Origin: Armatimonas rosea
GTDB taxonomy: Bacteria; Armatimonadota; Armatimonadia; Armatimonadales; Armatimonadaceae
DNA: 64,000 nt
Direction: 5' to 3'
Assembly: GCF_014202505.1 (NCBI RefSeq)
Contig: NZ_JACHGW010000001.1
Location: 248,001-312,000 of the forward strand
Shown: positions 1 to 64,000 of the stretch, piece by piece
Position numbering within the stretch: position 1 is the stretch's first letter
Layout: each line of letters begins with the position of its first letter
Program-made: the position numbers and the translations under genes
The notes under the pieces: generated by a model
What the model was told of the DNA's origin: nothing
Database searches by the model: none
The model's input: the letters and a program-made list of their open reading frames with translations, nothing else

Positions 1-1281
1 GCCTTTGCCCGCTGGCTGACCACGCCGCAGAACCCGTTCTTTGCCCGCGTGGAGGCCAACCGCATCTGGGCCGAGCTGACCGGGCGCGGGATTGTCGAGC
101 CGGTCGATGACTTCCGCGCCTCCAACCCGCCTAGCAACCCCGCGCTGCTGGACTGGCTGACCCAGGAGTTTGTCAAGTCCGGCTTCGACCGCAAGAAGCT
201 CATCAAGCTCATCTGCCAGAGCCAGACCTACCAGCGTGTCTCCGTGGCCCCGAGCGCCGCCGATGAGGCCCTCTTCTCCCACGCCAAAGTGCGGCTCTTG
301 ACCGCTGAGCAGCTCCAAGATGCGATTGGAGTCACAGCCGGCACGCTCGTCCCCACCGCTACTCTTCCTACGCAGCTCGCCGCGCTGGAGAGCAAGCTCC
401 AGCAGCGCGACAGTGCGCTGGAGGCGGAGTTCACCCGCTGGTTCACCGCGCAGACTCGCCTGGCTAAAGGGCTCTCTCTCTGGCAGAGTACCTGGAGCGA
501 CTCGGGCACGCCTCTCACACAGATTCAGGAGGGGAAGGAGTTCCGCTTTGAGGAGACCGAGCGTCAGACACGGACACTCACGCGGACGATTCACTCCCAT
601 AGCGAGCGCACCGTGACTGTCATGCTACGGTTCAGCGATCAAGCGACCCTCAAGCTCAATGGTGTGGCAGTTATGGGCAACCTCAGGCGCCCCCTTTCTC
701 TTGCCCTCAAGCCGGGTGAGAACACGATCGAGCTGCGCATGACCGGCGACAACCTCACCTTTACGTGGACGCTGGAGGACGATACCAGCGGCCTCTCCAG
801 CCCGCTGATCGAGGCGCTGCGTGCCGAGAAAACCGCGCCCGCTCATGATTTCTATCTCGCCAACGATCCCGAGCGCACCGAGCTCCTGCGCCAAAAAGCG
901 ACTTTGGAAGACCGGGTGGCCTACGCGACCCAGCGCCCGTGGCCGGAGCAGACCGCCTTCACCAAGACCTTTGGCCAGCCCGCACGGGAGACCGCCTGTA
1001 CCTGCGAGCGCCGCCAGACCCCGACACTCTTGCAGGCGCTGGAGCTGCTCAACGGACGGACCTCGTACGAGACGGTCGCTGCCGGGGCCGCACGCTATGC
1101 CGCCCTGCCGGACACGCAGCTCCTCGACGAGCTCTACCTCACGGCCCTAAGCCGTCTCCCCACGGTGAAAGAGCGCACGGTCGCGACCGCATTTCTGAAA
1201 AACGCCCCCGAGCGCACCGCCGCTGTCACCGACCTGCTCTGGACCGTGGTCAATACCCAGGAGTTTCTCTTCCAAAAATGA
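1..1281 (+). CDS. DUF1553 domain protein (5' part outside window)
   Basis: This is the C-terminal 426 codons of a secreted planctomycete-type protein. The frame is open from base 1, so the start lies upstream of the window. It opens with the DUF1553 signature (RWLTTPQNPFFARVEANRIW, then GRGIVEPVDDFR and NPPSNPALLDWL). A central beta-rich stretch (about residues 140-265) resembles an inserted sandwich domain. It closes with CTCERRQTPTLLQALELLNG and LYLTALSRLPTVKE, both typical of the family's end. The biochemical role of the family is unknown; its members usually sit beside DUF1501 proteins or c-type cytochromes and are thought to act outside the cytoplasm. Its stop overlaps the next gene's start (ATGA), so the two are translationally coupled. 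Confidence 0.85.
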   Translation, partial: AFARWLTTPQNPFFARVEANRIWAELTGRGIVEPVDDFRASNPPSNPALLDWLTQEFVKSGFDRKKLIKLICQSQTYQRVSVAPSAADEALFSHAKVRLLTAEQLQDAIGVTAGTLVPTATLPTQLAALESKLQQRDSALEAEFTRWFTAQTRLAKGLSLWQSTWSDSGTPLTQIQEGKEFRFEETERQTRTLTRTIHSHSERTVTVMLRFSDQATLKLNGVAVMGNLRRPLSLALKPGENTIELRMTGDNLTFTWTLEDDTSGLSSPLIEALRAEKTAPAHDFYLANDPERTELLRQKATLEDRVAYATQRPWPEQTAFTKTFGQPARETACTCERRQTPTLLQALELLNGRTSYETVAAGAARYAALPDTQLLDELYLTALSRLPTVKERTVATAFLKNAPERTAAVTDLLWTVVNTQEFLFQK

Positions 1282-2744
1282 AAAAGACTGGCCCCCTAAC
1301 CCCCGCTCCGCGGGGGGACAAACTCGAAATTCCTTATATTCCCCCCGCCCGGCGGGGGTTAGGGGGGTGGATTCTGCTCCTCACATTACCTGCCCTCCCA
1401 GCCCACGCCCAGTCGGTGAGCTTCTCGAAAGAGATCGCCCCGATCATCCAGCGGCGCTGTGCGGGCTGTCATGGCGAGCGCACCAACCTGGGAGACTGGC
1501 GGGCGCATACCTTTGCGGCCCTCATGAAGCCTGGCGCATCGGGGGCGGCGATGGTGGTCCCTGGCAAGCCCGAGGCGTCCGAGCTCTACAAGCGCATCAC
1601 CCACAAAGACCCCGAGCTACGGATGCCCAAGTCCGACGATGCCCTGGATGCGCGGCAGCTCACGCTGGTAAAGCGCTGGATTGCGGAGGGCGCGAAGTTC
1701 GACGGCTCAAGCAAGACGGCGCTACTGAAGACACTCCTAGGGCCACGCGTGCATCCTGCGGCACCGGCGAGCTACCGCGCGACGGTCCCGGTGCTGGCGC
1801 TGGCCTTTGTGCCGGGGGCGAAGCAGGTCGCGGTCGGGGGCTACAACGAGGTGACGCTCTGGGACACGCAGACCGGCAAGCTGGTGCGGCGTCTCGGGGG
1901 GCTGCCACAGCGCATCCAGAGCCTCCAGGTGAGCAAGGACGGCAAGACACTCCTCGTGGGGGGCGGGATTCCGGGCGAGTACGGTGAGGTCGCGCTGGTG
2001 GAGCTAGCAACCGGCAAGCGGCGCGTGCTGGATACCTTTGGCGATCTGGTGCTCACCGCACGCTTCAATACCGATGAGACCAAGATCGCGGCGGGCGGCG
2101 CGGAGGCGAGCGTGCGCTGCTACGACCTCAAGAACGGTGAGCGGCTCTGGAGCATGAGCGTTCATGCGGACTGGGTGACCTCGGTGGCGTTTAGCGGCGA
2201 TGGCAAGTATGTCGCGTCGGCGAGCCGCGACCACACGGTCAAGGTCTACGAGGCCGATGGAACCCTCTACACGACCTACGGCGGCCACAACCGGCAGTAC
2301 GGGCAGTACAAGGGCCAGGCGCCGGTCTACGGGGTCTGTTTCTCCGGTGGCACGGCGCTCTCGGTGGGCGGCGGCAAGTGGGTGCAGGAGTGGGAGCCCG
2401 AGAAGGCCAAGGCCGAGTCCGGCGATGCGGGCGATATGGAGGACCGCTTCTTCAAGCAGGGGCACGCACGCTTCCTCGCCCACGGCTGCGAAAAAGAGAT
2501 CTACCAGCTCTGCCTCAAGGACGGCCAGGTCTTCACGCTCGCCAGTGATGGAATTATCAAGCAGCTGGAGCTGACGAGTCAAAAAGAGATCCGTAGCTTC
2601 GGGCAGAGCGGCGACTTTGCCTTCTCTCTCGATGCCGACGTGGCGGCGCAGCGGCTTGTGGTGGGGAGCTTCGAGGGGAAAGTGCGGGTCTACGACCTGG
2701 CAACCGGGCAGCAGACCCTAGCCTTTGCCGCGCAGCCCCGCTAG
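1278..2744 (+). CDS. Secreted cytochrome c / WD40 beta-propeller protein
   Basis: This 488-aa protein has a planctomycete-type cytochrome c domain followed by a WD40 propeller. The heme motif CAGCH is at residues 61-65, after a hydrophobic signal-peptide core (ILLLTLPALPAHA, residues 32-44). The propeller spans about residues 165-485, with repeats such as VTSVAFSGDGKYVASASRDH. The ATG at 1278 overlaps the upstream stop and is the only in-frame ATG or GTG before the heme site. A palindromic repeat encodes residues 5-30, between the basic start and the hydrophobic core, which makes the signal peptide unusually long and Pro/Arg-rich. The protein probably forms an exported complex with the upstream DUF1553 protein. 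Family assignment is secure; function is inferred. Confidence 0.85.
   Translation: MKKTGPLTPAPRGDKLEIPYIPPARRGLGGWILLLTLPALPAHAQSVSFSKEIAPIIQRRCAGCHGERTNLGDWRAHTFAALMKPGASGAAMVVPGKPEASELYKRITHKDPELRMPKSDDALDARQLTLVKRWIAEGAKFDGSSKTALLKTLLGPRVHPAAPASYRATVPVLALAFVPGAKQVAVGGYNEVTLWDTQTGKLVRRLGGLPQRIQSLQVSKDGKTLLVGGGIPGEYGEVALVELATGKRRVLDTFGDLVLTARFNTDETKIAAGGAEASVRCYDLKNGERLWSMSVHADWVTSVAFSGDGKYVASASRDHTVKVYEADGTLYTTYGGHNRQYGQYKGQAPVYGVCFSGGTALSVGGGKWVQEWEPEKAKAESGDAGDMEDRFFKQGHARFLAHGCEKEIYQLCLKDGQVFTLASDGIIKQLELTSQKEIRSFGQSGDFAFSLDADVAAQRLVVGSFEGKVRVYDLATGQQTLAFAAQPR
1291..1368 (+). repeat. Palindromic repeat, family A, inside a reading frame
   Basis: The arms are inverted copies of a CCCCCTAACCCCCGC...GCGGGGGGA unit (about 1291-1318 and 1341-1367), separated by an AT-richer loop. 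The left unit recurs at 42190-42219. The insertion keeps the frame open and is translated as residues 5-30 of the cytochrome/WD40 protein. Confidence 0.75.
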
Positions 2745-3851
2745 GAAGCTCTGCACCACGGGCTTCCAGTCAAACTGCGCTTCGTAGAGCGCCTTGCCCT
2801 CCGCCGCGATTCTCTCGCGCAGAGAGGCATCTTGGATGAGCCGGAGGGTCTGGCGCGCGAACGCGGCATCGTCCCCGACCGGCGCGAGCAGGATCGCCTT
2901 CTCCGCCGCCTCACGAAAGACCGTGTCGGTGTGGTGGCCATCGGTGCCCACGGCCGCGATCCCGTGCTGGAAGCTGGTCATCAGCGAGGTTCGCCGGGTC
3001 GAGACACCGTCGATAAAGGGCGCCAGATAGAGGTCCATCGCCGAGAACCGGCGCGAGACTTCGTCGGCGGGGAGGGGCCCATCGGCGCAGAGCGGCTCCA
3101 GCTCGCCCAGGACCTCGCGCACGGCAGCGCCATCCGGGCCGATATAGAGCAGGCGGGCATCGACATTGTTCTGCCGCGCATCCTTGAGCGTGCTCGCCAC
3201 CAGGGGCAAGAGCCGCGAGACATGCGCCGTCCCAAAGACCCCCACCGCCACGACGTTATCCGGGATTCCCAGGCGCTGGCGTGCCTCGCTGCGCGTGAGG
3301 GGGACATGGGGCATGGTCGAGCCGACCGGCAGGTGGTGGACGGGAATCTTCTTGAACCAGCCGCGGGCGTGCTTGGCCCAGGCCTCCGCCGACGTGAAAA
3401 ACATATCGGCGGTCTGCCCGAGCTGCCAGTACTGCGGCACCTGCCACGACGCCATGACCGTGAACTTCACGCTCTCCCAGCAGGGCACAAAGTTCTCGTG
3501 CACCATCACGGCCAGCTTGGTCTTGGGGCAGCGGCGCTTGAGCTCGCGCAGGGTGGGGACAAGCTGAGGTGCGTAGCCGCGGTGGCCGTAGAGAAAGGGG
3601 TTGTACTGGAGCAGCACCCAGTCCGGCTGGCGTGCAACAATCGGCTCGATCACGCCGCGGATGCCGTCTTTGGTCTCCACCGAGAAGCAGGGAAGCACGG
3701 GCACTCCCACCACTTCGTCGTAGTCGAGGCCGGTGGGGGCAAGGAGGCGGACCTCCGCGAAGTGGGCTAGCTCCTCGCTGAAGAGGGCCGTGTAGTGCCC
3801 AATGGCATCGAACTTGGGAGGGAGGGCCGTGTTGATAATGTCGATCGTCAT
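2718..3851 (-). CDS. Glycosyltransferase, family 4-like
   Basis: This 377-aa cytoplasmic protein has the two-domain GT-B layout. The N-terminal half carries a family-4-like acceptor domain (start MTIDIINTALPPKFDAIGHY; HENFVPCWESVKF near residue 118). The C-terminal half carries a nucleotide-sugar domain with VGVFGTAHVSRLL, and PFIDGVSTRRTSLMTSFQHG in place of the usual donor-binding Glu motif. It probably transfers a sugar to a lipid or polysaccharide acceptor; the substrate is not readable. It is last in a minus-strand operon and its ATG overlaps the stop of the nucleoside hydrolase-like gene (ATGA). Its 3' end overlaps the convergent WD40 gene by 27 bp. Confidence 0.8.
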   Translation of the reverse strand: MTIDIINTALPPKFDAIGHYTALFSEELAHFAEVRLLAPTGLDYDEVVGVPVLPCFSVETKDGIRGVIEPIVARQPDWVLLQYNPFLYGHRGYAPQLVPTLRELKRRCPKTKLAVMVHENFVPCWESVKFTVMASWQVPQYWQLGQTADMFFTSAEAWAKHARGWFKKIPVHHLPVGSTMPHVPLTRSEARQRLGIPDNVVAVGVFGTAHVSRLLPLVASTLKDARQNNVDARLLYIGPDGAAVREVLGELEPLCADGPLPADEVSRRFSAMDLYLAPFIDGVSTRRTSLMTSFQHGIAAVGTDGHHTDTVFREAAEKAILLAPVGDDAAFARQTLRLIQDASLRERIAAEGKALYEAQFDWKPVVQSFLAGLRGKG

Positions 3852-4669
3852 GCGGTTCTAAGGAGCGGCAGGCGGGCGAGGAGCTCCGCGGCCGCGGGGC
3901 CGTGCGGGAGTAGCCCCCCGCCACGGAGGGAGCGCTCGGTGTGCAGCAGAGCTGCTTTCTCGTCGGGTGCGAGGGGCGTTTGTAGGTAGGCAAGGGGGTC
4001 GCCGGTCTCTTTGCGCCAGAGCCCGTGGCAGAGCTTGACCAGCGGCTCCGATGCGCCACCGAGCACCTCGCCCAAGCGCAGGCGTGCCTCCGCGAGGCGG
4101 TAGAGTGGGAGGCCGGCGCGGAGCAGGCTGGTGTGGGCGTGCGGATCGCTCGCCTCGCTGAGGTGCGCGTAGACCGCGCGGCAGCGGGTCTGGAGCAGGC
4201 GCGGGTTGCGGAGCTGCGCCACGGCAAGATCGCGTCCCGCCCCGGCGACCACCACGGCCACCTTCTCTTTATTGCTCTCCAGCTCCGAGAGAAGAAAGCT
4301 CACCCCCTGCTGGGTCTCGGCGGGCTGGTCGAGGGCGCGGTCGGTCTCGTTGCGCAGCTTGGTCTGGAGCCCGCCCAGAGCGAGGACGGAGCGCCCCGTG
4401 AGGTAGTTGAGCTGGTGTACGGTACGGAAGCCCGCCGAGCCGACCGCCGTGTCGAGGATCACGCCCCGCAGCTCGATATCCGGCTGGGCGTAGAGGCAGG
4501 CAAGCTCCAGCGCATCGGCGAGCTCATCGGTACCGTCGGTGCAGTACACCACAGGGAGCCGCTTGCCGGAGAGCTGCTTGAGCAAGGGCAGGTTCGGCCC
4601 TACCAGCTCCGCTGCGGATTTGATAGAGGTGCCCAAGAGCCCACGCCGGGAGACTGCTTCTTGACTCAT
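3848..4669 (-). CDS. Nucleoside hydrolase-like protein, degenerate active site
   Basis: This 273-aa protein resembles inosine-uridine preferring nucleoside hydrolases, which cleave the N-glycosidic bond of ribonucleosides using a Ca2+ held by a DTDxGxDxDDA motif. Here the corresponding stretch (residues 43-58) reads CTDGTDELADALELAC, so the first Asp and the DD pair are altered. Catalysis is therefore doubtful. The N-terminus has SRRGLLGTS, resembling a Tat twin-arginine motif but without a convincing hydrophobic core. Both ends overlap neighbours by 4 bp, so it is coupled to the toxin gene upstream and the glycosyltransferase downstream. A canonical member with an intact motif lies at 41300-42181. 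It may be a binding protein rather than an enzyme. Confidence 0.65.
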   Translation of the reverse strand: MSQEAVSRRGLLGTSIKSAAELVGPNLPLLKQLSGKRLPVVYCTDGTDELADALELACLYAQPDIELRGVILDTAVGSAGFRTVHQLNYLTGRSVLALGGLQTKLRNETDRALDQPAETQQGVSFLLSELESNKEKVAVVVAGAGRDLAVAQLRNPRLLQTRCRAVYAHLSEASDPHAHTSLLRAGLPLYRLAEARLRLGEVLGGASEPLVKLCHGLWRKETGDPLAYLQTPLAPDEKAALLHTERSLRGGGLLPHGPAAAELLARLPLLRTA

Positions 4670-5046
4670 AGTTCGTGTGCCTCTTTTTTCGTAATGGGCT
4701 TTCTTGCGCCGTGACGTAGGTGTCGTAGATAAACTATTGGGCCATCATCGCCCTCTTCAACCGAAAAGAGAATCCTGTAGGTAGGAGCTCCTGCTGTACG
4801 CTGAAAGAGAAGCTGGCGAGTCTGGGTTTTAAAGTGCTGTTGTTCTGGGATTAGGGCGCAACGCTCTGGAAAAATTGCAAGGGAAGCACGTGCCTTCTGA
4901 TACGCTGCCAGCCACTCTTGAGCGAGCCGGATCGACTCCGCAGGGGTAGGGTCTTCTTCTGTTCCATTCCATTGGGAGATTCGTACGAGCTCTGCTTCCA
5001 CATCGCGTGTCATCCGTTCGGTAGGACGAATGAGGAACTGTTTCAC
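4666..5046 (-). CDS. RelE/ParE-like toxin of a type II toxin-antitoxin pair
   Basis: This 126-aa protein has a C-terminal half that matches the RelE/ParE fold pattern: YRILFSVEEGDDGPIVYLRH followed by LRHGARKP (about residues 91-118). The helical N-terminal part is longer than usual for the family. RelE/ParE toxins cut mRNA on the ribosome or poison gyrase; which applies here cannot be read. It overlaps the upstream antitoxin-like gene by 4 bp, in the classical antitoxin-first order, and overlaps the next gene by 4 bp. The stretch is visibly less GC-rich than its surroundings, which suggests acquisition by transfer. Could instead be an inactive relative. Confidence 0.65.
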   Translation of the reverse strand: MKQFLIRPTERMTRDVEAELVRISQWNGTEEDPTPAESIRLAQEWLAAYQKARASLAIFPERCALIPEQQHFKTQTRQLLFQRTAGAPTYRILFSVEEGDDGPIVYLRHLRHGARKPITKKEAHEL

Positions 5047-5318
5047 GTTGCTCTCTCGGGTGTTTGTTTGAGCCAGGGAAACTTAGTCGCGAAGTGTGCA
5101 TCTTGTTCGTCGCAGCTCATGACACGCCCGAAACGGATATCTGCATCAGACTCCGCAAGAGCCGTTTTCAGCTCGTCCAGCTCCTCCCCCTCACAAGCGA
5201 GAGCCTGAAGCTCCTCGGCAAAAGCGGCTTCTAGCAAGGCTTGTGCGCGCTTCATCCCTTCGGGAGTTGCCTGAATGGCTGCCAGGGTTCGTTCTGAGAC
5301 TTCTAGCTTCAAGGTCAT
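5043..5318 (-). CDS. Antitoxin-like small protein
   Basis: This 91-aa acidic, mostly helical protein (KLEVSERTLAAIQATPEG at the start) is encoded directly before the RelE/ParE-like toxin and overlaps it by 4 bp. That arrangement is the main support for the antitoxin call; no clear DNA-binding motif is visible. The start is fixed by an AGGAG ribosome binding site at 5328-5332, with TATAGT at 5343-5348 as a candidate -10, both inside the 3' end of the permease gene. The pair may therefore have its own promoter. Confidence 0.6.
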   Translation of the reverse strand: MTLKLEVSERTLAAIQATPEGMKRAQALLEAAFAEELQALACEGEELDELKTALAESDADIRFGRVMSCDEQDAHFATKFPWLKQTPERAT

Positions 5319-5324
5319 TTTTTG

Positions 5325-6263
5325 CTACTCCTCAATTCTTCCACTATACCGCAACCGATCTAACACGACTGCTAAAACAATGACTCCCCCCGTGAGCAGG
5401 CGCTTGAGGGGCTCTTGGACGCCGAGCTGTGCGAGGCCGTTGCCCAGGATCGCGAGCACGAGCACTCCGAGTGCGGTTCCGAGCACCGAGCCCCGCCCGC
5501 CGGTGAGGCTGGTCCCTCCAATAACGACGGCCGCTATGGCGGAAAGTTCCATCCCGACTCCGGCGTTGGGGTCCGCGCTGGAGAGCCGCGCGGCGTTGAA
5601 GAGGCCCCCTAGCCCTGCCAGTGCCCCTGCAATCGCAAAGACCGTGATCTTCAGCCGCGCGACAGGAACTCCCGAGAGAAACGCGGTCTGCTCGCTCCCG
5701 CCGATGGCGTAGAGGTTGCGCCCAAAGACCGTCCGCGACAGCACTCCCTGCGCGAGAATCACTGCGGAAAGCACCCACCAGAAAGGGGGAGTCAACCCAC
5801 CCAGCCCTCCCTCCGCGAGCTTTTCCACGGGGCCACCCAGGTACTGTGTGCGGGACTCCGTGAGCAGGTAGGTCGCGCCGCGCGCCGCCTCCAGCATGCC
5901 CAGGGTCACGATAAACGACGGTAGCTTCAGCCGAACTGTGACAAGGCCCGTGAGCAGCCCGACCAGGAGCCCTGTGGAAGCGCCAAGGAGCGCGGCGAGC
6001 GGGAGAGGGAGATGTCCACGCAGGAGCGCCACTCCCAAGACGGCGCTAGCAAGCCCGAGGACGCTGCCCACCGAGAGGTCGATCCCGCCGATCAGCACCA
6101 CAAAGGTCATCCCCACCGCGACAAGCAGCGCCTCAGGGAGCTGGTTGGCGATCGTCAGGAAGGTTGTCGGGGTGAGAAAGGTCGGGGAGCGCCAGGCGAA
6201 GACCGCGATCAGCAGTGCCATCGCCGCCACCAGCCCCCCGAGCTCGACCAGCGAGCGCTTCAT
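5325..6263 (-). CDS. RbsC-type sugar ABC transporter permease
   Basis: This 312-aa polytopic membrane protein of the BPD_transp_2 family resembles the ribose/xylose permease RbsC. Supporting stretches are VVLIGGIDLSVGSVLGLAS, LKLPSFIVTLGMLEAARG, FGRNLYAIGGSEQTAFLSGV and AVVIGGTSLTGGRGSVLGT. About eight to ten hydrophobic segments are visible over the whole length. It works with the binding lipoprotein encoded just upstream (4-bp overlap at 6260-6263). No ABC ATPase (RbsA) lies in this operon or anywhere in the window, so energy coupling must come from elsewhere. The sugar is unknown. Confidence 0.88.
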   Translation of the reverse strand: MKRSLVELGGLVAAMALLIAVFAWRSPTFLTPTTFLTIANQLPEALLVAVGMTFVVLIGGIDLSVGSVLGLASAVLGVALLRGHLPLPLAALLGASTGLLVGLLTGLVTVRLKLPSFIVTLGMLEAARGATYLLTESRTQYLGGPVEKLAEGGLGGLTPPFWWVLSAVILAQGVLSRTVFGRNLYAIGGSEQTAFLSGVPVARLKITVFAIAGALAGLGGLFNAARLSSADPNAGVGMELSAIAAVVIGGTSLTGGRGSVLGTALGVLVLAILGNGLAQLGVQEPLKRLLTGGVIVLAVVLDRLRYSGRIEE

Positions 6264-7249
6264 TTTTTAAGCGTTTCGGCGGTGATCAGATCGACTGGGG
6301 TCTCTTTGTCGGTGGGGGTGGCTTTCTTTTGGAGCATCTCCAGCGCGTAGTCGATCCCAAAGGCCGCGAGCTGGTCGCCGTGCTGGTCCACGGTGCAGAG
6401 AACCGCGCCGGACTTGATGAGCTCCTGGACCGCGCCGATATTGTCAAAGCCGACCACTAGCACCTGCCCGGTCTTGCCCGCGGCCTTCACCGCCGCTACG
6501 GCTCCCAGCGCCATGGAGTCGTTGGCACAGAGCAGGGCTTTTATGTCGGGGTGGGCGGTGAGCATGGCGGCTGCGATCTTATTGGCCTGGTCGGTCTCCC
6601 AGTTGGCGGACTGGCTATCGGCGACTACCAGCCCTGCCTGCTTCATCGCGTCCTCAAAGCCCGCCTTGCGCTGCTGGGCATTAAACGCGGTGGGCGCACC
6701 CTCGATAATCGCGACTTTATCTCCAGGCTTGAGCTTGGTGGCGAGAAAATCCCCCGCCAGCTTTGCGCCCTTGCGGTTGTCCGGCCCGACAAACGGCGCG
6801 GTGAGCTGCTTCTCTTTCATGACGTCGGCGTCGAAGCGGTTGTCGATATTGACCACCACGATCCCCGCCGCCGCGGCCTTCTGACAGACCGGGACAAGCG
6901 CCTTGGAGTCGGCAGGAGCCACCACAATCGCGGCGACTTTCTGGCCGATCATCTGCTCGATAAGCTGCTGTTGCTTGGCGATATCTTGCTCGTCTTTGAT
7001 GCCATTTGAGATTAGTTTGTACTTATCTTCATTGACTTGCTCGTGCTTTTTCGCCCCCTCCTCCATGGTCTTGAAGAACTCATTGGCGAGCGACTTCATC
7101 ACCAGCGCGATCTGGGGACGGTTTGCACCCGCTTTGGCGACCGCGGCATCGCTGAGTGTTCCGGTGGTGGGTGAGGTGGTGGGTTGAGGGGGCTGGTTGC
7201 AGCCCGCGGCCAGCAGCAGTGCGGCGGCGACAAAAGTGGATCGTTTCAT
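6260..7249 (-). CDS. Periplasmic sugar-binding lipoprotein, RbsB-like
   Basis: This 329-aa substrate-binding protein of the Peripla_BP_4 family has a lipobox (LLLAAGC, Cys17), so it is probably a lipoprotein. Family features include IALVMKSLANEFFKTMEEGA, AIVVAPADSKALVPVC, VVNIDNRFD and LLCANDSMALGAVAAV. The start at 7249 was chosen because it gives a complete lipoprotein signal. The frame is open much further upstream, but that part overlaps the dioxygenase gene. It is coupled to the permease by a 4-bp overlap and lies 34 bp behind a phytanoyl-CoA-dioxygenase-like gene, which suggests shared expression. Confidence 0.88.
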   Translation of the reverse strand: MKRSTFVAAALLLAAGCNQPPQPTTSPTTGTLSDAAVAKAGANRPQIALVMKSLANEFFKTMEEGAKKHEQVNEDKYKLISNGIKDEQDIAKQQQLIEQMIGQKVAAIVVAPADSKALVPVCQKAAAAGIVVVNIDNRFDADVMKEKQLTAPFVGPDNRKGAKLAGDFLATKLKPGDKVAIIEGAPTAFNAQQRKAGFEDAMKQAGLVVADSQSANWETDQANKIAAAMLTAHPDIKALLCANDSMALGAVAAVKAAGKTGQVLVVGFDNIGAVQELIKSGAVLCTVDQHGDQLAAFGIDYALEMLQKKATPTDKETPVDLITAETLKK

Positions 7250-7283
7250 GGGCACAGGTTCTCCGCCGAGCACGTCGTTCCCT

Positions 7284-8069
7284 TCAAAACGCTTCTCCCA
7301 CTGTCTTGTCCTTGACCGCGGCTTGCCAGCGCAGGTCCTCGGGGCAGTAGTAGCCATCGTGGAGCGTGGCGCGGCGGGTGTAGGGGACATAGTTGCCGGT
7401 GTGCCAGCCGCAGGCGCGGTAGAACGCCACATCGCCGGCAAAGAGGGGGACCAGGGTCGCGCCGGGCATGGCGCGGGTGTAGTCCAGGCAGCGCCGCTCG
7501 CGCTCCTCGGGGATGGCGGCATCCGTGAGCTCGGGGCCGGGGGGTGGGATGCGGGGGAAGTGTGCGGTCTCCTCGGGGAGATCGTCGCGGTGGTGGCTCC
7601 CCGGCACCACCCAGAGGCAGTGGTCGTCGTAGAGCGCCCCATTGAGCTGGTTAAAGAGCCGCAGGTCGCGGATCGCCCGGAAGAAGGCGGGCAGGTCGAG
7701 GCCGGGGACATTGTAGCCCCAGTCGCGGTGCCAGTGCGTGCACCAGGCGTCGTTTTGCGGCTCGAAGAGGATCCCCATGATCTGGCTAGACGCGTGCTCC
7801 GGTCCCAGAATATTCTCCACCGCGGCCCGCATACCGGGGAGCGCATGAAAGTCATGAAACGGCTGGTGGTTGAGCTCGGGGTACTTGTAGACCGGCTGGA
7901 GCCGCTGGGTCTGCGGCCCTTGGAGTGTCCGCGCCAGCTCCCGCGCCCTCTCCGCCTCGCGCCGCAGGTCTGTCAGCAGCGACACCGGAATCACCCCGCG
8001 CAGGACCGTCAGCCCCGCGCTGTAGTACTCCTCGCGGTGCCGGTCAGTGTAGAGAAACTCAGTGCCCAT
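7284..8069 (-). CDS. Phytanoyl-CoA dioxygenase family protein (second of pair)
   Basis: This 261-aa Fe(II)/2-oxoglutarate-dependent oxygenase of the PhyH family has candidate iron ligands H114 and D116 in CTHWHRDWGYN and H223 in GWHTGNYVP. R233 is the likely 2-oxoglutarate-binding Arg. The ATG at 8069 overlaps the upstream PhyH gene by 11 bp and starts a normal-length protein; the open frame upstream of it is a shadow. Such enzymes hydroxylate small molecules. Their placement before a sugar-binding protein and permease suggests they act on, or produce, the imported compound. Substrate unknown. Confidence 0.8.
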   Translation of the reverse strand: MGTEFLYTDRHREEYYSAGLTVLRGVIPVSLLTDLRREAERARELARTLQGPQTQRLQPVYKYPELNHQPFHDFHALPGMRAAVENILGPEHASSQIMGILFEPQNDAWCTHWHRDWGYNVPGLDLPAFFRAIRDLRLFNQLNGALYDDHCLWVVPGSHHRDDLPEETAHFPRIPPPGPELTDAAIPEERERRCLDYTRAMPGATLVPLFAGDVAFYRACGWHTGNYVPYTRRATLHDGYYCPEDLRWQAAVKDKTVGEAF

Positions 8070-8802
8070 CGCGCTTCTCGGGGATCGTGATCGCGTCCAC
8101 GGGGCCGGTTCGCCAGCCGGGGCCGTCGTCGGCGATAGTCTTCCAGGTCTGGCCCAGGTCGCGGGTGTAGCGCACATCGTGGCGGGCGTACTGTATCGCG
8201 TAGGCGACCCGGGGAGCATCGGTGAGGTTTTTCCCGGAGCCATGGACCGTCAGGCGCGAGAAGGCGACCACATCGCCGGGCTCCATCGGCACGGGGATGG
8301 TGACTTTGGGCTCTAGCCCGCTGTTGTGGTTGGTCCCCGCCACGGGATGTAGCGTCCCCAAGTAGTGTGAGTAGGGCACCATCGAGAGGCAGCCGTTCTC
8401 CTCGGTCATGGGCACCAGCGCGACCCAGAGGTTGATGCCGGGGCCATCGAACTTGGTGTACTGGTTGTCCTGGTGGAAGTGAAACGCCCCGCCGCCGCCG
8501 GGCGACTTTACCGCGCTAAAGGGCAGGTAGAGCCGCGCCTCGCCCTCCATTAGCTCCGATGCGATCGCGCACAGGTTGGGGCTATTGACCAGCGCATCCA
8601 GCGGCGAGCCCGCCAGGTACTCGCTGGTCTGCTTCAGCGCCGTCATCCCCAGCCCAATCGCATCCATGATGGACATCACATCATCGTAGGTGGCCTTCGT
8701 GGCCTCCGGCGAGAGCAGGCCCTTGAGGAGCACATAGCCGTAGGTCTTGTAAGAGTCGCGCTCCTCTGCCGTGAGGGCACGCGCCGAGATCGGATCGTTC
8801 AT
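8059..8802 (-). CDS. Phytanoyl-CoA dioxygenase family protein (first of pair)
   Basis: This 247-aa PhyH-family Fe(II)/2-oxoglutarate oxygenase has H110 and D112 in FHFHQDNQY, distal H187 in LTVHGSGKN and R198 in APRVAYAIQY. All residues expected for activity are present. It opens the operon PhyH-PhyH-binding protein-permease. The start has no Shine-Dalgarno sequence, but TAGAAT lies 6 nt upstream, which predicts a leaderless transcript. It is only distantly similar to the following PhyH gene, so the two probably catalyse different steps. Confidence 0.82.
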   Translation of the reverse strand: MNDPISARALTAEERDSYKTYGYVLLKGLLSPEATKATYDDVMSIMDAIGLGMTALKQTSEYLAGSPLDALVNSPNLCAIASELMEGEARLYLPFSAVKSPGGGGAFHFHQDNQYTKFDGPGINLWVALVPMTEENGCLSMVPYSHYLGTLHPVAGTNHNSGLEPKVTIPVPMEPGDVVAFSRLTVHGSGKNLTDAPRVAYAIQYARHDVRYTRDLGQTWKTIADDGPGWRTGPVDAITIPEKRDGH

Positions 8803-8808
8803 AGGGAG

Positions 8809-8814
8809 ATTCTA
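8809..8814 (-). promoter_or_regulatory. Leaderless -10 box of the PhyH operon
   Basis: TAGAAT ends 6 nt before the ATG at 8802. No purine-rich ribosome binding site is present. Confidence 0.6.
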
Positions 8815-8829
8815 GCAGAAAATCTCGCG

Positions 8830-9459
8830 CTACAACGTCACGTCGAAGATAGCTTTGGTATCCAGCAGAAAGCCGGGAAGCTCGGGGGAGCAATCGACCG
8901 TGGCGGGGTCTTCAAGAATCTGCGGCTCGGTGCCGGGTCGGTAGACATGGACACGGCGGGTGGTGGGGTCAAGTAAGAGGCTGAGACGGACGCCCGTGTC
9001 GCGCCACTCTTCCATTTTTTCTTGGAGGGGGGCCAAGCGGTCTGTCTTGGAGCGGAGCTCGATAACGAAATCTGGAAGGAGGGGAAGAAACTTCTCTTTT
9101 TGCTCCGGAGAGAGAGCCGCAAGACGGGCATTCGTTACCCAAGCGGCATCGGGGGCACGCATTGCCCCACCGGGAAGCTCGAAACCCGTGTTGGAGTCGA
9201 AGTAGCTCCCCGAGCCGTCGCGGAGTGCCCAGCCCACGAGCTGGTAGTTCAGGAGGGCATTGCGCTTGCCCGATTCGCCGCCTGTTGGCATCGTGACGAT
9301 CAGTTCTCCTTTTGCGGTGCGCTCGAACTGCCAGGGAGCATTTGCCTGACAAAAGTCATAGAACTCCTCTGGGTCGGTCAGACGCAGGCCCGGGCGCATC
9401 CGCAGGATCAGCGGCCAGACACTCTCGGGCAAGGTCTCCGACGCGGTGGTAGTTGCCAT
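8830..9459 (-). CDS. Uma2 family (DUF820) putative endonuclease
   Basis: This 209-aa protein has the Uma2/DUF820 restriction-endonuclease-like fold. It shows GELIVTMPTGGESGKRN, FELPGGAMRAPDAAWV and LPDFVIELRSKTDRL, where the Asp and Glu belong to a PD-(D/E)xK-type core. The family is expanded in cyanobacteria, Chloroflexota, Deinococcota and Armatimonadota. Its cellular role is unproven, though mobile-element or nuclease functions are often proposed. It is monocistronic, with TAAAAT 6 nt before the ATG. The confidence applies to the family, not to nuclease activity. Confidence 0.85.
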   Translation of the reverse strand: MATTTASETLPESVWPLILRMRPGLRLTDPEEFYDFCQANAPWQFERTAKGELIVTMPTGGESGKRNALLNYQLVGWALRDGSGSYFDSNTGFELPGGAMRAPDAAWVTNARLAALSPEQKEKFLPLLPDFVIELRSKTDRLAPLQEKMEEWRDTGVRLSLLLDPTTRRVHVYRPGTEPQILEDPATVDCSPELPGFLLDTKAIFDVTL

Positions 9460-9465
9460 GTGCCT

Positions 9466-9471
9466 ATTTTA
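9466..9471 (-). promoter_or_regulatory. Leaderless -10 box of the Uma2 gene
   Basis: TAAAAT ends 6 nt before the ATG at 9459. Confidence 0.6.
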
Positions 9472-9864
9472 TCCCAGCTCCCCGAGGGCTTCTAGGACCC
9501 GAATCGGGTTGTAGTGCTCGCGCAGGCGGGTGATCTTGCCGCTTGCGGTCTGTGCGGTCCAGACAATCCGCGAGGCGTAGGCGCGGCCGGTGCTCCGAAA
9601 GGTCGACGATTCCTCGTACTCGATCACGAAGCCGCCCTCGAAGATCGCCGTCTCTAGGTCGTTGATCTGGTGTCCTGTCGTGAAGGTGGCGATGGCGGCG
9701 AGGAACTTGCCTAGGGCCTCGGGGCCGTCGAGAGACTGCGTGTGGCCGTCGGGGGCGAAGGGAAACTCCACCCGCAGCGTCTCGGCGTAGATCGCCAGGT
9801 TCTGTGCCTCGACCGGCTTACCGATATTTGCGAGATGCTGTTCTAAAAGTTCTTGTTCGGTCAT
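9469..9864 (-). CDS. SnoaL-like / NTF2-fold protein
   Basis: This 131-aa protein resembles SnoaL-like, NTF2-superfamily cone-fold proteins. It has an N-terminal helix, then YAETLRVEFPFAPDG, a central helix (ALGKFLAAIATFTTG) and C-terminal strands ending in TRLREHYNPIRVLEALG. Members are isomerases, hydrolases or binding proteins, so the specific role cannot be read. The ATG overlaps the stop of the M14 peptidase gene by 4 bp, which places it second in that operon. Confidence 0.7.
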   Translation of the reverse strand: MTEQELLEQHLANIGKPVEAQNLAIYAETLRVEFPFAPDGHTQSLDGPEALGKFLAAIATFTTGHQINDLETAIFEGGFVIEYEESSTFRSTGRAYASRIVWTAQTASGKITRLREHYNPIRVLEALGELG

Positions 9865-12515
9865 TTTGCGACACCGTAGTAGAGGGCATTGAAGAGGAAC
9901 TTAAAGGTTCCGTGGGGCTGGGCGCGGTTGACCACCTCAGGGCCGAGCAGGACGAGCTTGCCCGCGCCGACTTGTGCCTCCGCGATGGCGATACCGTCTT
10001 TGAGGTAGCCCTGTCCCCAGGCCCAGCCGGAGCGCAGCGGGGTGGCGGAGTCGAACCAGGCGACCGGCGTGATGGTCCCTGCGCCTGCTCCGGGAACCAG
10101 CTGAAAGACCGGCGAGTTGTCAAACGCGACATCGACTTTTGGGGAGATTCCCTGTGCCAGTGGGTGGGTAGTATTGGCAGTAACTTGCAAGATCGAGCCG
10201 GGGGCGTAGAACTTTGCCTCCTCCAGCGGCTTGACCTTGCCATCGGGGAGGCGCTCGACCAGGTGGTTCTGGAGCGGCAGGTTCAGGTGCTGCGCCAGGC
10301 TGGTCGAGCTCCCGATGGTGACGACCGTCCCGCCCACCTCCAGAAACGCCTTGAGCTGCGGCACGGTCTTGCTCACACTCACCGCGCCGAGCCAGAGCTG
10401 GAACTCAGCGGGGATAGTGTCGGTGCGCGGCGTGGCGGCGGCGCGCGTGGTCTCGCGGGCGGGGATGGCACCGTCCACAAAGACCAGCACATCGAACTTC
10501 TCCGCGAGGTTGCCGGCGTCCAGCTCCTTGGGGTAGACCACCTGGAACGGAAACTCAAACTGCTCCAGGAGCCAGCGTGTCCAGCCGGAGGGCATCGAGC
10601 CGCCGTAGCGATCCCAGAGCCCGATCCGCAGGGGGCGCTTAGGCAGCGCGGGGGCAGCGGGCGCGGTGTCCACCCCCACAAACTCCAGCCCGAGCTCGGG
10701 GGCGGCTTTCTCCACGATTGCCTTGCTGGTCTCGGTGCTGGCGATAAACCACGCGCCGTTTTCCTTGGTCCAGCGCACCTCGCCGCCCGCCTTGAGGATG
10801 CGGTTGATCACCACAAAGGCATCGTTGTAGGTGTGGTCCAGGAGCCAGCCCGCCTTTCCTGGTGTCAGCTTGCCCGCCAGCGGCTTGGCCCGGCCGTCGA
10901 CCACGCTCAGCGGCGCGGTGACATCCTCCAGAATACGGTCGAAGCGCACTCCCATCTGGTAGGCCAGCGTGTAGCCGGCGTTGTCGTAGGGGGCCTTGGG
11001 CGGGCCGCCGGGGTAGGGGAAGTCGTTGGGGTAGTCCTGCGGCTCGAACATGTCCAGCACATGGGCGCGAAACGCCTGGGCGGTCTTGACCACAAACGAG
11101 TGCGCCGGGTAGGTCTTGCCCCCGACCGTGAACTCTTTTTGTGCTTGGTGGATCGTGATCCCGTTCTGGCGGAGCGTGTTGACAAACTTGACGACCGTCG
11201 GGAAGTCGGGCTGGTCGGCGGGGAGGATGTAGGCGCGCGGGTCCCGCAGCTCGGGGAGGCGGAGGGCGGCAAAGCTCGGGGAGGCGCTCTTCTTGACCTC
11301 AGCGATCCGGCGCGGGTAGTCGGTCCAGGTATCGCGGCTGCCCTTGTCGATCGCGTTGCGGCCCATCTTGTAGATATTGTAGAGAAACTGCTCGCGGTGG
11401 CGCGACGCGATATCCAGCACGGCCCAGTTGGCGGTGAGGGAGTAGTCGATGGACTGCTTAAAGTGCCAGGTCTGGGGGGTGATGGGAAAGACATAGTCCT
11501 CTTGGGGGATGAGCTTGTCCGGGGTGAAGGCGATCTCGACTGGTGTCGGGTTGCCGATCGCCTCGGTGAGCAGGCCGATCATGTTGTGGAAGTAGGTGGT
11601 CGTGCGTAGGCCCCCGTTCCACCAGGTCTGGTAGCTGGCCTGCGAGCGGCGCACGGCTCCGGGCTTGTTCTCCAGCACAAAGCGGTTGTGCATCGAGGTT
11701 CCGACCAGGTCGATCCCGGTGACGACCAGCGGATCGACATTGTGGTTGTGGGGCGCACGAAACGGAGGGGCAAAGAGCACGGTGCCCGCGGGGCCGGTCT
11801 GGTGGTGGTTGTAGACAATCTGGGGGAACCACTGCTCGTACTGCACGGCGAGCATGTTCTTGGTCTCGGCCTGGGTGCCCATGTAGAAATCGCGGTTGTT
11901 GTCGTGGCCGATGTACTTCTGGTAGAGGCGCGGGATATTAAAGCCCCGCTTTTTCTCATCGGCCTCGCGCATGTACCAGTCGGAGATCAGCTCCATGCCA
12001 TCGGGGTTGGCGTGTACCAAGAGAATGATGCAGTCGTCGAGGAAGCGCTTGATCTCGGGATCGTTAGACGACGCGAGCTGGTAGCTGGTCTCGATCAGCT
12101 GGTGCGCTCCCAACACTTCATTGGCGTGCAGGCCACCGTCGATCCACACAATCGCCTTCCCGAGCGCGGCGAGCTTCTTGGCCTCGGTGTCGGTGAGGCC
12201 CTCCGCGCGCGCCAGGCGCTGGGCGATCTCTTGGTAGGTCTTGAGCTTCTTGTGGTTGGCGGGCGATGTCACAATCGCCATGAGCTGAGGCCGCCCCTCG
12301 GCGGTCTTGCCGATCTCCTCGACCTTGACGCGGTCGGACTCTTTGTCGAGTAGCTTCCAGTAAGCCGTGAACTGGGTGTAGTTTGCCAGCCTGTAGTCGG
12401 CTCCGATCTCAAACCCAAAGAACGCCTTGGGCGCAGTGACACGCTCTTGCACGGCGTAGAGGGGCGCGGGCGCGCTCAGCGCGAGGGGGATTGTCGTGAC
12501 GAGGGGGAGGTACAT
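9861..12515 (-). CDS. Secreted M14 family zinc carboxypeptidase
   Basis: This 884-aa exported metallopeptidase starts with a hydrophobic signal region (about residues 1-22). The M14 zinc ligands are H130 and E133 in DGGLHANEVLG, with the third His probably in YNHHQTGPAG. Substrate-binding residues fit GHDNNRDFYMG. A long C-terminal part (about 640-880) ends in a ThuA/glutamine-amidotransferase-like stretch (VGAGKLVLLGPEVVN), common in large M14-like proteins of soil bacteria. It probably trims peptides outside the cytoplasm. The start is set by TACAAT 6 nt upstream. It is coupled to the SnoaL-like gene downstream. Confidence 0.87.
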   Translation of the reverse strand: MYLPLVTTIPLALSAPAPLYAVQERVTAPKAFFGFEIGADYRLANYTQFTAYWKLLDKESDRVKVEEIGKTAEGRPQLMAIVTSPANHKKLKTYQEIAQRLARAEGLTDTEAKKLAALGKAIVWIDGGLHANEVLGAHQLIETSYQLASSNDPEIKRFLDDCIILLVHANPDGMELISDWYMREADEKKRGFNIPRLYQKYIGHDNNRDFYMGTQAETKNMLAVQYEQWFPQIVYNHHQTGPAGTVLFAPPFRAPHNHNVDPLVVTGIDLVGTSMHNRFVLENKPGAVRRSQASYQTWWNGGLRTTTYFHNMIGLLTEAIGNPTPVEIAFTPDKLIPQEDYVFPITPQTWHFKQSIDYSLTANWAVLDIASRHREQFLYNIYKMGRNAIDKGSRDTWTDYPRRIAEVKKSASPSFAALRLPELRDPRAYILPADQPDFPTVVKFVNTLRQNGITIHQAQKEFTVGGKTYPAHSFVVKTAQAFRAHVLDMFEPQDYPNDFPYPGGPPKAPYDNAGYTLAYQMGVRFDRILEDVTAPLSVVDGRAKPLAGKLTPGKAGWLLDHTYNDAFVVINRILKAGGEVRWTKENGAWFIASTETSKAIVEKAAPELGLEFVGVDTAPAAPALPKRPLRIGLWDRYGGSMPSGWTRWLLEQFEFPFQVVYPKELDAGNLAEKFDVLVFVDGAIPARETTRAAATPRTDTIPAEFQLWLGAVSVSKTVPQLKAFLEVGGTVVTIGSSTSLAQHLNLPLQNHLVERLPDGKVKPLEEAKFYAPGSILQVTANTTHPLAQGISPKVDVAFDNSPVFQLVPGAGAGTITPVAWFDSATPLRSGWAWGQGYLKDGIAIAEAQVGAGKLVLLGPEVVNRAQPHGTFKFLFNALYYGVAK

Positions 12516-12519
12516 AGCG

Positions 12520-13644
12520 CTATTGTACTAGAAACTCCACCTCCGAGCTGTTGGTGCACCCACGGGAGTCGATCACGTTGAGGTAGCAGGCGGTGGTCTC
12601 CAGCGGGATCGCCGACGATGCCAGGTTGCCGCTGAGAAGCGCGGGCTGTGCCTGCCAGTGCCGCTCAGGCCAGGGCATGCCTGCGTCCTTGGTGAAGAGA
12701 AGCTCGGCGGCTTTGAGGGGGACCTTTGCCTCAAACTCGGCGCGGAGCCAGCCGCTCTTGCGCTCTTGCTTCTTGAGGCGGGCCAGCGGCGGCTCCCCGA
12801 GGCCACACTGCGCGGCGGCAAAGACCCGTAGCTCCTCGGGGTTCTCGCCTGCCGCGCCGTGGCCGTGGGGCATGCGGAGCTTGAAGGAGAGGGTCTTCTT
12901 TCCCCGGGGAAGCCGGTGCGACTCCTGCCAGAGGGGTGGGGTGAAGGCGAAGTCATTGGTGCCATTGATCCAGAAAAACGGCATCTTGGCGTCTTTGAGG
13001 TGCCGCGACGGGTCCCAGAGCTGCATCCAGCGCTCGGCGTGGGGCTTGTCGGTCTTGTCCAGCCCGAGGCCGGGGGAGCGATCCAGAAACCCGCAGCCGT
13101 AGACCGACATGGCGAAGGCAAAGCGCGGGTCGTGCCCCGCCGCGATGGCGGTTAAGACCCCGCCCCAGGAGATTCCGGTCAGCCCGATGCGCTGTGGGTC
13201 CACGCCCGGTTGCGCGCGTAGCAGCGAGTGGCCGCGCAGGATCGCCTCGACCGCGTGGTAGCCCCACTGCTCGGTGGGCGGCTCCAGCGCCTTGTCGTAC
13301 GCGCCCCAGCCGGGCGGCCCCCCGAGGGCGTGGTGGTCCCGGCGCAGGCTCCCCGAGTCGGGCGTGTGGCCGCAGGTGTCCATCGCCAGCGCGGCAAACC
13401 CCCGCTCGTTCCAGAGCCGCACCCAGCGGGAGAACGCCGAGCCGCCGCCGCCGTGCACGAGAACAATCCCCGGCACTCTCTGGCCGTCTGCTACCGCACC
13501 CGGCGCGGGCATTCCCAGCCAAGCAAAGACCCGTGTGGGCTTCCCCTGCCAGCTTGGGCCGTCGTAGAAAAGCCCGGTCACGCCCGGCTCGCTAAAGCCC
13601 GGCGCGTCGTAGGTCTGAGGCGGCGTGTTGTCTATCTTCCACAT
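12520..13644 (-). CDS. Alpha/beta hydrolase (dienelactone hydrolase/acetyl esterase type)
   Basis: This 374-aa alpha/beta hydrolase has an oxyanion loop VLVHGGGGSAFSRW, a nucleophile elbow GISWGG, a probable acid in NGTNDFAF and a catalytic His in MPHGHG. It has an extra beta-rich C-terminal segment (about residues 290-374) like those of polysaccharide deacetylating esterases. The start at MWKIDN (13644) overlaps the upstream gene by 13 bp; the longer open frame lies entirely inside that gene. No signal peptide is visible, so it is probably cytoplasmic. The likely job is cleavage of esters from sugars or peptides. Confidence 0.78.
   Translation of the reverse strand: MWKIDNTPPQTYDAPGFSEPGVTGLFYDGPSWQGKPTRVFAWLGMPAPGAVADGQRVPGIVLVHGGGGSAFSRWVRLWNERGFAALAMDTCGHTPDSGSLRRDHHALGGPPGWGAYDKALEPPTEQWGYHAVEAILRGHSLLRAQPGVDPQRIGLTGISWGGVLTAIAAGHDPRFAFAMSVYGCGFLDRSPGLGLDKTDKPHAERWMQLWDPSRHLKDAKMPFFWINGTNDFAFTPPLWQESHRLPRGKKTLSFKLRMPHGHGAAGENPEELRVFAAAQCGLGEPPLARLKKQERKSGWLRAEFEAKVPLKAAELLFTKDAGMPWPERHWQAQPALLSGNLASSAIPLETTACYLNVIDSRGCTNSSEVEFLVQ
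12522..12527 (-). promoter_or_regulatory. Leaderless -10 box of the M14 peptidase gene
   Basis: TACAAT ends 6 nt before the ATG at 12515. It overlaps the stop region of the upstream hydrolase gene. Confidence 0.6.
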
Positions 13645-14972
13645 AGTGGCTCTTTCGCCAGCGGGTCCACGCGCACCTTCCAGAGCCCGCCCGGCAGCAC
13701 CCAGTCGATATCCCACGCCTCCTCGCCCCTGCGCCTCGGCACCGACGGAATCACCCGCGCAGGCGCGACAGTCGGCTCGTTCTCAATCGGCCCTTCCATG
13801 GAAATCGCCCAGAGAAGAACCCGAAGGCTAGAAGACCCTGGCAGGACTAGTTGTGGTGTCCGAATCTGAATTGTAGGACCTTTCGGATCACAGCTAGCTT
13901 TGTCAGGATGTGAGAGACAGAGTACATGGCAGTGGACAATGGGATGGCGATAATCAGGTCGATGCCAGTAATCAAAACTACGATCCATTCCTGATCGGAG
14001 CGCCAGAGCCACACCGCCTCGTTGAAGAGTCCAAGTCTCCCACATTCCTGCTAACCCGGGTGTCCACCGACTAAAGCCTTCCCGTACATTTTCGGAATAA
14101 CACGACACGGCCATGTAGGGAGGAAGGCCGACTGCCTTCTTTGGGATCAGAGGATGGTGTGAGTACGTTTTCAGCACACCCTTGGGAGTTCGGTACATTC
14201 GGGCAACCGCGCCGTCAAAGCAGGGAATGAGTAGCTCGTCTTGTGTGTAGGCGACAAAAGGCGGGAGGTGCTCTGCTAGACCAAGCCGTGCAAAGATCGC
14301 GAAGAGAGTGTCCTCTGCGGTGTGGAGTTCTTTTCGGAAAGTAGCGTCTTCCTCGTCGATATACCCATAGATGCAGGCGATATTTTCCTCAAGGCGGATG
14401 AGGCGCTGGAAGAGTGCGCTTGCCAGCCGTGGGGGATTTGTATCCAGGGTGAGAAATAGAGAGAGAAGAGTCAGGAGCTCATCACGATGGCTGAGATGAG
14501 CTCCACAGCCCCACTCATGGAAAATCCACTCATGGGCGGCATCTTCAAAATCTTGCTGAATATCGTGGTTTCCTAAAAAGCGCAGGACAGCGAGAGCCTG
14601 GAGGTAGGGTTCAGGATCGTAGAACTGGTGGGCATCACAGACAAACCGAGCCCGTACACAGAGGGACTGAGCAGTCGTTTCGAGGCGTGCTTGGTCGGGT
14701 GGGGAAAATGTCGCAGCGTGGCGCTGCTTCAGGAGGATGAGGTGTGCCAGGAGTTTCGTTTGGTGAAGCTGGTCTGTGGCAAAATAGGATTCCCTTTCTT
14801 CCTCATCATAAGGGCCAGACTCATCGAACCAGTCCATCGGGCGGCGGGCGAGCCAGTGTGCCTGCTCGACCAGCTCTTCAAGCAACGCGGTGATCTCCTC
14901 GGGGGACAAGGGAGGCGTCGCCGGGTTCTCTACGGCGGTAAGCAGTGCTGCGATGCGGTCGGGTAAGGTCAT
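13632..14972 (-). CDS. Hypothetical protein, low-GC orphan
   Basis: This 446-aa protein matches no family I recognise. It is soluble, with no signal peptide or membrane segment. The N-terminal 250 residues look alpha-helical (HQTKLLAHLILLKQRHAAT, DELLTLLSLFLTLDTNPP). The C-terminal part is richer in strands, Pro and Cys. The coding region is clearly less GC-rich than its neighbours, which suggests horizontal transfer. It lies upstream of the alpha/beta hydrolase and overlaps it by 13 bp. The ATG at 14972 has no good ribosome binding site. Confidence 0.6.
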   Translation of the reverse strand: MTLPDRIAALLTAVENPATPPLSPEEITALLEELVEQAHWLARRPMDWFDESGPYDEEERESYFATDQLHQTKLLAHLILLKQRHAATFSPPDQARLETTAQSLCVRARFVCDAHQFYDPEPYLQALAVLRFLGNHDIQQDFEDAAHEWIFHEWGCGAHLSHRDELLTLLSLFLTLDTNPPRLASALFQRLIRLEENIACIYGYIDEEDATFRKELHTAEDTLFAIFARLGLAEHLPPFVAYTQDELLIPCFDGAVARMYRTPKGVLKTYSHHPLIPKKAVGLPPYMAVSCYSENVREGFSRWTPGLAGMWETWTLQRGGVALALRSGMDRSFDYWHRPDYRHPIVHCHVLCLSHPDKASCDPKGPTIQIRTPQLVLPGSSSLRVLLWAISMEGPIENEPTVAPARVIPSVPRRRGEEAWDIDWVLPGGLWKVRVDPLAKEPLCGR

Positions 14973-15040
14973 GAGCGGGGTTACCGTTCGGCACGGAGCC
15001 GGGGAAATCCTGCGGTTGGGAGGAGTTGCGGGGAGTGGGG

Positions 15041-15046
15041 TACAAT
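15041..15046 (+). promoter_or_regulatory. -10 box of bpt
   Basis: TACAAT lies 11 nt before the GTG at 15058, so the transcript would have at most a very short leader. Confidence 0.5.
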
Positions 15047-15057
15047 AGTGTCTCCCC

Positions 15058-15768
15058 GTGCGAATCTTGCAGACTATTGTAAACGGCCCTGAGCCCTGTC
15101 CCTACCTTGCCGATCAGAGCTGGACCATGAAGTACCAGCACATCGGCGAGATGGCACCGGGCGAGTACGAGCGGCGCTTGCGTCTGGGCTGGTTTAAGTT
15201 TGGGGCGTTTCTCCAGCGCCCGGTCTGCGCGACCTGCCAGGAGTGCCTCTCGATGCGGGTGCCCATGGATGAGTGGGAGCCCAACCGGATTCAGCGGCGG
15301 ACCTTGGCCAAGAACGCGGAGCTGCGGATCGAGGTGGGCACGCCGCCCCAGTGCGACCCGGAGCGCCTGCTGCTCTACAACCGCTACCGGATCGCTCAGA
15401 CCCAGGAGAAGGGCTGGACTCCCACTCTCATGGACGCGGCCGCCTACCACCGGGAGTTTCTGGTCGGCCCCACCGACATGACCGAGATCAGTGTCTGGGA
15501 CGGCAGCCGGCTCCGGGCGATCGTGCTGACCGATGTCGAGCCCAATGCCGTCGCGGGAGTCACCCACTACTACGACCCGGACTGGCGCGAGCGCTCGATC
15601 GGGCTCTTTGCCATGCTCCAGACCTTCCTGCTCGCCCGCGAGCTGGGCAAGCAGTGGGTCTATCTGGGCTACTATGTGGAGAACAGCCCGACCATGGGCT
15701 ATAAGCTCCAGTTCCGCCCCTGTGAATTGCGCGACTGGGACGGCACCTGGCGCCGCGTCGAGAAGTAG
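15058..15768 (+). CDS. bpt: Aminoacyl-tRNA-protein transferase (Bpt/ATE type)
   Basis: This 236-aa enzyme belongs to the bacterial Bpt group (ATE N- and C-terminal domains), which moves Leu or Arg from tRNA to the N-terminus of proteins and marks them for ClpS-ClpAP degradation. Visible features are CPYLADQSWTMKYQHIGEM, the CATCQEC cysteine cluster near residue 62, and the acetyltransferase-like C-terminal domain (VTHYYDPDWRERSIGLFAML, YVENSPTMGYKLQFRPCEL). It starts with GTG. No ClpS, ClpA or Aat gene is nearby. It is a single-gene unit, convergent with the next gene with a 3-bp gap. Confidence 0.9.
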   Translation: MRILQTIVNGPEPCPYLADQSWTMKYQHIGEMAPGEYERRLRLGWFKFGAFLQRPVCATCQECLSMRVPMDEWEPNRIQRRTLAKNAELRIEVGTPPQCDPERLLLYNRYRIAQTQEKGWTPTLMDAAAYHREFLVGPTDMTEISVWDGSRLRAIVLTDVEPNAVAGVTHYYDPDWRERSIGLFAMLQTFLLARELGKQWVYLGYYVENSPTMGYKLQFRPCELRDWDGTWRRVEK

Positions 15769-15771
15769 CCG

Positions 15772-16821
15772 CTAGGGGGCGATAAAGCCGGGGATGGGGT
15801 TGCCGTAGAACGCTCCGGTCTTGTAGGCCGCGAGGCTGGTCGCGGGCTCCGCACCGGGCTCGATCTTGATGGGCAGGAAGTACCAGAGCGTCCCCAGCCT
15901 TGCCCCGATCCCGTCGTTGACCACCAGCCCTTTCTCATCTACCGTAAAGGTCGCGGAGCGGATCGGCTTGCCGTCACGGAGGAGCTTGAGCTCGTAGCTT
16001 CCCGGGTTGGTTGCCAGGAAGTGCCGCGAGCTATAGTTATTGGCGGAGAGCTTACTCTGATCGCGGTACAGACGAACCTTCACGCAGGTCAGCTTGAGCC
16101 GTACCCAACTGGGGTCGCCCGTGTTCTGTCCGGGTGTGGTAAGGCGCTCGTCATGGGTTAGGTAGATCTCGTCGGGGCTTCCTCCCGCACCCAGATGCTT
16201 GCTACTGGCAAGCTGCTGGCCTTTGTAGAAGAGATAGGCGCCCAGTCCCTCCAGGCTCTCGGGCGTCCCCCGTAGCCAGAGCCGAATCTCCAGAACCGGC
16301 GCTTCCTCGTCGATCTGGAGGTTCATCCCCAGGTAGCCCAGCGGCAGGTTCCAGTCCTGATCCACATAGAACTCTAGCGCACCAGGGGACTTGTCGAAGC
16401 GGTCCTTGATAGTCTTGACTAAAAACGTACCGGAGAAGAGTGTCTTCTTCGTGCCGGTGAGGGCGTTCTTGAGGACGATCTGAAAGCGACAGGTACCGCT
16501 TTGCGAGATCGCTTTGTCCTCGCCAAGCTCCGGGAGGGTGACCGTTCCCCAGGCTCCTGCGGCCAGCTCGGGAGTCTCCATCGGGGAGGAGAACCACGCG
16601 GTGCCGTCGGGCTTGCTCACGTTCATCACGAGCTGGCTCCCGCCCTCCAACGGGCCGGCGATAACAAAGGCGGCGCGCGGGACCCAAGACCAGGCGCGGG
16701 CTCCCGTGAAGCGCCGGGTGGTGAGCTGCAGGCTGGGCAGGACAAGAGTGGGCTCCGCGCGCGTGTGGTGTGGCGCAGGCGCGACAAGCGCGGGCAGGGG
16801 CAAAGACAGGGGTAAGAGCAT
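15772..16821 (-). CDS. Hypothetical secreted beta-rich protein
   Basis: This 349-aa protein has an N-terminal signal peptide (MLLPLSLPLPALVAPAPHHT). The rest is largely beta-structure, with alternating hydrophobic strands such as FVIAGPLEGGSQLVMNVSKP and SGTFLVKTIKDRF, plus a repeated 'load, resist, respond' layout without known motifs. I do not recognise the family. It resembles other exported proteins of unknown function in this kind of genome. The purine-rich stretch GAAAGAAGAAAATC before the ATG acts as a leader with a ribosome binding site. The small protein gene just upstream (19-bp gap) may be in the same operon. Confidence 0.6.
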   Translation of the reverse strand: MLLPLSLPLPALVAPAPHHTRAEPTLVLPSLQLTTRRFTGARAWSWVPRAAFVIAGPLEGGSQLVMNVSKPDGTAWFSSPMETPELAAGAWGTVTLPELGEDKAISQSGTCRFQIVLKNALTGTKKTLFSGTFLVKTIKDRFDKSPGALEFYVDQDWNLPLGYLGMNLQIDEEAPVLEIRLWLRGTPESLEGLGAYLFYKGQQLASSKHLGAGGSPDEIYLTHDERLTTPGQNTGDPSWVRLKLTCVKVRLYRDQSKLSANNYSSRHFLATNPGSYELKLLRDGKPIRSATFTVDEKGLVVNDGIGARLGTLWYFLPIKIEPGAEPATSLAAYKTGAFYGNPIPGFIAP

Positions 16822-16840
16822 GGTGATTTTCTTCTTTCGT

Positions 16841-17179
16841 CTAGTGGGCTCGGAGCTGCGAGAGCGCCTGAGCGACCAGGCTTGGGTCTAGGGAGTTGTG
16901 CTTCTTGAGGAGAAATCGGTACTCCACTCCCTCGTGGCAGGGGGTCTGGGAGAGCGGGAGAATCTCGTAGCCACTGGCGAAGTAGGCCTCCAGCTCGGAG
17001 GGAGTGAGCGAGTAGAGCCCCGCTGCGGGCTGGTTCAGCTCGACAATGCTCAGCACGAGCAGGGAGCCGCAGGGGGTCGCCGCATCCAGCTCCCGTAGCC
17101 AGAGCAGGCGCTCTCGCCGCGAGAGGCAGTTGAGGAAGAGTGGGGTGTCGGCCGTGGTTGTTTGTGTCAGAGTGTTCAT
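16841..17179 (-). CDS. Hypothetical small protein
   Basis: This 112-aa soluble protein of no recognised family has CLSRRERLLWLRELDAATPC and SLTPSELEAYFASGYEILPL. The start at 17179 was preferred over the ATG 9 nt upstream (17188) because AAGGA lies 9 nt before it but directly abuts the upstream ATG. A TATTCT box (17227-17232) and a perfect GCACCCC/GGGGTGC palindrome lie upstream. It is probably co-transcribed with the secreted protein downstream. Confidence 0.5.
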   Translation of the reverse strand: MNTLTQTTTADTPLFLNCLSRRERLLWLRELDAATPCGSLLVLSIVELNQPAAGLYSLTPSELEAYFASGYEILPLSQTPCHEGVEYRFLLKKHNSLDPSLVAQALSQLRAH

Positions 17180-17197
17180 CGCGTCCATTCCTTAATG

Positions 17198-17213
17198 GCA
17201 CCCCGTGGGGTGC
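17198..17213. promoter_or_regulatory. GCACCCC-GT-GGGGTGC palindrome (possible operator)
   Basis: A perfect 7-bp inverted repeat with a 2-bp centre lies between a candidate -10 (TATTCT, minus strand 17227-17232) and the start of the 112-aa gene. It could be an operator or a leader hairpin. Confidence 0.4.
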
Positions 17214-17287
17214 TCGGTATGACGCTAGAATACGAGGCCATCGTAAGGTCTCCGTAATTTTTGCGGGGCGATCAAAAAAGCAGGCAG

Positions 17288-19936
17288 CTATTTTTCGAAG
17301 GGGCTCGCGTGGGGAAGGGTGGCTACTAAAGCCTTCAGGGAGTCTAGCGAGGCATGGAAGCCTGCCTGATAGAGCGCCTCGTAGCGCTCCTGGCCCAGGC
17401 GCTCCGGGAGGTTGGCGAAGGGGCGTGTGTGGACCCCTTCGTCGTCGGGAGGAGCCTCCCAGCCTGCGTGGGTGTTCCACTGCTCACGAAGCGCCGTCTC
17501 CGCGCCTTGAAGCTGAGCAGCCTCCTCCCAGTGCTCCCCACGGATGGCCTGGTGGCAGTAGCATGTCAGGCAGTCGGCGACAATAGGCCAGTTTTCGAGG
17601 GCGCATGAGAGCGCAAATCCCTCGTGAAGCAGGGGGAGGGCTCGTTCGGGCTCGCCCAAGAGAGGCAAGAGAAACGCCTGGCCGCGTAGCATAAAGCACA
17701 AGGTAAAGTCCTGCTGGGCACGACGGCACACGGCAGTCCCCTCCTCTGCGAAGTGCTGGGCTTGTTCAAAGTAAGTGCGCCGCTCCTGCGCGTTGGTGGT
17801 GAGGTGGCCACGGGAGGCGAAGACACAAAAGAGGCCGCTGTAGTTGCGCGCCAGCCGCACATCGTTGCCGAGGGCTTGGTTGCAGAGTCGTGCCTCTTCG
17901 TAGTGGGCAACAGCCTCGTCGAAGCGCGTCTCGAAGTAGAGTAGGTTGCCTAGGTTATTGAGCTCCTCGGCGATGGTCTCTCGGAGGGGAAGAAGCGCAG
18001 CCTCACTCGCGCCTGCTGTCGTGCGCTCCTCCAGCAAGCGCCGGTTGTACTCGTAGGACTGCTGCTGGTGAAAGCGTGCGGTGCTATAGTCGCCTAGGTC
18101 TAGGTAGGCTGGTCCCAGACACCCATGCAAGGCTGCTAGCTCCCCTTCAGCGACACCGGCGGCAGTGGCCTGAGCAAGCGTCTGGGTGAGGTAGGCCAAG
18201 GCAAGCTGTCGTGAGTAGGTGACCTTCCAGAAGGGGTTGGCCGCCAGGCACAGGGCGGTTGCTAGGGCAGGCGATAGGGAGAGAGTTCGCTCAAGGGCGG
18301 CGCTGACATTATCCTGGGCCTGCTTGAAAGACTGGATGCCCTGAGTGATCTGGCCACCAGTGAGGAGGGGCTGCCAGTCTTTCAAGCAGGCCAGAAAAAA
18401 CTCGGCGTGGGCCTGAGTGAGTCGCGCGGACTCGAGGGGGGAGAGCCTCTCTAGGCCGTACTCGCGCAGGGTCTCCAGGAGCCTAAAGCGCTCCCCGTCA
18501 GCTCTTAAAAACGAGCTATCTACCAGGGCCTGGAGATAGTCAATGGCAAGCAGCTCCCCGGTGATCGTCTCAGCGGCCTCGACGGAAAAGCTGCCTCGGA
18601 AGATGCACAGCTGCGTGAAGAAGTACTGGACATCGGGAGCCAGGAGGCTCCAGCCCCAGTCGAGGGCGGCACGGAGGCTGGTGTGGCGTGCCTCTCGATC
18701 CCTTCGCTTGTCCGCCAGCAGGTCAAAGCGGCGGGAGAGGCGCTCCAGAATCTGTGCGGGGGTGAGAATAGCCATGCGCGCCGCCGCCAGCTCCAGAGCG
18801 AGGGGCAGGCCATCTAGGCGACGACAGAGGTCGGTGACGATACTTTTATTTTTATCGGTGAGGGTGAAGTCCGGGCGAGCCCGCTGTGCCCGGTCACAGA
18901 AGAGCGCGACAGCGTCTTCGGCGACCAGAGGGGAGAGCGGGAAGACCTGCTCCGCCGCGAGGTTGAGCTTGATGCGGGAGGTGACAATCAGCCGCAGGGT
19001 CGGGATCGCTCGCTGAAGCGCATCGACTGCCTCGGGGCCGCCAGTGGCCACGAGCTGCTCGAAGTTGTCCAGTGCCAGTGTCTGGCCCTCCAAGGCCGCC
19101 CGGAGACGGACGAGTGTGGCCTCATCGGAGGGCGGTAGCTCTAGAGCAGCGACCAGCGCTTCGTGGAGCCGCGAGCCCTCGCGAAGGGAGCTCAGGGAGA
19201 GGAAGCGAATGCCCTCTAGCTCCTGCACCAGCCGCGTCTTGCCCGTGCCACCCGGTCCCAGTATGGTAACCAGCCGGTGCTCGCGTAAGAGACGAACAAT
19301 CTCATCTTTTTCCCATTGGCGGCCAAAGAAGGCATTGAGAGGACGTTGGAGAACCGGAGCCCACTCCGTCTGTGCCTGCCCCTCCTCTTTCCTACTCTCC
19401 GTAAAGACTGACAGGAGCAGAGCAGGCTCAAGCGCTTGTCGTCGCTCACGGGCGCTCTCTGCCAGTGCGGCGAGCCGCTCTCGCTCACTGAGCAGCGCAT
19501 CCAGGTAGAAGCCGGGGGCGAGCTCTCCCTGGTAGAGCGCCAGTGCGCTATCCAGATGCCCTGCCTGAGCGAGGCTGTCCTTGGCACTCGCGGCGCGCCG
19601 GAGCGCCTCCTGAAACGCGACCACATCGACCTGGACGGAGCTTGCGAGCCCTACCTGGAGGCGGTCCGCGATCAGGACACTCCCCGGAGCGGTGCCCGCG
19701 GGTTCGAGCTGTTTTCGAAGAACGGCGAGGGTCTGCTTAAAACGGTTACGCGCATCGTCGAAGTCAATCTCGGGCCAGATGAGGTCGATCACTTCCTCGC
19801 GGGGGCGCAGGCGACCTGGTGCAAGGGCGAGCAGTGCTAGCAGTGCCCCTGTCTTCCGGCCCGCGAGCTCGTCTAGAACCAGGCTCCCTCGCCGGGCACG
19901 AACTCCCCCAAAAAGCTCGAAATGCCAGTTCTCCAC
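17288..19936 (-). CDS. AfsR/SARP-like regulator: winged helix, BTAD, NTPase, TPR
   Basis: This 882-aa transcriptional regulator has an OmpR-type winged helix (about residues 1-95; RKTGALLALLALAPGRLRPR, LIWPEIDFDDARNRFKQTL), a bacterial transcriptional activation domain (100-175), an NB-ARC-like NTPase and C-terminal TPR-like repeats (560-860). The NTPase has Walker A GPGGTGKT at 227-234, ALDNFEQL as Walker B-like, then LDGLPLALELAAAR. It probably activates the DUF1501 gene that starts 38 bp away on the other strand. It starts with GTG (19936), with TAAAAT 6 nt upstream. The window carries a second regulator of this type at 58754-61354. Confidence 0.87.
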   Translation of the reverse strand: MENWHFELFGGVRARRGSLVLDELAGRKTGALLALLALAPGRLRPREEVIDLIWPEIDFDDARNRFKQTLAVLRKQLEPAGTAPGSVLIADRLQVGLASSVQVDVVAFQEALRRAASAKDSLAQAGHLDSALALYQGELAPGFYLDALLSERERLAALAESARERRQALEPALLLSVFTESRKEEGQAQTEWAPVLQRPLNAFFGRQWEKDEIVRLLREHRLVTILGPGGTGKTRLVQELEGIRFLSLSSLREGSRLHEALVAALELPPSDEATLVRLRAALEGQTLALDNFEQLVATGGPEAVDALQRAIPTLRLIVTSRIKLNLAAEQVFPLSPLVAEDAVALFCDRAQRARPDFTLTDKNKSIVTDLCRRLDGLPLALELAAARMAILTPAQILERLSRRFDLLADKRRDREARHTSLRAALDWGWSLLAPDVQYFFTQLCIFRGSFSVEAAETITGELLAIDYLQALVDSSFLRADGERFRLLETLREYGLERLSPLESARLTQAHAEFFLACLKDWQPLLTGGQITQGIQSFKQAQDNVSAALERTLSLSPALATALCLAANPFWKVTYSRQLALAYLTQTLAQATAAGVAEGELAALHGCLGPAYLDLGDYSTARFHQQQSYEYNRRLLEERTTAGASEAALLPLRETIAEELNNLGNLLYFETRFDEAVAHYEEARLCNQALGNDVRLARNYSGLFCVFASRGHLTTNAQERRTYFEQAQHFAEEGTAVCRRAQQDFTLCFMLRGQAFLLPLLGEPERALPLLHEGFALSCALENWPIVADCLTCYCHQAIRGEHWEEAAQLQGAETALREQWNTHAGWEAPPDDEGVHTRPFANLPERLGQERYEALYQAGFHASLDSLKALVATLPHASPFEK

Positions 19937-19942
19937 GGGGTT

Positions 19943-19948
19943 ATTTTA
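19943..19948 (-). promoter_or_regulatory. Leaderless -10 box of the AfsR-like gene
   Basis: TAAAAT ends 6 nt before the GTG at 19936. It lies back to back with the -10 box of the divergent DUF1501 gene, 13 bp away. Confidence 0.6.
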
Positions 19949-19961
19949 ACTGAAGAACTGA

Positions 19962-19967
19962 TAAAAT
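19962..19967 (+). promoter_or_regulatory. Leaderless -10 box of the DUF1501 gene
   Basis: TAAAAT ends 6 nt before the ATG at 19974. Confidence 0.6.
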
Positions 19968-19973
19968 GATGTC

Positions 19974-21413
19974 ATGAAGAACCACGCTTGCCATCGGTTT
20001 CAGCGCGCCCTCTCGCGCCGTGAGCTCCTCCAGACCAGCGCGTCGGGCTTTGGGATGCTCGCCCTTGCTGGGCTCCTCGCCGACGAAGCCAAAGCGGCGG
20101 AGAACCCGCTTGCGCCCAAGAAGCCGCACTTTCCCGCAAAAGCCAAGCGCGTGATCTTTCTGTTCATGCACGGGGGACCGTCGCAGGTGGACACCTTCGA
20201 CCCCAAGCCGCTCCTCACGCGCGACAGTGGCAAGCCCTACAGCGGCCAGCGCCCGCGCGTGGTCTTTGCCCAGACCGGCAACCTGCTCGGCTCTCCGTGG
20301 AAGTTCAACCACTACGGCAAGTGCGGCACCGAGGTCAGCGATCTCTTCCCCAATGTCGCCCAGTGTGTCGATGAGATGTGCGTCATCCGCTCGCTCCACG
20401 GTAGCAACCCGGCCCATGGCGGCGCGCTGCTCAAGGTCCACACCGGCACCGATGTCGGGATTCGACCGTCGATGGGGAGCTGGGCGGTCTATGGTCTTGG
20501 GACAGAGAACCAGAACCTGCCGGGCTACGTGACCATCTGCCCCACGCTGGGCCATGGCGGTGTCCAGAACTGGAGCTCCGCGTTCCTGCCCGCCTGGACC
20601 CAGGGCACCCCGATCGGCAATGCGTCGGTGAAGGCCAAAGAGGCCAAGCTCGCGCACCTAGGCAACGCCGATGCGTCGGCGGCGCTCCAGCGCCTCCAGC
20701 TCGATAATCTCCACGCTCTAGACTCCGAGCAGCTCAGCCACTGGGGCGTGGACCCGGTCTTGGAGGGCCGTATCCAGAGCTTCGAGCTCGCCTTCCGCAT
20801 GCAGGTCGAGGCCCCCAAGCTCATGGATATCTCCGGCGAGACCCAGGCGACCCTGGACATGTACGGTATCGACAAGGACCCCACCGACAACTTCGGGCGG
20901 CAGTGCCTCTTGGCGCGGCGCTTCTGCGAGGCCGGGGTGCGCTTTGTGCAAGTGACCCACTCCTACAAGTGGGACCAGCACGGCGATCTCAAGAACGGCC
21001 ACACCAGGAACGCCGCGGAAGTAGACAAGCCGATTGCGGGGCTCCTCAAGGACCTCAAGCAGCGCGGGCTCTTGGAAGACACGCTCGTGCTCTGGGGTGG
21101 GGAGTTTGGCCGCACGCCCACAGCCCAAGGCGGCGATGGGCGCGACCACAACCCGCACGGCTTCACGATGTGGATGGCGGGCGGCGGGGTCAACCCCGGC
21201 ACGACCTACGGCTCCACCGACGACTACGGCTGGTTCGCGGAGGGCGACAAGTGCCACATCCACGACCTCCACGCCACCATGCTCCATCTCCTTGGCATCG
21301 ACCACACCAAGCTCACCTACCGCTACGCCGGCCGCGACTATCGCCTCACCGATGTAGAGGGAGTTGTGGCAGCAAAGGTCCTCAAAGACCCTAGCTCGCT
21401 CAAGCTGGTGTAA
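19974..21413 (+). CDS. DUF1501 protein, Tat-exported (stand-alone copy)
   Basis: This 479-aa DUF1501 protein belongs to the alkaline phosphatase/sulfatase-like fold family. It has a Tat signal (LSRRELLQTSASGFGMLALA). Family motifs include RVIFLFMHGGPSQVDTFDPK, CLLARRFCEAGVRFVQVTHS, WGGEFGRTPTAQGGDGRDHN and HATMLHLLGIDHTKLTYRYA. The catalytic role of the family is unproven. Unlike the copies at 36209 and 45072, it has no DUF1549/1553 partner next to it. Its promoter lies back to back with that of the AfsR-like regulator. Confidence 0.9.
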   Translation: MKNHACHRFQRALSRRELLQTSASGFGMLALAGLLADEAKAAENPLAPKKPHFPAKAKRVIFLFMHGGPSQVDTFDPKPLLTRDSGKPYSGQRPRVVFAQTGNLLGSPWKFNHYGKCGTEVSDLFPNVAQCVDEMCVIRSLHGSNPAHGGALLKVHTGTDVGIRPSMGSWAVYGLGTENQNLPGYVTICPTLGHGGVQNWSSAFLPAWTQGTPIGNASVKAKEAKLAHLGNADASAALQRLQLDNLHALDSEQLSHWGVDPVLEGRIQSFELAFRMQVEAPKLMDISGETQATLDMYGIDKDPTDNFGRQCLLARRFCEAGVRFVQVTHSYKWDQHGDLKNGHTRNAAEVDKPIAGLLKDLKQRGLLEDTLVLWGGEFGRTPTAQGGDGRDHNPHGFTMWMAGGGVNPGTTYGSTDDYGWFAEGDKCHIHDLHATMLHLLGIDHTKLTYRYAGRDYRLTDVEGVVAAKVLKDPSSLKLV

Positions 21414-21420
21414 AGCGTGT

Positions 21421-21550
21421 GGCTAGCCTCGACGGAGATCGTCGGGCTTTGGGGCCTTCGGCCGCCTCCTCGTGCCTCGTCGGTACAAGTTTGTTCCGAG
21501 CGAAGCGAGGCGGCGCGAAGCGCCCCATAGCGGGACGTTTACCGTCCACG
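21421..21550. repeat. Palindromic repeat, family C
   Basis: This noncoding element shares two blocks with 62715-62888: a 30-bp block at 21461-21490 (one mismatch; contains CTCGTCGGTACAAGT) and GGACGTTTACCGTCC (21533-21547), present there in reverse. Short hairpins (GGCCTTCGGCC, GCGCGAAGCGC) fill the rest. It occupies most of the gap between the DUF1501 gene and the MerR promoter. Confidence 0.75.
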
Positions 21551-21573
21551 CGAAAAAAAGTTTACCAATCCCC

Positions 21574-21605
21574 TTGACTCTCACCTGTACTTGAGGCTGT
21601 ATTCT
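21574..21605 (+). promoter_or_regulatory. MerR-type promoter with long spacer
   Basis: TTGACT (-35) and TATTCT (-10) are separated by 20 bp, longer than the usual 17. The spacer carries a partial dyad (CTCA...TGAG, with ACTTGAGG as one half-site). This is the layout MerR-family activators twist into an active form, so the downstream regulator probably controls itself. Confidence 0.65.
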
Positions 21606-21635
21606 GAGCCTGTTCGGTACGAGAGGTGAGGCACG

Positions 21636-22451
21636 ATGATCAAGATTGGGGACTTTGCGCGGCTGGGACAGGTGACGGTTCCCACCCTGCGGTTCTATGC
21701 GGAGGTGGGGCTCCTGAAGCCTGTCTCGGTGGATAGCGTGTCGGGGTACCGCTACTACGCGCTCTCCCAGCTTCCACGGCTCAATCGCATCATGGCCCTC
21801 AAAGACCTGGGCTTTACCCTTCCGCAGATCGAGCATGTCCTGAACACCGACCCGACACTGGACGCGCTCCGGGGCATGCTCTCTCTCAAGCAGGCGGAGA
21901 CCGAACAGCTCGTGGCAGCTGAGCAGGCGCGCTTGTGCCGAATCGAGGCTCGGCTCCATCAGATTGAACAGGAGAGTCGAATGTCTGAGTTTGATGTTGC
22001 TATCAAGGCACTTCCCCCCATGCTCGTGGCGGCGTGCCGCGTGACCATCCCCACCAATGACCAAGCGTCGGCGTTTCTAGACCGCGCCTTTGGCGATGTT
22101 TTTGGTCAGCTCCATGCCCACGGCGTAAAACCGGTCGGTCCGTGCGGTGCGATCTGGCACCAGAGCGCGGAGGTTCTGGAGAACGAGGTCGCGGAGGTGA
22201 TTGTCCCGATTGATCGTGCTTTCCAAGCGACCGAGAGTGTGCAGGTCTACGAGGTGCCCGCGCTCCAAGTGGCTGCGGTGGTGCACCAGGGCGGCTACGA
22301 GAACCTGTCCCTGATGCATAAGGCGCTTCTCCAGTGGATGGAGGCCAATGGCTACGAGGCAGCGGGCTCCTACCGCGAGCTCTACCACAGCCCCCCCGAT
22401 GCCGAGACCCCCGTGCTAGAGGTGCAGTACCCCGTGAGCTCTAAGAGCTAA
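21636..22451 (+). CDS. MerR regulator with GyrI-like effector domain (BmrR type)
   Basis: This 271-aa protein has an N-terminal MerR winged helix (residues 1-70; IGDFARLGQVTVPTLRFYAE, YRYYALSQLPRLNRIMALKD), a coiled-coil linker (85-115) and a C-terminal GyrI-like small-molecule binding domain (120-270). The layout is that of BmrR, which senses bulky drugs. The start is set by GAGGTGAGG 5 nt upstream. Its promoter has the long spacer typical of MerR targets. It overlaps the convergent DUF998 gene by 4 bp. The regulated export or detoxification gene is not obvious. Confidence 0.85.
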   Translation: MIKIGDFARLGQVTVPTLRFYAEVGLLKPVSVDSVSGYRYYALSQLPRLNRIMALKDLGFTLPQIEHVLNTDPTLDALRGMLSLKQAETEQLVAAEQARLCRIEARLHQIEQESRMSEFDVAIKALPPMLVAACRVTIPTNDQASAFLDRAFGDVFGQLHAHGVKPVGPCGAIWHQSAEVLENEVAEVIVPIDRAFQATESVQVYEVPALQVAAVVHQGGYENLSLMHKALLQWMEANGYEAAGSYRELYHSPPDAETPVLEVQYPVSSKS

Positions 22452-23023
22452 GCACGAGCTTTGCCCCCAACGAGCGTGTAGGCAACCACCGCAGGCCAGA
22501 GCGCGTTGATCGACGAGAAAACTCTTTGCGTCAAGCCACGGTAGCCGTCGGGGTCGTTGCCGGTGATATTGAGCCAGAGGTAGAGAATCCCTGCGAGACT
22601 GACAAAGACCGTGAGGGCGTAGGCGCGTGGGTTATCATGGAGTGTAGGGGTCTCGATGAGGGCGAGGGCAGGAGCAATGAGATTGATGATCCCCAGGGCA
22701 TAGAGCCCATGAAGCGGGCTTCCCATCGGCCAGATGCCGTTGGAGGCCATGGCGATCCCGAAGAGAAACCAGCTCAGTGCTCCCACGGAGACACGTCGCC
22801 CTGTCGCCCGCCACAGTCCGACAGCAAAGAGACAGAACCCTAGCCCTGTGCCCAGCGCGGCGAGATTGACGAGCATGTGAGGTATGCCCGGCTTCTGGGT
22901 GAGCTCGCTGGCATGCTGCGCCAGCGGACTATAGCCCGGTGCGAGTGCTCCGGCGAGGGTTGTCCAGCCCAGAAACCAGGGCAGGGGAACCCCGCCTGCC
23001 CTGAGGAGGAGACGTGGGCTCAC
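22448..23023 (-). CDS. DUF998-like membrane protein
   Basis: This 191-aa protein has about six hydrophobic segments and the DUF998 pattern: YSPLAQHASELTQKPGIPHM at the start, SNGIWPMGSPLHGLYALGII in the middle. It sits in the inner membrane; function unknown. It is the third gene of a tightly packed minus-strand unit (ECF sigma, 86-aa protein, DUF998), with 4-bp overlaps at both joints. Confidence 0.7.
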   Translation of the reverse strand: MSPRLLLRAGGVPLPWFLGWTTLAGALAPGYSPLAQHASELTQKPGIPHMLVNLAALGTGLGFCLFAVGLWRATGRRVSVGALSWFLFGIAMASNGIWPMGSPLHGLYALGIINLIAPALALIETPTLHDNPRAYALTVFVSLAGILYLWLNITGNDPDGYRGLTQRVFSSINALWPAVVAYTLVGGKARA

Positions 23024-23280
23024 GCAAGGGACTCTAGCGCGACAGAAAGCTGGGCGAAGAGGGCCGTGATCTCGGCGATGGAGATACAGTCGCGGTCGTC
23101 GCCGGTGGTAGGGAGGGGAGTGAGAACCTTGAGGAAGGTGTCGTCGGGGTGGTTTGCCTGGGCGGCGCTCACGAGAGCGTTGTAGGAGGGCACCATGTAG
23201 GGGCAGGAGCTGACGGGGATTGCGTGGCGCAGGTGCTGAATGGTCTCTGTGGCCATGCGGATAATCGTGGCGTCGTTCAT
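23020..23280 (-). CDS. Hypothetical 86-aa protein between sigma factor and DUF998
   Basis: The 86-aa protein starts MNDATIIRMATETIQHLRHA and contains SCPYMVPSYNALVSAAQANH. It overlaps the sigma gene's stop and the DUF998 start by 4 bp each, so it is a fixed part of the operon. It has one Cys, no membrane segment and no HxxxCxxC zinc motif, so it is not a standard anti-sigma factor. It could still modulate the sigma factor, but nothing in the sequence shows this. Confidence 0.55.
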   Translation of the reverse strand: MNDATIIRMATETIQHLRHAIPVSSCPYMVPSYNALVSAAQANHPDDTFLKVLTPLPTTGDDRDCISIAEITALFAQLSVALESLA

Positions 23281-23843
23281 TGTTCTTGTTCTTCTTTCAG
23301 AGTTGTTGGAGTGAGTGCCGCACGAATCTTGCGGACGGCGTGGAAGAGGCGGGACTTGACGGTCCCCTCGGGGCACTGAGCCCGTGCGGCGATCTCGGGG
23401 ATGGTCCAGCCGGCGAAGTAGTGCAGGAGCATGGCCTCGCGCTGGTCGGGGGGAAGGGCCTCGACACTGGCGCGCACCTCTGCCTGGACCTGTTGGGTCA
23501 GGATGGCATCGAGGAGATCGCCCTCAAGAGGCGCGGTCTGCTCGTCCCAGGCCACGAGCGTGACACCAGGAATCCGGCGCAGGTAGCTCCGTCCGACATT
23601 CAGGGCGAGCTGCTTGAGGTAGGCCACAAACTGCCCACGGCCTCTGTAGCGGTGGGCATGGCGGTGGAGGCGGGTGAAGACCTCCTGCGCCAGGTCCTCG
23701 GCGGCGTCGGGGTCCGCGGTCAGGGCGGTGAGGAGCCGGTAGACCCAGGGGCGGTGGCGGCGCATCAGCTCGGTAAAACAAGCTGTCTCGCCGCGCACCG
23801 CTCGCTGGAGCAGGCTGTCATCGTCCCCGGTTGGTCGTCGCAT
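23277..23843 (-). CDS. ECF RNA polymerase sigma factor
   Basis: This 188-aa sigma-70 family protein has only regions 2 and 4. Region 2 (about 20-90) includes ELMRRHRPWVYRLLTALTAD and EDLAQEVFTRLHRHAHRY. Region 4 (about 125-180) includes LPPDQREAMLLHYFAGWTIP and AQCPEGTVKSRLFHAVRKI, a recognition-helix pattern. The operon has no classical anti-sigma factor. It probably directs transcription of a small regulon including its own operon. A TATTAG box lies 6 nt before the ATG. Confidence 0.9.
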   Translation of the reverse strand: MRRPTGDDDSLLQRAVRGETACFTELMRRHRPWVYRLLTALTADPDAAEDLAQEVFTRLHRHAHRYRGRGQFVAYLKQLALNVGRSYLRRIPGVTLVAWDEQTAPLEGDLLDAILTQQVQAEVRASVEALPPDQREAMLLHYFAGWTIPEIAARAQCPEGTVKSRLFHAVRKIRAALTPTTLKEEQEQ

Positions 23844-23893
23844 CTCACCCTAATAAACCCGGAAAGTGCGAGAACCGTTCAATCGGGAGTTTT

Positions 23894-24035
23894 CCGCCCC
23901 GTGAACGAGGCGTCAAGAGGCCTCCGGCCACAATGTCGCTCCGCGACTCAGAAGCCGAACTAAGTTCAGACTCGGTAGTCGCGGAGGCGACTTCTTGGCA
24001 CGAAGTGCCTCCAGACGCCTACTTTCAGTGGGCGG
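23894..24035. repeat. Nested palindromic repeat, family E
   Basis: Nested inverted repeats fill this gap: CCGCCC/GGGCGG outermost, AGGCGTC (23908-23914) with GACGCCT (24014-24020), then GTCGCTCCGCGACT (23935-23948) with AGTCGCGGAGGCGAC (23977-23991). One large cruciform or RNA hairpin is possible. The small GGCACGAAGTGCC hairpin also occurs, in either orientation or with one change, at 46562-46573 and 62760-62772. Confidence 0.7.
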
Positions 24036-24039
24036 TGCG

Positions 24040-24927
24040 CTAGAGAATGGGGACGTAGAGCTCGGTGCGGACCTCTTCGACCGGGACGGTGTTGCAGTCG
24101 TTGACGTAGAGCTCAAAACAGGGCCGGGTGAACGCGATCGTGTGGCCGCTGGTGGGGAACCACTCGCCCATGAGCTGGCTCCAGGTCGCGCCCAGCCCGG
24201 AGTAGGCCCCAAGGTGTGTCGTGACCGCGTAGCGCCCCCCGGGTAGATCGAGCACCTGGACCGTGGGATCATCGGTGGTGAAGTCATCGGCCACAATCAC
24301 GCAGGCATCGGAGCGCAGCTCGGCGGCGGGCGTGGTCTCGGGGTCGTCGTGGGAGATCGCCAGCGCCGGACCGGCGGGGGTGACTCCGTGGGCCTGCATC
24401 CAGCCCATGAGCTGGCCAAAGACAGGGCCGATCTGGTTGTAGGGGCCGGTATGGCGGAGCGCCACCACGCGCCAGGCGGGGGCAGTCTCTTGAATCGTAA
24501 CGTCCATGAAAGTTCCTTTCGTGCGAGGGACAAACACCGGCACGACTCCCGGAGCGCTCCAGTGCAGGCTCGTGGGTGTCGGGAGGCACGTGCCAAGGCA
24601 CGAGGCCGTAAACTCCGACGGTGCACAGCCAAAGGCGGCGCGAAAGGCACGGCTAAAGGCCTCTAGGCTCTCGTAGCCGGCCTCAAAGGCTGTCTCTGTC
24701 ACCCGCTGCCCTGTCTGGAGCGCCTGCGCGGCCCGCTCTAGGCGCAGGCGGCGCAGGAACTCCCCGGGGCTCTCGCCCACCATTCCGGCAAACATCCGAC
24801 TAAAGTGAAACGCCGAGAACCCCGCGGCCTCGGCGAGGGTAGCGGGCGATGTGTTCGGGGCTTGAAAAGCCGCGTTGATCGCCCGCTGGATCGCTTCTCG
24901 GTAGAAGTGCTCGGTAGCTGTCCTCAC
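24040..24927 (-). CDS. AraC-type regulator with GyrI-like effector domain
   Basis: This 295-aa protein has two AraC helix-turn-helix motifs (about residues 15-105; TLAEAAGFSAFHFSRMFAGM and VTETAFEAGYESLEAFSRAF). It also has a GyrI-like small-molecule binding domain (about 140-295; WRVVALRHTGPYNQIGPVFG, VLDLPGGRYAVTTHLGAYSG), as in Rob and SbmC-related regulators. It probably responds to an amphipathic or drug-like ligand. It starts with GTG at 24927 behind TAGAGT at 6 nt, which predicts a leaderless mRNA. It ends in the edge of a palindromic repeat. Confidence 0.87.
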   Translation of the reverse strand: MRTATEHFYREAIQRAINAAFQAPNTSPATLAEAAGFSAFHFSRMFAGMVGESPGEFLRRLRLERAAQALQTGQRVTETAFEAGYESLEAFSRAFRAAFGCAPSEFTASCLGTCLPTPTSLHWSAPGVVPVFVPRTKGTFMDVTIQETAPAWRVVALRHTGPYNQIGPVFGQLMGWMQAHGVTPAGPALAISHDDPETTPAAELRSDACVIVADDFTTDDPTVQVLDLPGGRYAVTTHLGAYSGLGATWSQLMGEWFPTSGHTIAFTRPCFELYVNDCNTVPVEEVRTELYVPIL

Positions 24928-24933
24928 AAAGAC

Positions 24934-24939
24934 ACTCTA
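24934..24939 (-). promoter_or_regulatory. Leaderless -10 box of the AraC-GyrI gene
   Basis: TAGAGT ends 6 nt before the GTG at 24927. Confidence 0.55.
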
Positions 24940-24979
24940 CCGTTTGCCCCAAGTGTTTGCCTGATCGTTCTTGCGCACT

Positions 24980-25333
24980 TTACATCCCGGCAAAGAGAAA
25001 GACCTCGCGGACGATCTTACCCGCTTCGACGGTGTAGATTCCGACCTCATCGGCGATCAGCCGCTTGCCGCTGGCCTTGACGGTCACATCGAGCTTGAAG
25101 CGCACGACGAACATCCCAGTGCCCACAAACGGCCCCTCGACCTCGATTCCATGCACCTCGTGCTCGGACTGCCACTCGACTCCCTTGGCCTCGCAGGCCT
25201 CCAGGCCCGTGACCGTGAACTCATTGGCCTCCACACTGACAATTCCCTCGGCGTAGTACGCCTTCATCGCCTCACCGAACTTGCCTTCGCGGCACAGGGC
25301 AACGAGCCCATTTGCAATCTCTGCTGTTTCCAT
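24980..25333 (-). CDS. SnoaL-like / NTF2-fold protein
   Basis: This 117-aa protein of the SnoaL/NTF2 superfamily has helices at the N-terminus (METAEIANGLVALCREGKFG, EAMKAYYAEG), then strands ending RLIADEVGIYTVEAGKIVRE. The start at 25333 is fixed by GGAGG 7 nt upstream; the frame is open further upstream but without a signal. It probably binds or converts a small molecule. It lies upstream of the AraC-GyrI gene, with 52 bp between. Confidence 0.75.
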   Translation of the reverse strand: METAEIANGLVALCREGKFGEAMKAYYAEGIVSVEANEFTVTGLEACEAKGVEWQSEHEVHGIEVEGPFVGTGMFVVRFKLDVTVKASGKRLIADEVGIYTVEAGKIVREVFLFAGM

Positions 25334-25403
25334 AGCAAACCTCCAGGCAAGAGTATAGCGGCATTCTCTAGAATAATCAAACAACTGTTTGTTAAATTTT
25401 TAA

Positions 25404-25533
25404 ATCGCCCCTTCCCAACACAAAGGCCCCCGCCCATCCCGCGTTTATTCGGTAATGGCCGGAGGCCTTTGTGTCGGAGCCTGCGACGACAGCAAGACGC
25501 CCCGTCCATGGGGGCGATCTAACCGGGGCGATC
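25404..25533. repeat. MITE-like repeat, family D (copy 1)
   Basis: The ends are ATCGCCCC (25404-25411) and GGGGCGAT (25525-25532). Inside is a perfect 11-bp inverted repeat ACACAAAGGCC (25418-25428) / GGCCTTTGTGT (25464-25474). The ACAAAGGCCTnCGGCCAT core and the ends match copy 2 at 46477-46604. The element's last bases overlap the TAG stop of the helix-hairpin-helix gene. Confidence 0.8.
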
Positions 25534-26309
25534 TAGAGCCTCTCGCCGTACTTGTCGAAGTGGAGCGCCTTGCACTGCTCGATCCAGTTCTCACGGCCAA
25601 TGCGTCCCTGGAAGTACTCGATATTCTCCGCGACTTTCTCCAGCATGGCCGGTGTCAAGAGGGCGATCTGCTTGAAGGTCTGCAGCCCGAGCCCACGGAG
25701 CTTGGACTCGATAAAGGGCCCGACCCCAATGATCTCTTTTAGGTCATCGACACGGCCCTGCTCGACCGGAGGGATCACCAGCCCGGTAGCGGCCAGCGCC
25801 GCCGCGACGACCTCCGGGACAGCAGGTGGGGTGGGAGGCGTGGGGGGGCTCGGGAGCGCGGTGTGGAGGCGCTCCAGCTCGGCACTCTGGAGCAGAAGCC
25901 GCTCGCTCTGCTCCTGGAGCTTGGCGTTGGCGGTCTGGATATTGGCATTGGCCTGGTTGAGGGCGGCGCGGAGCTGGTCGCGCTCCGCGGTTATCCCCGC
26001 AAGGTCGCCCAGGGTGCGGGGGCCGGTCTCCAGGAGCGCTTTCTGCCGGGTGATGTCCTCGACACTGCGCGTGAGCTCATCGATACGGGCGTTGAGGGAG
26101 AGAGTCTCCTCCCGTGCCTTGTCGCGCTCTTCCTGGAGCTTGTCACGCTCGGCTTGCAGCACCGTGAGCTGCTTATCGTGATCCGTGTCCTCGGCCTCGT
26201 TTGCTTGCGCCGTTTTTTGGTGGTTGTGCCAGAGGGCGTAGCCCAGTAGCAGACCCAGCAGAAACGCGATCAGCAAACAGAACCAGATAAAGGTAAGAAG
26301 ATTCAGCAT
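25533..26309 (-). CDS. Membrane-anchored coiled-coil protein with helix-hairpin-helix domain
   Basis: This 258-aa protein has one N-terminal transmembrane helix (about residues 3-26), a long coiled coil (about 40-165) and a Pro-rich hinge. It ends in a helix-hairpin-helix domain (about 190-255; VDDLKEIIGVGPFIESKLRG, LGLQTFKQIALLTPAMLEKV) of the type found at the end of NuoE-like and ribosomal L21-like fusions. Such domains bind DNA or proteins. The position after an OmpA-family gene (11-bp gap, AGGAATC before the ATG) suggests a role at the cell envelope. Its stop falls on the edge of a repeat. Confidence 0.75.
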   Translation of the reverse strand: MLNLLTFIWFCLLIAFLLGLLLGYALWHNHQKTAQANEAEDTDHDKQLTVLQAERDKLQEERDKAREETLSLNARIDELTRSVEDITRQKALLETGPRTLGDLAGITAERDQLRAALNQANANIQTANAKLQEQSERLLLQSAELERLHTALPSPPTPPTPPAVPEVVAAALAATGLVIPPVEQGRVDDLKEIIGVGPFIESKLRGLGLQTFKQIALLTPAMLEKVAENIEYFQGRIGRENWIEQCKALHFDKYGERL

Positions 26310-26320
26310 AAGTGATTCCT

Positions 26321-27541
26321 TTAGCGCACCACAAAGCCGATCCGGCGGTTGCGGCGGCGACCCTCTTCGGCGGCGTTGGAGGCGATGGGCTGGGAGGAGC
26401 CAAAGCCCTGAGCAAAGAGATGACGGGTGGGAACCCCGCGGGCGATCAGATACGAGCGTACGGAGTCGGCGCGCTTCTGGCTGAGCTGGCGGTTGCTGCC
26501 CTCGTCGCCCTGGTTGTCGGTGTGCCCCCCTACCACGACAGTCGCGCTGGTCTGGCTCTTGAGCGCCTCCGCGATCCTATCGAGGTAGGGATAGGCCTCG
26601 GCGCGGAGGCGGGAGCTGGCTGTGGCAAAGAGCACCTCACCCCCACCGACCACGGTGTTGAGCTTCTCCTGGGCGCTCTTGCGCTCGGTCTCGGGCAGGG
26701 CCGCTGTGGGGGCGGGGGTCGGCACAGAGACACACTCTCCCGCCAGGGTAAGGCGGTTCTCCACGGTCACCGTGGCGGGAAGGCTGGCCTTGACCAGCCC
26801 CCCCAGCTTTGTCTTCTCCTCGTCGGAGCCCACTTGACCGGTTAAGGTGACCAGATCGCCCCCGGCGGAGAGCTCGAGGCCACGCACGGGCTTGAGGGCG
26901 CTGAGGCTCTTGAGGGCCTGCTCGGGCCAGCCTAGGCTGCCGCCCTTCCCGCTGAGCGTCGTCTCGTCTTTCACCCGGCTCCCAAAGGCCGCGCGCGCCG
27001 CCTGCAGCGCACTCTGACGGCTGGCATCGTCGGGGTAGACCCCCCGGACATAGACCGTCCCCTCGTAGGAGAGAATCTGCACCAGCCCGGTCGCCTCGCC
27101 TGCAGCGAGAGCCAAGGGGCTCGCTTGGGGGGTGGGGCTTGCCGCCGGAGCGGGACTCGGTGTCGGTGCCGCAGTGGGGCTCTCGCTGGGTGCCGCCGAG
27201 GGCTCTGCGGTTGCTGTGGGCGCCTCGGGTGTCGCGGGCGTAGACGAGCCTGACTTCTTGCCTAAAATCTTGATGTCTGCCAGCCACGGGACCTCTGTCG
27301 TGAGAACCTGGCGCACGACACTGCCGGCGCGGGTTGCCTCTGCACTTGGGCCAAAGAGTGTCGCATCGAAGCCGCTGTAGCTGACATTCCTCGCCCACTC
27401 CGGTAAGCCCGCCTTGGTGAGCGCGGTCCGCGACTGCGCTGTTAGGTGCTGCTCAATCGGCCCGCGATGGCAGACGGGGCAAGAGATCAGGAGTGCGACA
27501 AGCCCCAGTCCGCTCAGCCATTTTCCGGTCGTTTTGTTCAT
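26321..27541 (-). CDS. OmpA-family envelope protein with BON-like repeats
   Basis: This 406-aa protein has a hydrophobic N-terminus with Cys at 21 and 24, a Pro/Ala/Thr-rich linker (about 98-145), and two BON-like segments (about 145-265; GTVYVRGVYPDDASRQSALQ and GDLVTLTGQVGSDEEKTKLG). It ends in an OmpA peptidoglycan-binding domain (about 290-405; GHTDNQGDEGSNRQLSQKRA, RNRRIGFVVR). It probably links the outer layer to peptidoglycan. It is co-transcribed with the coiled-coil helix-hairpin-helix gene and divergent from the M16 peptidase. Confidence 0.85.
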   Translation of the reverse strand: MNKTTGKWLSGLGLVALLISCPVCHRGPIEQHLTAQSRTALTKAGLPEWARNVSYSGFDATLFGPSAEATRAGSVVRQVLTTEVPWLADIKILGKKSGSSTPATPEAPTATAEPSAAPSESPTAAPTPSPAPAASPTPQASPLALAAGEATGLVQILSYEGTVYVRGVYPDDASRQSALQAARAAFGSRVKDETTLSGKGGSLGWPEQALKSLSALKPVRGLELSAGGDLVTLTGQVGSDEEKTKLGGLVKASLPATVTVENRLTLAGECVSVPTPAPTAALPETERKSAQEKLNTVVGGGEVLFATASSRLRAEAYPYLDRIAEALKSQTSATVVVGGHTDNQGDEGSNRQLSQKRADSVRSYLIARGVPTRHLFAQGFGSSQPIASNAAEEGRRRNRRIGFVVR

Positions 27542-27627
27542 GGTTGTTGTAAACTTGTACCTTTCATCCGGGAAACTAGCAACGCTAGGGGCGATAAACC
27601 GGCAAGCTTGACAGTGAAAAAAAACGG

Positions 27628-27633
27628 TACACT
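27628..27633 (+). promoter_or_regulatory. Leaderless -10 box of the M16 peptidase gene
   Basis: TACACT ends 7 nt before the ATG at 27641. A perfect TTGACA lies at 27608-27613, but the 14-bp spacer is short for a joint promoter. Confidence 0.55.
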
Positions 27634-27640
27634 AAGCGCC

Positions 27641-28915
27641 ATGGTTGAAAATGTCTCTCGGACAGTTCTGTCCAACGGTGTGCGGGTGGTGACGGAGAGT
27701 ATTCCCACGGTCCAGTCGGTTGCGGTGGGGCTCTGGGCCAGTGCGGGCTCGCGCGATGAGGAGCCGCGCCTGCGGGGAATCTCCCACTTTCTCGAGCACA
27801 TGTTCTTCAAGGGCACCGAGCGCCGCCCCACCGCCAAGCAGATCGCCGACGAGATGGATGCGCTGGGGGGCTACCTCAATGCCTTCACCGACAAAGAGTT
27901 CACCTGCTACTACGCCCGTGTCCTCTCCGAGCACCTCCCGGTCGGGCTGGATATCCTCACCGACATGCTCACCGGCTCGCTCTTCGACCCCGAGGAGACC
28001 GCCAAGGAGCGGAAAGTGGTGCTGGAGGAGATCAAGCGGCGCGACGACGACCCGGAGGACATGGTGCACGATCTCTTTGCGGAGACGATCTACCCGGACC
28101 ATGCGCTGGGGCTGCCTGTGATTGGGAGTGTCGAGACGGTCTCCGCCTTCACCCCGGAGGACCTGCGCGGCTATGTCGCGCGGCGCTACGGCCCCAAGAG
28201 CTTGGTGGTCGCGGCCGCGGGGAACCTGGAGCACGAGGCCGTGGTCGCCTTAGCGGAGCAGATGCTGGGAAGCCTGCCCGCCGGCGAGCCCAACGCGCCG
28301 CTCACGCGCCCGGTCGCCACGCCCGGACACCTGCTCTACAGCCGCCCGACCGAGCAGGTGAACTTCTGTGTCGGGGTGGGGGGCTACGGCCAGCACGACG
28401 ATGAAAAATACCCGCTCGCGATCCTGGATAGCATCCTGGGCGGCTCGATGGGCGCGCGGCTCTTTCAGGAGATTCGGGAGAAGCGTGGGCTGGCCTACTC
28501 GGTGGGCTCGTACTGCATGAACCACCGGGAGGGCGGCTACTTCGCCGGCTACGGGGGCACGTCGCCGGAGAACTTCGAGGAGTGCCTGGACCTGATCCGC
28601 ATTGAGTTTGAGAAAGTCCGCAAAGACGGCGTGAGCGAGGCGGAGCTCCAGCGCTCGAAGAACCAGTTTAGAGGCGCACTGATCATGGCGCAGGAGTCGA
28701 TGAGCAGCCGCATGACCCGCCTGGGCAAGGCGGAGCTCTACTTCGACAAGGTTCCCCCGCTCGCCGAGGCGCTCGCCAAGATCGATGCAGTCACGGTCGC
28801 CGATGTCCATGCGATCGCGGAGGCCATCCTCCCCGCCGATGCCAGCAAGCTCACGATCGCCGCGGTCGGGCCGTTTGAAGAGGCCGACAAAGAAGCGCTG
28901 GCCGAGGCGGAGTAA
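27641..28915 (+). CDS. M16 family zinc peptidase (processing-peptidase type)
   Basis: This 424-aa protein has the inverted zinc motif HFLEH at residues 49-53 and the downstream Glu region ETAKERKVVLEEI. It also has the M16 C-terminal part with REKRGLAYSVGSYCMNHREG. It resembles bacterial relatives of mitochondrial processing peptidase and is probably cytoplasmic, degrading short peptides. The ATG at 27641 starts a family-length protein. The frame is open 195 bp further upstream, but that part overlaps the divergent OmpA gene and its promoter. Confidence 0.92.
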   Translation: MVENVSRTVLSNGVRVVTESIPTVQSVAVGLWASAGSRDEEPRLRGISHFLEHMFFKGTERRPTAKQIADEMDALGGYLNAFTDKEFTCYYARVLSEHLPVGLDILTDMLTGSLFDPEETAKERKVVLEEIKRRDDDPEDMVHDLFAETIYPDHALGLPVIGSVETVSAFTPEDLRGYVARRYGPKSLVVAAAGNLEHEAVVALAEQMLGSLPAGEPNAPLTRPVATPGHLLYSRPTEQVNFCVGVGGYGQHDDEKYPLAILDSILGGSMGARLFQEIREKRGLAYSVGSYCMNHREGGYFAGYGGTSPENFEECLDLIRIEFEKVRKDGVSEAELQRSKNQFRGALIMAQESMSSRMTRLGKAELYFDKVPPLAEALAKIDAVTVADVHAIAEAILPADASKLTIAAVGPFEEADKEALAEAE

Positions 28916-28916
28916 G

Positions 28917-29000
28917 GCATCCCTCCGGCATTCCTCCGACATCCCTCCCCCGGCCCCTCCCTTCGCTTGAAACCCACGTTCCGTGGGACGAAGGGAGGGG
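28917..29000. repeat. Palindromic repeat, family B (between convergent genes)
   Basis: CCCCTCCCTTCG (28954-28965) pairs perfectly with CGAAGGGAGGGG (28989-29000), and CCCACG with CGTGGG inside. The 5' half (GGCATCCCTCCGGCATTCCT) matches the reverse strand of the element inside the 33393 gene. It lies between two gene ends and may terminate transcription from both sides. Confidence 0.75.
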
Positions 29001-29003
29001 AGA

Positions 29004-29945
29004 TTATCTTAGGATGTTTTCTCGGTGCCAGGCGAGGGCCTTGGGGTCGGGGAGGCAGGTGGGGTCTTTGGGGAGTGCGATGGGCTTGCCGGGCTCGATA
29101 TAGACCAGGTCGTTGAGCAGCCGCGGCGAGGTGAGAATCTCGTAGCTGTCGGTCAGGCTCCACGCCCCCGTGTCAAAGCCCCAGTGGTGGTTCTTACAGA
29201 GCGCCAGCCCATTGCGGGGATCGTCGTTGTGGAACTCCGCAAAAGGCAGGATATGGGCACCGTCAATCAGGCTGCTACTCCCCAGCCGCGCCGCTGCCTG
29301 GCAGACACAGCAAGAAAAGCCATAGAGCTCCTTCACCACTTTGGGAAAGAGCCGACTGCGCACGAAGTACCCATCGCTGGCCTGCTCCCGGACAGTCGGG
29401 TGGAGCTTGAACCGGGCTGTCGCTTGCTGCTTGAGCGCCTCCGCCTGCGCCGTGAGATAGCTTACGTTCGCCTCTTCCGAGACCGTGGGAAGTGTCCCGG
29501 CAAAGTACGTGCCCAACAGCTGCTGGCGCAGGATCTCCCGTGTCGGGGCATCTTGGAGGAGTGCCCAGAGCTCCTCGGCAAAGCGCCCGCCATCGCAGAG
29601 GGCCGCGAGCTGGCTGAGTGTCGGCTCGTAGCGAGTCGCAACTATCGCGGGCTGGCCGTTCTTCACCAGGGTCCAGAAACCGTCGCGCTGAAGGTAGCGA
29701 AACGGGTAGGTGAGCTTGGGCTGCCAGCCGGAGTCGGGGGGGACCAGCGCCTGCCAGTGGGTCTGGAACGCCGCCACCAGCTCCGGGGTAAGCGCGACCA
29801 AGTTCGACCGAATGCGTCCTGAGTCCAGCTCGTGCAGGATCGCCAGCAAGAGAACCGGCTTGTGCGGCGCGGCACCCTTAGCCTTGTTGCTATTGCGGTG
29901 GAGCCGACTAAACAGCTCGACATAGGTTGCCAGTGCCTCGTGCAT
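29004..29945 (-). CDS. HNH endonuclease, candidate modification-dependent restriction enzyme
   Basis: This 313-aa protein has an N-terminal domain (about 1-150) with GAAPHKPVLLLAILHELDSG and YPFRYLQRDGFWTL, a pattern seen in nucleases that read phosphorothioate or other modified DNA. The C-terminal HNH domain (about 210-290) has metal-site cysteines in SCCVCQ, then LIDGAHILPFAEFHNDDPRN and GLALCKNHHWGFD. It probably cuts incoming modified DNA. No dnd, methyltransferase or other restriction gene is adjacent, which fits a stand-alone type IV-like enzyme. The start at 29945 is supported by TACACT 8 nt upstream and family length. Confidence 0.75.
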   Translation of the reverse strand: MHEALATYVELFSRLHRNSNKAKGAAPHKPVLLLAILHELDSGRIRSNLVALTPELVAAFQTHWQALVPPDSGWQPKLTYPFRYLQRDGFWTLVKNGQPAIVATRYEPTLSQLAALCDGGRFAEELWALLQDAPTREILRQQLLGTYFAGTLPTVSEEANVSYLTAQAEALKQQATARFKLHPTVREQASDGYFVRSRLFPKVVKELYGFSCCVCQAAARLGSSSLIDGAHILPFAEFHNDDPRNGLALCKNHHWGFDTGAWSLTDSYEILTSPRLLNDLVYIEPGKPIALPKDPTCLPDPKALAWHRENILR

Positions 29946-29953
29946 GGAGCTCA

Positions 29954-29959
29954 AGTGTA
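29954..29959 (-). promoter_or_regulatory. Leaderless -10 box of the HNH nuclease gene
   Basis: TACACT ends 8 nt before the ATG at 29945. Confidence 0.5.
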
Positions 29960-29991
29960 CCAACACTCCTTGGGAAAAGGGTAGGTTCTGA

Positions 29992-29997
29992 TACACT
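29992..29997 (+). promoter_or_regulatory. Leaderless -10 box of dapB
   Basis: TACACT ends 6 nt before the ATG at 30004. Confidence 0.6.
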
Positions 29998-30003
29998 ACA
30001 TTT

Positions 30004-30738
30004 ATGATCAAAGTTGCTGTTACCGGCGCACTGGGCCGGATGGGAAGTGAAGTGGTTCGGGCGGTCCAGGCCGCTGAGGGGATGGAGATTGTCGCACAGA
30101 TCGAACTGGGCGATAACCTTGCGGATGAGCTGAAGTACTCCGATGCACAGGTCATGGTGGACTTCACCATTCCCGCGTCGGCGCTGGCCAATATCCGCAC
30201 GGCACTGGCGAGCAAGGTCATCCCGATCGTGGGGACCTCCGGGCTCTCTCCGGCGGACCTCGACGAGATCCGGGGGCTCTGTGAGACCCACCAGACCGCG
30301 TGCTTGATCGCGCCCAACTTTGCTATCGGGGCGCTCCTGATGATGCAGTTTGCCGCGCAGGCCGCCAAGTACCTGCCCGATGTCGAGATTATCGAGCTGC
30401 ACCACGAGAAGAAGGTCGATGCGCCCTCCGGGACAGCGGTCAAGACCGCGCAGATGATCGCGGCGGCTCGCACCGGCACCCCGATTCCCCGGCCCGAGAC
30501 CGCCTTTGAGAGCCACGCCGGGGCCACGGGCGCGGAGGTCGATGGGGTGCCGGTCCACTCGGTGCGCCTGCCGGGGTTTGTGGCCAGCCAGGAGATTATC
30601 TTTGGGGCACAGGGCCAGCGCCTCTCGCTCCGCCACGACTCGCTGGACCGCACGAGTTTTATGCCCGGAGTCGTGCTGGCGATTCAAAAATCCGCGAGCC
30701 TGAAGGGCCTGACCTACGGCCTAGAAAACTTGCTCTAG
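30004..30738 (+). CDS. dapB: 4-hydroxy-tetrahydrodipicolinate reductase
   Basis: This 244-aa DapB uses NAD(P)H to reduce 4-hydroxy-tetrahydrodipicolinate in the lysine and diaminopimelate pathway. The nucleotide-binding loop is GALGRMG (residues 8-14). The substrate and catalytic stretch ELHHEKKVDAPSGTA and the final HDSLDRTSFMPGVVLAI fit the family. Length is normal. No other dap gene is near. The sensor kinase gene follows after 2 bp, an unusual partner. Confidence 0.95.
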   Translation: MIKVAVTGALGRMGSEVVRAVQAAEGMEIVAQIELGDNLADELKYSDAQVMVDFTIPASALANIRTALASKVIPIVGTSGLSPADLDEIRGLCETHQTACLIAPNFAIGALLMMQFAAQAAKYLPDVEIIELHHEKKVDAPSGTAVKTAQMIAAARTGTPIPRPETAFESHAGATGAEVDGVPVHSVRLPGFVASQEIIFGAQGQRLSLRHDSLDRTSFMPGVVLAIQKSASLKGLTYGLENLL

Positions 30739-30740
30739 CG

Positions 30741-33323
30741 ATGTTCCCCCGGGGAATCGCCCGGCAGATTGTCCTGGGCTATGTCCTTCCGCTGATTGTC
30801 CTCCTGGTTGCGGGGCTCCTCATTCCCGTCTTTTTGTGGGGGTTTGCGGGGCGCTACCGGGGGGAGTTTGCGGCGCAAAAAGAGCTGGCGAGCCGGGTGG
30901 ATGTGCTGATGCACGCCGCCCAGGATGTCGCCGAGGCCGAGCGCAGCTTCCAGCGCTTCGGAGCCCCTGAGTTCCGCCAGACCCAGAGCCAGGCACGCCG
31001 TATCTACCAGGATCGCTACCAGGAGATCATGACCTGGTTCGATGACCACCCCAACCCGGCCCTCCGCCAAGAGTTTGAGAGGGTCAATACGGACTTTGAG
31101 ACCTGGGACCGCAAGGGGTTTCGGCTGGAGCGGACCTTTTCGCCAATCGACACGACCCTGGGACGCCTCAACGACCGGGTGGTGCGGGAGCGAGATCGCT
31201 ACGAGCCGCTCTACTTAATCGCTGACACCCTGCGCAATGTGGCGCTGGTGATCTTTCCGCTGGGGGCGCTGGTCAGTGCGCTGTTTATCGGGCGCTCGAT
31301 CGCCCGGACCATCACCGAGCCGCTGGAGGCGCTGGTCACGGCGGTGGAGGAGCTGGAGCGGGGGGACCGGGTCGCGGGGGAGCTCCCCGAGGCGGGGAAG
31401 CGCGACGATGAGCTGGGGGAGCTGTGGCAGGCACTCTACCGCATGGCGACCGCGGTTCAAGAGCGCGAGCGGGCACTGGAGGCACGGAGCGAGGCGCTTG
31501 CGACCACGGGCCGCCGCCTGGAGTCGGTTCTCAATGCCACCAACGATGGGATCGCGCTTTTAAGTCGGGAGGGGCGCTTCTTGCTGGTGAACCCCCGCTT
31601 CGCCGAGCTCTTTGGCCATGACCAGGAGGCAATCGAGGGCCAGCGCTTCGCACGGATCGGGCCGCGCCTGCTCTCGCTGATCAAGGGGAGCGAGCAAGAG
31701 ACCGCCCGCCTGCGCCTGCGCGAGGTCCTGCGCGACACCGAGCGGGTCGCCACCGAGACCTTCACCCTCGCCCGGCCCTATCCCCGTATCTTGCGCCTCT
31801 TCTCCGCACCCGTGCGCACCGAGGGAACCCTGATCGGCCGGATCGTCGTGCTGCGCGATGTGACCGCCGAGACCGAGGCCGATCGCCTCAAGAGCGAGTT
31901 CGCCTCGACGGTCTCCCACGAGCTGCGCACTCCCTTGACCGCGATCCATGGCAATGTCGCCCTTCTTCTCTCGGAGCGCCCCGGGAAGCTCACCGACGAC
32001 CAGCGGGAGTTTCTAACCCTCACCCAGGGCAGTGTCCAGCGCCTCACCGAGCTGATCACCGAGATCCTTGATCTCTCCAAGCTGGAGTCGAGCGGGCTGC
32101 ACCTGGAGCGCACCTCGGTGGACTGTGGCCCGCTGGCACAGCTCGTGGTAAAGACCATGGAGGAGCAAGCACGCACGCGGGGAATCGAGCTCTCGCTCAG
32201 TCTCCCGGAGAAGCTCCCGACGGTCCTAGGGGACGCGGCGCGGATCTCGCAGGTGCTGATGAACCTTGTCTCCAATGCGCTCAAGTACACCCACACAGGG
32301 GGAAAAGTGATCGTCCGGCTGAGCGCCAGCGAGTCTCAGCTCACGGTCCGGGTGGCCGATACCGGCATTGGGATCGCGCCCGAGGACCGGGGGCGGCTCT
32401 TTGCCAAGTTCTTTCGCGCGGACAACTCCACGACCCGTAGCGTGGGCGGAACGGGGCTGGGACTGGCGATCTCCAAGGCGATTGTGGAGGGGCTGGGGGG
32501 GACGATCTGGGTGGAGAGCACGCCGGGGATTGGGAGCACGTTCTCCTTTACCCTCCCGCTGGAGTCGCTGGCCGCGCCCGACGAGGCACGGATCGCGCCG
32601 CATCCCCACGGGCCGCGCCGCCTGCTCCTCCTCGTACACGATCAGACCACGATTCTGCACCGGATGAACCACACGCTCAGCCAGCAGGGGATGATTGTGA
32701 GCGCCGCCGCCGTGCCCAGCGAGGCGCTCCGCCGTGCCCGTGATCTCCACCCCGATGCGCTTCTCATTCCCCCGTTTACGGCGTCGTTTGATGCCTTCCA
32801 GCTCATCCGCAACCTGCGCAGCGACCCGGCGACCGAGCGCACGATTGTCCTGCTACTGGCACTGCGGAGTGTCGGCAGCACCTACGAGCTCCGCGACTCG
32901 CTGGCGCTGGCCGCCCCGGAGCGCCTTGCCAGCGCCCTGGCCCAGCTCCGGCTCGAAGAGAGCGCACGCAATCGCCCGGTCGTGGTGATCGGGGACGAGA
33001 GCCTGCTGCAGAGTGTACGGGCGCTGTGGGATCGGCAGGACCTCTCTCCTGTGCTCTGGTGCCGCACGAGTGAGGAGCTCGTGGGGCGTGTCGGGCCGCT
33101 CTGCCCCCTCCTGGTGATCTGCGATACCCTCACCCAGGACTGCCGTGCGGTCGGGAGCTTTGCCCGTGCCAACCTCGAGCGCCACGCCGGGCTCCGCGTG
33201 ACCTGGCTCTTTTTAGGCGACTTTGGGACCCGAACACGCCTGCTCATCCCGCAGGGAGTGGGCTCGGTGCCGCTGGAGCAGCTCACCCAGCATCTCCACG
33301 AGGCGATTGGGGCGGCGCTCTAG
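30741..33323 (+). CDS. Sensor histidine kinase with HAMP, PAS and receiver-like tail
   Basis: This 860-aa protein has transmembrane helices at about 10-35 and 165-188, flanking an extracytoplasmic helical sensor. A HAMP domain follows (ITEPLEALVTAVEELERGD), then PAS (about 255-370; ESVLNATNDGIALLSREGRF), HisKA (VSHELRTPLTAIHG, the phospho-His) and HATPase (NLVSNALKYT, VADTGIGIAP, GGTGLGLAISKAI). After about residue 625 come two receiver-like segments, but where a phospho-Asp is expected the first reads DALLIPPFTASFDAFQLI, so it appears inactive. It is probably co-transcribed with dapB. No response regulator gene is adjacent. Confidence 0.88.
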   Translation: MFPRGIARQIVLGYVLPLIVLLVAGLLIPVFLWGFAGRYRGEFAAQKELASRVDVLMHAAQDVAEAERSFQRFGAPEFRQTQSQARRIYQDRYQEIMTWFDDHPNPALRQEFERVNTDFETWDRKGFRLERTFSPIDTTLGRLNDRVVRERDRYEPLYLIADTLRNVALVIFPLGALVSALFIGRSIARTITEPLEALVTAVEELERGDRVAGELPEAGKRDDELGELWQALYRMATAVQERERALEARSEALATTGRRLESVLNATNDGIALLSREGRFLLVNPRFAELFGHDQEAIEGQRFARIGPRLLSLIKGSEQETARLRLREVLRDTERVATETFTLARPYPRILRLFSAPVRTEGTLIGRIVVLRDVTAETEADRLKSEFASTVSHELRTPLTAIHGNVALLLSERPGKLTDDQREFLTLTQGSVQRLTELITEILDLSKLESSGLHLERTSVDCGPLAQLVVKTMEEQARTRGIELSLSLPEKLPTVLGDAARISQVLMNLVSNALKYTHTGGKVIVRLSASESQLTVRVADTGIGIAPEDRGRLFAKFFRADNSTTRSVGGTGLGLAISKAIVEGLGGTIWVESTPGIGSTFSFTLPLESLAAPDEARIAPHPHGPRRLLLLVHDQTTILHRMNHTLSQQGMIVSAAAVPSEALRRARDLHPDALLIPPFTASFDAFQLIRNLRSDPATERTIVLLLALRSVGSTYELRDSLALAAPERLASALAQLRLEESARNRPVVVIGDESLLQSVRALWDRQDLSPVLWCRTSEELVGRVGPLCPLLVICDTLTQDCRAVGSFARANLERHAGLRVTWLFLGDFGTRTRLLIPQGVGSVPLEQLTQHLHEAIGAAL

Positions 33324-33379
33324 CAGGATTCTTTAAGTTTTTCAGGCACCCCGTGGTGGAACTTGGGCGCAAAATTGCG

Positions 33380-33385
33380 TAGAAT
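33380..33385 (+). promoter_or_regulatory. Leaderless -10 box of the DUF1549/1553 operon
   Basis: TAGAAT ends 7 nt before the ATG at 33393. Confidence 0.6.
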
Positions 33386-33392
33386 CCGAAGT

Positions 33393-36203
33393 ATGAAGCG
33401 CTGTTTGCTTTTGCTCTCCCTGCTTGCGACCCTGGGGCTGCTTGCCGCCGCCTTCGCCGCTCCCGCGCCCGTGGACTACCGCCGTGAGATCCGCCCGATC
33501 CTGGCAGCCAACTGCCTGGGCTGCCACGGCGCCGACGAGCACAAGCGCTCGGCCAACCTGCGCCTGGACGAGCCCAATGCGGCGGTCGTGCCGGGCGATA
33601 TCCTGGCGAGCAAACTGGTCCAGCGGGTGCAGAGCGGGACGATGCCGCCCAAGGAGAGCGGGCACACGCTCACCCCGGCACAGAAACAGCTCCTGATGCG
33701 CTGGATCGGGCAGGGCGCCAAGTACGAAGGCCACTGGGCGTTTGTCGCACCGGCATCCCTCCCCCCGGCCCCCTCCCTTCCCCTGAGACCCAACTTCGTT
33801 GGGGGGAAGGGAGGGGGGGAACCCACCCCTCTGACTCCCCCTCTCTTCGTCCCTCGGAACGAGGGTTTCAAGCGAAGGGAGGGGGCCGGGGGGAGGAATG
33901 CCGGCAGGGATGCCAATATAGACTCATGGATTGCCGCGCGGCTCGCCAAGGAGAAGCTGACGCTCTCGCCGGAGGCCGACCGCTGGACCCTGGCGCGGCG
34001 CGTGGCGCTGGACCTAACGGGCCTGCCCCCAAGCCCCAAAGATGCCGAGGCGTTTGTGAACGACAAGGCGCCCAATGCCTATGAAAAGTTCGTGGACTCC
34101 CAGCTGGCAAGCCCGCACTTTGGCGAAAAGTGGGCGCGGGTCTGGCTCGATCTGGGCCGCTACGCCGACTCGGCGGGCTACGGCTCCGACCCGCTCCGCC
34201 CGAATCTCTGGCCCTGGCGGGACTGGCTGATCGCGGCGTTCAACAACAACAAGCCCTTCGATCAGTTCACCCTCGAAATGCTCGCGGGGGACTTGCTGCC
34301 GGGGGCCACCGACGATCAAAAGATCGCGACGGCGTTTCATCGCAATACCATGACCAACACGGAGGGCGGGACCGACGACGAAGAGTTTCGGATGGCGGCG
34401 GTGAAGGACCGGACGATCGTGACGATGCAGGCGTGGATGGGGCTGACCTTTCAGTGCGCCCAGTGCCACACCCATAAGTTCGACCCGATCTCTAAGACCG
34501 ATTTCTACCGGACCATGGCGATCTTCAACCAGACCGAGGACAATGATCGCGGCGATGAGTTTCCGACCCTGCCCGTGCTCACTGCGGCGCAGCGCGAGAA
34601 AAAACAAGCCCTGGAAAAAGAGCTTGCGGAGCTGGAGAGGCAGCGCGCCGCCGAGCCTGTGGGGAAGGCCCCGAGCGCACGCTTTGTAAGAGTCACGCTG
34701 CCTGGCACCGCGTTTCTGATGCTCGCGGAGGTGCAGGCGCTCAGCGGGAGTGAGAATGTCGCGCGCAAGGGTAAGGCGAGCCAGTCCAGCACGGACTTCG
34801 GCGGCGAGGCGGCGCGCGCCCTCGATGGCAACACCAGCGGCAAGTTCCCCGACAACACGGTCACCCACACCAAGCAGGAAAAAGACCCCTGGTGGGAGGT
34901 CGATCTGGGCGCAACCTACCCGCTCCAGAGTGTTGTGGTCTGGCCGCGCACCGATGCCCACCCTGGCATGCTCGCCAATCTGCGTGTCACGCTCTACGAT
35001 GAGAATCGCAAGGTGGTCGGGGAGCAGGGGATTCCCGGTGCGATCCTGACCGCCAAGACCGCGCTCCTCACCGACTCGCCCACGGCCCAGAAGCTCGCGC
35101 AGAAACAGGCCGAGCTAGCCGCGCTCAAGCCGATTGCCCTGCCCGTGCTGCGCGAGCTCCCCGAGGCCAAGCGCCGGGTCACCCACGCCCTAACCCTGGC
35201 CAACTTCCTCCAGCCCGAGGAGGTGGTGACTCCCGCGGGTCCGGCACGCTTTGCCCCCCCCGCCCCCAAGGAGGGGGGAGCCTGGAATCGCTTGAGCTTG
35301 GCCAAGTGGCTGGTCAGCCGCGAGAACCCGCTCACGGCGCGTGTTCAAGTGAACCGCTTCTGGGCGCAGCTCTTTGGGGTCGGCTTGGTGGAGACGGAGG
35401 AGGACTTCGGGACCCAGGGTGCTCTCCCCACCCACCCCGAGCTCCTCGACTCGCTCGCCCTCGACTTCCAGCGCGACTGGAATGTCAAGCGCCTGCTCAA
35501 GACCATCGTGATGAGCCGCACCTACCGCCAGAGCAGCAAGCTCACCCCGGAGCGGCTCGCCCGCGACCCCAAGGCCCGCCTGCTCTCGCGCTACCCGCGC
35601 CGCCGCTTAGACGCCGAGGGAATCCGTGACCAGGCGCTTCTGGTCAGTGGCCTGCTCTCCCACAAGCTCGGGGGCCCCAGTGTCTACCCGCCCCAGCCCG
35701 ATGGCCTCTGGAAAGCCGCGTTTAACGGCGAGCGGAGCTACCCCACCAGCACGGGAGAAGATCGCTACCGACGCGGCCTCTACACCTTCTGGCGACGCAC
35801 GGTCCCGTATCCCAGCATGCAGACCTTCGATGCCCCTAGCCGCGAGTTCTGCACCGTGCGCCGCCTTCCGACCAACACCCCGCTCCAAGCACTCGTCACG
35901 CTCAACGACCCGGCTTATTTGGAGATGGCGGTCGGCCTCGCCAAGCGCCTGCAGACCGAAGGCGGCACGACTCCCGCGGAGCGCGCCCGCCAAGGCCTGC
36001 GCCTCGCTCTCTGCCGCCCAGCAAACGAGGCGCAAGTCGCCCCGCTGGTCGCACTCTTTGAGAGCGAGAAGGCCCACTACGTGGCCCATCCGATGGAGGC
36101 CAAGAAGCTCACCGGCACCGAGAAAGAAGACCCCGAGCTGGCTGCGTGGACCGTGGTCGCCAATGTCCTGCTCAACCTAGACGGCGTGCTCACGAAGGGA
36201 TAA
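33393..36203 (+). CDS. Cytochrome c / DUF1549 / discoidin / DUF1553 exported protein
   Basis: This 936-aa protein has a signal peptide (KRCLLLLSLLATLGLLAAAF), then a planctomycete-type cytochrome c domain with CLGCH. DUF1549 follows (WIAARLAKEKLTLSPEADRW onward, second motif CAQCH), then an F5/8-type C (discoidin) sugar-binding domain (about 425-545; KGKASQSSTDFGGEAARALD) and DUF1553 (about 625-935). Residues about 121-174 are encoded by a palindromic repeat inserted between the heme domain and DUF1549. The DUF1501 gene follows after 5 bp. The pair probably acts on polysaccharide outside the cytoplasm; this is inferred from the discoidin domain only. The start at 33393 fits the TAGAAT box. 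Confidence 0.9.
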   Translation: MKRCLLLLSLLATLGLLAAAFAAPAPVDYRREIRPILAANCLGCHGADEHKRSANLRLDEPNAAVVPGDILASKLVQRVQSGTMPPKESGHTLTPAQKQLLMRWIGQGAKYEGHWAFVAPASLPPAPSLPLRPNFVGGKGGGEPTPLTPPLFVPRNEGFKRREGAGGRNAGRDANIDSWIAARLAKEKLTLSPEADRWTLARRVALDLTGLPPSPKDAEAFVNDKAPNAYEKFVDSQLASPHFGEKWARVWLDLGRYADSAGYGSDPLRPNLWPWRDWLIAAFNNNKPFDQFTLEMLAGDLLPGATDDQKIATAFHRNTMTNTEGGTDDEEFRMAAVKDRTIVTMQAWMGLTFQCAQCHTHKFDPISKTDFYRTMAIFNQTEDNDRGDEFPTLPVLTAAQREKKQALEKELAELERQRAAEPVGKAPSARFVRVTLPGTAFLMLAEVQALSGSENVARKGKASQSSTDFGGEAARALDGNTSGKFPDNTVTHTKQEKDPWWEVDLGATYPLQSVVVWPRTDAHPGMLANLRVTLYDENRKVVGEQGIPGAILTAKTALLTDSPTAQKLAQKQAELAALKPIALPVLRELPEAKRRVTHALTLANFLQPEEVVTPAGPARFAPPAPKEGGAWNRLSLAKWLVSRENPLTARVQVNRFWAQLFGVGLVETEEDFGTQGALPTHPELLDSLALDFQRDWNVKRLLKTIVMSRTYRQSSKLTPERLARDPKARLLSRYPRRRLDAEGIRDQALLVSGLLSHKLGGPSVYPPQPDGLWKAAFNGERSYPTSTGEDRYRRGLYTFWRRTVPYPSMQTFDAPSREFCTVRRLPTNTPLQALVTLNDPAYLEMAVGLAKRLQTEGGTTPAERARQGLRLALCRPANEAQVAPLVALFESEKAHYVAHPMEAKKLTGTEKEDPELAAWTVVANVLLNLDGVLTKG
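33752..33914. repeat. Composite family B repeat inside the DUF1549/1553 gene
   Basis: Perfect 9-bp terminal inverted repeats GGCATCCCT (33752-33760) and AGGGATGCC (33906-33914) bound two head-to-head hairpins rich in CCCTCCCTTC. The right half, read on the minus strand, matches 28917-29000 closely. The 163-bp element is translated in frame as about 54 Pro/Gly/Arg-rich residues. Confidence 0.8.
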
Positions 36204-36208
36204 TTGTC

Positions 36209-37690
36209 ATGACCGAACTAGAACTACTACAAGCCCGCGCGATGTCGCGGCGGACGTTTTTTGGCAAGACAGGCCTCGGGCTGGGCGCACTGGCGCTCGC
36301 CGGTATAGAAGCCCAAGCCACCCCCTCTCGTCCCTGCGAAGCAGGAACACCCAGAGGGTACCCGGCGAGAGGGGGTCGCGAGGAACGAGCGGGGGGAGTG
36401 CCTGGGGCGAGAGCCAAGGCCGTGATCTACCTGCACATGTCCGGCGCTCCACCATCGCTGGACCTCTTTGACTACAAGCCCAAGCTAACCGAGCTCCACA
36501 TGCAAGACTGCCCGGACTCGTATCTCAAAGGAGAGCGGCTCGCTTTTATCAAGGGCAAGCCCAAGCTCCTCGGCTCGCCACACAAGTTCAAGCAGTACGG
36601 CCAGACCGGGGCCTGGGTCTCGGATGTCTTGCCGCACACGGCCAGCATCGCCGATGAGCTGGCAGTCATTCACTCGATGTGCACCGAGCAGTTCAACCAT
36701 GCGCCCGCCGAGCTCTTTTTGTACACCGGCAACGCCTTTCCCGGTGGCGCGGCGATGGGCTCGTGGATGACCTACGGGATCGGCTCGGCCAACAAGGACC
36801 TGCCCGGTTTTGTCGTGCTGCTCTCGGGTGGCACCGACCCCACAGGGGGCAAGAGCCTCTGGTCCAGTGGGTTTCTGCCCAGCATTCACCAGGGGGTCCA
36901 GTGCCGCTCCGCAGGCGACCCGATCCTCTACCTCTCCGACCCGCCGGGAATGGATCGGCAGACACGGCGGCGCAGCCTGGATGCCCTCGAAAAACTCAAC
37001 CGGCAAGAGGCGGCGGCGCTCGGTGACCCGGAGACCGTCACGCGCATCTCGCAGTACGAGCTGGCCTACCGCATGCAGCTCTCCGTACCGGAGCTGATGG
37101 ATATCAAGAAAGAGTCCCAGGCAACCCTCGAGATGTACGGCGCGAAGCCAGGCGAGTCAAGTTTTGCGAATAACTGTCTTTTAGCACGAAGGCTTGTGGA
37201 GAAAGGCGTCCGCTATGTCCAGCTCTACGACTGGGGCTGGGACATCCATGGCACGGGGCCGGGCGATGACCTCATGACCGCGCTTCCGGGCAAGTGCCGT
37301 GACACGGACAAGGCGTGTGCCGCGCTGATCAAGGACCTCAAGCAGCGCGGGATGCTCGACGATGTCTTGGTGGTCTGGGGCGGGGAGTTTGGCCGCACCC
37401 CCATGAACGAGGCGCGCGGCGGGAGCAAGTTCCTCGGCCGCGACCACAACCCCAATTCCTTTACGATCTGGATGGCGGGTGGCGGCACCAAGCCCGGTAT
37501 CTACGGCCAGACCGATGAGCTGGGCTACAAGGTGGTGGAGAATAAAATGACCATCCGCGACCTTCAAGCCACGATCCTAGACCGTGTCGGCCTCGATCCC
37601 TACAAGCTCCACTACGATTATCAGGGCCTCGGAAACCGCCTGATCGGCCCCACCGACGAAGGCCGCGTGATTGCGGCACTGAAAAAATAA
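36209..37690 (+). CDS. DUF1501 protein, Tat-exported, partner of the 33393 gene
   Basis: This 493-aa DUF1501 protein has a Tat signal (MSRRTFFGKTGLGLGALALA, residues 12-31), then a repeat-encoded stretch (about 38-66) exactly behind the expected cleavage site. The family core follows: AVIYLHMSGAPPSLDLFDYK, CLLARRLVEKGVRYVQLYD, WGGEFGRTPMNEARGG, FLGRDHNPNSFTIWMAGGG. The ATG at 36209 was chosen for the GAAGGGA site before it and for a complete Tat signal. It lies between its DUF1549/1553 partner and an M28 peptidase gene (1 bp away). Confidence 0.92.
   Translation: MTELELLQARAMSRRTFFGKTGLGLGALALAGIEAQATPSRPCEAGTPRGYPARGGREERAGGVPGARAKAVIYLHMSGAPPSLDLFDYKPKLTELHMQDCPDSYLKGERLAFIKGKPKLLGSPHKFKQYGQTGAWVSDVLPHTASIADELAVIHSMCTEQFNHAPAELFLYTGNAFPGGAAMGSWMTYGIGSANKDLPGFVVLLSGGTDPTGGKSLWSSGFLPSIHQGVQCRSAGDPILYLSDPPGMDRQTRRRSLDALEKLNRQEAAALGDPETVTRISQYELAYRMQLSVPELMDIKKESQATLEMYGAKPGESSFANNCLLARRLVEKGVRYVQLYDWGWDIHGTGPGDDLMTALPGKCRDTDKACAALIKDLKQRGMLDDVLVVWGGEFGRTPMNEARGGSKFLGRDHNPNSFTIWMAGGGTKPGIYGQTDELGYKVVENKMTIRDLQATILDRVGLDPYKLHYDYQGLGNRLIGPTDEGRVIAALKK
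36320..36403. repeat. Palindromic repeat inside the DUF1501 gene
   Basis: ACCCCCTCTCG (36320-36330) and CGAGAGGGGGT (36366-36376) are a perfect 11-bp inverted pair around smaller hairpins. A GC-rich tail runs to about 36403. The insert is translated in frame directly after the Tat signal. Confidence 0.65.
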
Positions 37691-37691
37691 C

Positions 37692-38954
37692 ATGCACTCT
37701 CGACAAGACAATACGCAGCGGCTCCTTGCTGCGGCGCTCTCCTCGGACTTTGGCTACCAGCGCCTGGGCTATCTCTGCGATCGGATCGGCAATCGTTTGT
37801 CGGGCTCGAAGGGGCTGGAGCGCGCGGTGAGCTGGGCGGAGAGCGAGCTGCGCCGCGATGGGCTGGAGGGCGTGCGTGCCGAGCCGGTGCTCGTGCCCAA
37901 GTGGGTGCGGGACAAGGAGAGCGCGGTCTTGGTCTCGCCGGAGAAGCGCCCGCTGGTGATGCTGGGGCTGGGCGGCAGTGTCGGGGGGCGGGTAAAAGCG
38001 CCCGTGCTGGTGGTCGAGAGCTTCGATGGGCTCATGGCGCGGGCGGGCGAGGTGCGCGGGAAGATTGTCTGCTTCAACGTGCCCTTTACCAGCTACGGCG
38101 CGACCGTGCGCTACCGGACCTCGGGCGCAAGCGAGGCGGCAAAGCTCGGGGCGGTAGGCGTCCTGGTGCGCTCTGTCGGGCCGACCAGCCTGCGAACGCC
38201 CCACACGGGGGTGATGAGCTACACCGACGGTATCGCTAAGATTCCTGCGGCGGCGATCACGATCGAGGATGCCACCCAGCTCGCGCGGATGCAGGCGCGG
38301 GGAGAGAAGCCGGTGGTGGAGCTCTCTATGCAGGCACACTTCGAGAAAGACGCCCGCTCGGCCAACGTGCTCGGGGAGTGGCGGGGGCGCGAGAGGCCCG
38401 AGGAGATCGTGCTGGTGGGCGGGCACCTGGATAGCTGGGACGTGGGACAAGGTGCCCACGACGATGGCGGGGGGTGCATTGTGAGCTGGGAGGCGGTGCG
38501 GCTACTCAAGGCGCTCAACATTCGGCCCCGGCGGACGGTGAGAGTCTGTCTGTTTACCAATGAGGAGAACGGCTCGCAGGGCGGCAAGGCCTACGCCGAG
38601 GCGCACAAGTCCGAGAGGCATGTCCTGGCGATCGAGACCGATGGCGGCGTGGACACTCCCACGGGCTTTGGCCTCACGACAAAGACCCCCGGCGGGTTGG
38701 AGCGGGCGCGGGAGGTGACGAAGCTCCTCGGGCTGGAGCTCAAAGAGGGCGGCGGGGGCGCGGATATCGGCCCGATTGGCACCGCCACCGGCTGCCCGAC
38801 CATGGGGCTCCTCAACGACATGAGTGTCTACTGGAATATCCACCACACGCCTGCCGATACCTTCGATAAGATCAACCCCAAGGCGCTCCAGAAGTGCATC
38901 GCCGCCGTGGCCGTGATGGCCTACTCCGCGGCGGAGCTCGACGGCACACTCTAG
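37692..38954 (+). CDS. M28 family zinc aminopeptidase
   Basis: This 420-aa protein has a PA-type insert (about 95-215) and an M28 peptidase core. Zinc ligands are H245 and the bridging D257 in GGHLDSWDVGQGAHDDGGG, followed by FTNEENGSQGG with the catalytic Glu pair and a further His in WNIHHTPADTFDKI. It resembles plasma glutamate carboxypeptidase-like aminopeptidases. No signal peptide is visible, although relatives are usually exported. It ends the 33393-38954 operon, starting 1 bp after the DUF1501 stop. Confidence 0.88.
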   Translation: MHSRQDNTQRLLAAALSSDFGYQRLGYLCDRIGNRLSGSKGLERAVSWAESELRRDGLEGVRAEPVLVPKWVRDKESAVLVSPEKRPLVMLGLGGSVGGRVKAPVLVVESFDGLMARAGEVRGKIVCFNVPFTSYGATVRYRTSGASEAAKLGAVGVLVRSVGPTSLRTPHTGVMSYTDGIAKIPAAAITIEDATQLARMQARGEKPVVELSMQAHFEKDARSANVLGEWRGRERPEEIVLVGGHLDSWDVGQGAHDDGGGCIVSWEAVRLLKALNIRPRRTVRVCLFTNEENGSQGGKAYAEAHKSERHVLAIETDGGVDTPTGFGLTTKTPGGLERAREVTKLLGLELKEGGGGADIGPIGTATGCPTMGLLNDMSVYWNIHHTPADTFDKINPKALQKCIAAVAVMAYSAAELDGTL

Positions 38955-39028
38955 GCTCGAAAATCTCATGCAACCTTGCGGCCCGCTTGTGCGTCTGATT
39001 TGTGAAAAAAAGTACAAAGTAAAACAGG

Positions 39029-39034
39029 TAAACT
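39029..39034 (+). promoter_or_regulatory. Leaderless -10 box of the NDH-2 gene
   Basis: TAAACT ends 7 nt before the ATG at 39042. The 87-bp gap before it is otherwise A-rich without visible genes. Confidence 0.6.
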
Positions 39035-39041
39035 AACGACC

Positions 39042-40325
39042 ATGAGCGAAGCGAGTACACGACCCAAAGTGGTGATTGTCGGGGGGGGATTTGGCGGGTG
39101 CGCCGCAGCCAAGGGCCTCAAAGATGCCCCCGTGGACGTGCTGGTTCTGGACAAGACCAACCACTATGTCTTCCAGCCGCTGCTCTACCAGGTGGCGACC
39201 GCCGCGCTGGCTCCCACGGAGATCACCTACCCGATCCGCACGATCCTGCGCAAGCAGAAAAACGCGACTGTCTGGCTGGCCGAGGTGACCGGCGTGGACG
39301 TGAACGCAAAGATCCTCTCCACAGCGGAGGGCAAGACGATCCCCTACGACTACCTCATCCTGGCCTGCGGGGCGCGCCATAGCTACTTTGGCCGCGATGA
39401 CTGGGAGCCGCTCGCGCCGGGCCTCAAGACTCTAGGCGATGCCCTGGAGATGCGCCAGCGCTTTCTGATGGCCTTTGAGGAAGCGGAGAAGTGCGACGAT
39501 CCCGCGCTCCAGCAGGCGTGGCTGACCTTTGTGATTGTCGGGGGCGGCCCCACGGGCTGTGAGCTGGCGGGGGTCTTGCCCGAGATCGCCAAGAAGGCCC
39601 TGCGCCCGGACTTTCGGCGCGTCGATCTGTCAAAAACGCGCATTCTTCTGATCGAGAACAGCCCCTGCATCCTCAACGCCTTCCCCGAGGACCTTGCCCA
39701 GCACGCCCAAAAAGACCTCCAGCGCCTTGGGGTAGAAGTTCGCAACGGCGTCAAAGTCACCGATATCCGCCCCGACGGCGTCACTCTCTCGTCGGGGGAG
39801 GAGATTCCCGCGCGCACGGTGTTCTGGGCGGCTGGCAACAAGGCCGCACCGGTCGGGGGGAGCCTCGGGGTGCCCACGGACCGCGCCGGCCGCGTGGTTG
39901 TCGAGCGCGATCTCTCCATCCCCGGCCACCCCGAGGTCTTCGTGGTCGGTGACATGGCCCAGGCCGCCCTCCGCGACTCCAGCGGCGAGCCGGTCGAGGG
40001 CAAGCTCGTCCCCGGTGTCGCCCAGGGCGCGGTGCAGGGCGGGGCGTGTGCCGCGCGCAATGTCATCCGCCGCGTCAACCACCACCCCACGGAGCCCTTT
40101 AAGTACCAGAACCTCGGCGACCTGGCCGTGCTGGGGCGCGGTGCCGCGATTGGAAACCTCCCGGGCCTGAAGCTCAAGGGCTACCCCGCCTGGCTCTTCT
40201 GGCTCTTTGTGCACGTCCTCAAGCTGGTTGGCTACCGCAACCGCCTGAACGTCCTGCTAGAGTGGGCCTACGCCTATCTTACCTACCAACGCGGCGCAAG
40301 GCTTATCAGCAACCGCAAGCGCTAA
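39042..40325 (+). CDS. Type II NADH dehydrogenase (NDH-2-like flavoprotein)
   Basis: This 427-aa FAD protein oxidises NADH and passes electrons to quinone without pumping protons. The FAD-binding motif is VVIVGGGFGGCAAAKGL near the start; the NADH-binding motif is FVIVGGGPTGCELAGVL (about residue 165). It also has FQPLLYQVATAALAPTEITY, typical of NDH-2, and a second FAD motif VFVVGDMAQAAL. Hydrophobic helices near the C-terminus (about 375-410) fit membrane attachment. It is a single-gene unit that overlaps the convergent small gene by 4 bp. Confidence 0.9.
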   Translation: MSEASTRPKVVIVGGGFGGCAAAKGLKDAPVDVLVLDKTNHYVFQPLLYQVATAALAPTEITYPIRTILRKQKNATVWLAEVTGVDVNAKILSTAEGKTIPYDYLILACGARHSYFGRDDWEPLAPGLKTLGDALEMRQRFLMAFEEAEKCDDPALQQAWLTFVIVGGGPTGCELAGVLPEIAKKALRPDFRRVDLSKTRILLIENSPCILNAFPEDLAQHAQKDLQRLGVEVRNGVKVTDIRPDGVTLSSGEEIPARTVFWAAGNKAAPVGGSLGVPTDRAGRVVVERDLSIPGHPEVFVVGDMAQAALRDSSGEPVEGKLVPGVAQGAVQGGACAARNVIRRVNHHPTEPFKYQNLGDLAVLGRGAAIGNLPGLKLKGYPAWLFWLFVHVLKLVGYRNRLNVLLEWAYAYLTYQRGARLISNRKR

Positions 40326-40645
40326 GGGGTGACTGTCAGGCTTCCCAGAGGCCAGCGGAAGAGGGAGCGCTCTAGTGCTTGGCGGATGCGCTCGCCGGGC
40401 ACGGTACTCACTTCGAAGTAGTCTTGGCAGGCAATCGAGAGCTGGGTGACTCCCTCATCGGAGCTTGCGGCGTGGAGTCGCTCGGGGCTCAGTGGGCTAC
40501 CGAGCGCTTCAGAGAGCACCTCTTGCCAGTCCTGGGGCGCGGCTTCCGCAAACTCTGACACTCCCCCGAACGCTTCACAAAAACACTCCCCAACTGCTGA
40601 GAGAAAATAGAGATAGTCCGTATCGTATCGCTTGGCATCACTCAC
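40322..40645 (-). CDS. Hypothetical 107-aa protein
   Basis: This small acidic protein starts SDAKRYDTDYLYFLSAVGEC (after the initiator Met) and contains EAAPQDWQEVLSEALGSPLS. I recognise no family. It starts with GTG at 40645, overlapping the stop of the upstream gene by 8 bp, so translation is coupled. It and the 214-aa gene form one operon. It could be a partner protein of that gene's product. Confidence 0.5.
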   Translation of the reverse strand: MSDAKRYDTDYLYFLSAVGECFCEAFGGVSEFAEAAPQDWQEVLSEALGSPLSPERLHAASSDEGVTQLSIACQDYFEVSTVPGERIRQALERSLFRWPLGSLTVTP

Positions 40646-41282
40646 CGACGGAGTATACCTTGCCTTTGCCCGGGGCGACGATCTGTTTCTTGTGCTGGTT
40701 GGCGTAGCGCAGGGCGGCGATAAAGTTGATGTGCGGGTCGGCGATAAACTCTCCGGGGTAGAGGTCGGGGAGGAGCCGTAGGAACGGGGTTCCGTTTCGC
40801 CCGCCCGCCTCGACCGTGTGGAAGAGATAGCCCATCGCCGTGCCTGCCCTGGGGAGCGAGCCATCCGGGAGCGGCGCGACCTCCGGGGCGTGGGTTTCGT
40901 CGGGGGGCGTGGGAAGGGGCAGGAGAATGCGCGCGGTGGGGCGGGCATCGCTGGGCAGGCTAAAGCGCTTCTTGACCATGGGCGGGATGCTCACGCCATC
41001 GAAGAGCCAGAGCTGGCCCTCGGTGACCATGTCGCTGGTCTGGGTTAGCTCCCCCCCAATCTCATCGCGTGCCGCGGTCGCGGTTGCCCAGACCCCCTTT
41101 TGCCAGAGAAGCAAGGGTAGGGGCTGGGCGAGGGCGTGCTTGAGCGCGTGGACATAGCCCTCGGCGCGGGTGCTGCGTGCCTTGGCCCAGGTGGAGAGGG
41201 TCAGTACCTCGCTCTCGTGACTCTGGAGTGCGTCCTCCAGCTCACGGCGGAGCGCGACGGCGAGTTCCGGCATGATTAGCAT
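40638..41282 (-). CDS. Hypothetical 214-aa protein
   Basis: This soluble protein is of no recognised family. The first half is helical (ALRRELEDALQSHESEVLTL, YVHALKHALAQPLPLLLWQK); the second has strands with LPDLYPGEFIADPHINFIAA. The start at 41282 (MLIMPELAV) was chosen over the Met at residue 4 because TAGAAT lies 6 nt upstream of it. It is first in a two-gene operon with the 107-aa gene. Confidence 0.55.
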   Translation of the reverse strand: MLIMPELAVALRRELEDALQSHESEVLTLSTWAKARSTRAEGYVHALKHALAQPLPLLLWQKGVWATATAARDEIGGELTQTSDMVTEGQLWLFDGVSIPPMVKKRFSLPSDARPTARILLPLPTPPDETHAPEVAPLPDGSLPRAGTAMGYLFHTVEAGGRNGTPFLRLLPDLYPGEFIADPHINFIAALRYANQHKKQIVAPGKGKVYSVGE

Positions 41283-41288
41283 GGCACT

Positions 41289-41294
41289 ATTCTA
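41289..41294 (-). promoter_or_regulatory. Leaderless -10 box of the 214-aa gene
   Basis: TAGAAT ends 6 nt before the ATG at 41282. Confidence 0.6.
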
Positions 41295-41299
41295 CCCAG

Positions 41300-42181
41300 C
41301 TAGCCGCCGGTCGTCGCGAAGTAGTGCGCAAAAAACGCCTCCACCTCGACTGTCTTTGCAATGGTATGGGGGCCATCGGGGTGCGCCTGCCAGCGGGTCA
41401 GCCCCTCCAGCGCTCCCGGCTCGATCACCGGGGTGACCGTCCCCTGCTCGTAGCCACAGAGCTCAGGGGCAAAGAGCAGCGCGGCGGCGAGCGGATCGTG
41501 GAAGGTCAGGTGGTCGGCGCGGTGGAACCAGACCTCGGCCATCCCTAGGGTTGCCGCGAGCGCACCGCCCGCGGCGGCGAAGCGCTCCCGAACCGGCGCG
41601 GCGGGCAGGACACACTGCAGGGTGACATCCAGCCCCACCGAGAGCAGCTTCCCCGCCCCGTGCTTGTAGGTCAGCGCCGTGGCGATTGGGTCCAGAAAGG
41701 CGTTCCACTCACGCGCACCCGGCCCGCCGCTCACAAAGCGCCCGCACATCAGCACGATTTTCTTGAGCAGACCGGGCAGCTCCGGGTCGGCGGCGAAGAG
41801 AGTCCCGATATTGGTCAGCGGCCCCACCGCGAGCAGCGTGATCTCGCCCGGCCGGGAGCGGATGGTGTTGCGCAGGAACTCCAGCGCGCCAAAGCCCGTG
41901 GGGTAGTCCTTTCGGTGGGGCAGGCCCTCGATCGCGGCGTACTGCGCCACGCCCTGCTCGGTGCCGTGGAGCAGAGGCCCAGCGAGCCCCGCGTGGATCG
42001 GAATATCGCCCCGGCCCGCCGCCCGGCAGATCACCTCGCAGAGCGCCGCGCGCTTTGCCGTGTCTCCGGTCGCCGTGGTGACGCCCACAAGCTCACAGTC
42101 TTTCTGGCAGAGCAAGTAGGCCAGCGCCACGGCATCGTCGATATCGTTGCCGATATCGGTGTCAAAGAGGACGGGTGTCAT
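41300..42181 (-). CDS. Nucleoside hydrolase (inosine-uridine preferring type)
   Basis: This 293-aa enzyme has an intact Ca2+ motif DTDIGNDIDDAVAL (residues 7-20), then LLAVGPLTNIGTLFAADPEL and VLMCGRFVSGGPGAREWNAF, and an Asp near the end in FHDPLAAALLFAP. It cleaves nucleosides to base and ribose. It is the catalytically complete relative of the degenerate protein at 3848-4669. A palindromic repeat lies 8 nt before its ATG, and its AGGGGG end may serve as the ribosome binding site. Confidence 0.9.
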   Translation of the reverse strand: MTPVLFDTDIGNDIDDAVALAYLLCQKDCELVGVTTATGDTAKRAALCEVICRAAGRGDIPIHAGLAGPLLHGTEQGVAQYAAIEGLPHRKDYPTGFGALEFLRNTIRSRPGEITLLAVGPLTNIGTLFAADPELPGLLKKIVLMCGRFVSGGPGAREWNAFLDPIATALTYKHGAGKLLSVGLDVTLQCVLPAAPVRERFAAAGGALAATLGMAEVWFHRADHLTFHDPLAAALLFAPELCGYEQGTVTPVIEPGALEGLTRWQAHPDGPHTIAKTVEVEAFFAHYFATTGG

Positions 42182-42189
42182 GTTGTCAA

Positions 42190-42219
42190 CCCCCTAACCC
42201 CCGCCTAGCGGGGGGACAA
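42190..42219. repeat. Half-copy of repeat family A
   Basis: It shares CCCCCTAACCCCCGC and GCGGGGGGACAA with 1291-1320. The hairpin CCCCCGC/GCGGGGG sits 8 nt from the start of the nucleoside hydrolase gene, in its leader on the minus strand. Confidence 0.7.
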
Positions 42220-42223
42220 GTTA

Positions 42224-42733
42224 TCATCGCTTGGGAGCGGCTTTGGTGAACTCGTCCAGGATGGTCTTGCGCTGCGCCTCGCTTAGGCGCGGGGCGGTCT
42301 TCTTGAGGAGCTCCCCAAAGGCGACAATCTCCTCAGGAGCCGCGGGGCAGCCCATGTTCTGGTTGCCGGGCATCACGTTGGAGTCGGCGAGCTTCTTACC
42401 GCTAGCGTCCTGGAAGACAAAGAACGGCAGACCGGACTTTGCCCCGCCCATCGCCGCCATGAACTCATTGCTCCCGGCGTTCTCCAAGGATTTCTTGGGC
42501 CCGTTCTCCATCGCCACCAGCTCCACCATGACGTAGTTTTCGTCGAGGAGTGCCTTTACCGTGGGGATCGCGATCACTTTCTCAAACAAGTGACACCAGC
42601 CGCACCACGATGCGCCAAAGTGGATGAAGATATTTTTCTTCTCTTTGTGCGCGGTCTTACTCGCTGCCGCGAGAAGCTCTCTGGTGGGTTTGGGGGGCTG
42701 GGTCGCCGCTGCGGGTTTATCTTGTCGAAACAT
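42224..42733 (-). CDS. Thioredoxin-fold protein with CGWC motif
   Basis: This 169-aa protein has the thioredoxin active site CGWC at residues 44-47 in FIHFGASWCGWCHLF, and GLPFFVFQDASGKKLADS with the cis-Pro. It has an N-terminal Pro/Ala-rich stretch but no signal peptide, so it probably reduces disulfides in the cytoplasm or is anchored otherwise. It starts behind AGGAGA and is divergent from the 69-aa gene. Confidence 0.85.
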   Translation of the reverse strand: MFRQDKPAAATQPPKPTRELLAAASKTAHKEKKNIFIHFGASWCGWCHLFEKVIAIPTVKALLDENYVMVELVAMENGPKKSLENAGSNEFMAAMGGAKSGLPFFVFQDASGKKLADSNVMPGNQNMGCPAAPEEIVAFGELLKKTAPRLSEAQRKTILDEFTKAAPKR

Positions 42734-42852
42734 CGAATTTACTCTCCTGGGTCACCATTCGGCGAAAATCTTGGGAAACCCTCTTTCCGTACTGCCCTGC
42801 ATGGGGGGAGTTTCTCAACCGAAAGAAAAAGAGAGTTTGTGGAGGGATTAAA

Positions 42853-43062
42853 ATGAAGGTCACCACCCTGACAGTAGATTACCAAGTTACTCGCTCCCGA
42901 GACTTCCAGTCCGTGCGGCTGGGAGGCTCGGTGCAGCTGGAGCTAAGCGAGAGCGACGATAAGAAAGAGTGCTTGGAGAAGGCGCGCCGCTGGCTGGCGG
43001 GGCAGCTCAACGCCGCCGCCGACGAGGAGCTAGAGAACGTGCTGTTCGGGCCGCGTAAGTGA
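42853..43062 (+). CDS. Small protein coupled to a trypsin-like protease
   Basis: This 69-aa protein starts MKVTTLTVDYQVTRSRDFQS and contains SVQLELSESDDKKECLEKAR; the layout is two strands then a charged helix. No family is recognised. GGAGGG lies before the ATG. Its stop overlaps the GTG start of the protease gene (GTGA), so the two are made together. It may be a cofactor, adaptor or inhibitor of the protease; the sequence alone does not tell. Confidence 0.6.
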   Translation: MKVTTLTVDYQVTRSRDFQSVRLGGSVQLELSESDDKKECLEKARRWLAGQLNAAADEELENVLFGPRK

Positions 43063-43979
43063 TTGTCTTGGGGGGCGCGGGGCGAAACCTCGCGCCCCCG
43101 CCCGACCCGGCGCGCCGCGCTTGCTGGGAGCTCCAGGGGCAGTGGGGCAAGTATATTGGCACCCCGATTGCGGCCCGCTGGTTTGTGACCGCCGCGCATG
43201 TCGGCGGCCAGGTCGGGGATGCGCTTGTGCTTGCAAACCAACACTACCTTGCGGTCGCGCGCGAGGCACTTCCCGGAACGGACATAGCACTCTGGCGGGT
43301 AGACCGGGCCTTTCCGCGCTGGGCAACCGTCTGCGACGGCGACGAGCTCGAGCGGGAGCTGTTTCTGGTGGGGCGTGGCACGGCACGCGGAGCCGAGCTT
43401 GCGGGCAAGGGCTGGCAGTGGGGAGCGATCGACCACCGGCAGAACTGGGGACGCAACCAGGTCTCGGGGTTCCTGACCAGCAAGCCCTACGGGGCACTCC
43501 TCCTCGCCACCTTTGACCACGATGCCGGCCCCGACGAGTCCACTCTCTCGACGGGCGACAGCGGCGGCGGGGTCTTTCTCAAGGGACGCGATGGGCTCTG
43601 GCGCTTGGCGGGCATCAACCACGATATCAACCCCGGCGACGATGGGATCGACCGGTTCTATAGCACGTCGGGCCGCAAAGACGACCTCTTCCGCGCTGCG
43701 CTCTACGACAGCCGTGGGCTCTTTCTGGGCACCCCCGAGGCGCTCAAGCCGGTCACCGGCGACACCCCGCGCCCCGCCGTCCTAGCCGCACAGCGCCTCT
43801 CTGTCTACCGAAACCAGCTCGCCAAGATCCTCGCCCGCCCCGATAACGCCTACCCGAGCCACCCGCCACTCCTCCAGACACGCCTTGGCCGCTACGGTGG
43901 GGGAGCGCTGGTGGGCGCTGCGGGCGCGGCCGTGCTCGCGCGGCGGTTCTTCGCAAAAAAACTTTCTCCCCGGGATTGA
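43059..43979 (+). CDS. Trypsin-like serine protease with C-terminal hydrophobic tail
   Basis: This 306-aa chymotrypsin-fold protein has a complete catalytic triad: H47 in WFVTAAHVGG, D75 in LPGTDIALWR and S168 in STGDSGGGVF. It has no N-terminal signal peptide. The C-terminus (about 278-302) holds a Gly/Ala-rich hydrophobic segment ending RRFFAKK that could be a tail anchor. It starts with GTG inside the stop of the 69-aa gene. It could be exported by other means or act inside the cell. Confidence 0.8.
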   Translation: MIVLGGAGRNLAPPPDPARRACWELQGQWGKYIGTPIAARWFVTAAHVGGQVGDALVLANQHYLAVAREALPGTDIALWRVDRAFPRWATVCDGDELERELFLVGRGTARGAELAGKGWQWGAIDHRQNWGRNQVSGFLTSKPYGALLLATFDHDAGPDESTLSTGDSGGGVFLKGRDGLWRLAGINHDINPGDDGIDRFYSTSGRKDDLFRAALYDSRGLFLGTPEALKPVTGDTPRPAVLAAQRLSVYRNQLAKILARPDNAYPSHPPLLQTRLGRYGGGALVGAAGAAVLARRFFAKKLSPRD

Positions 43980-44011
43980 ACTTTCCCTAGGTGCTTATTT
44001 GTAGAGAGGGC

Positions 44012-44563
44012 ATGACACGCAAATCCCTTCTTCTCACGGGAGCTCTCAGCCTCCTGTTCGGTGCCCAAGCAAGGGCACAGCAGAGCGCGAGCTCGGCGAA
44101 GTTTCCTGTCGCCCCCGAGCTGATCGGTGAGGCAAAGGACTGGGTCTCGGGCAAGCCCCTCAAGCTTGCGGACCTCAAGGGGAAAGTGGTGGTGGTGTGC
44201 TTCTGGACCTTTGGCTGCATCAACTGCAAGCGCACGCTCCCCTTTTGGAACGACTGGGCGCAGAAGTACTCCAAGGGGAGCGATGTGGTCTTTGTGAGCA
44301 TCCACACCCCCGAGCTGGAGTCCGAGTTCAATGTGGAGTCGGTGAAGAAGTTTATTGAGAAAGAGAAGCTGACCTTCCCTGTGCTGATCGACAACTCCAA
44401 GGCCAACTGGAACGCCTGGAAGCAGCAGTGGTGGCCCGCCACCTACCTGATCGACAAGACCGGGCACGTCCGCGGCCTCTGGAACGGGGAGCTGGACTAC
44501 AAGGGGAGCGGCGAATATAAAAATGTCGAGCAGGGCATCCAGCTCCTCCGTCGGGAGAAGTAA
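44012..44563 (+). CDS. Exported thioredoxin-like redoxin (TlpA/DipZ type)
   Basis: This 183-aa protein has a signal peptide (KSLLLTGALSLLFGAQARA) and a redoxin domain with the CINC active site (C69, C72) in VVCFWTFGCINCKRTLPFW, then WWPATYLIDKTGHVRGLWNG. This matches the thiol-disulfide domain found at the end of DipZ-like proteins. It works outside the cytoplasm, perhaps in cytochrome maturation, which would fit the many CxxCH proteins here. The start at 44012 follows GAGAGGG. Confidence 0.87.
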   Translation: MTRKSLLLTGALSLLFGAQARAQQSASSAKFPVAPELIGEAKDWVSGKPLKLADLKGKVVVVCFWTFGCINCKRTLPFWNDWAQKYSKGSDVVFVSIHTPELESEFNVESVKKFIEKEKLTFPVLIDNSKANWNAWKQQWWPATYLIDKTGHVRGLWNGELDYKGSGEYKNVEQGIQLLRREK

Positions 44564-44594
44564 GCCTCGTGTGATAGCCCCGAGGTTTACCGTT

Positions 44595-45068
44595 CTAGCC
44601 CTTGGGGATATGGAACTCCGTATCCCCGTAGAGGAGCTGCAGCAAATTAATCTGGCCGCCGTGGTAGGTCATGTTGCGGTAGGGGAACTCGATCACCTGG
44701 TAGCCCGACATCGTCCCACGGCGGAGCACATAGTCCTTGGCAAGGTCTTCGTCGCTGAGGCCACGGACCACCGCGGCACACTCGATGGCGCTGGCGATCA
44801 GGTCCTGCTGTGCCTCTTCCAGGCTGGCGTACTCCGACTTGACCTCGAAAGGGCTGAAAGGCGTCGGTCTCTCCCCGCGTAGGATCTGCGTGAAGACGCG
44901 GTTTGCTCCTGCACACTCGGCCACCTGCTCGCGGGCCGTGCGCAGGTTCGCTGCCCCCTCTAGCGTGGGAGTCCAGCTCTGCTTCTCCTCGGGCATCGCA
45001 CCTAGCCAGAAGGCGAGCAACTTAGCCGCCCCCTCGATCTTCTCTGCTTGAAACTCTTGAACGGTCAT
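44595..45068 (-). CDS. DinB-like four-helix-bundle protein
   Basis: This 157-aa protein of the DinB/YfiT-like family has an N-terminal helix (EGAAKLLAFWLGAMPEEKQS), the mid-section ANRVFTQILRGERP and the family ending YRNMTYHGGQINLLQLLYGD, with His positions suited to metal binding. Members are thiol transferases or metal enzymes of unknown substrate. It is last in the operon DUF1549/1553-DUF1501-DinB, with GGGAG before the ATG and a 3-bp gap to the DUF1501 stop. Confidence 0.8.
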   Translation of the reverse strand: MTVQEFQAEKIEGAAKLLAFWLGAMPEEKQSWTPTLEGAANLRTAREQVAECAGANRVFTQILRGERPTPFSPFEVKSEYASLEEAQQDLIASAIECAAVVRGLSDEDLAKDYVLRRGTMSGYQVIEFPYRNMTYHGGQINLLQLLYGDTEFHIPKG

Positions 45069-45071
45069 CGT

Positions 45072-46463
45072 TTACACTCCCTTTGCCAGTAAGGCCCCGA
45101 TAGGCTTCCCGAGGCCGTCGCGCGTGACATAGAACGGGCGCTTCTCCACCTCGTAGGCGTGCTTGGGCGAGATCCCCAGCGTATGGTAGATCGTCGCGTG
45201 CAGGTCCTCGATTACCACCGGGTTCTCGACCGTCTTGCACGGGCGCTCGTCAGCGGTCTTGCCATAGACAAAGCCTTTTTTCACGCCCCCGCCAAACATC
45301 AAAACACTTCCGGCGTCGGTGAAGTGCCGGTGCATCCCGTAGAACTTGGGCTCATTGACAATATCCGGGACGGTCACCTGGTCGCGGACACGGGCATCGG
45401 GCTTGCCCTCCATCATCATGTCGCGCGAGAACTCCGATGCCAGCACGATCAGGGTCCGGTCCAGCAGGCCACGCTCTTCGAGGTCTTTAACAAGCTGCGC
45501 GATGGGCGCGTCGATCTGGCGCTTCATCTCGGTCAGGCGCGTGTGGCCGTTATCGTGGGTGTCCCAGCCAAAGAACGGAACATACTCGGTGGTGACTTCG
45601 ATATAGCGCGCTCCGGCCTCACGCAGGCGGCGTGCCAGCAAGCACCCTTGGCCAAAGCGCCCGGTGTTGTAGCTATCGTAGCTGGCCTTGGGCTCTTTTG
45701 TCAGGTCAAAGGCGGCGGCGGCGGGCGACGACAGCAAGCGATGGGCGTTGTCCAGCGAGCGCAGCAGGCTCTCTTTCTGGTAGTCCGAGCCCACTTTCCC
45801 GACTAGGGACTCTCCGACCAGCTTTTTATAGAGCGCCTGGCGGTTCTCAAAGCGCGACGGTGTCATGCCCGCCGGGGGGCGCACAGCCTCGACCGCCTGA
45901 TCCGGGTAGGGCAGGTTGAAGGGGCCAAACTCGCTCCCCAGAAAGCCCGCCGTGGTAAATGCCTTGAGCTCCTCGCCCTCCCCGACATCGAAGCGCTGCC
46001 CGATATTGATAAACGCCGGGACGGCCTCATTCAGCGGCCCGAGGGTCCGCGCGATCACCGAGCCAATGTGCGGCGCCGCGACTGTCTGCGGCGGCGCGTA
46101 GCCGGTGTGCCAGTGGTACTGGTGGCGCGAGTGCAGGATCGCCCCCAGATCGCCCGCCCGGTAGGTGCGGATCAGGGTCGCCCGGTCCATCACCTGCGCG
46201 ATCTTCTCCAGCCCCTGCGAGAGCTGCACCCCGTCCACGACTGTCGGGATCGCCGGAAAGGTCGAGAGGATCTTCTCCGAGGGCGTCCCGGTCTCGTAGG
46301 GCGTGTAGCGCTTGGGGTCGAAGGTCTCGGTGTGGGCCATTCCGCCGCCCATCCACAAGACAATCACCGCATCCGCGGTCGCCTTCGGGGCGGGCTGCGC
46401 GGCCCAGAGCGGGCGGGCATAGCCCGCCGCCAGTGCGGATAAAAGTAGCTCTCGTCGGTTCAT
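45072..46463 (-). CDS. DUF1501 protein, partner of the 46603 gene
   Basis: This 463-aa DUF1501 protein has a short exported N-terminus (MNRRELLLSALAAGYARPLW). Motifs are AVIVLWMGGGMAHTETFDPK, CLLARRLREAGARYIEVTTE, GWDTHDNGHTRLTEMKRQID, LASEFSRDMMMEG and HATIYHTLGISPKHAYEVEK. It has SEFSRD where the other two copies have GEFGRT, so it belongs to a different branch. AAGGA before the ATG gives a leadered start. The family D repeat separates it from its upstream partner, 139 bp away. Confidence 0.9.
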   Translation of the reverse strand: MNRRELLLSALAAGYARPLWAAQPAPKATADAVIVLWMGGGMAHTETFDPKRYTPYETGTPSEKILSTFPAIPTVVDGVQLSQGLEKIAQVMDRATLIRTYRAGDLGAILHSRHQYHWHTGYAPPQTVAAPHIGSVIARTLGPLNEAVPAFINIGQRFDVGEGEELKAFTTAGFLGSEFGPFNLPYPDQAVEAVRPPAGMTPSRFENRQALYKKLVGESLVGKVGSDYQKESLLRSLDNAHRLLSSPAAAAFDLTKEPKASYDSYNTGRFGQGCLLARRLREAGARYIEVTTEYVPFFGWDTHDNGHTRLTEMKRQIDAPIAQLVKDLEERGLLDRTLIVLASEFSRDMMMEGKPDARVRDQVTVPDIVNEPKFYGMHRHFTDAGSVLMFGGGVKKGFVYGKTADERPCKTVENPVVIEDLHATIYHTLGISPKHAYEVEKRPFYVTRDGLGKPIGALLAKGV

Positions 46464-46476
46464 TTTCTATTCCTTG

Positions 46477-46604
46477 GATCGCCCCCGTAGGAGGGGGGCG
46501 TCAACGGGCGTTCCGCCACAAAGGCCTTCGGCCATACCGAATTATGGGCGGAGCCCTTCCCAGCACGAAGTGCTCGTTGACGCCCCGCTCTAACCGGGGC
46601 GATC
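46477..46604. repeat. MITE-like repeat, family D (copy 2)
   Basis: Imperfect 30-bp terminal inverted repeats (46477-46506 and 46575-46604) both begin GATCGCCCC and end GGGGCGTCAACG when read inward. The interior carries ACAAAGGCCTTCGGCCAT and the AGCACGAAGTGCT hairpin. Its last bases overlap the TGA stop of the DUF1549/1553 gene, which begins at 46603. Confidence 0.85.
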
Positions 46605-48942
46605 AATACAGCTGAAACTCCGGGCTCATCAGGAGCGCCCATAAAATATCTTCCAGTGCCTCGGGGGTGAGCTTGGTGCCCACCGCTTGGCGGATCGTGG
46701 CCCGCTCCGTGGTTGTGGGCGGGCGGCTCAGCGCGGTCTGGTAGAGGCCGTTGAGCACATCCTCGCCGTTGCCTGCGTGACGGAGCCAGGTGGACGCGCC
46801 GGTTTTGAGGCGGGCGGAGAGGAGCGGGCCGTTGGTCAGCTCTAGCGCCTGAAGCGTCGTGGCGACACTCTGGCGTTGCGTGACGGTCTGCTCCCGGTTG
46901 GGCCGTCCTAGGGCGCGGGTGAAGGCATCAGCGGTGGTGAGTGCGGCGCGGGCCTCGATCAGGGCATGGGCGGCTCCCACCACCGCAAAGCGCACCGAGA
47001 CCTCCTTGGGTGCCTCCTCGACCGCGCCTTGGTCCGGCCCGACCAGTGCACGGAAGCGGGTCGCGCCCTTGGGGACCTCATAGATCAGCAGGGAGTTGGC
47101 GTGGGTTCCGATTCCCTCGCCGTAGGTCTTCCCCGCGAGGCGCAGGGGCTTGCCGACGATGCTCTTGTCTTTCTGGATGGTCCCAAAGCCCGTGGTCGCG
47201 GATAGTAGGACACAGTCATCGGCATCGCGCTCGGTGTTGTCGGGGAAGCCAAAGTGCGGCTCGACCCAGTCCGCCCAGTCGTGGTTGGCGTTGCCGTTGC
47301 CATCGGTGGCGGCCAGCACGAGAATCTCTGCGCCAGTGATATCCACATCGACTTGCTTTGCCCCGGAGCGCAGTAGTCCACTGTCGAAGAGCACCTTGCC
47401 CGTGCGCTTGGGGACACTGACCACACCCTTGTTGATCCGTAGCGTCTCCACCGGCGTGGGCCAGCTCTCGGTCAGGGTAGAGATCGCATCGGTGAGCTGC
47501 TCGGCGGAGAGGCGCTTGACCGCAGGGCCGGTGAAGACATAGCCGCTCGGCTTCTCTTTCGCCAGCCCCTGCGACGGCAGCTGATACGCGCGGCTCGTGG
47601 CGATCTGGGCCAGCGTGTGCTTGAGGTCGTAGCCGTGGGCCACAAAATCGCTCGCCAGCCAGTCCAGTAGCGCTGGGTTCCAGGGCTTGTGGTCCAGCTC
47701 GTCGTTGGGCTCGACCAGGCCGCGCCCCATGAGCTTGGTCCAGAGCCGGTTGACAACCGTCCGGGCGAAGCGGCCGTTGGCGGGCGAGGTCAGCGCCGCC
47801 GCGACTTGGGCGCGCCGGGTTGCCAGGGGCGCGTTGCCATCGACACTGCCCAGCTCGGGCCACAAAAACTTAGCGCTCGCCATGGTTCCCGTGGGCTTGT
47901 CGCAGCGCACCAGCTCCAGCGGGGTGTCTGAGAACGCCGTGGCCAGGCCGTAGGCATCGCGCAGCTTCCAGTTGCTGGTGAAGCTATCGTGGCACGATGC
48001 GCACTTGAGGTTCACGCCCAGAAACACCTGCCCGATATTCTGCGCCGCTTGGAGCGGGGGGCGCTGGCTGGCATTGACCACGCCACGCCAGACAATTCCT
48101 TTGATAAAACCCTCGGACTCCGGGCTTGGCGGGGCGACCAGCTCGCGCACAAACTGGTCGTAGGGCTTGTTGCTCTCCAGAGATGCATACAGCCAGCTCG
48201 TGATCTGGCTCCGGCCACCGTCGATATAGCCCGTCCCGACATAGTCGTTGCGGAGCGCATCGTTCCAGAAGGTCAGCCAGTGCTCGGTGTAGTTCTTCGT
48301 GTCGGCCAAGAGGCTCGCCACCAGCCGCTCACGCTTATCGGGGCGCGTGTCCAGCACAAACGCCGTGGTCTGCCGCGGCGACGGTAGCAGGCCCACTAAA
48401 TCCAAGTACGCCCGCCGCACAAAGACCCGGTCGCTGACAATCGCTCCCGGCGCGACTTTCTTCGCCGCAAAGTACGGCGCGAGCAAGCGATCCACCGGGT
48501 TACCTTGGCCCGCGGGGACATTCACCGGCACCAGTGCCAATGGCGGTGTCCAGGCCGCGTCCTCGTTCTCCGCCGCGCCATCGAACGGCAGGCCCGCATC
48601 GATCCAGCGCCGGAGTGTCTCGACCTCGCTGGCCTTGAGGTGCGCCCCCTGCGGCGGCATCACCCCTTTCGCTACCAGCTCGATCAAATAGCTCTGCGCC
48701 CCCTTACCGGGCCGCGCGACCGGATGGGTCTTGCCGCCGGTGAGGATCGCCTCCCGGCTATCGAGCGAGAAGTCTCCCTGCTTGGCCCCGTTGCTATGGC
48801 ACGACGAGCAGTTCTTCTTCAGGATCGGCAGCACATCGCGCTGGTACGAGACTGCCTTTTGCGTCGTCTGCACCTTCTGCGCGCCCAGCGCCATCACGCT
48901 CAGACCACCCAGCGCCAGCGCTCCCACAAGCCTACGAATCAT
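46603..48942 (-). CDS. Cytochrome c / DUF1549 / NPCBM / DUF1553 exported protein
   Basis: This 779-aa protein has a signal peptide (MIRRLVGALALGGLSVMALG) and a heme motif CSSCH in PILKKNCSSCHSNGAK. DUF1549 follows, with KCASCH, then DUF1553. An NPCBM-type sugar-binding domain is inserted near residues 585-700 (GKTYGEGIGTHANSLLIYEV). It differs from the 33393 protein, which carries a discoidin domain. The start at 48942 was chosen for its signal peptide and for TATCAT 7 nt upstream; the frame is open 44 codons further but without signals. It is followed by a repeat, then DUF1501. Confidence 0.9.
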   Translation of the reverse strand: MIRRLVGALALGGLSVMALGAQKVQTTQKAVSYQRDVLPILKKNCSSCHSNGAKQGDFSLDSREAILTGGKTHPVARPGKGAQSYLIELVAKGVMPPQGAHLKASEVETLRRWIDAGLPFDGAAENEDAAWTPPLALVPVNVPAGQGNPVDRLLAPYFAAKKVAPGAIVSDRVFVRRAYLDLVGLLPSPRQTTAFVLDTRPDKRERLVASLLADTKNYTEHWLTFWNDALRNDYVGTGYIDGGRSQITSWLYASLESNKPYDQFVRELVAPPSPESEGFIKGIVWRGVVNASQRPPLQAAQNIGQVFLGVNLKCASCHDSFTSNWKLRDAYGLATAFSDTPLELVRCDKPTGTMASAKFLWPELGSVDGNAPLATRRAQVAAALTSPANGRFARTVVNRLWTKLMGRGLVEPNDELDHKPWNPALLDWLASDFVAHGYDLKHTLAQIATSRAYQLPSQGLAKEKPSGYVFTGPAVKRLSAEQLTDAISTLTESWPTPVETLRINKGVVSVPKRTGKVLFDSGLLRSGAKQVDVDITGAEILVLAATDGNGNANHDWADWVEPHFGFPDNTERDADDCVLLSATTGFGTIQKDKSIVGKPLRLAGKTYGEGIGTHANSLLIYEVPKGATRFRALVGPDQGAVEEAPKEVSVRFAVVGAAHALIEARAALTTADAFTRALGRPNREQTVTQRQSVATTLQALELTNGPLLSARLKTGASTWLRHAGNGEDVLNGLYQTALSRPPTTTERATIRQAVGTKLTPEALEDILWALLMSPEFQLY

Positions 48943-48949
48943 GCTTGCT

Positions 48950-48955
48950 ATGATA
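48950..48955 (-). promoter_or_regulatory. Leaderless -10 box of the second DUF1549/1553 operon
   Basis: TATCAT ends 7 nt before the ATG at 48942. Confidence 0.55.
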
Positions 48956-49008
48956 CCGAAATTCTCCAAACAACACCGGGCCATGATAAAACAAATCCGA
49001 GGTGCAAG

Positions 49009-49683
49009 ATGGCTGGACCGTTTCCGGGCATGGACCCGTTTCTGGAGAAACCTGGCTTCTGGCAGGAGTTTCACAACAGCTTCATTGCTCTTCTTAATAT
49101 CGTTATCAATCGCGAACTACCCTCACGTTTTCTCTCCTATACCCAAGTAAGAATGATCCAGGACGAGGATGAGTTTCGTCGTGAAGCCTACCTGGAAATT
49201 TTTGATAGAACCAACCGGAGCCATGTCGTGATGGTCATTGAGCTGCTTAGCCCTGAGAATAAGCATGGCAAGGGGCGGGAAGAGTACCAGCGTAAGCAAC
49301 AAGCAGTCCTTCAGAGTCAGGCACATCTGCTGGAGATTGACCTCCTTCGTGGGGGAGAGCATACGGTTGCTGCTCCTCGGGAGGGAGCACTCGCTCTGGG
49401 GAGCTACTCCTATCTCCTGAGCCTTGCCAATGCCCAAGAACCGGGCAAGATTCTGCTCTGGCGCATCGGACTTGCCGACCGCCTTCCCATGCTAGAGCTT
49501 CCTCTCACCGCTGATGTCCCACCCTTCACGCTCGATCTTCAGGCCGTCTTCGACCGCTGCTACGACGAAAACCGCTACGCGGAGCTCCTCGAAGTTGCCT
49601 ACACCCAGTCCGCTGAACCCACCTTCACTGAGGAAGAAGCCGCTTGGTCACACGAGTGTCTGGAGGGCTACGTGGTATCCTAG
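49009..49683 (+). CDS. DUF4058 family protein, shortened
   Basis: This 224-aa protein starts with the DUF4058 signature (GPFPGMDPFLEKPGFWQEFH). It has REAYLEI, then VIELLSPENKHGKGREEYQR and AHLLEIDLLRGGEH. Members are usually larger: between the N-terminal block and REAYLEI about 50 residues of the common form are missing here. Function unknown. It starts behind CGAGGTG and is divergent from the DUF1549/1553 gene. The region is less GC-rich than its neighbours, which suggests transfer. Confidence 0.8.
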   Translation: MAGPFPGMDPFLEKPGFWQEFHNSFIALLNIVINRELPSRFLSYTQVRMIQDEDEFRREAYLEIFDRTNRSHVVMVIELLSPENKHGKGREEYQRKQQAVLQSQAHLLEIDLLRGGEHTVAAPREGALALGSYSYLLSLANAQEPGKILLWRIGLADRLPMLELPLTADVPPFTLDLQAVFDRCYDENRYAELLEVAYTQSAEPTFTEEEAAWSHECLEGYVVS

Positions 49684-49692
49684 CTCTCGGCT

Positions 49693-51309
49693 ATGAGCGA
49701 TTTAGAGACAGAGATTGCGCGGCGGCGCACGTTTGCCATTATCTCCCACCCCGACGCGGGAAAGACGACTCTGACGGAGAAGCTACTTCTCTACGGGGGC
49801 GCGATTCAGCTCGCGGGGTCGGTGACGGCGAAGAAGAACCGGCGGCAGGCGACCTCGGACTGGATGGAGCTGGAGAAGCAGCGCGGCATCTCGATCACGT
49901 CCACCGTGCTCCAGTTCGAGTACGACGGCTGCGTGCTGAATCTCTTGGACACGCCGGGCCACCAGGACTTCTCCGAGGACACGTACCGGACTCTGGTTGC
50001 CGCCGATAGCGCCGTGATGCTGATCGACAACGCCCGCGGTGTCGAGCCGCAGACCATCAAGCTCTTTGCGGTCTGCCGCCAGCGCGGGATTCCGATCTTC
50101 ACGTTTATCAATAAGATGGACCGCCCCGGCCTCGACCCGCTGGACCTGATGGCCAACCTTGAGGAGGTGCTGGGGATTCGCTCCGCGCCGGTCTTCTGGC
50201 CGATTGGCGATGGCGACCAGTTCCAGGGCGTGTATGATCGCCAGAGTAGCCAGCTCCACTTGTACGACCGCGTCCAGCACGGTGCCAACAAGGCTCCCGT
50301 TCGCATTGTCGATCTAAGCGACCCGACTCTCGATGAGATTATCGGCAGTGGCCCGGCGCAGAAGCTCCGCGACGATATCGAGCTGCTGGATGTGGCCGGC
50401 GAGCCGCTCGACCCGGAGCGCATTGCCAAGGGCGAGATCACGCCGCTGTTCTTTGGGAGCGCGGTCACGAACTTCGGGGTCGAGCGGTTCCTGAAGCGCT
50501 TTATCGACCTCGCACCCACCCCGACCTCGCGCCCGGCCCAGGGCGGGGAGATCGAGCCCAGTGAGCCGGAGTTCCGGGGCTTTGTCTTTAAGATCCAGGC
50601 CAACATGGACCCGAACCACCGCGACCGGGTGGCGTTTCTGCGCGTGGTCTCGGGGCGCTTTGAGCGCGATATGGTCGCCCTGAATCCCCGCTCCAAGAAG
50701 TCCGTGCGCCTGACACGCCCACAGAAGCTCTTTGCCTCGGACCGGGAGACGGTCGATGTGGCCTACCCGGGCGACATTATCGGCCTCACCAACCCTGGTG
50801 TCTTCCAGCTCGGCGACACGGTCTGCACGGGGGCTCCGGTGCAGTTCCGGGGCTTTCCACGCTTCGCCCCCGAGCACTTTGGGGTCCTGCGCAACCGGAA
50901 GTCCGAGAAGTATAAGCAGTTCCAAAAAGGAATCGAGCAGCTCTCGGAGGAAGGTGTCGTGCAGCTCTTCCACGAGATCAACGCCGGGCGCACCGAGCCG
51001 ATCCTGGGCGTGGTCGGGCAGCTCCAGTTCGAGGTGATCCAGTTCCGGCTGATCTCCGAGTACGGGGTCGAGACCAGCCTGGACCGCCTGCCCTACGGCC
51101 ATGCACGCTGGATTCAGGGCCCCGAAGACGCCCTCCGCGAGGTCTACTGGGGCATGGGCACCCGCCGGGTCGAGGACAGCTTCGGCAACTTTGTCTGCCT
51201 GTTTGAGAGCCAGTGGGGGATGAACCATATTATCGAGAACAACCCCAAGCTGCGCTTTCTCTCCACCGCGCTCGATCTCTCGGAGTCTCAGGAAGCGGCC
51301 GGCGCGTGA
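49693..51309 (+). CDS. prfC: Peptide chain release factor 3
   Basis: This 538-aa GTPase removes RF1 and RF2 from the ribosome after termination. G-motifs are SHPDAGKT (residues 18-25), DTPGHQDFSEDTYRTL and FINKMDRPGLDPLDL. The C-terminal release-factor-3 domain (VVGQLQFEVIQFRLISEYGV) is intact. Length is normal. It overlaps the SDR gene's GTG start by 4 bp. TATCCT lies 11 nt before the ATG. Confidence 0.96.
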   Translation: MSDLETEIARRRTFAIISHPDAGKTTLTEKLLLYGGAIQLAGSVTAKKNRRQATSDWMELEKQRGISITSTVLQFEYDGCVLNLLDTPGHQDFSEDTYRTLVAADSAVMLIDNARGVEPQTIKLFAVCRQRGIPIFTFINKMDRPGLDPLDLMANLEEVLGIRSAPVFWPIGDGDQFQGVYDRQSSQLHLYDRVQHGANKAPVRIVDLSDPTLDEIIGSGPAQKLRDDIELLDVAGEPLDPERIAKGEITPLFFGSAVTNFGVERFLKRFIDLAPTPTSRPAQGGEIEPSEPEFRGFVFKIQANMDPNHRDRVAFLRVVSGRFERDMVALNPRSKKSVRLTRPQKLFASDRETVDVAYPGDIIGLTNPGVFQLGDTVCTGAPVQFRGFPRFAPEHFGVLRNRKSEKYKQFQKGIEQLSEEGVVQLFHEINAGRTEPILGVVGQLQFEVIQFRLISEYGVETSLDRLPYGHARWIQGPEDALREVYWGMGTRRVEDSFGNFVCLFESQWGMNHIIENNPKLRFLSTALDLSESQEAAGA

Positions 51310-52031
51310 GAGTCGCGCTGGTCACGGGGGCCGGGAGCGGGGTGGGGCGCGCGGTCGCCGTGGCGCTGGCGCAAGAGGGCTTCTCGGTGGCGCTGGTGGG
51401 GCGACGGCGGGAGAAGCTCGAAGAGACCGCGGCGCTCACCGGCGGACGCATCTTTGTCGGGGATGCCAGTGACCCCGTGGCGATGGAGCGCGTGCTCGCG
51501 GAGCTTGGCCCGGTCTCGGTGCTGGTCAACAACGCGGGGGTCCACAATGGCTTCGACAAGATCACCGAGAGCGACCCGGAGCGCTGGCGTCAGACCCTGC
51601 TGACCAATGTCTACGCGCCCTACCTGCTCTCCCGTCTTTGTGCACCGGGGATGAAGGCGCTGGGCTGGGGACGTCTGATCCAGGTCAGCTCCGCCGCGGG
51701 CTTCGCCCCGCCCGACGGCCCCGGCGCGGACTACATTCTCTCGAAGTACACCCTTAACTTCTTCACGCGCCAGCTCGCCGCCGAGCTGGTCGGCAGCGAG
51801 CTCTCGTGCTGCGCGATCCATCCCGGCGAGGTCAAGACCGAGATGTGGGAAGACATTAAAGACTTTGGCGGCATGCCCGGCTGGGCCGAGCTGGTCGAGC
51901 GCACCGGCGGCGACCCGCCCGAGAAAGCCTCCGAGCTAGTCTGCAAGATTGTCGCCGCCCCGGCAAGCGAGACCAACGGGAAGTTTCTCTGGATCGAGGG
52001 CGGCATCCAAGCCCCCCGGTTTACGTGGTAG
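51306..52031 (+). CDS. Short-chain dehydrogenase/reductase (SDR)
   Basis: This 241-aa classical SDR has the nucleotide-binding TGAGSGVG (residues 7-14), NNAGVHNG, Ser in IQVSSAAGFAPP and the catalytic YILSK (near residue 143). It is an NAD(P)H-dependent oxidoreductase of unknown substrate. It starts with GTG inside the stop of prfC. It converges on proS with a long inverted repeat between the gene ends. Confidence 0.88.
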   Translation: MRVALVTGAGSGVGRAVAVALAQEGFSVALVGRRREKLEETAALTGGRIFVGDASDPVAMERVLAELGPVSVLVNNAGVHNGFDKITESDPERWRQTLLTNVYAPYLLSRLCAPGMKALGWGRLIQVSSAAGFAPPDGPGADYILSKYTLNFFTRQLAAELVGSELSCCAIHPGEVKTEMWEDIKDFGGMPGWAELVERTGGDPPEKASELVCKIVAAPASETNGKFLWIEGGIQAPRFTW

Positions 52032-52034
52032 ATC

Positions 52035-52152
52035 ACCTCTCCCCCAGCCCCTCACCTAAAGGCAAGGGGAGTAAGACCCCTCCCTGAAGCCCCTCCCTTG
52101 CCTTTAGGTGAGGGAGGGGTGGCTGAGCCGTGCGAAGCCGGGGTGGGAGAGG
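52035..52152. repeat. Long inverted repeat between convergent genes
   Basis: CCTCACCTAAAGGCAAGGG (52051-52069) and its exact reverse complement (52095-52113) form a perfect 19-bp stem. The outer CACCTCTCCC and GGGAGAGGT edges extend it with interruptions. It lies between the ends of the SDR and proS genes and is a candidate two-way terminator. Confidence 0.8.
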
Positions 52153-53628
52153 TTAGTAGCTCCGCGCAAACAGGACTTGCTGGGTGGCGGGCTGGCCGGT
52201 GAGCACGCAGACCCCCTCGCCGCCGGGCTGGTCCAGCGGGATGCAGCGGATGGTCGCCTTGAGCTCGGTCTGGATCTTGTCTTCGTCCTCGCGCGAGCCG
52301 GCCCACCAGGCGCGGGCAAAGCCGGTCTCGACTGCGGCCGCGAGCTCGGTGTAGTTGGCGACATCGACCACGTGGCTATCGCGGAAGGCCTTGGCGCGCT
52401 CGTAGAGGGCGGCTTGGATCTCTTCCAAAAGCTGCGGCAGGGTCTCGGGGAGCTCGGCCCAGCTGACAAAGCGCTTGCCTTCCTTGCCTGGACGGTCCCG
52501 GCGGCCCAGCACGACTGTCTGGTTGGCGACATCGCGCGGCCCGATCTCGATCCGCACCGGGATGCCTTTGACCTCCCACTCGTTGAACTTAAAGCCCGGC
52601 GTGACGTTATCCCGCGCGTCGATCTTGACACGGGCCTTATCGCCAATCGCCGCCTTGAGCTGCTCCGCAGCGGCCAGAGTGGCGGCTTTTTCGTCGTCGG
52701 TCTTGTAGATCGGGACGATCACCGCTTGGGTCGGGGCGAGGCGCGGCGGCAGCACGAGGCCGTCGTCGTCGGAGTGCGCCATGATCAGCGCCCCGACGAG
52801 GCGGGTCGAGACACCCCACGACGTTGTCCAGGCGTACTCGATCTCGTTCTGGTTCTGGCCCTGGAATTTAATTTCGAACGCCTTGGCGAAGTTCTGCCCC
52901 AGGTTGTGGCTCGTGCCCGCCTGGAGCGCCTTGCCGTCCTGCATCATCGCCTCGATCGCGTAGGTGCGTAGTGCGCCTGCGAACTTCTCCTTGTCGGTCT
53001 TGAGCCCCTTGAAGACCGGAATGGCCATGACATTCTCCACAAAGTCCGAGTAGACCTCATGAAGAATCTTCAGGGTCTCCTCCTCGGCCTCATCGTGGGT
53101 GGCGTGGGCGGTGTGGCCCTCCTGCCAGAGGAACTCGGCGGTGCGCAGAAACGGGCGCGTGCGCAGCTCCCAGCGCACGACATTAGCCCACTGGTTGATG
53201 AGCAGCGGCAGGTCGCGCCAGGACTGTACCCAGCGCGAGAAGCTATCCCCGATAATCGCCTCGGAGGTCGGGCGGACCACCAGCGGCTCCTCCAGCGGCG
53301 CGGCCGGAACCAGCCCGCCCTTGCCATCGCTCTCCAGCCTATGATGGGTCACCACGGCGACTTCCGGCGCGAAGCCCTCGACATGCTGCGCCTCTTTGGT
53401 CATGAAGCTCACGGGGATAAAGAGCGGGAAGTAGGCATTGACATGCCCCGTGTCCTTGATGCGCTTGTCGAGCCCCTGCTGGATCATCTCCCAGATCGCG
53501 TAGCCCGTGGGCTTGATGACCATACAGCCGCGCACCGGGGAGTAGTCCGAGAGGTCCGCCTCTTTGACGATATCGAGATACCACTGCGAGTAGTCTTTCT
53601 CGCGGGTTGTGATTGCTTGTTTTGCCAT
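52153..53628 (-). CDS. proS: Prolyl-tRNA synthetase (class II, short type)
   Basis: This 491-aa synthetase is of the eukaryote/archaeon-like short type without the bacterial editing insert. Class II motif 2 is NVVRWELRTRPFLRTAEFLW with QEGHTAHATHDEAEEE, followed by an anticodon-binding domain (VVLGRRDRPGKEGKRFVSW) and a C-terminal zinc-type domain (about 400-491) that ends in the usual Tyr. It charges tRNA-Pro. A promoter-like TACAAT (53676-53681) gives a leader of about 45 nt. A terminator lies just upstream of that. Confidence 0.96.
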   Translation of the reverse strand: MAKQAITTREKDYSQWYLDIVKEADLSDYSPVRGCMVIKPTGYAIWEMIQQGLDKRIKDTGHVNAYFPLFIPVSFMTKEAQHVEGFAPEVAVVTHHRLESDGKGGLVPAAPLEEPLVVRPTSEAIIGDSFSRWVQSWRDLPLLINQWANVVRWELRTRPFLRTAEFLWQEGHTAHATHDEAEEETLKILHEVYSDFVENVMAIPVFKGLKTDKEKFAGALRTYAIEAMMQDGKALQAGTSHNLGQNFAKAFEIKFQGQNQNEIEYAWTTSWGVSTRLVGALIMAHSDDDGLVLPPRLAPTQAVIVPIYKTDDEKAATLAAAEQLKAAIGDKARVKIDARDNVTPGFKFNEWEVKGIPVRIEIGPRDVANQTVVLGRRDRPGKEGKRFVSWAELPETLPQLLEEIQAALYERAKAFRDSHVVDVANYTELAAAVETGFARAWWAGSREDEDKIQTELKATIRCIPLDQPGGEGVCVLTGQPATQQVLFARSY

Positions 53629-53675
53629 AGTGTTTTATCGAGAGGAAAAGATGTGGCGCTAAAAACGCCCGCCCG

Positions 53676-53681
53676 ATTGTA
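53676..53681 (-). promoter_or_regulatory. Candidate -10 box of proS
   Basis: TACAAT on the minus strand, 47 nt before the proS ATG. No clear -35 is seen. Confidence 0.45.
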
Positions 53682-53692
53682 TCGGATCACGC

Positions 53693-53722
53693 AAAAAAAA
53701 TCCCCGACATTCGTTGTCGGGG
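53693..53722 (-). terminator. Rho-independent terminator upstream of proS
   Basis: On the minus strand, stem CCCCGACA/TGTCGGGG with a 5-nt loop is followed by A and eight T. No coding gene on this strand lies upstream of it within reach, so it must end a noncoding transcript or act as an attenuator. Confidence 0.7.
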
Positions 53723-53817
53723 GGGGAGGGATATTCTCTTCGCGCTCGTAAAAGCGACACTTCGAAGAGACGCAAGCTCTATGCCAGAAGCGTAACCCAC
53801 CCTAAATTTTTTTCGTC
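53693..53817 (-). ncRNA. Candidate small RNA or attenuated leader before proS
   Basis: A TACAAT box (minus strand 53824-53829), a structured 125-nt stretch and the terminator form a complete small transcription unit. The stretch has stem CTCTTCG/CGAAGAG with CGCT/AGCG inside. An AGGGTGG stretch recalls the T-box end but lacks the rest of that motif. Sequence family unknown. Confidence 0.35.
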
Positions 53818-53869
53818 TAGGAGATTGTATGATCGCCCTCGACGGTGAACGTCCCGAAAGATTAAGAAC

Positions 53870-54895
53870 ATGAGAACCCTCCCCACGGCTTTGGGAATCG
53901 CGGCCTCGGTCATGCTCTGGAAAACGTGGGAGCATCACATAACACAGGAGCGCTCGGGGACGCTGACGATGCTTCCTCCTTACAGTGGCCGCTTTCCTGA
54001 CTCTTGGGCGCTCGCCATCAGTGACCAGGGAGGGATTGCGGGAATCGCATTTAAGCCCGATAGGTCGGACAATATCCCCATTTACTGGGAGAACCCGAGC
54101 GCCCCTCCTCGCTCACTTCCCCACCCCCAGGGAGCGGACACGGCGCGGCTTCGGGCTCTCTCTCACGATGGGCGTTTTCTAGTGGGTCAGAGTGAGCGTT
54201 TCCGTGATACGGGCACCCATGCGACACTCTGGCACCCCCAAGGTGTCACCGTTCTGCCGTCTTTAACCGGCGCACGCTTCTCCGTGGCAACCGGTGTCAA
54301 TACGGCGGGAGTGGCAGTGGGCTATGTTGATTTTGGCGATGAGGAGCCGCGTGCAAGCTATCGGTACCGTGGATATAGGGCGGTTCTCTGGAAAGACGGC
54401 CTCGTGGAGTTTCTCGATGAGGAAGAGCGTGGAATCGCCGCAGCGATCAACGACTCGGGGCTGATTGCGGGCTATAGTACGGGCCAGCCCGTTGTGTGGC
54501 AGAAAGCCCGTAAGTACCTGCTCAAGGGAGGGCCGGGGCAGGCCAAGGCGCTCTCCCTCGCCGGAGTGATCGGAGGAGTGCTGGCAGGAAAGCCCACGAT
54601 TTGGTCTCAGCTAAGAGCTACCCCAAAGCTTCTGGCCACCCCAGAAAGGGTCCCCGGCGAAGTACGAGCCGTCAACGACCGTGGCCAAGCCGTGGGTGTG
54701 GTGTTCGATCCCAAGGCGAAGGCCCCTCGGGGGGCGTACTGGGAAGACGGCACGTTTCGTGATCCCAATACCCTCATCCCGGCGGGCTCGAACTTTCGCG
54801 AGCTCTTTCCCCAGGAGCTGAATAGCCGCGGCCAGCTTGTCGGGGTGGGGTATACCAACCGCGACGAGCTCCGCGGGTTTATCTACACACCTTGA
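53870..54895 (+). CDS. HAF-repeat (extracellular repeat) protein
   Basis: This 341-aa protein is built of HAF-type repeats, each with an 'Asn/Ser-x-x-Gly-x-x-Val/Ile-Gly' core: ALAISDQGGIAGIAF, LSHDGRFLVGQSERF, VNTAGVAVGYVDF, INDSGLIAGYSTG, VNDRGQAVGVVFD and LNSRGQLVGVGYT. They probably form a propeller. An N-terminal hydrophobic stretch (LPTALGIAASVMLW) may be a signal or anchor. Function unknown; relatives are exported. TATGAT at 53828-53833 is a possible -10. Confidence 0.75.
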   Translation: MRTLPTALGIAASVMLWKTWEHHITQERSGTLTMLPPYSGRFPDSWALAISDQGGIAGIAFKPDRSDNIPIYWENPSAPPRSLPHPQGADTARLRALSHDGRFLVGQSERFRDTGTHATLWHPQGVTVLPSLTGARFSVATGVNTAGVAVGYVDFGDEEPRASYRYRGYRAVLWKDGLVEFLDEEERGIAAAINDSGLIAGYSTGQPVVWQKARKYLLKGGPGQAKALSLAGVIGGVLAGKPTIWSQLRATPKLLATPERVPGEVRAVNDRGQAVGVVFDPKAKAPRGAYWEDGTFRDPNTLIPAGSNFRELFPQELNSRGQLVGVGYTNRDELRGFIYTP

Positions 54896-54896
54896 G

Positions 54897-55050
54897 CTTC
54901 GCCGCCGGTTGGAAACCGGCGTCTGCAATGACCTTCGGCCACAAAGCCCGGGCACCCTCCGGGTGCGGGCTACCAAACTGATTCCCAGCCCGGCACGGGC
55001 TTTGCAGCCGCAGGCTACTGCGGACGCCCAATTCCATTGGGCGAACTCGC
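54897..55050. repeat. Chain of palindromic hairpins
   Basis: At least four hairpins lie in a row: GCCGGTT/AACCGGC, AGCCCG/CGGGCT around a GGGCACCC/GGGTGC core, GCAGCC/GGCT, and CGCCCAAT/ATTGGGCG. It shares CCTTCGGCCACAAAG-type words with the other repeats. It fills the gap before the heparinase gene. Confidence 0.65.
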
Positions 55051-55052
55051 TG

Positions 55053-55058
55053 TAGAAT
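55053..55058 (+). promoter_or_regulatory. Leaderless -10 box of the heparinase-type gene
   Basis: TAGAAT ends 6 nt before the ATG at 55065, at the edge of the hairpin chain. Confidence 0.6.
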
Positions 55059-55064
55059 AGGGGT

Positions 55065-56867
55065 ATGCAAACCGTTGACTTGGCAAGGCTGCGCACGGGG
55101 CATCCCCGGCTGATCGTCTTGGACTCCGAGCTAGAGCGGGTGAAGACACTCGCGACAAGCGATCCCAATGCCACACGCTACCGCGAGAACCTCACCGCGG
55201 CGGGGGAGAAGCTGCTGGCCGACCCCACGACGGTCGAGTACAAGCTGATCGGGCCGCGCCTGCTGGACCAGAGCCGCAAGTGCCTCTCGCGCATCTACAC
55301 CCTGGCGGCGCTCTGGCGGCTCGATGGCGACAAGAAGTGGGTGGAGCGGGCGAAGAAAGAGCTCTTTGCCGCCGCCGCCTTCCCGGACTGGAACCCGTCG
55401 CACTTTCTCGATGTCGCCGAGATGACCCATGCCTTTGCCATTGGCTACGACTGGCTCTATCACGGCCTCACCACCGACGAAAAAACGCTCCTCAAGACCG
55501 CGATCGTGGAGAAGGGGCTCCGGCGCGGCGAGGAGGCCTACAAGGGGACCAAGCCGTGGAGGTGGTGGACCACGGTGCACCATAACTGGAACCAGGTCTG
55601 CAATGGAGGAATGGGCCTGGGAGCGCTGGCAATCGCCGACGAAGAGCCGCAATTAGCATCTTTTATTCTCCATAGCGCCCTAAAGTCGCTCCCCGCGGCC
55701 ATGGCCTCGTTTGGCCCCGATGGCGGCTGGAACGAGGGGCCGGGCTACTGGGACTACACCGTGCGCTACACGGTTCCTCTGATCGCCGCGCTGGAGTCCG
55801 CGCTGGGCTCGGACTTTGGGCTCGCCACCGCAAATGGCTTCGACCGCACGGGGACCTTCCGGCTCTACTTTGTCGGCCCCACCGGGAAGGTCTTCAACTA
55901 CGCCGACGGCGGCGATAACTCCGGGGCCGCCCCAGAAATGCGCTGGCTGGCACGGCGCTTCAAGCAGCCCCTCTACGACTGGGAGGCGAATCGGGGGGCG
56001 GGGCGCTTTGGCGGCACCATGGACCTGCTCTGGTACACCGCCGCTAGTAGCAATCCCAAGAAGGCAAATGCGCCCCTGGACAATGTCTTTCGTGGGATCG
56101 ACGCCGCCTTCCTGCGCTCGGACTGGGGCAGTAAAGAGGCGCTCTGGGTGGGCTTCAAGGGCGGGGACAACGCCGCCAACCACTCCCACCTGGACCTGGG
56201 GACCTTTGTCTTCGATGCGCTGGGCGAGCGCTTTGTGATGGAGCTGGGGCCAGACAACTACAACCTGCCCACCTACTTCGGCGACAAGCGCTGGACCTAC
56301 TACCGCCTCCGCACCGAGGGGCAGAACACACTCACGCTCGATGGCGAGAACCAGGCGACCAAGGCGAAAGCCCCTCTGCTCGCCTTCTCCCCACAGGGCT
56401 ACGCGGTCGCGGATCTCACGGCGGGCTACGTCCAGGCGAGCAAGCTCTGGCGCGGGGTCGCGCTGGTGGAGGGGCGCAAGGCGCTCCTGATCCAGGACGA
56501 GCTCACGGCCAAGCAGCCGGTCGAGGTAGGCTGGCGTATCCACACCCTGGCCCAGCTCGCGGTCAGCGGGGCGGAGGCCACGCTCACGCTCAAGGGGAAG
56601 ACCTGCACCGCGCGGATTCTCGAGCCCGCCGGGGCGGTGTTTGTTGCCGAAGAAGTCGTGATCGCGCCGGTCGAGGGGAGCAAGGAGCAGCCCAAGCCTA
56701 CCAAGGGGGAGCGTCGCCTCCTAGTACGCCTCGCCAGTAAGGTGACCCAGACCCGAATCGCGGTGCTGCTCACGCCCGGCGATGGCCCCAAGACAACCCC
56801 GCTCCGGCCCCTCCGCGACTGGGTGAGCGCCGCGCCGTCGCTCCCACGCCTCGGGGGCGGGCTCTAG
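55065..56867 (+). CDS. Heparinase II/III-family polysaccharide lyase
   Basis: This 600-aa protein has an N-terminal alpha-toroid domain (about 70-330; HNWNQVCNGGMGLGALAIAD, SFGPDGGWNEGPGYWDYTVR) and a heparinase II/III beta-sheet domain (about 350-590; GGDNAANHSHLDLGTFVFDA). N, H and Y residues sit where the family has catalytic ones. It probably cleaves uronate-containing polysaccharide by beta-elimination. No signal peptide is visible, which is unusual for a lyase. It could be cytoplasmic or act after lysis. The DUF2723 gene follows 54 bp later. Confidence 0.85.
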   Translation: MQTVDLARLRTGHPRLIVLDSELERVKTLATSDPNATRYRENLTAAGEKLLADPTTVEYKLIGPRLLDQSRKCLSRIYTLAALWRLDGDKKWVERAKKELFAAAAFPDWNPSHFLDVAEMTHAFAIGYDWLYHGLTTDEKTLLKTAIVEKGLRRGEEAYKGTKPWRWWTTVHHNWNQVCNGGMGLGALAIADEEPQLASFILHSALKSLPAAMASFGPDGGWNEGPGYWDYTVRYTVPLIAALESALGSDFGLATANGFDRTGTFRLYFVGPTGKVFNYADGGDNSGAAPEMRWLARRFKQPLYDWEANRGAGRFGGTMDLLWYTAASSNPKKANAPLDNVFRGIDAAFLRSDWGSKEALWVGFKGGDNAANHSHLDLGTFVFDALGERFVMELGPDNYNLPTYFGDKRWTYYRLRTEGQNTLTLDGENQATKAKAPLLAFSPQGYAVADLTAGYVQASKLWRGVALVEGRKALLIQDELTAKQPVEVGWRIHTLAQLAVSGAEATLTLKGKTCTARILEPAGAVFVAEEVVIAPVEGSKEQPKPTKGERRLLVRLASKVTQTRIAVLLTPGDGPKTTPLRPLRDWVSAAPSLPRLGGGL

Positions 56868-56921
56868 CGCATGTGAGCCTGCCCCTGTAGACAATACGAG
56901 TTTTTCCCGACAATCAGGGGC

Positions 56922-58757
56922 ATGGCTCGTCTCTCCGATAAGAAAATCGCATGGCTACTCTTCACGGTCGCCGCGCTGGTCTACGCGCTCACCCTCTGTA
57001 GAACCATCTACACCGGAGACGACGGAGACTTCGAGACCGCCATGGCAACACTCGGAGTCTGCCACCCCACGGGCTATCCCCTCTTCACCCTCCTGGGACG
57101 AGCCTTCCTCCTGGGACTAGCACCCGTCATCGACGAGCCCGCCCTGCGCATCAACCTCATGACCGCCCTCTTTGGCGCGGGCGCGGTGGGGATGTTCTAC
57201 CGCTTTGTCGCCACTGTCGTTCCCTCGCGAGTCGTCGCCGCGAGTGCCGCCCTGCTGCTGGCCTTCGCTCCCACGCTCTGGCAGCAGTCGCTCTCGTGCG
57301 AGGTCTACACGCTCACGGCGCTGTTTCTGTGCACGGTGCTCTGGCTGAGCGTGCGGCTGGAGCGGGGTGAGCAGGTGCTGGGTCCGCTGGTGCTGGTCTA
57401 TGGTCTTGCGCTGACCAACAACCTGACGATGGCGCTGTTCCTGCCGGGCTTCTTGGTGTTTGCGTGGCGTCGTGTGGGCTTCAAGCGGCTCTTCTTGTGC
57501 GTGCCACTGTTTGTGCTCCCGCTGCTGCTCTATGCCTATGTCCCCCTCGCCGCCAAGTACGGACACTCGCCGCTCAAGTGGGGGGACCCACAGACCTGGC
57601 CGGCGTTCTTCCAGCATGTCAATGGCTCGCAGTACCGCCCGCTGATGTTCACCCAGCCCCTCGCAACCTGGCACCTACGGCTCTGGGAGTACGCCAAAGG
57701 GGCGCTCTGGGTGGAGTTTGGGGGGCACTTTCTGGTCTTTGCGATCCCCGGCATGGTGGCGCTCTGGCGACGCCAGCGTCCGGTGCTTTGTCTGACTGCC
57801 TGGATCTTTGCGGTAGATATTGTCTACGCGACCAACTACGCCATCAGCGATATCTATGTCTACTACATTCCCTCGTATCTCTGCATGGCGGTCTGGATCG
57901 GGGTAGGCCTCTCCGAGCTGGGCGGCTGGCTGGTGCGTGTTCGTCCCCAGCTGGTCCGCCCGCTCGCGCTCCTGCTCCTGCTCACGCCCCTGGTCCAGAT
58001 GACCACCCACCTGACCTCTACGGATAAGAGCAGCAACTTTCTGGAGGCAGACTTTGCGAGCAATATCCTGGCAAGCGCACCCAAAGACGCGGTGGTGCTC
58101 AATACCAACAACACGATCTTTACGCTCTGGTACCTGAAGTTTGTCAAGCACCAGCGCCCGGATGTGGCGGTCCTGAACGTGGACTTGCTGGAGGGGACTC
58201 TCAACAACAACGCGGCCTGGTACTTCGAGCACCTGCAGAGCCAGTGGCCCAGTGTTCCCTCGCCGCTGGGGCTCCCGACCAAGGCCACCAGCGATGGCAC
58301 CTACCTCCAGCTCCTGGTCCGAACCGCGCTGGCGGAGGGGCGGCCCGTGCTCCTGGTCTCCGACGACCGGCAGGACGGCCTGAGCATGGAGGCGGGCCAG
58401 CCTTCGCTCAACGACCGCCTCAAGCCCTTCACCCGGCGACCGTGGGGGATCACGCAGCGCCTCTACGAGCCGGGAACGGAGCCGACCGACACGGAGCTGG
58501 TCGCGCAGAACGCCGCGCTCTGGCAGGGCTTTCAGACACGTGGGGTCTACGCGGGCTGGAAAGACGGCGACCCGCTCCAGCTGCATATCCTCGTGCGCTA
58601 CTTCAACGCCCACAAGGCCCTCGCCCCCCTCGCCGAGAGGCTGGGACAGAGCGAGCTGGCCCGTGAGCACTACGCCGGGGCCAACTTCCTCTTCCAAGAC
58701 CCCGAGGTCGCGGCCGGGCTCAAGCGGCTCCCCCCGAGGCCTGCCAACGAGCCCTAG
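56922..58757 (+). CDS. DUF2723 multi-spanning membrane protein (GT-C-like)
   Basis: This 611-aa protein has a DUF2723 domain (TIYTGDDGDFETAMATLGVC, HPTGYPLFTLLGRAFLLGL) and about eleven hydrophobic helices over the first 365 residues. A soluble C-terminal part follows. The D-D pair early in the chain resembles the catalytic loop of GT-C glycosyltransferases such as protein O-mannosyltransferases, so it may glycosylate exported proteins. GACAAT lies 7 nt before the ATG. It overlaps the convergent AfsR-like gene by 4 bp. Confidence 0.82.
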   Translation: MARLSDKKIAWLLFTVAALVYALTLCRTIYTGDDGDFETAMATLGVCHPTGYPLFTLLGRAFLLGLAPVIDEPALRINLMTALFGAGAVGMFYRFVATVVPSRVVAASAALLLAFAPTLWQQSLSCEVYTLTALFLCTVLWLSVRLERGEQVLGPLVLVYGLALTNNLTMALFLPGFLVFAWRRVGFKRLFLCVPLFVLPLLLYAYVPLAAKYGHSPLKWGDPQTWPAFFQHVNGSQYRPLMFTQPLATWHLRLWEYAKGALWVEFGGHFLVFAIPGMVALWRRQRPVLCLTAWIFAVDIVYATNYAISDIYVYYIPSYLCMAVWIGVGLSELGGWLVRVRPQLVRPLALLLLLTPLVQMTTHLTSTDKSSNFLEADFASNILASAPKDAVVLNTNNTIFTLWYLKFVKHQRPDVAVLNVDLLEGTLNNNAAWYFEHLQSQWPSVPSPLGLPTKATSDGTYLQLLVRTALAEGRPVLLVSDDRQDGLSMEAGQPSLNDRLKPFTRRPWGITQRLYEPGTEPTDTELVAQNAALWQGFQTRGVYAGWKDGDPLQLHILVRYFNAHKALAPLAERLGQSELAREHYAGANFLFQDPEVAAGLKRLPPRPANEP

Positions 58758-61354
58758 TGGGACATCCTCTTGGCTCTTTTCCCCGCAGTGAGCTCGTCCC
58801 AGGTGCGGGGGACGACAAGCACTTCGAGAGGGAGCTGGTAGGCGAGCCGGATCTGGCGCTCGTAGGCGGCAGACGAGATAGACTCCCGGAGCTGCACCTG
58901 CCAGGTCTCTTCCTGGCCGGTGTGCGGGTGTGCATAGCCCATCTGCTCCCGGAGGCGGGAGAAGGCACCCGAGAGAAGCGCGGCGCGCTCCGGGGAGCCG
59001 TGGCGCAGCTCGACCCCTTGCTCGAAGTAGAGCGTGTACATCAGCCCCGCCAGAGAGCGGTTTTGCAGTGCCCAGTGCTGCCCAAACTTGAGCTGTGCGT
59101 AGGCCTCCGCCAGGCGCCCTTGGCCATCGAGGGCCAGAAAGAGCCCCATGCCGATATTGGCCTGGTAGCGCGAGTGGGGCGAGTCGTAGAGCAGGGCCTC
59201 CCGAGACGCCGCCTCTGCCTCTTGCCAGAGGGCCTTGGAGCGCTTTGGGTCACTCGGAGTGAGAGCCTCGGCAAGGGGGTTGAGTACCCGGTTGAGCGAG
59301 ACAAGCGCACGAACCAGTGTGGGGGGATCGCCCAAGGCACGGGCTTCGTCGAGCGCGACCCGCTGGAGCCCCACGGCGTCCTCGTGGCGCTTGCGCTGCG
59401 ACGCCGTGTAGCTCTGGTGGGTGAGGGCCTCCAGTGCCCAGCGTGGGGCCTGGTGGCGCAGGGCCTCGGTGCGGAGCTCTTGGGCAAGCTGGTCCATCTC
59501 GTCCCAGCGCCCGAGATCGTTGTAGAGCATCAGGGCACGGTGCAGGAGCTCGAAGCGGAGGGCGGGCGGCTCGACCGTGCGCCAAGCGTCCACGGCGCGC
59601 TCGGCCCAGGGGGTGGCGCGGCGGTGGTGGCCTCGGATGAAGCTAAAGGTCAGAAAGCCCGTCAGGCCCTGCCAGAAGAGGTCCGTGGGGGCGCTCCCGC
59701 CTCGCTCTAGGGCAGCCAGCAAGTTCTCCAGATCGGACTCCAGCGGGCCGAACGTGCGGACATCGTGCTCCGTGGCACGGGCAAGGAGTGTCAGAAAGTA
59801 GGCGGCATGGCGCTGGCTGAGGAGCTCTTTTTCCGAGCACTGCTCGTTGGCGAACTGGCGCAGGGTCTCCAGGAACCCAAAGCGCATGTTCCCCGTGAGC
59901 GCATCTTCCTGCACGGTAATCAGCGAGCGCTGGACCAGCTCATCTAGAAACGTATCGGCCTCGGGGAGGGCTTGGATCGCCTCGACCGCCTCCTGGGTCC
60001 AGCCGCCCTGGAAGAGGGCGAGGCCATAGAAGAAGCGGCGCAGCTCGGGGGAGAGGAGGTCCACACTGCTCTGGATCACCGCGCGGAGCGAGCGGTGGCG
60101 CTCGGGGATGTCCCGCTGGGTTGCGGCGAGGCCGAGCACGCTCTCGGAGAGGGCGAGGGCGATCTGGCTGGGGGTCTGGGTGCGGGTGCGGGCGGCGGCG
60201 AGCTCCAGCGCTAGGGGCATTCCCTCCAGCCTCTGGCAGATGGTCACCAGCGCCTCCGTGTGCCGCGGTGTCAGGGAGAAGTCCGGGTGGGCGTGGCGGG
60301 CACGGTCACAGAACAGGGCGACCGCGGGAAACTCCAGCAGGCGCGCCGGCGAGGTGGTTGCGTGCGGGGGCTCCAGCGGCTCCAAGAGCACCACGGACTC
60401 CCCTTGGATATCCAGCGGCTGGCGGCTCGTCACCAGGATCGTCAGCGCCGGCGCGTGCGCCAGGAGCGCCAGAACAAGTGCCGAGGCAGCGCTCAGGACA
60501 TGCTCGGCGTTGTCGAGGATCAGCAGGAACGCGCCACGGCGCACCAGGAGTCCTTGGAGCGTTTCGAGGGGATCGGTCTCGTTGCGGGCCTGCACCCCGA
60601 GCGCCTGGAGCGTAAACTCCGCGAGACGTCCCGGGTCGGTGAGCTCGGCGAGGGGGACAAAGGTGCTGGGGAGCGGGAGGCGGCGGGCGGTCTCGACCGC
60701 TAGGCGGCTCTTGCCCATCCCTCCGGGGCCGATCAGGGAGACTAGGCGGTTGCTGGTGAGGGTCTCGATCAGCCGCTCGCTCTCGGTCTCGCGCCCAAAG
60801 AACTGGGTCAGGTAGACCGGAAGCTGGCGCGTGATCGCTCGCTCGGGTGTCTCGGGGGGCGTGGGCGCGGCGTGTATCACGGCCGAGGGAAGCCCCTCGC
60901 GGAGGGCCTCCAGCCGCTCGCGCTCCGTGAGAATCCAGTCGTCGTAGAAGCCCGGAAGGAGCGGTCCCGTGGCGAGCTGCGCGGCGAGGGCACGCTCCCC
61001 TTGCTGGAGGGCGTGGTCGAAGGCGACCACATCGCACCAGACACTCTCGCGCCGGAGCCGGACATAGCCCGCGCGGCTGGCATCCAGTACCGAGCCGGGG
61101 GCCATGCCGGGGAGCTCCAGCTGGTGGCGCAGGGAGCTCAGCGAGAAGCGCAGGCGGTTTGCCGTTGTCTGCGGGTCTTCGTCGGGCCAGAGCATCTCGG
61201 CGAGCTCCTCGCGGGGGCAGTCGCGCCCTAGGTGCAGGCAGAGATAGGCCAGGAGCGCCGCCACCCGCTGGGAGCGGAAGCGGCGCACTTCAGCGCCCTC
61301 GGCGGTGAGGAGCCGAGGGCCATCAAAGAGCGCGATACGCCAGAGAGGCTCCAC
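58754..61354 (-). CDS. AfsR/SARP-like regulator (second copy)
   Basis: This 866-aa regulator has the same layout as the 17288 gene: winged helix (about 1-95; LWPDEDPQTTANRLRFSLSS), BTAD (about 100-160), NTPase with Walker A GPGGMGKS near residue 211 and LILDNAEHVL as Walker B, and TPR-like C-terminal repeats. The sequences of the two differ widely, so they are not a recent duplication. It starts with GTG at 61354, immediately after the TAA of the PQQ-propeller gene, so both are likely co-transcribed. Its target genes are not identifiable. Confidence 0.86.
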   Translation of the reverse strand: MEPLWRIALFDGPRLLTAEGAEVRRFRSQRVAALLAYLCLHLGRDCPREELAEMLWPDEDPQTTANRLRFSLSSLRHQLELPGMAPGSVLDASRAGYVRLRRESVWCDVVAFDHALQQGERALAAQLATGPLLPGFYDDWILTERERLEALREGLPSAVIHAAPTPPETPERAITRQLPVYLTQFFGRETESERLIETLTSNRLVSLIGPGGMGKSRLAVETARRLPLPSTFVPLAELTDPGRLAEFTLQALGVQARNETDPLETLQGLLVRRGAFLLILDNAEHVLSAASALVLALLAHAPALTILVTSRQPLDIQGESVVLLEPLEPPHATTSPARLLEFPAVALFCDRARHAHPDFSLTPRHTEALVTICQRLEGMPLALELAAARTRTQTPSQIALALSESVLGLAATQRDIPERHRSLRAVIQSSVDLLSPELRRFFYGLALFQGGWTQEAVEAIQALPEADTFLDELVQRSLITVQEDALTGNMRFGFLETLRQFANEQCSEKELLSQRHAAYFLTLLARATEHDVRTFGPLESDLENLLAALERGGSAPTDLFWQGLTGFLTFSFIRGHHRRATPWAERAVDAWRTVEPPALRFELLHRALMLYNDLGRWDEMDQLAQELRTEALRHQAPRWALEALTHQSYTASQRKRHEDAVGLQRVALDEARALGDPPTLVRALVSLNRVLNPLAEALTPSDPKRSKALWQEAEAASREALLYDSPHSRYQANIGMGLFLALDGQGRLAEAYAQLKFGQHWALQNRSLAGLMYTLYFEQGVELRHGSPERAALLSGAFSRLREQMGYAHPHTGQEETWQVQLRESISSAAYERQIRLAYQLPLEVLVVPRTWDELTAGKRAKRMSH

Positions 61355-62611
61355 TTAGGGCGTCTTGATGTCGTAGCACCAGAGGCAGCCCATGTCGCGG
61401 ATGTAGAGCTTCCCCCCGGCGATAATCGGGTACGCCCAGGCCTTGGCCTGGCCTCGGTCGGGCTGGTTGGGCGGCGAGAAACGGCCCTTCTCCTTGTAGC
61501 CCGTGGGTGTGGCCTCGACCAGCGCAACCTCGCCGTTATCGCCGTGCAGGAAGAGCAGACCATCGGCGGAGCAGACCGCCGCGGAGCCCACCGAGCGCTC
61601 GTCCCAGAGAACCTTACCCGTGGCAAAATCGCTACAGAATAGGGTCGCACGGTTCGTCCCGTAGAGGTAGTTGCCCACCTTGACCGCGCCTCCCAGACCG
61701 TTGTAGCCCTTGCGCTCGACGTAGACCGGGTCCGCGGTAAAGCTCCCTGCCGCCGCCGCGATCTTCGCCACACCACCCGCGGTTGCTGCGGCGCTATAGA
61801 CCATGTTCCCTGCCGCGATCGGCGTGAAGGCATGCATCTGGAACTGCGTGTCGAAGGTCTTGTCGAAGCGCCAGAGGAGCTTTCCCGATGCCGCCTCCAC
61901 CCCGACCAGGCTCTTGCTCAGGTGCTGGACATACTGGCGTACGCCGTCGAGCTCCACCGCAATCGCGGAGGCGTAGCTGGCCACTTTCTCGCCGGGGATC
62001 GCGCTCTTCCAGAGGGTCGCGCCGGTCTTTTTGTCGAGTGCCACCATCGCGGCCGTCTCACTGCCCGGGCAGACAATCACCTTGTTGCCGTCCACGAGTG
62101 GCGACTCAGCATAGGCCCAGACCCCCGCGGTCCCGCCGAAGTCCGTGCGCAGGCTCTTCTTCCAGACCTGCTTGCCGGTTGCTGTATCGACGCAAGCTAG
62201 GTCGCCATCCGAGCTGAGCGCGTAGAGGAGCTTGCCATCGACCGTGGGGGTGGAGCGTGCCCCGGGATAGTTGGGCTGCTGCTTCGGGTTGCCCACCGCG
62301 CCGAGCCGGGTGGACCAGAGCAGCTTGCCATTGGTGGTGCTGTAGGCGCGGACAAACTCATTCTCCAGCCCCTCGTTGCTCAGCACATAGAGCCGATTCC
62401 CCACCACCACCGGAGTCGAGTACCCCGAGCCGATATCCTTCACCTGCCAGACCAGCTTTGGCCCACTCGCAGGCCACGCCTTCAGTAGTCCCTTCTCTTG
62501 CGAGATACCATCGCGCTTCGGCCCGCGCCACTGCGCCCAGTCATCGGCCCGCGCCACGGTTCCCACTGCTGTGAGTGCAAGCGCTACCAGCGCCAAATTT
62601 CGAATTTTCAT
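61355..62611 (-). CDS. Exported PQQ-like beta-propeller protein
   Basis: This 418-aa protein has a signal peptide (LALVALALTAVGTVARA), then DDWAQWRGPKRDGISQEKGL, the usual opening of PQQ-like propellers in Planctomycetota and relatives. Repeats with VDTATGKQVWKKSL, VALDKKTGATLWKSAI and VEAASGKLLWRFDK follow. Whether PQQ is bound cannot be told; many such proteins bind no cofactor. AGAAAGAAG before the ATG gives a leadered start. It is first in an operon with the AfsR-like gene. Confidence 0.87.
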   Translation of the reverse strand: MKIRNLALVALALTAVGTVARADDWAQWRGPKRDGISQEKGLLKAWPASGPKLVWQVKDIGSGYSTPVVVGNRLYVLSNEGLENEFVRAYSTTNGKLLWSTRLGAVGNPKQQPNYPGARSTPTVDGKLLYALSSDGDLACVDTATGKQVWKKSLRTDFGGTAGVWAYAESPLVDGNKVIVCPGSETAAMVALDKKTGATLWKSAIPGEKVASYASAIAVELDGVRQYVQHLSKSLVGVEAASGKLLWRFDKTFDTQFQMHAFTPIAAGNMVYSAAATAGGVAKIAAAAGSFTADPVYVERKGYNGLGGAVKVGNYLYGTNRATLFCSDFATGKVLWDERSVGSAAVCSADGLLFLHGDNGEVALVEATPTGYKEKGRFSPPNQPDRGQAKAWAYPIIAGGKLYIRDMGCLWCYDIKTP

Positions 62612-62714
62612 AAGTGCTTCTTTCTTTCGCTAAAGTAAGTATGGATGATTATCTCACTATACCTGAGAGCTTATGAGGAGGTTCCTCGGTATAATTTTCT
62701 TCCTGTTGCAATTT

Positions 62715-62888
62715 GTGTGAGCCTTGGACGGTAAACGTCCGCGCCCAGAGGGCACCCGGGGCACTTCGTGCCGCCTCCTCGTCCCTCGTCGGTACAAGTA
62801 GGCTCGTCGGTACAAGACTAATCTGAGCGAAGCGAACGGCGGAGGGACGACGCCCCAAAGCCGCACGATTTCCGTGCAGGGCTCACAC
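62715..62888. repeat. Palindromic repeat, family C (copy 2)
   Basis: The ends are GTGTGAGCC (62715-62723) and GGCTCACAC (62880-62888), a perfect 9-bp inverted pair. Inside are GGACGGTAAACGTCC (62726-62740), the 30-bp block shared with 21461-21490 (here 62770-62799) and a tandem copy of CTCGTCGGTACAAG. Apart from this element, the 303-bp gap 62612-62914 holds only the leader of the PQQ gene. Confidence 0.8.
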
Positions 62889-62914
62889 GATCTCCGACAG
62901 AAGGATAATATTTC

Positions 62915-63703
62915 ATGTTCAAGCCCAAGCCGACACTGCCCGCGCGTCTGAAGGTCTTCTTTGCACGGGAGGCACCGGTTGGGGTGATCTTTCGTGAGGG
63001 GCCACGCAAGCGGACTCGGCTGATTCTCTGGCACACGGACACCGATACCTTTGAGCCAGGGCACTGGTTCCTGGGCAAGCTCCAGTTCGGCGATCTCTCT
63101 CCCGACGGCAAGCTGCTGGTCTACGCGGCATCGAAATGGCATAAAAACCACGGTGTCTATGCCGACTCGTGGGTTGCCATCAGCAAGCCTCCCTACGTAA
63201 CCGCTCTGGCATTCTGGTGGACAGCCTGGGGGAGGGGGCAGGCTATTTTTCAGGATAACCAGACACTTGCCCTGGGGCGGTGGCTGGCGATCGGCTCGGA
63301 GCTGCATCCCGATTACGCGCTCGCCCCTTGGCTGAAGGTCACGAAGTACCCCGACGGAATCCCCGTGTCGCCGAGGGGGTGGCAGGTGGTCGGGGAGGGG
63401 GAAGAGCCCCTCTACGAAAAGCCCCTGTCGACACCCCAAGGCCGGTTTTTTCTGCGTGGCCAAGCACGCCAGAGCCGCTCGCCGCTCTACACGCTCTACG
63501 ACTCTTTTGAGCAGGCCACCCAGAACCTAGAGGCAGAGCAGGCCGAGGTCGATCCGCAGGGGCGGCTGATCCTCACGCGCGACGGCAAGCTCTTTGTGGC
63601 GGCCCTCCACGACGAGGGCTCTCTCACGACAACCGAGCTTGCTGACTTCAACGACATGGCCTTCGAGGCGCTCCCGCCCCCCGAGTGGGCCACGAGGTGG
63701 TAG
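62915..63703 (+). CDS. Hypothetical protein, conserved-looking
   Basis: This 262-aa soluble protein contains LWHTDTDTFEPGHWFLGKLQ, GDLSPDGKLLVYAASKWHKN and SRSPLYTLYDSFEQATQNLE. The 'DTDTFE-GQWF ... DLSPDG' layout is one I recall from unannotated bacterial proteins, but no function is known for it. AAGGA lies 10 nt before the ATG. It is the only gene between a family C repeat and the next minus-strand gene. Confidence 0.6.
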   Translation: MFKPKPTLPARLKVFFAREAPVGVIFREGPRKRTRLILWHTDTDTFEPGHWFLGKLQFGDLSPDGKLLVYAASKWHKNHGVYADSWVAISKPPYVTALAFWWTAWGRGQAIFQDNQTLALGRWLAIGSELHPDYALAPWLKVTKYPDGIPVSPRGWQVVGEGEEPLYEKPLSTPQGRFFLRGQARQSRSPLYTLYDSFEQATQNLEAEQAEVDPQGRLILTRDGKLFVAALHDEGSLTTTELADFNDMAFEALPPPEWATRW

Positions 63704-63709
63704 GACGGT

Positions 63710-64000
63710 CTAGCGCTTGAGGATGTCCTTGAGATTGGGCAGCGTATTGAGCTTGGCACCCGCCGTGAGCTTGAGGGCATCACACTTCTCCCACATACGG
63801 ATGTAGTCCTCGGCGGAGCGAAAGAGCGGCGCGAGCTCCTCGGGGCGCATCCCGGTGTTCTTGATATCCTGGAGCATGTCCGGGAGCAGGCCGTAGTGCG
63901 CCAGGCCATCGAGGTTGAAGTCGAGGTCCCGGGGGCCGATGGTCGAGCGGGTGAGGGCATTGGGTGCCCCGCTGCCGGAGGGAGCAAGGACGAGATAGGC
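63710..64000 (-). CDS. C-terminal end of an unidentified protein (5' part outside window)
   Basis: The last 96 residues plus stop of a minus-strand gene whose start lies beyond the window. It reads DFNLDGLAHYGLLPDMLQDI, then EELAPLFRSAEDYIRMWEKC near the end. This resembles the C-terminal helices of some secreted amidohydrolase- or dipeptidase-like proteins, but the catalytic part is not in view, so no function is assigned. Confidence 0.6.
   Translation of the reverse strand, partial: AYLVLAPSGSGAPNALTRSTIGPRDLDFNLDGLAHYGLLPDMLQDIKNTGMRPEELAPLFRSAEDYIRMWEKCDALKLTAGAKLNTLPNLKDILKR

Follow-up and report, generated by a model that had tools for sequence, protein, structure and literature searches.

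Family D copies in the window and their flanking genes

The window, a stretch of 64,000 nucleotides from the genome of Armatimonas rosea, contains two copies of a palindromic repeat, here called family D, and the genes that flank them (Table 1). The original prediction stated that both copies end within the stop codon of a minus-strand gene, and this could be read directly at 25533 (TAG) and 46603 (TGA). On the plus strand, positions 25525-25533 and 46596-46604 both read GGGGCGATC, which occurs eight times in the window against 1.55 occurrences expected. At copy 1, the CTA at 25533-25535 is the TAG stop of the minus-strand ORF and its last base is also the last base of the repeat, an overlap of a single base. 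At copy 2, the TCA at 46603-46605 is the TGA stop, the GA of which is formed by the last two bases of the repeat. In copy 1 the left end hairpin is missing, and on the right a further layer of 14 nt lies outside the core; it is this layer that meets the TAG, not the core, which ends at 25519. Folding was far stronger than that of shuffled sequences for both copy 1 (z −5.6) and copy 2 (z −8.3). A comparison with Rfam gave no match in the window.

Table 1. Positions of the family D copies, their parts and the neighboring genes in the window
Feature	Position	Strand	Remarks
Family D copy 1, palindromic non-autonomous element	25404..25533		Left end degenerate; right end with one outer layer
Copy 1 core, right end hairpin	25496..25519	-	Plus strand GACGCCCCGTCCATGGGGGCGATC; compensatory changes over 56 copies
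Copy 1, extra outer terminal layer	25520..25533	-	Plus strand TAACCGGGGCGATC; final base is the final base of the stop
Gene ending in copy 1, 258 aa	25533..26309	-	Native TAG; no confident Pfam family
Gene downstream of copy 1, start side	24980..25384	-	
Family D copy 2, intact palindromic element	46477..46604		
Copy 2, left end hairpin	46477..46502	+	Compensatory changes over 56 copies
Copy 2, right end hairpin	46579..46604	-	Two final bases fall within the TGA
DUF1549/DUF1553 (PSCyt2/PSD1) gene ending in copy 2	46603..49074	-	Native TGA
DUF1501 gene	45072..46463	-	Start lies 13 nt past copy 2 on the left side

Structure of the family D elements

Judged from their sequence, the family D repeats are most likely palindromic MITEs, i.e., non-autonomous mobile elements of about 130 bases. 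Alignment of 56 copies revealed a 7-bp hairpin at each end, with compensatory changes (CG to TA and CG to GC) as expected for substrates of an HUH transposase. Beyond these end hairpins, the whole-element consensus fold recovered only parts of the inner stems, because two subfamilies (with AACGAGC and TTGCTGTC arms) had been aligned together. The nearest copies in this alignment were at most 94% identical, and recent transposition was not visible among them.

The gap between the core and the stop codon is often filled by one or two degenerate layers of 15 nt that repeat the end of the element (e.g., TAG ATCGCCCCCGTTTTTT followed by ATCGCCCC). At some loci, such as L053, L055, and L003, the left and right outer layers of a single copy agree in copy-specific detail (GTGTG/CACAC), which suggests nested insertion into older small palindromes. 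A different arrangement was found at C7:177143-177279 (L049), where the palindrome extends about 20 nt past the element on both sides, as far as the start codons of two divergent genes, and provides both with mirror-image promoters (GGGTAAAAT..CTCCCATG).

Genome-wide copies and their distance to stop codons

Copies were gathered from the 6.3-Mb Armatimonadota genome (G000, contigs C1 onwards) by similarity search and from contiguous stretches rather than by a complete scan. The search matched about 75 places across the genome, and about 10 copies were contained in 440 kb of contiguous sequence from contig C1; together these figures suggest one to two hundred family D copies per genome. The 56 copies with both end hairpins were retained for analysis, and their neighboring genes were called with a simple codon-usage gene finder of our own, trained on C1. 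Among these copies, 33 lay between codirectional genes, 11 between convergent genes, and 12 between divergent genes. One divergent copy overlapped a called ORF and was dropped from the flank analysis, leaving 55 copies, 11 of them divergent.

The distances of the collected copies to stop codons, which the original prediction had proposed to measure, agreed with it for the codirectional and convergent copies: a stop was found within 16 nt in 36 of 44 and within 36 nt in all 44. Uniform placement in intergenic DNA predicts 9% and 17%, respectively (binomial p 1.5e-30 for 36/44 against 9%). When every gap was weighted equally, with uniform placement inside it, the predicted proportions rose to 46-52% and 63-67%, and the excess within 16 nt remained significant (p 4e-5). 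In codirectional gaps the stop was nearer than the start at a ratio of 28:3. Part of this bias arises because the spacers are very short, with a median of 3 nt between convergent genes in G000. The bias toward stops is real, though it comes partly from short spacers.

The stop-facing core ends fell at about −2 to 0, 3 to 10, 11 to 18, or 20 to 36 nt, apart from three outliers (−15, −14, and 161 nt), and the outermost end overlapped or abutted the stop (−2 to +1 nt) in about 18 of 55 stop-facing ends. Since exact contact was limited to about a third of the ends, the effect is best stated as a position within a few nt of the stop. The association is general without being absolute: 11 of the 55 copies stand between divergent genes, where there is no stop, and these in part provide the contrary observation named in the original prediction, copies without relation to stop codons. 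No significant preference for a particular stop codon was detected (TAG in 32/55, against 171/352 in a genome sample; p 0.2). A TAG-specific target was rejected for want of such an excess.

Most stops belong to the genes themselves

The C-termini of the 55 stop-facing genes were compared with those of a genome from the same genus (G001), in which an orthologue was found for 52. The end codon was the same in 36 of the 52 pairs, including both window genes. The DUF1549/DUF1553 protein ends in ...EFQLY* with TGA in both species, and the G001 site reads TGA GAAAAACC ATG where G000 has the element. The protein next to copy 1 ends at the same place, with TAG in both species (KYGERL* against KYGEKI* in G001). 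In G001 an intrinsic terminator separates this TAG from AAATTTAACAAACA, and in G000 copy 1 stands between the two, i.e., where G001 has its terminator. Because their C-termini and stop codons are conserved in G001, both window stops are native. The proposal that the element can settle at a stop without damage is thus supported for the two window genes and for the 36 conserved pairs.

A few other genes gave a different picture. At C1:159364 (right) and C1:405477 (left), the end hairpin encodes the final residues and contains the stop, and each protein exceeds its G001 counterpart by a few residues; at C2:401093 (right) the last residues are encoded by an outer layer. In these three cases the element is the likely source of the stop or of the last residues. 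The G001 orthologue is longer by 24 aa at C3:507388 (right), by 10 at C1:919087 (right), by 6 at C8:4208 (left), and by 6 net at C2:1152342 (right), so about four proteins may have been trimmed by the element. Trimming, which the original prediction had also raised, is therefore conceivable for those few genes but excluded for the two in the window.

These cases are what would be expected if the element supplied the stop, its GATC end giving T-GA or TA-G, and so trimmed the genes that it entered. Supply of the stop was another suggestion of the original prediction. The three likely cases and the 24 aa missing at C3:507388 fit it, but the shared end codon in 36/52 pairs and the native stops of both window genes do not. 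Stop supply or trimming as a general rule was accordingly rejected by the orthologue comparison, and we consider this explanation very improbable. Going by the orthologous sequences, the stops are nearly always the genes' own.

Empty sites and sites shared with another palindrome family

Several orthologous sites in G001 are empty, reading TAG^C ATG at C1:524121, TAA AAAC ATG at C8:30531, and TAA GCGAAAA ATG at C4:69410. The spacers hit by insertion, that of window copy 2 included, measure 1-8 nt. Flanking duplications of about 5 nt were seen at C1:524121 and C1:1627363 and at none of the other sites examined; neither a common target motif nor a consistent target-site duplication could be read from the empty sites examined. 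At C1:168172, between divergent promoters, G001 has a clean empty site (TTTTACC^GCTATAAT) in which there is no stop, showing that a stop is not required for insertion.

At five loci (C1:53694, C1:697364, C2:294407, C2:981622, and C2:1518905) G001 has a palindrome of a different family, with TCCCGCCGATCAGAACGGCGGGACTGGAGAGC ends, at the orthologous stop. At C2:981622 it has the same right flank, and at C2:1518905 it abuts both stops. This family has dozens of matches in each of the two genomes. In the G001 loci that were read, it was found at 8 of 52 target 3′ ends and at 0 of 126 others (Fisher p 3.5e-5), but these loci had been chosen around D sites and the independent units are the five loci rather than the eight ends, which gives a p of about 0.002. 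This would follow if certain 3′ ends attract elements of this kind, or if an old element was replaced. At C1:1255885, a D copy of G000 stands where G001 has a small hairpin, and the remnants flanking the copy resemble that hairpin. As a separate observation, the entire 21-nt spacer between the convergent genes at C1:243794 of G000 is a single hairpin between the two stops (TAG CCGCCGGTTGGAAACCGGCGG CTA).

These sites bear on whether the transposase recognizes a landing site at the 3′ end of genes, such as a hairpin or terminator beside the stop, or a motif that includes the stop itself, in place of mere tolerance of insertions there. Such recognition would account for the finding that a stop lies no more than 36 nt from any of the 44 non-divergent copies, where equal gap weight predicts 63-67%, for the five shared loci with their 8/52 against 0/126 ends, for the position of copy 1 in the place of an intrinsic terminator, and for the resembling remnants at C1:1255885. 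On the other hand, 11 of 55 copies lie between divergent genes, one of them at the clean stop-free site, no particular stop codon is preferred, and the spacers are so short (convergent median 3 nt) that tolerance alone yields much of the effect. We regard targeted insertion as possible but rather unlikely. A more specific proposal is that unrelated or distantly related palindromes repeatedly settle at the same sites right behind native stops across sister species and replace intrinsic terminators there, as 3′-end-targeting transposons that are either tolerated or kept as replaceable terminators; this seems improbable to us.

A Y1 transposase gene inside a family D palindrome

Seven Y1_Tnp genes were found in G000. 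One of them (C2:819986-820321) occupies the exact center of a D palindrome (L106, C2:819.8-820.5 kb), with one half on either side. The left outer layer of this full-length element begins at a TGA, and its right end is 15 nt from the facing TAG. Most of the remaining Y1 genes have inverted repeats of other families on either side. HVH at positions 62-64 and the catalytic Tyr122 were invariant in the six aligned Y1 proteins, five of which scored 66-74 bits with the IS200 model NF033573 (cut-off 55; the L111 copy scored 38). The RAYT model NF047646 was not matched by the Y1 proteins, with 25-31 bits (29 for the D-type protein) against a cut-off of 80. In the simplest reading of these sequences, the D copies would be transposase-free versions of the full-length Y1 element. 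A point against is that the D-type Y1 gene could be a passenger that entered a D copy and is not what moves it. An IS630/Tc1-like mobilizer with a TA target, hinted at by the TTTAGATC...GATCTAAA flanks, was not taken up after the discovery of the Y1 gene within the palindrome.

Homologous Y1 genes from other Armatimonadota, Chloroflexota, Cyanobacteria, and other groups had long flanking inverted repeats above shuffled controls in 21 of 30 cases, and the end hairpin of the closest related gene (L192, CGCCCCGTGAACGGGGCG) resembles that of family D. The approximately 60 nt upstream of the Y1 starts form a strongly conserved leader (TTTTATCAGATTTGG...CTCACCCGTTATAGGGGC-start) in all seven G000 loci (L105-L111), with differing inverted repeats, as if one transposase cassette were placed in different palindromes. 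The locus at C1:1634.4-1635.3 kb (L110) is chimaeric, with a left inverted repeat of the G001 type, a right one of family D, and one Y1 gene between them.

Other repeats were also observed in the window. Those at 21427-21508 and 62785-62880 contain CTCGTCGGTACAAG and CCCCAAAGCC. The Y1 gene of L111 is flanked by an inverted repeat in which the CGTCGGTACAAG part is found again; these window repeats therefore probably form a separate family of this type. A further palindromic family (CCCCGGCCCCTCCCTTCGCTTGAAACCCAC...) occupies 28947-29000, 33763-33816, and 33838-33891, and also occurs between the convergent stops next to 28915.

The Y1 gene bears as well on whether the copies are mobile at all, or are structures that the host evolved at its 3′ ends (bidirectional terminators or mRNA stabilizers) and that are alike by convergence. 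The compensatory hairpin changes and the place of copy 1, where G001 has a terminator, would suit such structures. However, about 130 bp of common sequence recur at dozens of loci and are absent from the orthologous G001 sites, one copy contains a Y1 gene, and others stand between divergent promoters; a non-mobile origin is scarcely credible.

The explanation that we consider likely as a whole is that the D MITEs are moved in trans by an IS200-type Y1 transposase, retained behind native stops, and used as transcript 3′ ends. The IS200-type Y1 (HUH) enzyme would act on the small end hairpins, and the copies moved in trans would settle in the very short gaps that follow genes. An insertion just 3′ of a native stop should leave the upstream protein and the start signals downstream intact and would be retained, the survival of harmless insertions being, we infer, the main cause of the stop bias. 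The inserted hairpin may then serve as the 3′ end or terminator of the transcript.

Relation to known repeat systems

MIRU, ERIC, and similar repeats are also intergenic, and MIRUs occur at stop/start overlaps, but they are unrelated to family D in sequence and have other mobilizers. A search of the literature on Armatimonas with palindromic repeats returned nothing relevant. By its sequence organization, family D matches a published class, TIRYT or TIRtrons, in which Y1 genes have long inverted repeats on both sides and the TIR families are dispersed (Di Nocera et al. 2013, PMC3733652). As in that class, the inverted repeats around the Y1 gene belong to a dispersed family and several Y1 genes with different inverted repeats occur in one genome (PMC3733652). 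The differences are that D is a new sequence family in Armatimonadota, a phylum absent from PMC3733652, that it has nested extra end layers, and that its Y1 protein scores as IS200 rather than REP-associated.

REPs and REPINs with their RAYTs are likewise pairs of inverted small hairpins dispersed by a Y1 enzyme (PMC3733652, PMC3116915, PMC12306157). Most REPs are found no more than about 20 bp from the 3′ end of an ORF, and a TAG stop is often provided by their GTAG termini (PMC3733652); according to work cited in PMC12306157, translation can be repressed or reduced when a REP is located within 15 nt of a stop. In contrast, the transposase of family D scores 29 bits with the RAYT model, which has a cut-off of 80. 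No GTAG-tagged unit of 20-40 bp was seen in the D alignment consensus, and GGAG stands in the loop of one end type. The PATEs of Haloquadratum are IS200/IS605-type-derived and transposase-free, with near-terminal palindromes and common nested insertions (PMC3119063). Family D copies are also transposase-free and probably derived from an IS200/IS605-type element, with palindromes near the ends, but family D forms one long inverted repeat, whereas PATEs are without terminal inverted repeats. An IS200-type TnpA and subterminal hairpins, as in IS200/IS605 elements, both occur in family D. Stop adjacency was thus already known for relatives (REPs, PMC3733652), and it is the D family itself that is new.

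Implications

One genome offers the full set, with a candidate driver gene inside a palindrome and dozens of passenger copies, and the sister species provides the empty sites. The D set informs a little-studied class of Y1 repeats. Adjacency to stops mostly reflects insertion into the very short spacers that follow native stops, not the creation of new stops. If the sharing of sites by different families does amount to targeting, the way in which repeats avoid harm in compact genomes would become testable.

Follow-up and report, generated by a model that had tools for sequence, protein, structure and literature searches.

The locus considered here lies within an operon of the window (the whole 64-kb stretch of DNA that was analysed), where a 128-bp imperfect palindrome separates two genes encoded on the minus strand. 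Its arms, at 46477-46509 and 46572-46604, are 33 nt each and 85% complementary, with 62 nt between them, and its final two bases overlap the TGA stop codon of the preceding gene. In what follows G000 is the genome of the window, G001 a sister genome of the same genus and G014 a relative of the same order. The features at the locus, together with the second family-D copy in the window, are:

45072-46463, minus strand: downstream operon gene, DUF1501, with a 97% identical orthologue in G001
46477-46604, no strand assigned: complete palindromic element of subfamily D1, delimited by its inverted arms, fold, copies and empty sites in G001 and G014
46480-46500, plus strand: left terminal hairpin H1, predicted from sequence, 7-bp stem and loop GTAGGAG
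46507-46517, plus strand: left hairpin H2, predicted from sequence, GGCG-TTC-CGCC
46523-46533, plus strand: left hairpin H3, predicted from sequence, GGCC-TTC-GGCC
46534-46545, no strand assigned: short, variable central segment; in the L029 and L033 units the transposase gene lies at this point
46546-46556, minus strand: right hairpin H3, predicted from sequence, GGGC-TCC-GCCC on the minus strand
46562-46574, minus strand: right hairpin H2, predicted from sequence, AGCAC-TTC-GTGCT on the minus strand, unlike the left H2
46581-46601, minus strand: right terminal hairpin H1, predicted from sequence, loop GTTAGAG on the minus strand
46603-49074, minus strand: upstream operon gene, DUF1549/DUF1553 with PSCyt1 and NPCBM domains, whose TGA stop touches the element
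about 25401-25533, no strand assigned: copy of the sister subfamily D2, separate from the inserted element

The first-pass annotation had described the segment as bounded by 30-bp imperfect terminal inverted repeats. Inverted arms are indeed present, although they measure 33 nt and are composites of smaller hairpins instead of simple repeats, each half running in the order terminal hairpin H1, linker, H2 and H3. The predicted fold is very stable on either strand, reaching -84.9 kcal/mol for the element strand compared to -52.2 +/- 4.2 for shuffled sequences (z -7.9; none of 200 shuffles was as good). Two folds, a long hairpin and a clover, have been proposed for such doublets by Bertels and Rainey (PMC3116915). 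The minimum-energy fold predicted for the element is the long hairpin and not the clover, which counts against a model based on the small hairpins.

Co-variation among the copies points the other way. In total 79 halves were analysed, of which 72 could be parsed for H1, 78 for H2 and 74 for H3; the left side of L048 was excluded, as it is not element sequence. Fully paired H1 stems were found in 63 of the 72 halves, compared to a mean of 28.5 and a maximum of 41 when the 3' arms were shuffled (2000 shuffles), and fully paired H3 stems in 73 of 74 (shuffles: mean 44.7, maximum 57). The pair closing the H1 loop is C-G in 38 of the 72 halves, G-C in 31 and a mismatch in three, while the commonest loop, GTTGGAG, is present in 41 of 72. 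Between the two halves of one copy such agreement is missing: H2 was identical in none of 38 copies, the closing pair agreed in 13 of 33, and the similarity of halves within a copy (0.688) equalled that of mismatched halves (0.690; 39 copies, permutation p 0.59). Because co-variation is tight within a half and absent between halves, it is apparently the small hairpins that are maintained and not a single long one. The kinship of the copies inflates the result of the shuffles, and for this reason the contrast between the two tests outweighs either of them alone; taken together, the co-variation data favour small, clover-like hairpins over the long hairpin.

The element belongs to a family that is dispersed in G000. 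Within the 64-kb window the 32-nt core motif is found a single time, compared to none expected. A search of the genome with the element gave 81 matches at 40 distinct places, and 86 matches were obtained with a pattern describing the terminal hairpin, compared to none with the control pattern. Twenty further regions were examined, nineteen of which contained related sequence (the remaining one, L237, had the terminal hairpin alone), so that at least 59 related places are present in this genome. Two subfamilies can be told apart by their linker, which is TCAACG in D1, to which the window element belongs, and TCTTGCT or similar in D2. Matches to the element were confined to G000 and G001 among the 41 genomes searched, and plasmid records searched at distant sensitivity returned none. 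Genomic context was classified for 27 of the 40 copies, 13 being too near the locus edge: 13 lie between convergent predicted genes, 10 between co-directional ones and two inside a predicted ORF.

Neither a target motif nor a target duplication could be established for the family, which counts against reading it as a mobile element. Insertion into a fixed short palindrome, CGCCCCCGTT..AACGGGGGCG, was considered and found to be unsupported in that exact form, since the pattern has no occurrence in the genome. A loosely defined outer half-site resembling CCCCGTT stands before roughly half of the ends (18 of 40 on the left, 21 of 40 on the right), and in just five of 40 copies does the pairing of the outer flanks exceed the 95th percentile obtained with mismatched copies. 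At L019:1476-1662 an element is centred in a 25-bp outer palindrome.

Other repeats are also found in the window. A palindromic copy at 21431-21559 matches the flanking repeats of the transposase unit L034 (94.7% over 38 nt) and represents a different family with its own enzyme, and a short segment at 23919-23947 matches the flanking repeat of the transposase gene L031 (86% over 29 nt).

Seven genes of the Y1_Tnp type were identified in G000, all of which are flanked by inverted repeats scoring above 100 shuffles of their own flanks. Family-D halves flank two of the seven, L033 (C1:1634678) and L029 (C2:819986), both located outside the window. At its right end the L033 unit shares 32 identical nt with window positions 46572-46603. 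Its left terminal hairpin differs from that of the element, so that the unit is a mosaic, which counts against L033 as the partner of the element. L029 is the counterpart of the sister subfamily D2: window positions 25455-25533, within the D2 copy, match the repeats flanking it (86.6% over 82 columns, E 4e-22).

The catalytic motifs DHVH and Y...Q..HH are intact in the six G000 TnpA proteins that were aligned, and Y...Q..HH is present in all seven genes. NCBIfam scoring covered six of the seven proteins, all of which passed the IS200/IS605 model (transpos_IS200; 66-74 bits, cut-off 55) and failed the REP_Tyr_transpos model (25-36 bits, cut-off 80). The L033 enzyme matched solved Y1 transposases with E values from 1e-7 to 0.01. 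The L034 enzyme is short, with 118 residues, and its gene may be broken.

Counterparts of these units in G001 were informative for four of the seven; L028, L029 and L031 gave no clear outcome. The positions of L033 and L032 hold a lone hairpin, L034 is represented by a remnant and L030 by a unit with an internal deletion. As the L030 and L034 units are decayed remnants in G001, TnpA genes are also inherited and lost, and the units decay as well as possibly move. The lone hairpins facing L033 and L032 in the sister genome (L188 and L195) are of the H1 type, as if each were a leftover end or a landing site. At another G001 locus, L203, a transposase gene lies between 135-nt arms, each of which is itself a palindromic element.

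The history of the window site was investigated by comparison with G001 and G014. In G001 the orthologous gene pair, with DNA identities of 89.7% and 90.5% to either side, is separated by 8 nt from stop to start and carries no element; in the outgroup G014 (45% protein identity) the orthologous pair has an 11-nt gap, likewise empty. Since both relatives are without the element, the empty state is ancestral by parsimony, and on this comparison of sequences the element at 46477-46604 is an insertion that took place in the lineage of G000. No target-site duplication was visible when the window site was compared to the empty site of G001. Insertion into an operon had already been proposed in the first-pass annotation, from the observation that the equivalent genes of another operon in the window lie 5 bp apart, and both points hold: in that operon 5 nt separate the last base of the stop codon (36203) from the following ATG (36209), and the DUF1501 paralogue there is located at C1:284698 (window 36698). 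It had further reported no matching transposase in the window, in agreement with the position of L033 outside it, and proposed a genome search for a transposase gene between element-like ends, which returned L033 for this subfamily and L029 for D2. The absence of any related transposase, combined with occupation of the site in all relatives, had been named as the outcome that would speak against its reading; a transposase with related ends exists and both relatives are empty at the site. DUF1501 paralogues are numerous in both genomes (43 matches in G000 and 39 in G001; within the window for example 20088-21347, 36698-37606 and 45072-46463).

The empty sites bear directly on the possibility that the segment is a host regulatory hairpin (an attenuator, an RNA-processing site or a terminator) kept for its function, its repetitive nature being secondary. 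Such a role would be in keeping with the very stable fold on either strand and with the position between co-directional genes, a context shared by ten of the 27 classified copies, 13 being convergent. We nevertheless rank it low because the site is empty in both G001 and G014. In addition, no terminator-like site was found in 46400-46680, the element gave no promoter match, there was no Rfam match in window positions 20000-50000, and the same family surrounds transposase genes. Altogether a regulatory origin is improbable, while a secondary effect of the inserted element on the operon may occur.

Comparison of other G000 copies with G001 gave a more varied picture. Among 14 such copies, clean empty sites with no palindrome left were found at L002, L006 and L008, and the L012 site is occupied in G001 by 557 nt of unrelated sequence. 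At L003, L010 and L016 the sister genome has other, unrelated short palindromes, and at L009 and L015 a full-size element of a different subfamily occupies the same intergenic site (L175 and L171, respectively); L004, L005, L007, L011 and L013 gave no clear outcome. Together with the window locus, none of the 15 sites compared had the same subfamily in both species, five of the 15 being without clear outcome. The palindromes and other-subfamily elements at five of the 14 G001 sites could mean that these are old, repeatedly remodelled sites instead of fresh insertions. For the L009/L175 and L015/L171 pairs one can consider insertion more than once, replacement, or rapid remodelling of a single old copy. 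When the flanks of ten G001 copies were compared to those of the G000 copies no clear match was found; three local matches, at 71-78% across 151-289 columns, were unconvincing.

On these grounds it could be argued that old intergenic palindromes have recombined or undergone gene conversion, and that the two species differ because sites were remodelled, with no current transposition. The two sites with an element of a different subfamily and the three with other palindromes are what such a process would leave behind. It does not fit the window locus and L002, L006 and L008, which are cleanly empty in G001 with no palindrome remaining, nor the lack of any site, among the 15 compared (five without clear outcome), with the same subfamily in both species, and we regard it as slightly less probable even than a regulatory hairpin. 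A classical MITE whose terminal inverted repeats are cut by a DDE transposase, as the inverted arms, the lack of coding capacity and the many copies might suggest, is very improbable, given that a target duplication was not seen at the window site, that the arms are built up of hairpins, with no co-variation between the two sides, and that the gene found between matching halves encodes a Y1 enzyme.

The 128-bp unit is thus very probably a non-autonomous, REPIN-like mobile element, most likely moved by a Y1/HUH TnpA encoded elsewhere in the genome. The first-pass annotation, which named it the best candidate for such an element in complete form, agrees with the element family, with the TnpA genes bearing matching ends and with the empty ancestral site. 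With its two inverted halves of three short hairpins each, the element amounts to a transposase unit minus its gene. Enzymes of the IS200/IS605 and TnpA-REP types recognise hairpins in single-stranded DNA and cleave next to them, and by analogy with them we infer how recognition, cutting and single-strand movement would proceed; that this TnpA is the one responsible is likewise a deduction. A Y1/HUH TnpA with an IS200-like core and the Y...Q..HH motif would recognise the small hairpins of a half in single-stranded DNA, for instance on the lagging-strand template, and would cut at both ends, after which the single-stranded element would be moved or copied. A new extragenic site would then receive it, in the present case directly after a stop codon inside an operon.

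Whether this arrangement extends beyond G000 was evaluated with relatives of the L033 enzyme, of which the best 80 of 271 were kept, a sample biased to close relatives. In named genomes the best relatives include Armatimonadota, a phylum to which the host of the window would accordingly belong; no record title among the best 80 of 271 points to a Cyanobacterium. The flank test covered 79 of these best 80 (L127 was too short): a flanking inverted repeat above its own shuffles was present in 66 of the 79, 63 of them with z > 6, and Y...Q..HH in 74 of the 79. Adding the seven G000 genes to this sample of the best 80 of 271, flanking repeats above shuffles were found at 73 of 86 loci, and 54 of 86 exceeded the 99th percentile of cross-locus pairings; the arrangement is shared with other phyla. 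The 13 loci without a repeat above shuffles, again among the best 80 of 271 and G000, include those of Algoriphagus litoralis and Arundinibacter roseus. When the arms of 12 strong-repeat loci were searched in their own genomes, all 12 gave matches, from 4 to 57 per genome, numbers that also count the match of an arm to itself and to the other arms of the query; in G049 the four matches are all on one contig beside the gene. GTAG or its complement, which may or may not act as a REP foot, is contained in 31 of the 66 arms. We lean, if only modestly, towards the view that IS200-like TnpA enzymes with Y...Q..HH are single-strand transposases that mobilise repeats, are widespread across many bacterial phyla and have each their own population of multi-hairpin inverted elements, in which the small hairpins (clover) are the functional fold and the two halves are kept different.

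Among the closest known systems are REPIN/REPtron-RAYT systems (PMC3116915, PMC6006769), with which the present one shares extragenic inverted hairpin doublets that are non-autonomous and mostly located between genes, a Y1 gene flanked by the same units and a separate repeat family for each TnpA. Unlike in REPINs, the GTAG foot is missing here (a GTAG loop occurs in one of 79 halves) and each half has three hairpins instead of one; unlike RAYTs, the TnpA has an IS200-like character and the Y...Q..HH motif, and does not reach the cut-off of the REP-associated model. With IS200/IS605 the system shares an enzyme core that passes the NCBIfam cut-off, hairpins near both ends and no target duplication seen, whereas its ends are inverted multi-hairpin arrays and five of its TnpA show 40-65% identity to the first, not being near-identical copies.

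TIRtrons were named by Di Nocera 2013 (PMC3733652) for Y1 genes (TIRYTs) within long inverted repeats whose copies are dispersed, some of them self-complementary, and the L029 and L033 repeats likewise have copies dispersed in G000. The repeats described here differ in being modular multi-hairpin arrays. Quentin 2018 (PMC6006769) assigned the 26 published TIRYTs to subclasses 2.1, 2.2 and 2.5 and not to 1.2; they have Y..NP-type motifs compared to Y...Q..HH here, a comparison made by motif only. Subclass 1.2 of TnpA_Y1, defined by Y...Q..HH, is tabulated in that survey as lacking REPs and, in general, typical terminal structures (Quentin 2018, PMC6006769). The enzymes described here resemble it in DHVH, the W motif, Y...Q..HH and a length of about 150-190 aa, an assignment made by motif, and depart from its tabulated description (PMC6006769) in having flanking, dispersed repeats at most loci tested. 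In open-licence papers we found no report of the element or of repeats for subclass 1.2. A transposase group listed without a partner in the main survey would gain one, and an IS200-type enzyme would fill a role that is elsewhere assigned to RAYTs, a point relevant to the origin of REP systems from insertion sequences. Mobility can be tested directly in the two genomes of the same genus, given their clean empty sites and the seven different transposase units. Judged by its sequence features, the system works like a derivative of REPINs or TIRtrons, with an enzyme that by motif belongs to a different group.
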